The notes beneath the pieces are model-generated. The model made no database searches, was not told the origin of the DNA, and saw nothing but the letters and a program-made list of their open reading frames with translations. 21,887 nucleotides of DNA from a virus, in the IMG/VR virus record IMGVR_UViG_3300032308_000697, positions 1 to 21,887 of that record; one strand, given 5' to 3'. This document shows, in pieces, positions 1 through 21,887 of this stretch; position 1 is the first letter of the stretch, and each line of letters opens with the position of its first letter. The position numbers were made by a program, and so were the translations under genes.

Positions 1-303
1 CTTAGCGTAGTCTTCTACAATCTGATGTGTGATATTGTTTTGATGGAATACAGGAGTTACATATTCAATGCCATACCCATTGCGAGTGGCAAACTCTTCA
101 ACATATGATACTAGACCAACATAAAGAGTTTTTCTAACTTGATCGTATAGACGAACTTTTCCATCCCAGAGTCTTGCTCTGAATTGTGGTGTAAATCTTG
201 CACCTGGATATTCATATGTAAAGAAGTCAGCGAGTTCTTGTTCAATAGAACCATCGCTAAAAACTCTAACATAAACTTCGTCTAACTTCTCAATTTTTAT
301 CAT
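1..303 (-). CDS. uvsW: UvsW helicase, N-terminal part (runs off window)
   Basis: Only the first 101 residues are in the window; the reading frame is open to position 1, so the C-terminal part is missing. The visible part matches the N-terminal domain of T4 UvsW. It has a DFFTYEYPGARFTPQFR stretch followed by LWDGKVRLYD, equivalent to the FFSFEADGYRFNPRFR and NWDGRIRLLD segments of T4. UvsW is a superfamily 2 helicase that unwinds R-loops and branched DNA and switches the phage from origin-dependent to recombination-dependent replication. The helicase motifs would lie beyond the window edge and cannot be checked. The start ATG overlaps the uvsY stop by one base (TAATG), which suggests translational coupling. 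The family assignment is firm from the N-domain alone. Confidence 0.88.
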   Translation of the reverse strand, partial: MIKIEKLDEVYVRVFSDGSIEQELADFFTYEYPGARFTPQFRARLWDGKVRLYDQVRKTLYVGLVSYVEEFATRNGYGIEYVTPVFHQNNITHQIVEDYAK

Positions 304-740
304 TACATACCAGCTAAGAATTTCTTCCATTCAACTGCAGTTTTAATCTGCCAGTCTCTGGCTTTGATTTGGCCAAGAACGGATTCAAGAAAATATATCA
401 TTGTCTCAAGATAATCAATCTTGACTCTTAAAGTATTTAGTTCGGTGTCACCTGAGAGGAATTCATCCATCTCATTCTTCAATGGCTTAACACCTTGCCA
501 TTGTTCCCAATTTAAATTAGTTAATTCGTCACGAGATAGTTCACCACGATATAGGCGAAACTTATTCTTGCGCAACAAGTTGTAATCTGATTGGAGTTTG
601 GTGTGTTTTAGTTTGACATTGACAAGTAGTTTTAAATACTTGGCATGTAACTTGGGAGTTGCTGTGGTGGTTTCACCGAGATAGTTATCATCTATCTGGC
701 AATCTAAATCCCACGCTTCTTGCAATTGTTCAATATTCAT
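303..740 (-). CDS. uvsY: UvsY recombination mediator
   Basis: A 145-residue protein close to T4 UvsY (137 residues). It begins MNIEQLQEAWDLDCQID, comparable to the LEDLQEE start of T4 UvsY. It is highly charged and predicted helical, and ends with an IKARDWQIKTAVEWKKF helix equivalent to the IKSRGFAIK region of T4. UvsY loads the UvsX recombinase onto gp32-coated single-stranded DNA. Its position directly before uvsW supports the call. The start is preceded by a GAGGA ribosome site about 5 bases upstream, in a 62-base leader that also carries a TATAAATG box and a small hairpin. Confidence 0.87.
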   Translation of the reverse strand: MNIEQLQEAWDLDCQIDDNYLGETTTATPKLHAKYLKLLVNVKLKHTKLQSDYNLLRKNKFRLYRGELSRDELTNLNWEQWQGVKPLKNEMDEFLSGDTELNTLRVKIDYLETMIYFLESVLGQIKARDWQIKTAVEWKKFLAGM

Positions 741-750
741 AATATCCTCA

Positions 751-758
751 CATTTATA
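751..758 (-). promoter_or_regulatory. Possible late promoter before uvsY (TATAAATG)
   Basis: Read on the minus strand, TATAAATG lies 10 bases before the uvsY start. It differs from the T4 late -10 box TATAAATA only at the last base. It sits so close to the GAGGA ribosome site that transcripts would have a very short leader. This is motif similarity only. Confidence 0.35.
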
Positions 759-780
759 TACTGCTAATTATACCGCAGTA
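759..780. repeat. Inverted repeat in the gp3-uvsY gap
   Basis: Perfect 6-base arms TACTGC and GCAGTA are separated by 10 bases. No T-run follows on either strand, so it is not a typical intrinsic terminator. It lies directly upstream of the TATAAATG box and could be a weak mRNA structure separating gp3 from uvsY, or chance. Confidence 0.35.
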
Positions 781-802
781 TTACAAAAAAATCAAGTTTG
801 TC

Positions 803-1336
803 TTACAAGAATTTGTAGTATCCGTAGCGGAATGTTGCATTCCCTACTAGGTATTGCACATCTGTATTTGTAGATGCAAACATCAATGAATCAATCGTGA
901 TTGGAAACATGTCGCTGAATTGCACGATTTGAGCAGTTTCATTATTACCATTAAGGATTTGCAGAGTAGCGTCAGAGTAGTTCTTTGCCAACTCAGAATA
1001 ATTTAAATTATCATTCGCATTGAATGTAATGTACTGATCATAAGACTGTGGGAAACCTAAAGCGATAATCCAATTATAGATTGCTTTGTAGTTTGCCATA
1101 TCAGAGTCAACTAGAAACTGAACAGTGAGTTGATCATAGGTTAATGTTTCACCTGGAATTGGTTGCACATTAAATGGATTACCAAACTCAGGAGCACCAA
1201 GAGTAATACCTGGAATATTTACCTGCTGACAAAAGAATGACAGATTAGGTAATTTGGTAATGTTGAACATGAACCCATTAGGTGATAATGGAGTGATGTT
1301 ATCTGGTAGTGGACAGGTGATAGTTGTAGTAGCCAT
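803..1336 (-). CDS. 3: gp3-like tail completion protein
   Basis: A 177-residue beta-rich protein, almost the length of T4 gp3 (176). It has a tail-tube-like opening, NGFMFNITKLPNLSFFCQQV followed by NIPGI, and later QFSDMFPITIDSLMF. gp3 ends the tail tube and stabilises the sheath at the head-proximal end. Tube proteins and gp3 share a fold, so a second gp19-like tube protein is the alternative reading. Placement between gp23 and uvsY is the usual site of gene 3 in aquatic T4-like phages and favours gp3. The gene follows a strong terminator and is preceded at only 5 bases by GATAAATA, leaving a very short leader; GGAT is the only ribosome-site candidate. Confidence 0.72.
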   Translation of the reverse strand: MATTTITCPLPDNITPLSPNGFMFNITKLPNLSFFCQQVNIPGITLGAPEFGNPFNVQPIPGETLTYDQLTVQFLVDSDMANYKAIYNWIIALGFPQSYDQYITFNANDNLNYSELAKNYSDATLQILNGNNETAQIVQFSDMFPITIDSLMFASTNTDVQYLVGNATFRYGYYKFL

Positions 1337-1341
1337 AACAT

Positions 1342-1349
1342 TATTTATC
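1342..1349 (-). promoter_or_regulatory. Possible late promoter before gp3 (GATAAATA)
   Basis: GATAAATA on the minus strand fits the NATAAATA late-promoter pattern of T4-like phages. It lies just past the T-run of the gp23 terminator and 5 bases before the gp3 ATG. A separate promoter here makes sense because the terminator would isolate gp3 from the head operon, but the leader would be nearly absent. Confidence 0.45.
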
Positions 1350-1358
1350 CAAATAAAA

Positions 1359-1382
1359 AAGAGGGATCCGAAGATCCCTCTT
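1359..1382 (-). terminator. Strong intrinsic terminator after gp23
   Basis: On the minus strand, AAGAGGGATC, then TTCG, then GATCCCTCTT form a perfect 10-bp stem closed by a UUCG-type stable tetraloop. It runs directly into TTTTATTT. It lies 43 bases past the gp23 stop and fits Rho-independent termination after the major capsid gene. The plus-strand reading has no comparable T-run, so the minus orientation is preferred. Confidence 0.9.
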
Positions 1383-1398
1383 AAAGTACCGCTTCTTC

Positions 1399-1418
1399 GT
1401 CGGCTTTTTAAAACCGAC
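1399..1418 (-). repeat. Second hairpin between gp23 and its terminator
   Basis: GTCGG and CCGAC arms enclose a T/A-rich loop that can extend the pairing (TTTT with AAAA). It lies 7 bases past the gp23 stop, ahead of the main terminator. It has no following T-run on the minus strand, so it may protect the 3' end of the capsid mRNA rather than terminate. Confidence 0.5.
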
Positions 1419-1425
1419 TAACCGA

Positions 1426-2727
1426 TTACATTAGGTTAGAAACCTTAACACGACGGTAGTAGTAGTTCACATCAGCAGTCAAGTTGTCCTGACCACCAGT
1501 GCCGTCATCCAAGTTAACGAATGGGTTAGCAACTAGACCGTAACGAGTCTTGAAGCCAATTTTTGGCTGGAAGCTGTTAGGATCAACTGCACGAACCATT
1601 TGCAATGGAACATATGGGCAATAGAACAAGCCAGCATCAAAAGCAGATGCGCCTTTGTAGCCAACAACGAAGAATTGTGTTGAAGACACATTAGATGTGT
1701 ATGGGTCAACATAAACTTTGTACTTACCGTTTAGAATACCAGCGAAAGTAGTAGAAGTATCATCAACAGTCAAATCATTCTTACCAGTTAAACCAGAAGA
1801 ATAATCTAACACACCAGCCATTGCTAGGGCAGAAGCCACATCAGCTGAAGTGATGATAACATTACCACGACCACGACGAGTTTGTTGACCGATTGCATTG
1901 GCTTCACGCTCGATTTGGAACATTAGACCTTTGAACTTCTCAACAGACCAACGACCATTTGAGTCAGTGTCTAAGTCGAAAGTACCAGCAGTAGTAGTAC
2001 CAACTTGAGCACCTGGCTTAGCAGTTTTGTAGATTGTACGAATAACTTCACGGTTGATTTCAGCAAGGATCTCAGTAGAGAGAATGTTGCTTAATTCGCC
2101 TTCAGCGTCAAGACCATGAACAGACTTCATGTCTTGTGCTAATTCGATAGAGTATTCTGCCTTCAAAGCACGAGTCTTTGCAGTTACAGAAGTCTTTTCG
2201 ATAGAGAAAGCCATAGCACCGAAAGAACCATCACCAACACCACCTTGACCTAAACGCTCGCCATCAGCAGTCGCTAGACCAGTACCAGTAGTTTCAGATC
2301 CACCGAAGTCATACGCACCAGAGTGAGTACCTGTACCAGCGAAGTCTGTATCAGCTTCGTTGAACAATGCTTCGTCACCACCTTGAGTGCTGTAACGAGA
2401 TTTCATTGCGAAGATCAAACCAGTTGGCTGAGTCATTGGTTGTACACCGCAAACATCATAAGCGATCATTTGTGGCATTGCACGACGAACTAAGCTGATC
2501 ATTACTGGATCGAACTTAGCGAAACCGCCAGTGTCACCATAAGAACCAACAGAGTTAGCTGGAGCAGCTTCAAACAACGCTTCACGCTGTTTAGCCATTT
2601 CACGCTCTTGGTTTTCTAGAAGAACCGCAGTTACTTCTTTACGATAGTTGTCACGAATCTTTGGAGCACTTTCGTGCTCAAGAATCGGAGCCCATTTTTT
2701 TACTAAATCTTGACGAGATTGTGTCAT
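1426..2727 (-). CDS. 23: Major capsid protein gp23
   Basis: A 433-residue T4-type major capsid protein, shorter than T4 gp23 (521). The N-terminal region has the family's charged, helical prosequence. A motif LFE followed by AAPANS at residues 51-56 matches the (L/I)-X-E consensus of the T4 prohead protease, so mature protein would begin near Ala54. The segments PMTQPTGLIFAMKSRY and KARALK-type helix (TRALKAEYSIELAQDMK) are typical of gp23. It forms the capsid hexamers. The ATG has a strong AAGGAA ribosome site in the 10-base gap after gp22, and a powerful terminator follows. No separate vertex gene gp24 follows it here. Confidence 0.95.
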   Translation of the reverse strand: MTQSRQDLVKKWAPILEHESAPKIRDNYRKEVTAVLLENQEREMAKQREALFEAAPANSVGSYGDTGGFAKFDPVMISLVRRAMPQMIAYDVCGVQPMTQPTGLIFAMKSRYSTQGGDEALFNEADTDFAGTGTHSGAYDFGGSETTGTGLATADGERLGQGGVGDGSFGAMAFSIEKTSVTAKTRALKAEYSIELAQDMKSVHGLDAEGELSNILSTEILAEINREVIRTIYKTAKPGAQVGTTTAGTFDLDTDSNGRWSVEKFKGLMFQIEREANAIGQQTRRGRGNVIITSADVASALAMAGVLDYSSGLTGKNDLTVDDTSTTFAGILNGKYKVYVDPYTSNVSSTQFFVVGYKGASAFDAGLFYCPYVPLQMVRAVDPNSFQPKIGFKTRYGLVANPFVNLDDGTGGQDNLTADVNYYYRRVKVSNLM

Positions 2728-2737
2728 TTGGATTTCC

Positions 2738-3766
2738 TTATTTGTTTAATTTGTTGAGCTGAGCAGCATAAGCAGACATAGCTGGATCTAATTTCTTAGA
2801 AACTTCTTCAGTCAATGCTTCTACTGGAGCATCAGTAACTACAGACTTAACTTCTGTAGAACCTTTAGTTGTGAAATAATTTTCACGGATAGTCTTTACT
2901 TTGGTTTCAAAACTAGCTTGGTCTTCGTAAGAGAGTTCTTCAACAAGAGACATAAACTTTTCAGCTTCAGTGTCTGTCAAACCTTCGCTTACAGTTTTAA
3001 CGATTTCATTGCGATTGCTTTCAGCAAGAGTCTTGCTTAATTCAATGTTAGCTGCAACTTGTTCGTTTAACTTTGCTTCCAATTCATCGATCTTAGATTC
3101 CATTTCGCCAAGCACATCGAATTTCTCTTCAGGAATATCGATATAGTGCTCTTCAAATAAATTCTTCAGACCGCCAATGAAACCTTCAAGAATATCGGAT
3201 TTCATACCACGCTCTAGGGCAATTTCATTCTGTGTCATCCACTGCTCGGCAATATAACCGAGGTATCCATCAACTTGCTCAACAATTCCCTCTGTATTCT
3301 TCGCAACAGCTTCCGCTAGTTTGCTTTCGAATTCTTCTTCAATACGAGCAACTTCTGACTTAACACGAGTCATAACAGCTGCTTCGAAAATAGTTTCTGC
3401 TTTAGCACGGAACTCTTCAGATAGTTCCTCGCCATTCAACAATGCGTCAACATCTTCTTTAACGCTAGTACCTGTACGAATGACTGCTTGATCACCAGCA
3501 ACTGCTTTAGCAGTAGCAGGGTTTGATTTCTGGGATGTAGCATTTGCAGCTTCATCTTCGTTATCTACATTATTTTTTGCATTGGCTTCATTTGGTGTTT
3601 CACCACCATTTGGTACATTGTTAGATGCTACACGGATTGGAGACTGATCACCAGCCTGTGCTCCGTCTTTACCTGAGTCCATACCACCTTCTTTGCCTGC
3701 ATATTGGGCTTCGTCTAGTTTCTTAGACTCTGCCAAAATTTCAGCGATTTTTTGTTCGATTGACAT
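2738..3766 (-). CDS. 22: Prohead core scaffold gp22
   Basis: A 342-residue acidic, helical protein in the gp21-gp22-gp23 position, longer than T4 gp22 (269). It begins with a short helix (MSIEQKIAEILAESKK). A low-complexity, Asn/Ala/Gly-rich segment at about residues 25-105 carries two copies of AGDQxxIR (38-45 and 90-97). The rest is mostly helical with coiled-coil character near 220-250. gp22 forms the internal core around which gp23 assembles and is degraded by gp21 during maturation. Several (L/I)-X-E tripeptides suitable for that protease are present. AGGAG lies 8 bases before the start. Confidence 0.85.
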   Translation of the reverse strand: MSIEQKIAEILAESKKLDEAQYAGKEGGMDSGKDGAQAGDQSPIRVASNNVPNGGETPNEANAKNNVDNEDEAANATSQKSNPATAKAVAGDQAVIRTGTSVKEDVDALLNGEELSEEFRAKAETIFEAAVMTRVKSEVARIEEEFESKLAEAVAKNTEGIVEQVDGYLGYIAEQWMTQNEIALERGMKSDILEGFIGGLKNLFEEHYIDIPEEKFDVLGEMESKIDELEAKLNEQVAANIELSKTLAESNRNEIVKTVSEGLTDTEAEKFMSLVEELSYEDQASFETKVKTIRENYFTTKGSTEVKSVVTDAPVEALTEEVSKKLDPAMSAYAAQLNKLNK

Positions 3767-3800
3767 CGTTTTCTCCTGTAACTGGATAGTTCTATTAGAT

Positions 3801-3815
3801 TATTTATTATTTATC
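3801..3815 (-). promoter_or_regulatory. Tandem late-promoter boxes before gp22
   Basis: Two consecutive boxes read GATAAATA (3808-3815) and AATAAATA (3801-3808) on the minus strand. They overlap the gp21 stop codon and lie about 35-40 bases before the gp22 start, a plausible leader length. They match the NATAAATA late-promoter pattern and would boost gp22-gp23 expression relative to the protease. Confidence 0.6.
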
Positions 3816-4464
3816 TGATTTTACTCAGAAACTTTTGGAAAGCATAAATCTTTGCTTCCTCTAGATTTCGTGAAGAAGCCTTGCGAATAGAACGCTTTGC
3901 TTCCTCAATATGTTGTTCCACAAACTTTCCATCAACAAAGACCCACTCTTTTGACTCCATAATACCTCTTACGAACGCATCTGGAGCAGACGGATCGGCA
4001 ACGATGTCAGCTGCAGTGGACAGCATAAAATCGTCTTGAACAATTTGAACACCTTCGTTATTTGTTTGAAGGGAACCCAATGCTCTGCTAGATACTCCAA
4101 GGTTTGCACCGCCATCTAAAAGACCTCGTGCAATTTGACCCATTGGGGTTTCTAGAATCTTCGCTTTGCCGATGTAGTTAGTACCTTCTTTACGCAAACT
4201 AACGATCAAGTGAGATACACGATCCAAATTAATGGAAGGAGTATCTGGATGACCAAGTTCACCATAGGCACGATTCTTATCGACAGATTCTTTAATGTAA
4301 CGACCCACTTCTTTGTCCATTACAGACTCAGTATACAAACGACCATTACGATTAACTAATTCAGATTGAAGAAAAATTCCTTCAATAAAATATTCTTTTC
4401 CTTTGCCGAGTTTAGTCTCAACAATAGTATTTGTTTGTTCGAAAACTTCTCTAATTAGTCTCAT
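3811..4464 (-). CDS. 21: Prohead maturation protease gp21
   Basis: A 217-residue serine protease of the T4 gp21 type (T4: 212 residues). The catalytic histidine lies in AYGELGHP (His72), corresponding to T4 His85. The catalytic serine lies in GVSSRALGS (Ser125 or Ser126), corresponding to T4 Ser140. Spacing and flanking residues fit the family. The enzyme sits in the prohead core and cuts gp22, gp67, gp68 and the gp23 prosequence at (L/I)-X-E sites. An LEE followed by AK near the C-terminus could be a self-cleavage site. It starts two bases after the preceding gene, with GGAAG upstream. Confidence 0.92.
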   Translation of the reverse strand: MRLIREVFEQTNTIVETKLGKGKEYFIEGIFLQSELVNRNGRLYTESVMDKEVGRYIKESVDKNRAYGELGHPDTPSINLDRVSHLIVSLRKEGTNYIGKAKILETPMGQIARGLLDGGANLGVSSRALGSLQTNNEGVQIVQDDFMLSTAADIVADPSAPDAFVRGIMESKEWVFVDGKFVEQHIEEAKRSIRKASSRNLEEAKIYAFQKFLSKIR

Positions 4465-4466
4465 GA

Positions 4467-4895
4467 TTAGCTTCCTACAGCAGTTGGATCATCGTAAGCA
4501 CCGAAAGTAGCATGCTCAACTTTAGTAGACCAGCCAGCAACTTTACGAAGAACTAAAATACCAGTAACTTCTTTTGCAGCACCATTAGTAATAACGATGT
4601 CAGAAGTATTGTCATTAGTTAGTGGAATACCCCATGCATTTAATTCTGCATAAGGAGCATTTTCAGGTGCGCATACAATAACATTTTTGCTGTTACGAAC
4701 AACATTAACTTTTGATGCTAACTCGCCAGTGATTTGCCATTTAACGATATTAACTGTTGGAGTAGCTGCATTTCTTGCTTGGCTTGTTGCAGTTAAGTTG
4801 GCGATAGTAATAGTGCCAGACTCTGCAGCAGAAGACTGGAAATGAATCACAGTCTCTTGATTTGTATTCTTAAGGGTTGTAAAAACCATTGCCAT
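4467..4895 (-). CDS. Unrecognised beta-rich protein in the head operon
   Basis: A 142-residue protein I cannot assign to a T4 gene. It is rich in alternating hydrophobic residues and Thr/Val/Ile, predicted beta. It has a GTITIANLTATSQARNA stretch near residue 27, an ITNGAAKEVTGILVLRKVAGW segment near the C-terminus, and no signal peptide or membrane segment. It is translated from an ATG with GAGGAA about 8 bases upstream. It lies between the prohead core genes and the protease, cotranscribed with them, so a role in the head is likely. A capsid decoration or accessory structural protein is possible; this is inference from position and composition. A second in-frame ATG lies two codons downstream. 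Confidence 0.8.
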   Translation of the reverse strand: MAMVFTTLKNTNQETVIHFQSSAAESGTITIANLTATSQARNAATPTVNIVKWQITGELASKVNVVRNSKNVIVCAPENAPYAELNAWGIPLTNDNTSDIVITNGAAKEVTGILVLRKVAGWSTKVEHATFGAYDDPTAVGS

Positions 4896-4896
4896 C

Positions 4897-5445
4897 TTAT
4901 TGTTCCTCTAATTGTGTAAGCACATGAAAGAAGTTCTCTTTTGACTCTCTCATATACTCAATAATTTCTGTTTGCTTATGTAATAAGTTATTTAGGCGAA
5001 CTTGAGTACGCTCGTCAATAGTTACAATTGACTCATCATTAAGAACATAATGCAATTTACCCTCAACCAATCTGTCAAGTTTATTAAGAGAACGAATACC
5101 TTGAACAACTGGGTCTACACTAAACATATGAGAAGAAGCAAGTTGTATATAATTTTCGATTAATGTATCGGTAACTTTAATATCGTGATATTCTTTAATA
5201 ATATTAGCGACAGTATGTTCTGATAGTTCCTCGTATAAGTCTTTTGATACTTGTTCTTCTAACTGATGTGAAATATAGTCTTGTTTAATGTATTGTCTTG
5301 CTTCTTCTAAACTCGTAAATTCTGTTTCAATACCATTTATCAAAACCTTACCTTCTTCAGTTCTTTCGATTAACTGAAGATAAGACCTAATGCTTTCAAC
5401 GACATCAGATCGTTTTAGAGATTTTGTAAATTCGTAGTAACGCAT
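4897..5445 (-). CDS. Probable prohead core protein gp68
   Basis: A 182-residue charged, mainly helical protein starting MRYYEFTKSLKRSD. It occupies the slot of T4 gene 68 (141 residues) between gp67 and gp21, and its start overlaps the gp67 stop (TAATG). gp68 is a minor prohead core component that influences head shape in T4. I do not recognise a diagnostic motif, so the name rests on gene order and character. The gene product lacks membrane segments. A gap of one base separates it from the following gene. Confidence 0.6.
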   Translation of the reverse strand: MRYYEFTKSLKRSDVVESIRSYLQLIERTEEGKVLINGIETEFTSLEEARQYIKQDYISHQLEEQVSKDLYEELSEHTVANIIKEYHDIKVTDTLIENYIQLASSHMFSVDPVVQGIRSLNKLDRLVEGKLHYVLNDESIVTIDERTQVRLNNLLHKQTEIIEYMRESKENFFHVLTQLEEQ

Positions 5446-5633
5446 TACTCTTCCGTAGTGGGTTCAGCTTCTTGTTCTGTGGCTTGCGCAAACATACCCT
5501 GTGCAACATTTTGGCGCATTGCATCTAATCTAGTAGATAACTTTTCTGCCATTGCATTTGCAAAAGCATTTTCTGTTTCAAGTGCATCGCCAGCTTGAAT
5601 TGCTTGGACTAAATTTTGTACTGTTTCACTCAT
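5445..5633 (-). CDS. 67: Prohead core protein gp67
   Basis: A 62-residue acidic protein directly after the portal gene, as in T4 (gp67, 80 residues). An N-terminal helix (VQNLVQAIQAGDALETENAF) leads into AMAEKLSTRLDAMRQNVA and a short Glu-rich tail. This parallels T4 gp67 with its LIEAIKSNDL start, AEAMAAR helix and acidic tail. It is an internal core protein cleaved to small internal peptides by gp21. GGAG lies 7 bases upstream of the ATG. Confidence 0.8.
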   Translation of the reverse strand: MSETVQNLVQAIQAGDALETENAFANAMAEKLSTRLDAMRQNVAQGMFAQATEQEAEPTTEE

Positions 5634-5645
5634 AATATTCTCCTA

Positions 5646-7337
5646 TTAATTTGGCCAAGTACCAGTTTTTAATTTGGTAACTTTACCTTTGCTCTGTTGT
5701 GTATCTTCTTGTTCCGCTTCAGCATCAGCTTCTTGTTGATCTTGAGCACTTTGATCTTGCTGAGGTTGTACAGCTTGTTGCTGTTGCATTGCTGCCTGTT
5801 GCTGTTCAGCCTGTGCATCCATCGCTGGTTGCTGCATTGCCTGTTGAAGTTCTCCTTGAACAGTTGCTTGCTGAATCATGATATCCTGTTCTTTATTCAT
5901 TTCTTTCTGGATATCTTTAATTTCTTTATCATCCAAACGAAGAATGTTTTTCTTAACCCAGTCTTGTGAATAATATTTACCAACGAATGGATCTACGATT
6001 TGTAGTAAGCCCATTCTGGCTTGCATAATTTCACTGTCACGGAGTTCAGCATAGTTATTATCTTCAATGTAATCGTATTTAATATTAACACGAAGTTCAT
6101 CCCATTCATCTGGACGAATAATACCTTTGCTGATTAACTGAACACGAAGTGCTTGGTTAAATAATGCATTAAATTTTTTGCGCAGTCTAACAATAAATTT
6201 ATTAAACTTAACTTCATCACGAGTAATTTCTTGTGAACGACCAATACTGAAACCAGAAGACTGTTGTAATCGGCTAATTGGTACATTCAATGAGTGAAAC
6301 AATTTGCCTTGGAAGTATTCAATATCTTGAATCTCACCTAAATTTTGTCCACCTGGAGGTGTAGTAATCTCAGTACCCTTACCACCCTCACGACGAGGCA
6401 TCCAGAAGTCTTCCATCATTGACAGGTGACGACGATCATCTCGTGTCTCACCAGTTGTTGCATCATAAACAATCTTGTTACGGAACTTATTCATAATGTC
6501 CGTTACATACTGCTCTGCTTTCAACTTAGGTAAATTACCCACATCAACATAAAAAATTCTTCGTTCAGGTGCACGACTGATACGATAGATGACAAGGGAG
6601 TCCTCGATCATCTTTAATTGATTAACTGGTTTAATTGCCTTATGAAGATAAGACATTGCCATACCAGTATTTGGATCTACATATCCTGATGGAACATAGA
6701 CCACTGAATCAAGAGCTAGTTTAACACCATGTGTTGTTTGCTCTGTAATTCCTTTATCGTTGTAAAGATAATATTCTTCGATTTCTTTTACAACTTCAAC
6801 ACCTTGTGGTGTTCTTTCTTTTTTGATATTCTTAATACGACGAATCTTACGAGGATCGATGTATCTTAATTCTTGAATACCAGCTTTAACATTTGACTCA
6901 TCGATAAGAATTTGATAATATAACCTTCCGTCAATATACCATGCACGGAAAGTTTCATGTGCTCTTTCGTCAAACTTTAATATACGGAGTACATTATGAA
7001 ATTCTTCACGAATTCTAGTTTTAATATTTTCTGAAACTTTAACTTCATCAAGAACAATCTCAACAGATTTGTGGGTTTCGTCAGCCACAATTGCTTCGTT
7101 GACAATATCTTCGATCGCTCCATCACAATCACTATACTGTGCCACCTCACGGTAGCGACGGATCAAATCATTTTCATTCTTGATAACACCTTCAAGATCC
7201 ATGACCATACCGTAGTATCCACCAGCATTTACACCAGTGTTTACTACGGTTGCGCCTGTCTCATTAGGGCTAGGGGGAACTACACTCGGTAGTTGATCCC
7301 CTTCCTTACGCTTTATCTCAAATCCAAATAATTGCAT
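5646..7337 (-). CDS. 20: Portal vertex protein gp20
   Basis: A 563-residue T4-type portal (T4 gp20: 524). The portal forms the dodecameric ring at one vertex that starts prohead assembly, docks the gp17 motor and passes DNA. Family segments include YSDCDGAIEDIVNEAIV near residue 69, RYIDPRKIRRI, VYVPSGYVDPNTG, and a PISRLQQSSGFSIGRSQEI stretch. Residues about 489-549 are extremely Gln-rich with Ala and acidic residues, before a basic end (SKGKVTKLKTGTWPN); this tail explains most of the extra length. The start follows the gp19 stop by 23 bases with AGGT as the likely ribosome site. Confidence 0.95.
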   Translation of the reverse strand: MQLFGFEIKRKEGDQLPSVVPPSPNETGATVVNTGVNAGGYYGMVMDLEGVIKNENDLIRRYREVAQYSDCDGAIEDIVNEAIVADETHKSVEIVLDEVKVSENIKTRIREEFHNVLRILKFDERAHETFRAWYIDGRLYYQILIDESNVKAGIQELRYIDPRKIRRIKNIKKERTPQGVEVVKEIEEYYLYNDKGITEQTTHGVKLALDSVVYVPSGYVDPNTGMAMSYLHKAIKPVNQLKMIEDSLVIYRISRAPERRIFYVDVGNLPKLKAEQYVTDIMNKFRNKIVYDATTGETRDDRRHLSMMEDFWMPRREGGKGTEITTPPGGQNLGEIQDIEYFQGKLFHSLNVPISRLQQSSGFSIGRSQEITRDEVKFNKFIVRLRKKFNALFNQALRVQLISKGIIRPDEWDELRVNIKYDYIEDNNYAELRDSEIMQARMGLLQIVDPFVGKYYSQDWVKKNILRLDDKEIKDIQKEMNKEQDIMIQQATVQGELQQAMQQPAMDAQAEQQQAAMQQQQAVQPQQDQSAQDQQEADAEAEQEDTQQSKGKVTKLKTGTWPN

Positions 7338-7360
7338 TATGTAATAACCTCAGTTAATTA

Positions 7361-7948
7361 TTAAAGTGGGAAACTACCAACTGGAGTATCAATAGAAACA
7401 TTGACACCAAAGCCAGCAGCTGCACCAGTAGCTGATGTAAAGAAGTTGTATTGGAACTCTACATCAAACTGTTCAATTGCATTTTGTTGCTCGTAATCTA
7501 AACCGATTGCAGAAATTGTTGTTGGGAATGCATCAACAAACTTGTAACTCTTGATAATTGCACCATTGCGGTCTAACTGGTGAACAGACAAGTCAACTTG
7601 GTAGTCAGTAGGATTAGTACGACCATTAGTTGTATTGTAGTTCTGAATACCAGATTGCCATTGCTCTAGTGCATTACGAATACCAAAAGTAGTATCGTTA
7701 TAAACTGTCACAGTCCATGGTTGGAATGTTCGTTCACCAGCAAAGTTAACTGGGCGACCACGATACAAGACTGGTAGAGTCTCGATAGTGGATGCAGGTA
7801 ATTGAGCAGCTTTACATAAAAACTGTGCTCTTTGTCCTGCAACTACACCCAATGTAACATATGACGGGAATGTTAATTCAACACGGAATTGATTAGGGCG
7901 AGCACCGCCACCAATCATCTGCGCTTTGAAATCAGCAATATTTGCCAT
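7361..7948 (-). CDS. 19: Tail tube protein gp19
   Basis: A 195-residue tail tube subunit (T4 gp19: 163). It forms the stacked hexameric rings of the inner tube. Typical segments are RPNQFRVELTFPSYV near residue 17, FLCKAAQLPASTIETLPVLY, a GERTFQPWTVTVYND beta pair and an IGLDYEQQNAIEQFDVEFQY end. About 20 further residues follow (Gly/Ala-rich, ending in VGSFPL), longer than T4. It follows the sheath gene in the usual order. AAGGAG lies 7 bases before the ATG. Confidence 0.93.
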   Translation of the reverse strand: MANIADFKAQMIGGGARPNQFRVELTFPSYVTLGVVAGQRAQFLCKAAQLPASTIETLPVLYRGRPVNFAGERTFQPWTVTVYNDTTFGIRNALEQWQSGIQNYNTTNGRTNPTDYQVDLSVHQLDRNGAIIKSYKFVDAFPTTISAIGLDYEQQNAIEQFDVEFQYNFFTSATGAAAGFGVNVSIDTPVGSFPL

Positions 7949-7971
7949 TTAATTCTCCTTGTTCTTTTCTT

Positions 7972-7979
7972 TATTTATC
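7972..7979 (-). promoter_or_regulatory. Possible late promoter before gp19 (GATAAATA)
   Basis: GATAAATA on the minus strand sits in the 36-base gap between gp18 and gp19, 23 bases before the gp19 ATG. It leaves room for the AAGGAG ribosome site. It would let the abundant tube protein be expressed independently of the long sheath gene. Confidence 0.55.
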
Positions 7980-7984
7980 TTGAA

Positions 7985-10444
7985 TTACGCACCGATTTCT
8001 GAGAAGTTAATCGCAGAACGAGCAGCAACGAAATTGAGAGTGATAAAGTTGATAGAACGATTTGGCTTAACGAAGATATCAGCAACGAATTCGTTACGAT
8101 CGATAACTTCACCTGTGTTGTTAGACTCATCGCACTTAACAACGAAATCAGTAATACCACGACGACCTTGGACATCACGGAGGAATGGCTCGACTAAGTT
8201 CTTGAACTGTGCACGAGTAAATCCATCGTTGAATTCGAACAACTGGAATTTTGCAGCAGTAGCAATCGCTTTTTCCATAACAATGAATAGGCGACGAACA
8301 TTAATACGATCAAACGCACTTGGTTTAGCCAAGAGAGTCTTATCACCAAACATGACAGTACCTTCTCCTGGGAATGTAACAACAGGATTGACACCAGACT
8401 TGTAAAGCATATCTCTTTGTGTTTTGCTTGGATTGAATGCCAACTTAACAACATTCTTAATTTGACCACGATTTAGACCACCTGGAGAGAACCATGGATC
8501 ATTAGTGTAATCAGTACGAGCACATAGACCAGCAATGTCGCCATTCAATGGAACATAACGGTATCTGTCGTTGTAGCGATCATATTGATACTTGTAACCA
8601 GAATCAAGAACTGCATAAGAAGTAGATGGCAATGCATCACGGTATGCAATAATTGCATTCTGTTCAGTAGAAGTAGAACCAATGATTGGATCAGCACTAG
8701 AAGTACTCTGTGGAGATACAAACGCTACGCAATCTAAACGAGTTTCGCAGATGTTATTGATAATGTATGTTGCAGTTGCAGCAGTTGCTTTACCAGCCAT
8801 AATTAAACTAATATCATACTGTTCAGCATTAGCAAACAATGCAAATGCAGACTGTAACTCGCCATCAGTTGGCACGAAATCATCAGTACCACCAGCTAGA
8901 GAAATAGCAAGTGGTGCAGTTAATAATTTGAAACTTGCGCCTGCAGCAGCAGAACCCCATGCAGTAGTACCAGTAACAGCAGTTGGATGATCCATCCACC
9001 AAATGTATTCTGAACGAGCATTCAATACATTTTTATAGTAGTTATTAGTGCCATCAGGTTTTTTAGCATCAGATGCTTTAGAAACATAAGCAAATTTTTC
9101 TAGGATAGTACCTCTTGTTCCAGAGAATGCGCCATCTTCATCGATAATGATAATATGCATTTCATCGTTAACACTTGCGCCAGTAGTATTAACTGATGCA
9201 GCGTATGTAGAAGTTCCTGGAGCAGAATCAAACTCATCTTTGTATGTCCAAGTGCTAAAACCAGCAGAGTCAGCTACAGCAACTCTTAAGGAGTTACCAA
9301 GAGTGCCTGCATACTTTGCAGCAAAAGAACCAACAATACCAGCACCATTTACGAAACTACTATTGTATGTTTCACCATTAGTGATTTTTAAGCCAGCAGT
9401 AGTAATTGTATTATCTATAGTAGCAGTAGTGCCAGATGGAGGACCAGCAACAGTGATTGTTGGAGCAGTTGAATAACCAGAACCAGCAGTAGTAATTGTT
9501 GCAGCAGAAATAGTTGAAGAAGCAACAGTGACTGAACCAGCAGTAGCATTACCAGCTGAGAATGTAGCAGTAACAGTACCTTTGTATCCTGTGCCACCAG
9601 CAGTAACAGTAACAGAAGCAACTGATTGGTTTGAATTATTACTTAATGTTAAACCAGTTGTAGTACCAGCAGTAGTAACAATAGCAACATCAGCAGTAGT
9701 AGTTAAAGTAAATCCAGTAACAGAAGAACCACTACCAGTAATAGCAGAAACTTTGTATGTAGTTGGAGTTGAGTAACCAGTAATAGTGGCAGTACCACTA
9801 ATTGTACCAGAAATAGCAATTAAATCTCCGACAGCTATAGTAGTTGCAGTACAAGTAAATTGACCACCAGTACCAGAAACAGCAGAACCAGAAATAGTTG
9901 CTGGTGTAAGAACTGCAGTAAATGTTGCACCAGTACCACCAGATGGAGCAGAAAGTGTTACTGACGGAGCAGTAGCATAACCAGATCCACCAGAAGAAAC
10001 TGCAACAGCAGTAATCGCACCACCAGAAAGAGTTACTGTAACAGCAGCTTGTATACCACCATCAATATCAGGTGCACCAACTGTAACAGCAGGTGCTGCA
10101 GCAGTAGAAGAGTAACCAGAACCAGCATTTTGTACAGTAACAGTACCAAGACCGCCAGTTGTGGTAGCAACAGCATTCAAAGATCCAGTGTCAGCACGAA
10201 CTAGTAATAGATTGTTTGTATAAGATAGGAAGTTCGCAGCTGTGAAAAAAGATTGGAAATTGCTATCGTTTGGTTTACCGAAGCGACGAACTAATTCGTT
10301 CTCCGAGCTAACTGTCACAGGCTCCAATACTGGACCCCATGGAAATACCCCAGCAAAAGCACCAATAGATGATGATACGGCTGGAACGATAGAAGTGAAA
10401 TCTTTTTCTACGACTGCAACGCCTGGAGATAATTGGAACGGCAT
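7985..10444 (-). CDS. 18: Tail sheath protein gp18 with large insertion
   Basis: An 819-residue contractile sheath subunit, far longer than T4 gp18 (659). The N-terminal PFQLSPGVAVVEKDFTSIVP and FGKPNDSNFQSFFTAANFL, and the C-terminal domain with TQRDMLYKSGVNPVVTFPGE, DRINVRRLFIVMEKAI and VVKCDESNNTGEVIDRNEF, are diagnostic. Residues about 98-349 are a Gly/Ser/Thr/Ala-rich beta insertion. It holds four copies of a GSGY or GTGY-centred repeat near residues 108, 153, 284 and 321 and a different beta module at about 183-269. The normal sheath sequence resumes at GLKITNGETYNSS. AAGGAG lies 9 bases upstream of the ATG. Confidence 0.95.
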   Translation of the reverse strand: MPFQLSPGVAVVEKDFTSIVPAVSSSIGAFAGVFPWGPVLEPVTVSSENELVRRFGKPNDSNFQSFFTAANFLSYTNNLLLVRADTGSLNAVATTTGGLGTVTVQNAGSGYSSTAAAPAVTVGAPDIDGGIQAAVTVTLSGGAITAVAVSSGGSGYATAPSVTLSAPSGGTGATFTAVLTPATISGSAVSGTGGQFTCTATTIAVGDLIAISGTISGTATITGYSTPTTYKVSAITGSGSSVTGFTLTTTADVAIVTTAGTTTGLTLSNNSNQSVASVTVTAGGTGYKGTVTATFSAGNATAGSVTVASSTISAATITTAGSGYSTAPTITVAGPPSGTTATIDNTITTAGLKITNGETYNSSFVNGAGIVGSFAAKYAGTLGNSLRVAVADSAGFSTWTYKDEFDSAPGTSTYAASVNTTGASVNDEMHIIIIDEDGAFSGTRGTILEKFAYVSKASDAKKPDGTNNYYKNVLNARSEYIWWMDHPTAVTGTTAWGSAAAGASFKLLTAPLAISLAGGTDDFVPTDGELQSAFALFANAEQYDISLIMAGKATAATATYIINNICETRLDCVAFVSPQSTSSADPIIGSTSTEQNAIIAYRDALPSTSYAVLDSGYKYQYDRYNDRYRYVPLNGDIAGLCARTDYTNDPWFSPGGLNRGQIKNVVKLAFNPSKTQRDMLYKSGVNPVVTFPGEGTVMFGDKTLLAKPSAFDRINVRRLFIVMEKAIATAAKFQLFEFNDGFTRAQFKNLVEPFLRDVQGRRGITDFVVKCDESNNTGEVIDRNEFVADIFVKPNRSINFITLNFVAARSAINFSEIGA
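9398..10153 (-). repeat. Repeat-bearing insertion within gp18
   Basis: This stretch encodes the extra sheath residues 98-349. Units of the form GSGYxxxPxVTV recur, for example SGGSGYATAPSVTL and TTAGSGYSTAPTITV, with diverged copies at GSGYSSTAAAPAVTV and GGTGYKGTVTATF. The DNA is visibly low in complexity, dominated by Ala, Gly, Ser, Thr and Val codons. The same module occurs in gp14. Confidence 0.8.
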
Positions 10445-10472
10445 TGTGTTTCTCCTTGTTAATAAGTTTACC

Positions 10473-10490
10473 TAGACAATTTTATGTCTA
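10473..10490. repeat. Inverted repeat in the gp17-gp18 gap
   Basis: Perfect arms TAGACA and TGTCTA flank a 6-base AT loop within the 72-base gap. No T-run follows on the minus strand, so it is not an obvious terminator. It may be a leader structure of the gp18 message. A weak CATAAAAT sequence overlaps it but differs from the late-promoter pattern. Confidence 0.35.
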
Positions 10491-10516
10491 CATTTTATTT
10501 AGTTTTTACACGATTT

Positions 10517-12094
10517 CTAGAAGTTTAATGGAGCCTTCTCTGGCTTACCATCTTCATAGAACCCGAATGGTGTTAATTCTTCTTCGATCGCTTGCATTTG
10601 CTTAGCGTACATAATGTTTCGTAGATTAACATTATTTAGGTCTTTAAAATAACTGTTAGTTGTAAGCCATCCGAACAGTACCAGAGGCATTACTAAATCA
10701 TCGTGATAACCTTCGTCAGCTTCATAAGATCCTTTTTTCTCGATAAAAGTCGAGATTTCAGAGATCGTATCAGCGTCATTTATAATAAGTTTGTTTTCCT
10801 CAACGAGTGCTTTAAAATTATGACACCCAATTCGTTTGATCTTTTTATCGGTATTGACACCCAACTGTGTTTTACCACCACCAAAACCACCAGAGACTGT
10901 TTGTCCCATAGCGTGTCTTGTAACCATCAATATATTTTCATATTCCATCTCAGAATATAGGATGTGAGCAACCTGTTCTGAGATGTTAATTTCCAATAAT
11001 ACAAATGCTTGGTTATACTCGTTTCCAACTTTGTAAATTATATTTGGATAGAGTAACGGACTGATTTCATTATTACGATACTTCGCAACGATTCTGTAGG
11101 GAACCTCTGTAATATCAATAACTTGGAAGGCTGAATAATCCCCACCAACACCCTTAGCCACATCACAGACCATACAATAAGTATGACCAGCCTGTGGGTT
11201 TACATATACATCCAATCCATCTTTCTGGTGGACGATAGTATCTGGACTCATTCTAGAAATAGCATCTGCTCTAACTAGAGTGAGAGAAGAACCCAAGAAG
11301 TTACAAAGAACCTCTTGAGTAAATTTAAGTTCGCCAAGCTGTGCTTTTTGTTCTGCAGCCCATGCTTCATCACGACCTGGAATTTCCCAGTATGGTATGA
11401 ATAGATTAACGAATCCATTTCTACCCTTTTCAGCATCTGTCCAAAACTTCCAGAAGTGATTATAACCCAGCGGAGTTGATGATAGTAGAATCTTAGTAGT
11501 CTGACCAGCGGAAATCGTAGGGTAAACTGAAGTAAAGAATTCTTCTGCCACATTGTTTGGAATAATCGCTGCTTCGTCAACATACAACATGTTTACGGAT
11601 TTACCACGAATACCAGACTTACCTGTTGCAGCAGTGAATACTTTTGAACCATTCTCTAGTTCAATGTCACCTTTGTTCCAAGTAGTAACACCTTGTTGCA
11701 TCCACTTTGGTAGCAACTCATACATTGTTTGATAACGATCTAAAACCTCACGAGCAGCAGTTGCTTTGTTCGCAAGGATAGCCACAGTTTTGTTGGCTTG
11801 AAAAATCGTGTACCAAAGAATGTAGGCTGCAGAAGTAGTTGTTTTACCTTGCTGACGACCTTCCATAAGAATCACACGACGATTATTATGGATTACATTC
11901 ACTTTGTTCTTTTGGCAATCATAAAGTTTAAACAGTTTTAAACCATGATCTAGCGTAACGATGTAGCAGTAGGTTTCGATAAAATATATCGGATCTGCTG
12001 CACACTTCATGTACTCTTTTACATTATCAGGTGTAAAATCAACAGTAACACCAGCAGCTTTTAAGTTCGAATTCGAATTATATACTTGTGCCAT
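10517..12094 (-). CDS. 17: Terminase large subunit gp17
   Basis: The packaging ATPase and nuclease. From the ATG at 12094 the protein has 525 residues (T4: 610). Motifs by this numbering: Walker A GRQQGKTT (79-86), Walker B MLYVDE (169-174), coupling motif SST (205-207). The nuclease acidic residues are in VCDVAKGVGGDYSA (Asp311), FVLLEI (Glu368) and YHDDLVM (Asp465/466), matching T4 Asp401, Glu458 and Asp542. It docks on gp20, translocates DNA into the prohead and cuts the concatemer. The frame stays open upstream to a TTG at 12115 that would overlap gp15. The ATG is preferred because it lies two bases past the gp15 stop, with GGA upstream. No gp16 gene precedes it. Confidence 0.95.
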   Translation of the reverse strand: MAQVYNSNSNLKAAGVTVDFTPDNVKEYMKCAADPIYFIETYCYIVTLDHGLKLFKLYDCQKNKVNVIHNNRRVILMEGRQQGKTTTSAAYILWYTIFQANKTVAILANKATAAREVLDRYQTMYELLPKWMQQGVTTWNKGDIELENGSKVFTAATGKSGIRGKSVNMLYVDEAAIIPNNVAEEFFTSVYPTISAGQTTKILLSSTPLGYNHFWKFWTDAEKGRNGFVNLFIPYWEIPGRDEAWAAEQKAQLGELKFTQEVLCNFLGSSLTLVRADAISRMSPDTIVHQKDGLDVYVNPQAGHTYCMVCDVAKGVGGDYSAFQVIDITEVPYRIVAKYRNNEISPLLYPNIIYKVGNEYNQAFVLLEINISEQVAHILYSEMEYENILMVTRHAMGQTVSGGFGGGKTQLGVNTDKKIKRIGCHNFKALVEENKLIINDADTISEISTFIEKKGSYEADEGYHDDLVMPLVLFGWLTTNSYFKDLNNVNLRNIMYAKQMQAIEEELTPFGFYEDGKPEKAPLNF

Positions 12095-12096
12095 AA

Positions 12097-12843
12097 TTAG
12101 AATCCGTCCAACCAACTCTCCGTATCAACAGTTGCAGTAGTGACATCACCATCTGCAGTATAAACTCTATTTGGATTACTGAAGTCTTCATTTTCACCAA
12201 CATTAGCATTAACTTCTTGAATAACATTTCTACCAGAGATTGGTCCAAACAGATTCATCTTCATTTGAAAGTTAAGACTATGTGTCACAAATCTTCGCAT
12301 TTGAAAATCACCATCGTAGTCGTCTTGAACTGACACGCTATTTAAAACAATTGGCACATCAATCTTAACATTCATGTCTGGCACAACATTAATTGATAAT
12401 GTATACTCAGGTGTAAATGTAGGAAGTATTTGTTCGATGATTTGTAGACCATCCTCTTGAGTTTTTGTGAGGATGTATAACGACAAGTCTAGATTATATG
12501 GAACAGGAGTGTACATAGTAGATACTGCACCAGTACCATCACCACACTTCAACTGTTGCATACGATTTACTTTTCTTTGAGGATCGTAGTTGTATCCAAT
12601 AATCTCAAAAGACATTCTTGGAAGAGTAGTATAAACATGATTCTCCAAAGATGGATCTTGATCTAAACGAACAATCCATTTTTCTTTTGGAGCATACGCA
12701 AGAGGTATTTGTAATCTTTGGATAACTGTACCAGTTACAGAATCACCTTCACGACGATCGATATAGATGTCGCTGAATAGTGAACCGAATCCTACAATGC
12801 ACTTGCGAATGATTCCGTGATAGTATACATTACTGTTTAACAT
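12097..12843 (-). CDS. 15: Tail sheath stabiliser / tail terminator gp15
   Basis: A 248-residue protein (T4 gp15: 272). Typical family segments are YYHGIIRKCIVGFGSLFSDI near residue 7, a QRLQIPLAYAPKEKW motif, RMSFEIIGYNYDPQRK, and VPYNLDLSLYILTKTQEDG followed by QILPTFTPEYTL. gp15 forms a hexamer that caps the tail tube and sheath and provides the surface joining the tail to gp13 and gp14. Its start overlaps the gp14 stop (TAATG). It sits between gp14 and gp17. Confidence 0.9.
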   Translation of the reverse strand: MLNSNVYYHGIIRKCIVGFGSLFSDIYIDRREGDSVTGTVIQRLQIPLAYAPKEKWIVRLDQDPSLENHVYTTLPRMSFEIIGYNYDPQRKVNRMQQLKCGDGTGAVSTMYTPVPYNLDLSLYILTKTQEDGLQIIEQILPTFTPEYTLSINVVPDMNVKIDVPIVLNSVSVQDDYDGDFQMRRFVTHSLNFQMKMNLFGPISGRNVIQEVNANVGENEDFSNPNRVYTADGDVTTATVDTESWLDGF

Positions 12844-13769
12844 TATGGGTTATTTTCTCTATCAATTTCGCCGAATGGATTTGTTACACTAAACAATACA
12901 TCTTGTGCTTCTGTTTTAAATTTATTATTATCACCGAAAGACTCTGGTTTATCAATATTGATATCAATAGAAGCGGTTGCCAGAGCACCTGCACCACCAC
13001 CACCTGATATTGTAATAACTGGTGCGACTTGATATGCAGTTCCTGGATTAGTTATATCAATGCGAATAATTTTATTTGCATTAGCTCCAGTTCCACGAAC
13101 TGCAGTGGCAGCAGCATCACGACCAGTACCACTCGTGAATGATACTGTTGGAACAGAAGTATATCCAGAACCAGTTGCAGTCATTGTAATCTTAGTGACT
13201 TCGCCTGTAGGAGATCTTGTTGTATTTGTAGTGAATGTTTTAAGAGTTTCAAATGCATCAATCTCAGAAATACCAGTATCAATTTTCTCAGAAGCATACT
13301 GGAACAATTCAACTTGTAACTTAAACACATATAGTTTACCAAGTTGATAGAATGGATCTTGATGTTTTACAAACTTAATTTCAAATAAACCTTTAGTTAA
13401 TGGAAAGTAAATTAAATCGCCTTCGCATGGGCGAGTAGGAATAATTGTTTGTCCATAACGACCAACCAACTGATCCCATCTACGACGAGCAACTACCAAT
13501 GTAGCTGACTGCTCCATCATAAGACCAAACTTCTGAATAAAAGCACCTTGTCCATCAAGTGAGTCTACATTCTCAAAGTACATTTCAATTGGAAATGATG
13601 ATGTAAATTTTGATAGACGATCTTCACCAAGAATCTCGTCTTTAGAAACTAATGTTCTTGGAATGTACATGAACTCATTACCGTAAATCTTAAGAGATTC
13701 GATAATGAGATCTTCGACTAGGTACTGTTCGTTTTTAGTACCATGAGAAAAATAAACATTAGTAGGCAT
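12843..13769 (-). CDS. 14: Neck protein gp14 with inserted repeat module
   Basis: A 308-residue neck protein (T4 gp14: 256). The N-terminal two thirds is family-typical: NEQYLVEDLIIESLKIYGNE, YIPRTLVSKDEILGEDRLS, MYFENVDSLDGQG, FGLMMEQSATLVVARRRW and a GLFEIKFVKHQDPFYQLGK segment. The C-terminal NKFKTEAQDVLFSVTNPFGE is also recognisable. Between them, residues about 185-272 are a beta-rich insertion with GSGYTSVPTVSFTSG and a diverged GTAYQVAPVITISGG, the same module as in the sheath insertion. gp14 works with gp13 to close the filled head and accept the tail. Confidence 0.9.
   Translation of the reverse strand: MPTNVYFSHGTKNEQYLVEDLIIESLKIYGNEFMYIPRTLVSKDEILGEDRLSKFTSSFPIEMYFENVDSLDGQGAFIQKFGLMMEQSATLVVARRRWDQLVGRYGQTIIPTRPCEGDLIYFPLTKGLFEIKFVKHQDPFYQLGKLYVFKLQVELFQYASEKIDTGISEIDAFETLKTFTTNTTRSPTGEVTKITMTATGSGYTSVPTVSFTSGTGRDAAATAVRGTGANANKIIRIDITNPGTAYQVAPVITISGGGGAGALATASIDINIDKPESFGDNNKFKTEAQDVLFSVTNPFGEIDRENNP
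12954..13217 (-). repeat. GSGY-type module inserted in gp14
   Basis: Encodes gp14 residues 185-272. It holds two units of the pattern G-(S/T)-(G/A)-Y-xxx-P-x-(V/I)-(S/T), each followed by a Gly/Ala-rich loop. Units like these are also found four times in gp18 of this phage. Confidence 0.75.
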
Positions 13770-13772
13770 CTA

Positions 13773-14729
13773 TTATCCCATGAAGAAATCTAGAGGTGCT
13801 GACTTATTCTGCAGTTCGTCTTCGAGTTCTTTTATTTCTGTAGTGGCTTCATCGTAAAGTTTATCACCATCCAGAGTTACACCACCTGGAAGTTGAATAC
13901 CAGAGAATTTCTTAATGTTTGTTGCCCATTGTTTTTTAAACAATGCAGTAACATAGTGCTTCAACCATGGCTCGTTGTATACTTTAGACCATGTTGTTGG
14001 ATCCATTGCACGATAAGATTGAACGATAATGTGATCACCCAGAATAAAATCAGTCGCCCAGTTAGCGTCTAGATATAAACGACCATTCAAACGATTAAAT
14101 CTAAATCCTTGATGACCATTTAACTCTAAATCTAATAGAGCCAAGTGTGACATAACTGTTTTGTAGTAGATTAAAGAAGTAGATGTTAAGTCATACAAGT
14201 CATTTAATCTTAATTGATATTGCAAGTCGAAGATGTTCTTTGAAGAAGATGCTTGACCCATACTTAGAATCTTTGTAACACCCCAAACATAATCAGGAAC
14301 TTCAACATAACGATTATCATATTCACGAAGTGTAATAGAAGATAATGTTGCGTTGTGCCCTGCAGAACCAGTGATTGCTTCGCCAGCTGTAAAAGTTCCA
14401 GTAACATTTCTAACTAACAATAAAGTGCCTGAAGAAATTCTGCTGGATTCTCTACAAACTTCAGCAGTTGCACCAGAAGTTGCTCCAGTAATTCTTTCTG
14501 CTAAGTCAAAATTTGCAGCAACAGAAGTAGTAAGAGTAACTTCAGACGCACGGATTTGCTGTTTAAGATAAATCTGTTCCACACCTTCGTAGTGATAGAG
14601 TTTCCAGTAGTCTAATGCTTCATCAATGCGGTCTTCGATTTGATCATCGTCCACATTAATCTCGAGCACTGGTGCGCCCAATGCTCTTAACGCATAGTCT
14701 TTTAATCCAGATCTTGTTGAGACAGCCAT
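13773..14729 (-). CDS. 13: Neck protein gp13 with inserted domain
   Basis: A 318-residue neck protein (T4 gp13: 309). The N-terminus LKDYALRALGAPVLEINVDD followed by DQIEDRIDEALDYW, and later segments RYVEVPDYVWGVTKIL and FDLQYQLRLNDLYDLTS, are typical of gp13 in aquatic T4-like phages. Residues about 62-135 interrupt the pattern with a beta-rich stretch (ITGATSGATAEV, then GTFTAGEAITGSAG) that resembles repeat modules of phage fibres. gp13 binds the portal after packaging and, with gp14, forms the neck. The gene starts one base after the fibre gene stop, with AGGT as ribosome site. Confidence 0.87.
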   Translation of the reverse strand: MAVSTRSGLKDYALRALGAPVLEINVDDDQIEDRIDEALDYWKLYHYEGVEQIYLKQQIRASEVTLTTSVAANFDLAERITGATSGATAEVCRESSRISSGTLLLVRNVTGTFTAGEAITGSAGHNATLSSITLREYDNRYVEVPDYVWGVTKILSMGQASSSKNIFDLQYQLRLNDLYDLTSTSLIYYKTVMSHLALLDLELNGHQGFRFNRLNGRLYLDANWATDFILGDHIIVQSYRAMDPTTWSKVYNEPWLKHYVTALFKKQWATNIKKFSGIQLPGGVTLDGDKLYDEATTEIKELEDELQNKSAPLDFFMG

Positions 14730-14730
14730 T

Positions 14731-17454
14731 TTAGTTACCTAACTTTGCTTTAAGTTCTTCGATTTGTTTTTGTTGTTCTTTAATCGCTTCAACTAACAAT
14801 GGAACAAGACGCTCGTAATGCAGAGTCATGTATTGTGGATCGATTGGAGCAGGAGCAATAACTTCTGGTAGCACCGATTGAACTTGTTGAGCCGATAAAC
14901 CAACTTCTTCTTTAGAAGCATCGTAACCCAATGCCACTGCAGTTTCGTTTGCATGATAATGGAAACCATCAAGAGAAAGAACTTTCTCAAGAGCATTTTG
15001 AATGTTACCAGTTTTAGTTTTTAAACGATCGTCAGAGTAGTAAGAAGTGATTGCATTCGTTGCACGAATCTCACCAGAAGTTCCAGATGCTGCAGTTCCA
15101 ACACCGAAAGAACCAAACTGAACAGAGGTTGCTGTACTACCTGAAGATAATATTGTTCCAGTATGATCTGGAAATGTAAATGTTCTATCTGCGCTCAATG
15201 TAGCTGGTGTGAGAATCACTTCCCAGTTACCAGTACCACCTGCACGACCACGAATCTCAATACCATCTTGAGTAGATGCAGCACGAGCAAGAGCACCACC
15301 ACCAGTAAGAGTTAATGATGTACCAGTCGCTGCACCAATATTTGGAGTAGTTAAAGTTTTATTTGTTAATGTCTCAGTACCAGCAATAGTTGCTAAAGTA
15401 CCAGTAGTTGGTAGTGTAACATTGGTAGAATCAGAAGTAGTTAAAGTTAAACTATGCCCACCAGAAGTAATTAAACTGCCACCATTAGAAATAGTTAGAG
15501 TAGCTGAAGACGCTGGCTCAGTAATTGTAACTTTATTAACAGCAGTGAGTTTAATAGAATCGTATGTTGCTCCAGTAAAATCTACTGTAGTGCCAGCGGT
15601 TGGTGCATTAGTTGGCGCACTAAAGAATTTCCAAACACTATCAGTTGCATCTTTAACTAAGCCAGTATATAATGTTGTTGAAGCTGGTTTATATTCTCCA
15701 ATAATACCAATGTCTTTAGTATTACCAGTTGCGCCATCGTTTAGATATACAGCAGAATCAGAAACAGTTAATGCTGAAGATGCTTCAGTGGTAGTTGTAC
15801 CTTGAACTGTTAAGTTACCAACAATTGTTACATTTTTCTGGAATGTAGTTGTGGCACCAGCAGAACCAGAACCAATAGTGAGGGTAGTCGCTGCAGTCGC
15901 TAAGTTAACTGTGGTAGCGTTGGCAGTTAATGCATTAAATGTAGTGGCAGTAGTAGTTAAATCACCACCATTGACAGCCAAATCACCAGTTAGAGTTGTG
16001 TTACCAGTCACTGCAAGAGTACCACCAATAGCAGTGTTACCAGTAGTATCAGCAACCGTAAACTTATCCGTGTCCATGGTAAGACCACCATTAAGGACAG
16101 TGGCACCTGTTACAGTTAATGTAGTACTAGCAGTAATAGCTTTTGCAGCTAATGTAGTATTGGCTACTGTTAAAGTACCAGTTGCAGCACCAAGATTCAG
16201 CGCAGTTGCAGCACCGAAAGCATTAACAGTAGTGGCAGTAGTATTAAACACATTCTGTGTTGTTTGTGTCCCAACTAGTGTACCAGTATAATCTTTAAGG
16301 TTTGTTCTATTCCATTGACCAATTTGAGTAGCTGCATCACCACCAGCATTCTCAGCATAAAAATCTAAATCACCATTTGAGTTACCAGCAGATGTTTCTG
16401 CTTGGATATAAGTAAAACCATCTACAGATTTAACACCACCGAGAGATGACCATGCACTAGATGAATAACCCTCAAATGTAGATTGAGTAGTATTGTAACG
16501 AATCATACCATTTGCTGCAACATATGGTCGTTGAGCAGTCGTGCCAGTTGGAACTTGTAAGAATCCAAAAGTAGTAATAGAAGTAATAGTACCAGTAGTT
16601 GGTATTGTTCCACCAGTAACTGTTACAGTAATGCTAGTTCCAGAAACAATGCTTGCAACTAATACGCTTGTAGGAGAACCACCAAATAGAGTTCCAGTAC
16701 CACCAGTTGCAGTAATATTTTGCCCAACCATAATACCAGTAGTTGATGACATACCAGTAATCGTTGCTGTCCATGGACCAGTACCAGTAATAGTTCCAAC
16801 TGTTCCATTACCATGACTTCCATTAGCCATTGTTATAGATCTTACGCCAGCAAAAGAGGTTGTAGTATCACCAACCTGTGCTGCAGTACTACCAATAGTT
16901 AAAGCAGAAGTAACCCAAGAAGGAGCAGTGGAAGCACCAGTAGAACGAAGAATAAATCCTGAATCTCCTGGAGCAATAAATCCAGTAGTATTTGTATCAG
17001 TCTGGTACATTAAGTAACCAGCAGAACCACCAGCAATGTTAGTTGCAGTAGTTGCAGTAGTTGCAGTACCAGTAGAAAGAGCAGAAGCATTAACCCATGT
17101 TGGACCAGAAGTTCCACCAGAAGTAAGAACTTGACCAGAAGTACCTGCAAGAGACAAACCAAAAGCAGAACCACTTGAATATACAATAGCACCAGCTACA
17201 CCAGTAAGAGCAGCTCCAGTTCCACCATAACCTAAAGCAATAGCGTTACCGTTCCAAATGGAACTTGTGCTCATTGTTTTATTGGTAAATGTTTGCGTGG
17301 CTGTAAGAGTTGGAATAACTTTACCACCCGCAGTTGATCCATCATGGATGCGTAAAGTATAAACATCAGTATCAACTGTTATTTCACCTTGTGCACCAGT
17401 GAATGCATTATTTTGAGAAGTAGTTCCTCTTCTAAACTGTACTTGGGTTGCCAT
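14731..17454 (-). CDS. Tail fibre with S74 intramolecular chaperone
   Basis: A 907-residue fibre-like protein. Residues 1-48 match the Mtd-type N-terminal domain (QFRRGTT, GEITVDTD, RIHDGSTAGG). The middle is Gly/Ser/Thr/Ala-rich repeats, including TNKT repeats, a GTGPWTATITGM module (about 224-290) and a VPTGTTAQRPYVAANGMIRY segment near 301. The C-terminus from about 795 is an S74 endosialidase-type chaperone with YYSDDRLK (Ser807, Lys812), EEVGLSAQQVQSVLPEV and a terminal coiled coil (EQQKQIEELKAKL). Such domains drive trimer folding and then cut themselves off just before the serine. A GGAAT ribosome site precedes the ATG. Receptor or target is unknown. Confidence 0.88.
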   Translation of the reverse strand: MATQVQFRRGTTSQNNAFTGAQGEITVDTDVYTLRIHDGSTAGGKVIPTLTATQTFTNKTMSTSSIWNGNAIALGYGGTGAALTGVAGAIVYSSGSAFGLSLAGTSGQVLTSGGTSGPTWVNASALSTGTATTATTATNIAGGSAGYLMYQTDTNTTGFIAPGDSGFILRSTGASTAPSWVTSALTIGSTAAQVGDTTTSFAGVRSITMANGSHGNGTVGTITGTGPWTATITGMSSTTGIMVGQNITATGGTGTLFGGSPTSVLVASIVSGTSITVTVTGGTIPTTGTITSITTFGFLQVPTGTTAQRPYVAANGMIRYNTTQSTFEGYSSSAWSSLGGVKSVDGFTYIQAETSAGNSNGDLDFYAENAGGDAATQIGQWNRTNLKDYTGTLVGTQTTQNVFNTTATTVNAFGAATALNLGAATGTLTVANTTLAAKAITASTTLTVTGATVLNGGLTMDTDKFTVADTTGNTAIGGTLAVTGNTTLTGDLAVNGGDLTTTATTFNALTANATTVNLATAATTLTIGSGSAGATTTFQKNVTIVGNLTVQGTTTTEASSALTVSDSAVYLNDGATGNTKDIGIIGEYKPASTTLYTGLVKDATDSVWKFFSAPTNAPTAGTTVDFTGATYDSIKLTAVNKVTITEPASSATLTISNGGSLITSGGHSLTLTTSDSTNVTLPTTGTLATIAGTETLTNKTLTTPNIGAATGTSLTLTGGGALARAASTQDGIEIRGRAGGTGNWEVILTPATLSADRTFTFPDHTGTILSSGSTATSVQFGSFGVGTAASGTSGEIRATNAITSYYSDDRLKTKTGNIQNALEKVLSLDGFHYHANETAVALGYDASKEEVGLSAQQVQSVLPEVIAPAPIDPQYMTLHYERLVPLLVEAIKEQQKQIEELKAKLGN

Positions 17455-17477
17455 TTAAAAATTCCTCTATTTTTGTA

Positions 17478-17485
17478 TATTTATG
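17478..17485 (-). promoter_or_regulatory. Possible late promoter before the S74 fibre (CATAAATA)
   Basis: CATAAATA on the minus strand overlaps the stop codon of the upstream 1059-residue gene and lies 23 bases before the fibre ATG. It fits the NATAAATA pattern with a plausible short leader. Confidence 0.5.
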
Positions 17486-20400
17486 CTTGCGCTTCTGACC
17501 AGAATAAGTTAATATTCACATTGGCTGCAGTTCCATCGACAACAGTAATTGTTCCACCCATGGCACTATGGTTTTGGCAAATATAATATAGGGTGTTTGG
17601 TGCGTCTATATCAACAGTCCATGTGATTGTTCCAACATCATCTCCGTTGTTAGTTACTCCAGTATTATATGCATCTCCAGTACCAGTTGTTGCAGCAGTT
17701 TTAATCCAGAAAGGATGTCCAGAAGCATTTACTGTAAATGTATATGTTTGTCCTCTAACAACTGTAATTGCAGGATCTGCATACCCATTTAAACGATAAG
17801 AACTAGAAGAAGTGTGTCCAACTTCATATGATGTTATTCCAGTTGGAAGAGGTCTAACAACGATTGCCAATACATCGGGACCATCTGGAAAGTTAGAATA
17901 TCCACCAATAGCTGAGTTTGACAATTCTTTCAAACTAGATAAGTCAATCTCAGAAAATCCATTAGGCTGACCCAATGTTGAGAAAATTTGTTCTCCAGGA
18001 TCTGCTGCATAAGTTACACCACGAGCAACTTGAGCAAAAGATGGTTGAGAACCTAATGCCACAGTGTTAACAGAATCCCATGTTAAATCAGTTGCAGCAT
18101 CGATGTTGCTTGGGTTTAACACACCATAAACTTGAACTGACTGATTAGACTGAACTTGAAGTTTTTGTAATAATAATTGAGAACGATTCACTAAATCTCT
18201 ATCACCAAGATTTCCTGAAATAGAGTTTGATACTGCTGGAGCTAATCTAATAGCAAATACAGTATGGGCATCACCAGTTGGAATTGTTTCATTTAAAGCT
18301 GCATATGAGAAGTAGTATCCACGATCTGTATCGAAACCACCATCCATAATATAAGAAGATCCCCAGTGATTTAATGTTGGCGCAGCAGTACAACTAATTA
18401 ATAGAACAGCTGTATGTCCATTACCTGCAGCATGAGATGCTGCAGAACCACCAGTAAATGTTTTATTAATACCACCAACGAACATAGTAAACGATGCACC
18501 ACGAGTACATCCAGTTAATGAATTTGTACCAGTATTAACACCAGTAAAAGTAATACATTCATTTTCAATAAGAACTACACCACCATTTACAGGGAATCTA
18601 GAAACATCTAGTACTGGAATAGTAGTGACAGAACTATTAATAGAAGATGCTAGTTCTCCATTTACTGATTCATTAATAGTTTGATAACGAACAGCAGTGT
18701 TACCTGAACGCATGTACGCTTCATCATTAATATTATTTTGTTTCATGCGATGAGCAAGAATCATGTTGCCGTCTGGACCACGGCACATAAAGTCAATAAA
18801 ACCAGCACCATACCACGAAAATGCAATACCCATCATTTGCATTTTATTTAAGTTAATATTATAACCCGAAATGCCAGTTCCATCTAAAGCATCAATATTA
18901 AACTCTGACTGAGGTACACGATAGTCAATAACTGTTGCTAATTTAATACCAACTGAAGAATTAATACCACGATATGCAGGATTAATTGTCATATTATTAT
19001 CATCAGCAATAGAACCTACCATGTAGGTCATTCCACGAATAACAATACGATCACCAACTTTAAGTTGTTGAGTGAAACGACCAGAACTAGCTGTGACAGC
19101 TTGAGATCCTGGAGTTACAGTACAGAAACCAGAAATTTGATATGTCGAAGATCGTTTAACAACTGCTAATTCTTTACCATCAAATTCCCAGAACAACCCG
19201 TTTTGATCATCGAAAGCACCCATACGAACAGATGCACCATGCCAGAACTTTAAAGTGACACGAGGTAAATTTGTAATAACAGCAGTAGTAGACCCTAGTG
19301 ATGATGCAGCAACTACAGTAAATGTATTCTCACTAGTGACAGTATTGATACCATATGTTCCATTATATCCTGATGTAATAACACCAGCTATTTCAACAGT
19401 TGCTCCGACTTGAAGACCATGATCAAGTTCAGTTGTTACAGTAATAAGAGAACCCGCAGATGTTCCTGCAGCGGAAATTTGGTCAAGGTTCATAACAGGG
19501 TTAAATAAAACACCCGAAGTCCAAAGAATACCCTTACCTGATTGATAACGCATATACTTTTTAGTCTGGCGAGAAACAGAAGCACCATGAGATGGAACAA
19601 AATTACCAAGCTGAACACCACCATCAAATGGGCGATGTAATATAAATGCGTCTGAACGAGTATATAATGTTAAATTAATGCCACCACTTGATACTGCGCC
19701 ACCTACACGAGCAGTGAAAGTAAAGGTTGTTGGCGATGGAACTGATTCTGCAAAAAAGTTACCTGTTAGTAATCCATGATTAGTTCCACTAGAAGATACA
19801 ATACCAATTAATGGAGCACCTGGAACTAAACCATGATTTGCATAACATGTAACAGTAATCACTGATGGATTGCTTCCATCTGATGTTACTGATTCAACTG
19901 GTAAATCTGAACCAGAATAAAAACCACCACGACGACCATAAGTAGATCCACCAAAAATTGATAGATTATCTGTACCAACAATACCCTTTGCATAGTAAGT
20001 GAAACTTGTTGGTCCAGGAACACTAGAAATAACAAACGCACCCTCAGCACGAGCGTAATTTGTAGTTCCAGTTAAACCATATAGAATAACTGGATCTGCA
20101 ACTGACAATCCATGTGCAGCAGATGTTGTAACTGTAATTAATGATGGAGATGCACCATCAGTTCTTACATTAGAAAGAAATAAATCTAATCCTGGTTTTT
20201 CATAAATTCCAGGAATATTACGGATGTCTGTATAGTTCTGCCACTTAGTTGGTTGTAGACCATATTCAAAGTCAGCGTCAATTAATGACTGTGGATTGGC
20301 AACACGCATTCTCTCAATGGCATCAACACCCATGGCATATGGGCGAACAATATTACCAATATTTTTTGGAGCGTCAGTGTAAATAGCGATTTTGTCGTTT

Positions 20401-20660
20401 GACGACATTGTTGAAGTATCATATGTAAGAGTTACAGTTGTTACACCTTCCTGCTCTGAGAAAAATCCTGCATTTTCTGTGGAACTATATGTAACAGTTC
20501 CGCCACGAGTTGGATCTCCAATGGCGTAAATATTATTCTGTGAAGTTTTATTTGCAATAATCAATAGTTGGGTTGCATCAACTTTTCCAGGGAATTTTAC
20601 ATACCCTGAATTAGCAACATCTGGAGAGAAAATATATTTTTCAACTAATTGGCGAGCCAT
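17481..20660 (-). CDS. Large virion structural protein with cupredoxin-like end
   Basis: A 1059-residue protein of the kind found among tail-appendage genes of aquatic T4-like phages; its T4 counterpart is unclear. The N-terminus (MARQLVEKYIFSPDVANSGY) and RPYAMGVDAIERMRVANPQS near 106 look conserved. Three related units of about 57 residues (168-225, 260-318, 396-452) share an ITVTxxxxHGLxxG start and a TxFT-type end. The centre holds a beta-rich region with LKFWHGASVRMGAFDDQNG (470-488). Residues about 957-1047 resemble a cupredoxin: His982 in GHPFWI, then Cys1028, His1031 and Met1034 in YYICQNHSAMGG. AAGGA lies 6 bases before the ATG. Fibre or baseplate adaptor is the likely role. Confidence 0.82.
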   Translation of the reverse strand: MARQLVEKYIFSPDVANSGYVKFPGKVDATQLLIIANKTSQNNIYAIGDPTRGGTVTYSSTENAGFFSEQEGVTTVTLTYDTSTMSSNDKIAIYTDAPKNIGNIVRPYAMGVDAIERMRVANPQSLIDADFEYGLQPTKWQNYTDIRNIPGIYEKPGLDLFLSNVRTDGASPSLITVTTSAAHGLSVADPVILYGLTGTTNYARAEGAFVISSVPGPTSFTYYAKGIVGTDNLSIFGGSTYGRRGGFYSGSDLPVESVTSDGSNPSVITVTCYANHGLVPGAPLIGIVSSSGTNHGLLTGNFFAESVPSPTTFTFTARVGGAVSSGGINLTLYTRSDAFILHRPFDGGVQLGNFVPSHGASVSRQTKKYMRYQSGKGILWTSGVLFNPVMNLDQISAAGTSAGSLITVTTELDHGLQVGATVEIAGVITSGYNGTYGINTVTSENTFTVVAASSLGSTTAVITNLPRVTLKFWHGASVRMGAFDDQNGLFWEFDGKELAVVKRSSTYQISGFCTVTPGSQAVTASSGRFTQQLKVGDRIVIRGMTYMVGSIADDNNMTINPAYRGINSSVGIKLATVIDYRVPQSEFNIDALDGTGISGYNINLNKMQMMGIAFSWYGAGFIDFMCRGPDGNMILAHRMKQNNINDEAYMRSGNTAVRYQTINESVNGELASSINSSVTTIPVLDVSRFPVNGGVVLIENECITFTGVNTGTNSLTGCTRGASFTMFVGGINKTFTGGSAASHAAGNGHTAVLLISCTAAPTLNHWGSSYIMDGGFDTDRGYYFSYAALNETIPTGDAHTVFAIRLAPAVSNSISGNLGDRDLVNRSQLLLQKLQVQSNQSVQVYGVLNPSNIDAATDLTWDSVNTVALGSQPSFAQVARGVTYAADPGEQIFSTLGQPNGFSEIDLSSLKELSNSAIGGYSNFPDGPDVLAIVVRPLPTGITSYEVGHTSSSSYRLNGYADPAITVVRGQTYTFTVNASGHPFWIKTAATTGTGDAYNTGVTNNGDDVGTITWTVDIDAPNTLYYICQNHSAMGGTITVVDGTAANVNINLFWSEAQA
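17520..17792 (-). other. Cupredoxin-like domain in the 1059-residue protein
   Basis: Encodes residues about 957-1047. The pattern is a distal His (codon 17715-17717) followed by C-x2-H-x2-M (codons between 17559 and 17579), with the G-G and beta-strand context seen after the loop in amicyanin and pseudoazurin. All four type 1 copper ligands are present in the expected order. Copper binding is not demonstrated by sequence alone. Confidence 0.7.
19305..20159 (-). repeat. Three HGL-type protein repeats in the structural gene
   Basis: Three diverged units at 19986-20159, 19707-19883 and 19305-19475 encode ITVTTSAAHGL, ITVTCYANHGL and ITVTTELDHGL starts. They end SVPGPTSFTYYA, SVPSPTTFTFTA and TVTSENTFTVVA. 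The similarity is at protein level; the DNA copies are too diverged to be a recent duplication. Confidence 0.75.
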
Positions 20661-20669
20661 TTTATTCCT

Positions 20670-21359
20670 TTAGAATCCAAAAATAATCGAGTAGCCAATA
20701 TAGTCAGCTTTAACCGATTGGTCAATATTATTCAATGATACAATACCGTCTAATCTTAATAGACCCATGTCGTAAATCTGTGCAGCAACATCAGTAATTA
20801 ATCCAAGATCTTCTTCAGCAGCAATAACTCCATCAGTCACCGAACCAAGATCTGATTGTGCATTAGTGGCAAATACAGCAGAAGTAATATTTGCATCATT
20901 ATCGGCATTAATCCATGTCGATCCAGTATATGTAAGAACTTGTCCTGCAGTGGCTGAACTAATAGTAACATCTGTTAAACTATCTATTGTAGAAACATCA
21001 CGAGTAACCCACTGAAGACCAGTACCAGTAGAAGCAAGCAACTGACCATTAGTACCTGCACTACCACCAGCAGTTAGTGTGCCAGTAACTACAGGAGAAG
21101 TTAAGGATTTGTTTGTTAATGTCTGAGATCTTGATAGTGTTACAACTTCAACACCTTCAATCGTTACAACACCAGCAGCACTGCGAGCAAGTGTAGTATC
21201 AGTGGCATGACCTAATTCAATACTAGTCGCTGAAGCAACACCCAATGTAGGTGTTGTCATAGTTGGGCTAGTGAGAGTTTTGTTTGTTAGTGTTTGAGTG
21301 CCAGTTAAAGTAACGATGGCACTTGGGGCAACAATATTTGATAGTAAAGTATTAGCCAT
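20670..21359 (-). CDS. Short tail-fibre-like protein
   Basis: A 229-residue protein. Its N-terminal half has repeats found in phage fibres: TQTLTNKTLTSPTMTTP (about 20-36) and SQTLTNKSLTSPVVTG (about 78-93), then GTNGQLLASTGTGLQW and AGQVLTYTGSTW, a hydrophobic-aromatic fibre motif also present in the 907-residue fibre. The C-terminal part (DLGSVTDGVIAAEEDLG to the aromatic end GYSIIFGF) is compact and may be a trimer cap or attachment end. The start overlaps the stop of the upstream C1q-type gene (TAATG). No enzymatic motif is visible. Role in adhesion is inferred from repeats and neighbours. Confidence 0.75.
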   Translation of the reverse strand: MANTLLSNIVAPSAIVTLTGTQTLTNKTLTSPTMTTPTLGVASATSIELGHATDTTLARSAAGVVTIEGVEVVTLSRSQTLTNKSLTSPVVTGTLTAGGSAGTNGQLLASTGTGLQWVTRDVSTIDSLTDVTISSATAGQVLTYTGSTWINADNDANITSAVFATNAQSDLGSVTDGVIAAEEDLGLITDVAAQIYDMGLLRLDGIVSLNNIDQSVKADYIGYSIIFGF

Positions 21360-21887
21360 TATGCTCCTCTAACCATACAACCACTGAAGTATGAAATATT
21401 TGAACCAGCTGTAGTGCCCAAATTACCTCCACTAGTCTGCTGTACATAAATTTCAAAATAATCTGTCGATCCATTAGCAACAGCTATATCAGATATCTGC
21501 ATTGAAAACCATCCACCTGCACCTGACTGAGCAACTCCTGTATTATTCCATCCTCGAGCGTATTCAGTTCCATTTTTCCATATGGTGATCATTAATTCGC
21601 CAGTACCACTACTACCACCATCTAAACGAACTGAAGCATTAAGTTGATAATAACCTGCAACTGTAGGAGTAAATCTACTTGATGCAAAATTACTATTACT
21701 ATCAAAATTTTCAGTACCGAATGTAACTTTTTGCTGTGTGCCAGATGTAATTGTTTGTGCAGTATCTACATATGCTCTGAATACTGGACCATCTGTAGCT
21801 AGAGTACCACTAGTTGGTAGTGTTACAGTAGTAGTGCCAGTGGTAGTCAGCGTAGTAGCATGAGCACCAGAAGTTGTGAGATTACCA
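21359..21887 (-). CDS. Tail fibre protein with C1q-like C-terminus (5' end off window)
   Basis: The frame is open from the window edge to a TAA at 21359-21361, giving at least 175 residues. An ATG at 21592 lies inside the domain and is not the real start. The visible N-terminal part has the fibre motif LTTTGTTTVTLPTSGTLA. From about residue 34 a C1q-like jelly-roll follows: FRAYVDTAQTITSGTQQKV, TFGTENFDSNSNFASSRFTP, TVAGYYQLNASVRL, and the typical ending SYFSGCMVRGA. C1q-like heads on phage fibres form compact trimers and probably bind surface ligands or cap the fibre. The missing start prevents judging length or N-terminal attachment domain. Confidence 0.82.
   Translation of the reverse strand, partial: GNLTTSGAHATTLTTTGTTTVTLPTSGTLATDGPVFRAYVDTAQTITSGTQQKVTFGTENFDSNSNFASSRFTPTVAGYYQLNASVRLDGGSSGTGELMITIWKNGTEYARGWNNTGVAQSGAGGWFSMQISDIAVANGSTDYFEIYVQQTSGGNLGTTAGSNISYFSGCMVRGA

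Follow-up and report, generated by a model that had tools for sequence, protein, structure and literature searches.

A type 1 ligand set near the end of a virion structural protein

Cupredoxins are familiar as electron carriers and as oxidase domains, and the locus analysed here raises the question of what a complete set of type 1 copper ligands is doing in a phage structural protein. The window (the whole stretch of viral DNA that was analysed, 21,887 nt) is a T4-like structural cluster in which fibre genes, the gene for a 1059-aa protein, gp13, gp14, gp15, terminase and sheath are found together with genes for tube, portal, protease, scaffold and major capsid protein, the gene names being assigned partly from their order. 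The 1059-aa ORF (17481..20660, minus strand) encodes the protein of interest, which matches the PHROG_5838 profile ‘virion structural protein’ over residues 2–701 (E 5.8e-240) and is 33–47% identical to virion structural proteins of the cyanophages S-CAM1, S-PM2 and Syn1. On the same strand lie a neighbouring tail-fibre gene (14731..17454), whose product has Mtd_N at its N-terminus and a Peptidase_S74 chaperone at its C-terminus, and gp13-like (13773–14729) and gp14-like (12843–13769) neck genes, and the genes flanking the S-CAM1 homologue are similarly arranged (tail fibre – structural protein – gp13 – gp14 – gp15). The neck genes put the 1059-aa protein in the T4-like fibre-to-neck region; judged from homology and gene order, its position in the virion would be the fibre, the baseplate or the neck.

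In the translated ORF the four residues of interest lie exactly where the original prediction had placed them, all encoded on the minus strand: His982, the putative first Cu ligand, within GHPFWIK (17715..17717), Cys1028, the putative thiolate ligand (17577..17579), His1031, the putative second His ligand (17568..17570), and Met1034, the putative axial ligand (17559..17561). The ligand loop reads C-x2-H-x2-M, and the distance from His982 to Cys1028 is 46 residues. This loop spacing had been likened to both amicyanin and pseudoazurin, and only the first likeness stands, as C-x2-H-x2-M is the amicyanin spacing while pseudoazurin and plastocyanin have C-x2-H-x4-M. The His-to-Cys distance is close to that of plastocyanin (47 residues, H37/C84). 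Cys1028 is the sole Cys within the domain, and a lone conserved Cys points to a ligand rather than a disulphide. When the whole protein was shuffled, the pattern H-x25-70-C-x2-H-x2-M was found in just 19 of 20,000 shuffles.

The domain is predicted to be a distant member of the cupredoxins

Forty-eight viral domain copies were aligned, and the domain was modelled with AlphaFold2. The model comprises residues 945–1042 (17535..17828, minus strand) and is all-beta, with eight strands, zero helices and a pLDDT of 93.3. His982 (H38 of the domain) is located just before the fifth strand (residues 40–43), Cys1028 (C84) at the end of the penultimate strand (79–84), His1031 (H87) within the following loop and Met1034 (M90) at the start of the last strand (91–97). 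In the model this layout is the canonical cupredoxin topology with respect to the places of the His, Cys, His and Met ligands, so the cupredoxin-like domain that had been proposed from the letters alone is upheld by the predicted structure. The limits that had been given for it, 17520–17792, need correction, the domain being a little longer.

A Foldseek search of the PDB with the domain model gave 49 matches at E ≤ 1e-3, and among the 50 matches listed all are cupredoxin or multicopper-oxidase domains, including rusticyanin, plastocyanin, azurin, pseudoazurin, amicyanin (3ply), CuA and CueO; several of the matched pseudoazurin and azurin structures have engineered amicyanin-type or shortened loops. 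The TM-scores against solved cupredoxins are only ∼0.5, which indicates that the domain is a distant member of this fold. With a model of the full-length protein the cupredoxin region again matches plastocyanin (7pcy, probability 1.00), and the search for the fold of the parent with this model returned no confident match.

Profiles of copper-protein families, which the original prediction had named as one check on itself, fell short of their curated cut-offs. Pfam PF00127 (Copper-bind) scores 19.3 bits with the domain and 14.0 with the whole protein (cut-off 21.2), the sub-threshold match spanning most of the domain, and the NCBIfam amicyanin model TIGR02657 scores 13.7 bits (E 0.061), far below its equivalog cut-off of 110.2. 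Pfam PF25489 (At5g54830-like) likewise stays below its cut-off of 27, with 22.2 bits (E 1.5e-4). Assignment by Pfam and NCBIfam was therefore set aside as a sole guide, since these sub-threshold scores would leave the domain without a family. At the level of sequence, phmmer with the domain found no useful match among PDB sequences, while a profile search of the same sequences gave weak matches, mostly to copper proteins aligned at the Cu loop. A profile–profile comparison with phage plastocyanins was non-significant, the 20 aligned columns being the copper loop and the plastocyanin alignment being too shallow.

Among known copper proteins, amicyanin shares with the phage domain the cupredoxin fold and a C-x2-H-x2-M loop entering the last strand, but it is a free periplasmic electron carrier encoded by its own gene, whereas the phage domain is nested in a virion protein. 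The plastocyanin/azurin family (PF00127) is alike in fold, ligand set and His-to-Cys spacing; in contrast to plastocyanin, the phage domain has a loop shorter by two residues and is part of a larger virion protein. Small beta-sandwich proteins of similar predicted fold are also found in giant viruses (Pithovirus, Marseillevirus; BFVD matches A0A481Z6J5, A0A481YVH3 and others).

The predicted cupredoxin interrupts the last hairpin of its parent and is optional

The domain had been described as the C-terminal end of the protein and as the tip of a tail protein, of which the first does not hold and the second needs rewording. Residues 1043–1059, which end in INLFWSEAQA, are not part of the cupredoxin and contain the final parent strand, and the ending NLFWSEAQA is common to homologues that lack the domain. 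Homologues of the first 700 residues are in fact mostly without it and end in ...DGPDVLAIVVKNLSSSTATVNVNLFWSEAQA, while in the window the hairpin that links VLAIVV to NVNINLFWSEAQA contains a cupredoxin of ∼100 residues. In the AlphaFold2 model of the full-length protein the parent strand preceding the insertion is formed by residues 930–937 (17850..17873, minus strand) and the last strand following it by residues 1046–1056 (17493..17525, minus strand); in the domain-less relatives the corresponding strands are joined by a hairpin segment of 12–14 residues. Of 67 distinct variants of this ending that were sampled, 60 have the 12–14 residue segment and about seven the domain. Even the nearest relative of the window protein (89% identical) is without it, and on the parent tree the carriage of the domain requires at least four to five changes. 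The cupredoxin is an optional, nested insertion that interrupts the final beta-hairpin of the parent and is patchily distributed across the parent family.

The cupredoxin is itself interrupted, just before the first His, by another beta-rich stretch of ∼90 residues in L350 (5001–8462) and L363 and, it seems, in L264. Nesting in these proteins is two levels deep, and their axial Met is replaced by Asp.

The ligands are mostly retained, and one viral lineage has lost both His together

As the second viral scan and the cellular scan used patterns that contain the ligand residues, ligand counts from the 137-sequence set are biased, and the H-C-H-M set seen in 126 of these 137 sequences (85% redundancy) comes from a sample partly found through such patterns. 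A motif-unbiased set of 23 relatives is made up of phage isolates found by whole-domain tblastn and of carriers identified by their N-terminal 700 residues. In this set His982, Cys1028 and His1031 are invariant (23/23) and Met1034 is retained in 22/23, the remaining one having Asp, which agrees with the expectation that homologues would not freely lose single ligands. Retention reaches relatives at ∼30% identity, the greater part of the domain being variable: only six columns of the motif-unbiased set are invariant, three of which are ligands, and of the 99 columns the 12 with the highest conservation include all four ligands (∼1.3e-4 by chance). The domain of phage C48C1, among the most divergent (32% identity), keeps GHPF...CSLHSNM, and comparison of the window with the closely related carrier L230 gives a dN/dS of ∼0.04. 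Strong purifying selection on the ligands argues for a bound metal, and copper is the natural candidate for a His2-Cys-Met site.

One viral lineage has a degenerate site, with F, Y or L in place of His982, Q in place of His1031 and partly Ser in place of Cys1028 (motifs FCQM, FSQM, YSQM and LCQM). These sequences form a single clade with 100/99 support, so both His were lost together, once. In L044, L046, L049, L052, L065 and L070, which belong to this lineage, the domain lies at ORF residues ∼204–308 and provides a natural control free of the metal site.

If the domain were a structural relic, that is a cupredoxin-derived beta-sandwich decoration whose ligands survive by ancestry and which is metal-free in the virion, then the fold alone should suffice, and in the degenerate lineage it does seem usable without both His and partly without Cys; frequent gain and loss of the domain in the parent family is in keeping with this as well. 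A relic would, however, be expected to show losses of single ligands, whereas the loss is concerted and confined to a single clade, and the ligands stay invariant over a range of divergence in which most of the domain varies. We therefore regard a relic as unlikely.

Asp at the place of Met1034 is found in L004, L264, L350 and L363, relatives that share the parent protein, and might mean another metal in these proteins. A different metal, zinc or iron, with a purely structural role like that of iron in the T4 gp37 fibre tips, would have a precedent in the iron-binding HxH motifs that occur in T4 gp37 and in marine phage tail fibres (PMC11705849). Those fibres are similar in that metal-binding residues are carried by phage tail proteins, but they bind octahedral iron via HxH and have no cupredoxin site. 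The His2-Cys-Asp set created by the replacement would suit zinc, and a zinc-holding cupredoxin-like domain (4hcg) is among the PDB matches. Against this stands the axial Met of nearly all motif-unbiased relatives, a residue that prefers copper to zinc, and we consider a purely structural zinc or iron distinctly improbable. The Asp-for-Met relatives and the site-less lineage together indicate that type 1 copper is not required for the domain to exist.

Two candidates for the loss of a single ligand, L163 (DCHM) and L183 (ICHM), were set aside, as they resemble misaligned weak matches. A Lentisphaerae sequence with NCHM, from a cellular protein, is apparently a real single-ligand loss.

The domain is widespread in marine cyanophages and occurs in cells

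The domain is not peculiar to this phage: tblastn with it matched 339 phage records, nearly all of them marine cyanophages. Fold and site are known ones; their setting is new, and the domain is commoner than had been supposed. Many of the matched cyanophage proteins are annotated as gp9, the baseplate wedge/tail fibre connector, and in the Kyanoviridae genera checked the domain terminates gp9, usually a protein of ∼400 residues. Consistent with this, the PHROG_677 profile (cyanophage gp9) matches the domain at its positions 308–410 of 412 with 94.2 bits (E 2.2e-26). The C-terminal domain of gp9 belongs to the same domain family, keeps the ligands and is likewise part of a virion protein; it differs in that it ends a protein of ∼410 aa, while in the window the domain sits in a hairpin of a different structural protein of ∼950 aa. 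A copper fold of the gp9 domain is unmentioned in its annotations and in the literature found, and this unexplained domain now gains a name and a testable chemistry. Further carriers are other fibre proteins of cyanophages, the podoviruses P-SCSP2 and P-GSP1 and the Pelagibacter phage HTVC028P.

Cellular relatives with the same ligands come from Flavobacteriaceae, Alphaproteobacteria and marine Euryarchaeota, and it is likely, we infer, that phages and bacteria share a pool of extracellular domains. Relatives in Flavobacteriaceae (L174, L185 and others) have intact ligands, and their proteins also contain CHRD or Lipoprotein_15 secreted repeats.

The protein encoded after gp9 in cyanophages, annotated as a baseplate wedge subunit in some records, shows weak partial cupredoxin matches and C-x2-H-x2-M loops, e.g. 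YYYCQYHQHMSG (L311 3241–6231, L309 3319–6309, L315 3325–6306 and L084 3334–6324). It may be a further virion cupredoxin, and a divergent one.

A complete type 1 ligand set in a predicted cupredoxin fold, carried mostly by phages of photosynthetic, plastocyanin-using hosts, could also suggest a redox-active carrier or a mimic of host redox proteins that docks to, or exchanges electrons with, host plastocyanin or cytochrome at adsorption. The same domain is, however, found in a Pelagibacter phage and in proteins of Flavobacteria and archaea, host redox proteins are located within the envelope, and for electron carriage cyanophages have a separate, clear-cut plastocyanin gene (petE) with strong PF00127 scores. 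With no redox partner evident outside the cell and with some carriers infecting non-photosynthetic hosts, we consider electron transfer very unlikely. That an unrelated beta domain carries H, C, H and M by accident, a reading to which the sub-threshold family scores might lend themselves, can be dismissed in view of the fold match, the ligand invariance and the rarity of the motif in shuffles.

A metal-stabilised display module is the favoured reading

The explanation that we favour, and hold to be probable, is that the domain is a true cupredoxin with an intact type 1 ligand set, inserted in a hairpin of a structural protein from a T4-like aquatic phage and serving as a metal-stabilised display module of the tail or baseplate. 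In such a model the site would bind copper, or some other soft metal, acquired inside the host or from the surrounding water, and the metal would lock the small beta-sandwich into a rigid module. This module would sit on the tail or the baseplate/fibre apparatus and may help to attach fibres or to contact the host surface. As the ligands are almost unchanged in the cyanophage relatives, virus particles with the domain probably carry bound metal. That the domain is often gained and lost, and that it sits in a hairpin, speaks for an accessory display part, and its role is probably stability or host-surface contact rather than electron transfer.

Ig-like domains are the familiar case of optional beta-sandwich modules inserted on the surface of phage virions, and the cupredoxin would be an accessory part comparable to these domains, which are scattered over phage virions; unlike the phage cupredoxin, they are without a conserved metal site. 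No report of a cupredoxin in phage tail proteins emerged from our literature search, which covered mostly papers available without subscription. In the passages located in a review of T4-like cyanophages, plastocyanin is mentioned solely as the petE gene (PMC2984593).

In phage tail and baseplate proteins a cupredoxin fold with an intact ligand set appears as a module that can be transferred. Should it bind copper, the assembly or adsorption of phages would depend on trace-metal chemistry, analogous to the ‘Ferrojan horse’ idea for iron, and this link is testable on existing laboratory cyanophages. A much broader claim, that marine T4-like phages widely carry functionally required, metal-loaded virion cupredoxins in gp9 and related tail proteins and that their stability or adsorption is copper-dependent, is one we put forward tentatively and regard as possible but doubtful; if virion cupredoxins were indeed widely metal-loaded and required, phages would constitute a marine copper pool.

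Inserted segments are also seen elsewhere in the window. The tail sheath (7985–10444, 819 aa) and the gp14-like neck protein (12843–13769) have similar inserted repeats of the form GSGYxTxPxV, which also match other phage structural families and represent a second kind of mobile decoration.
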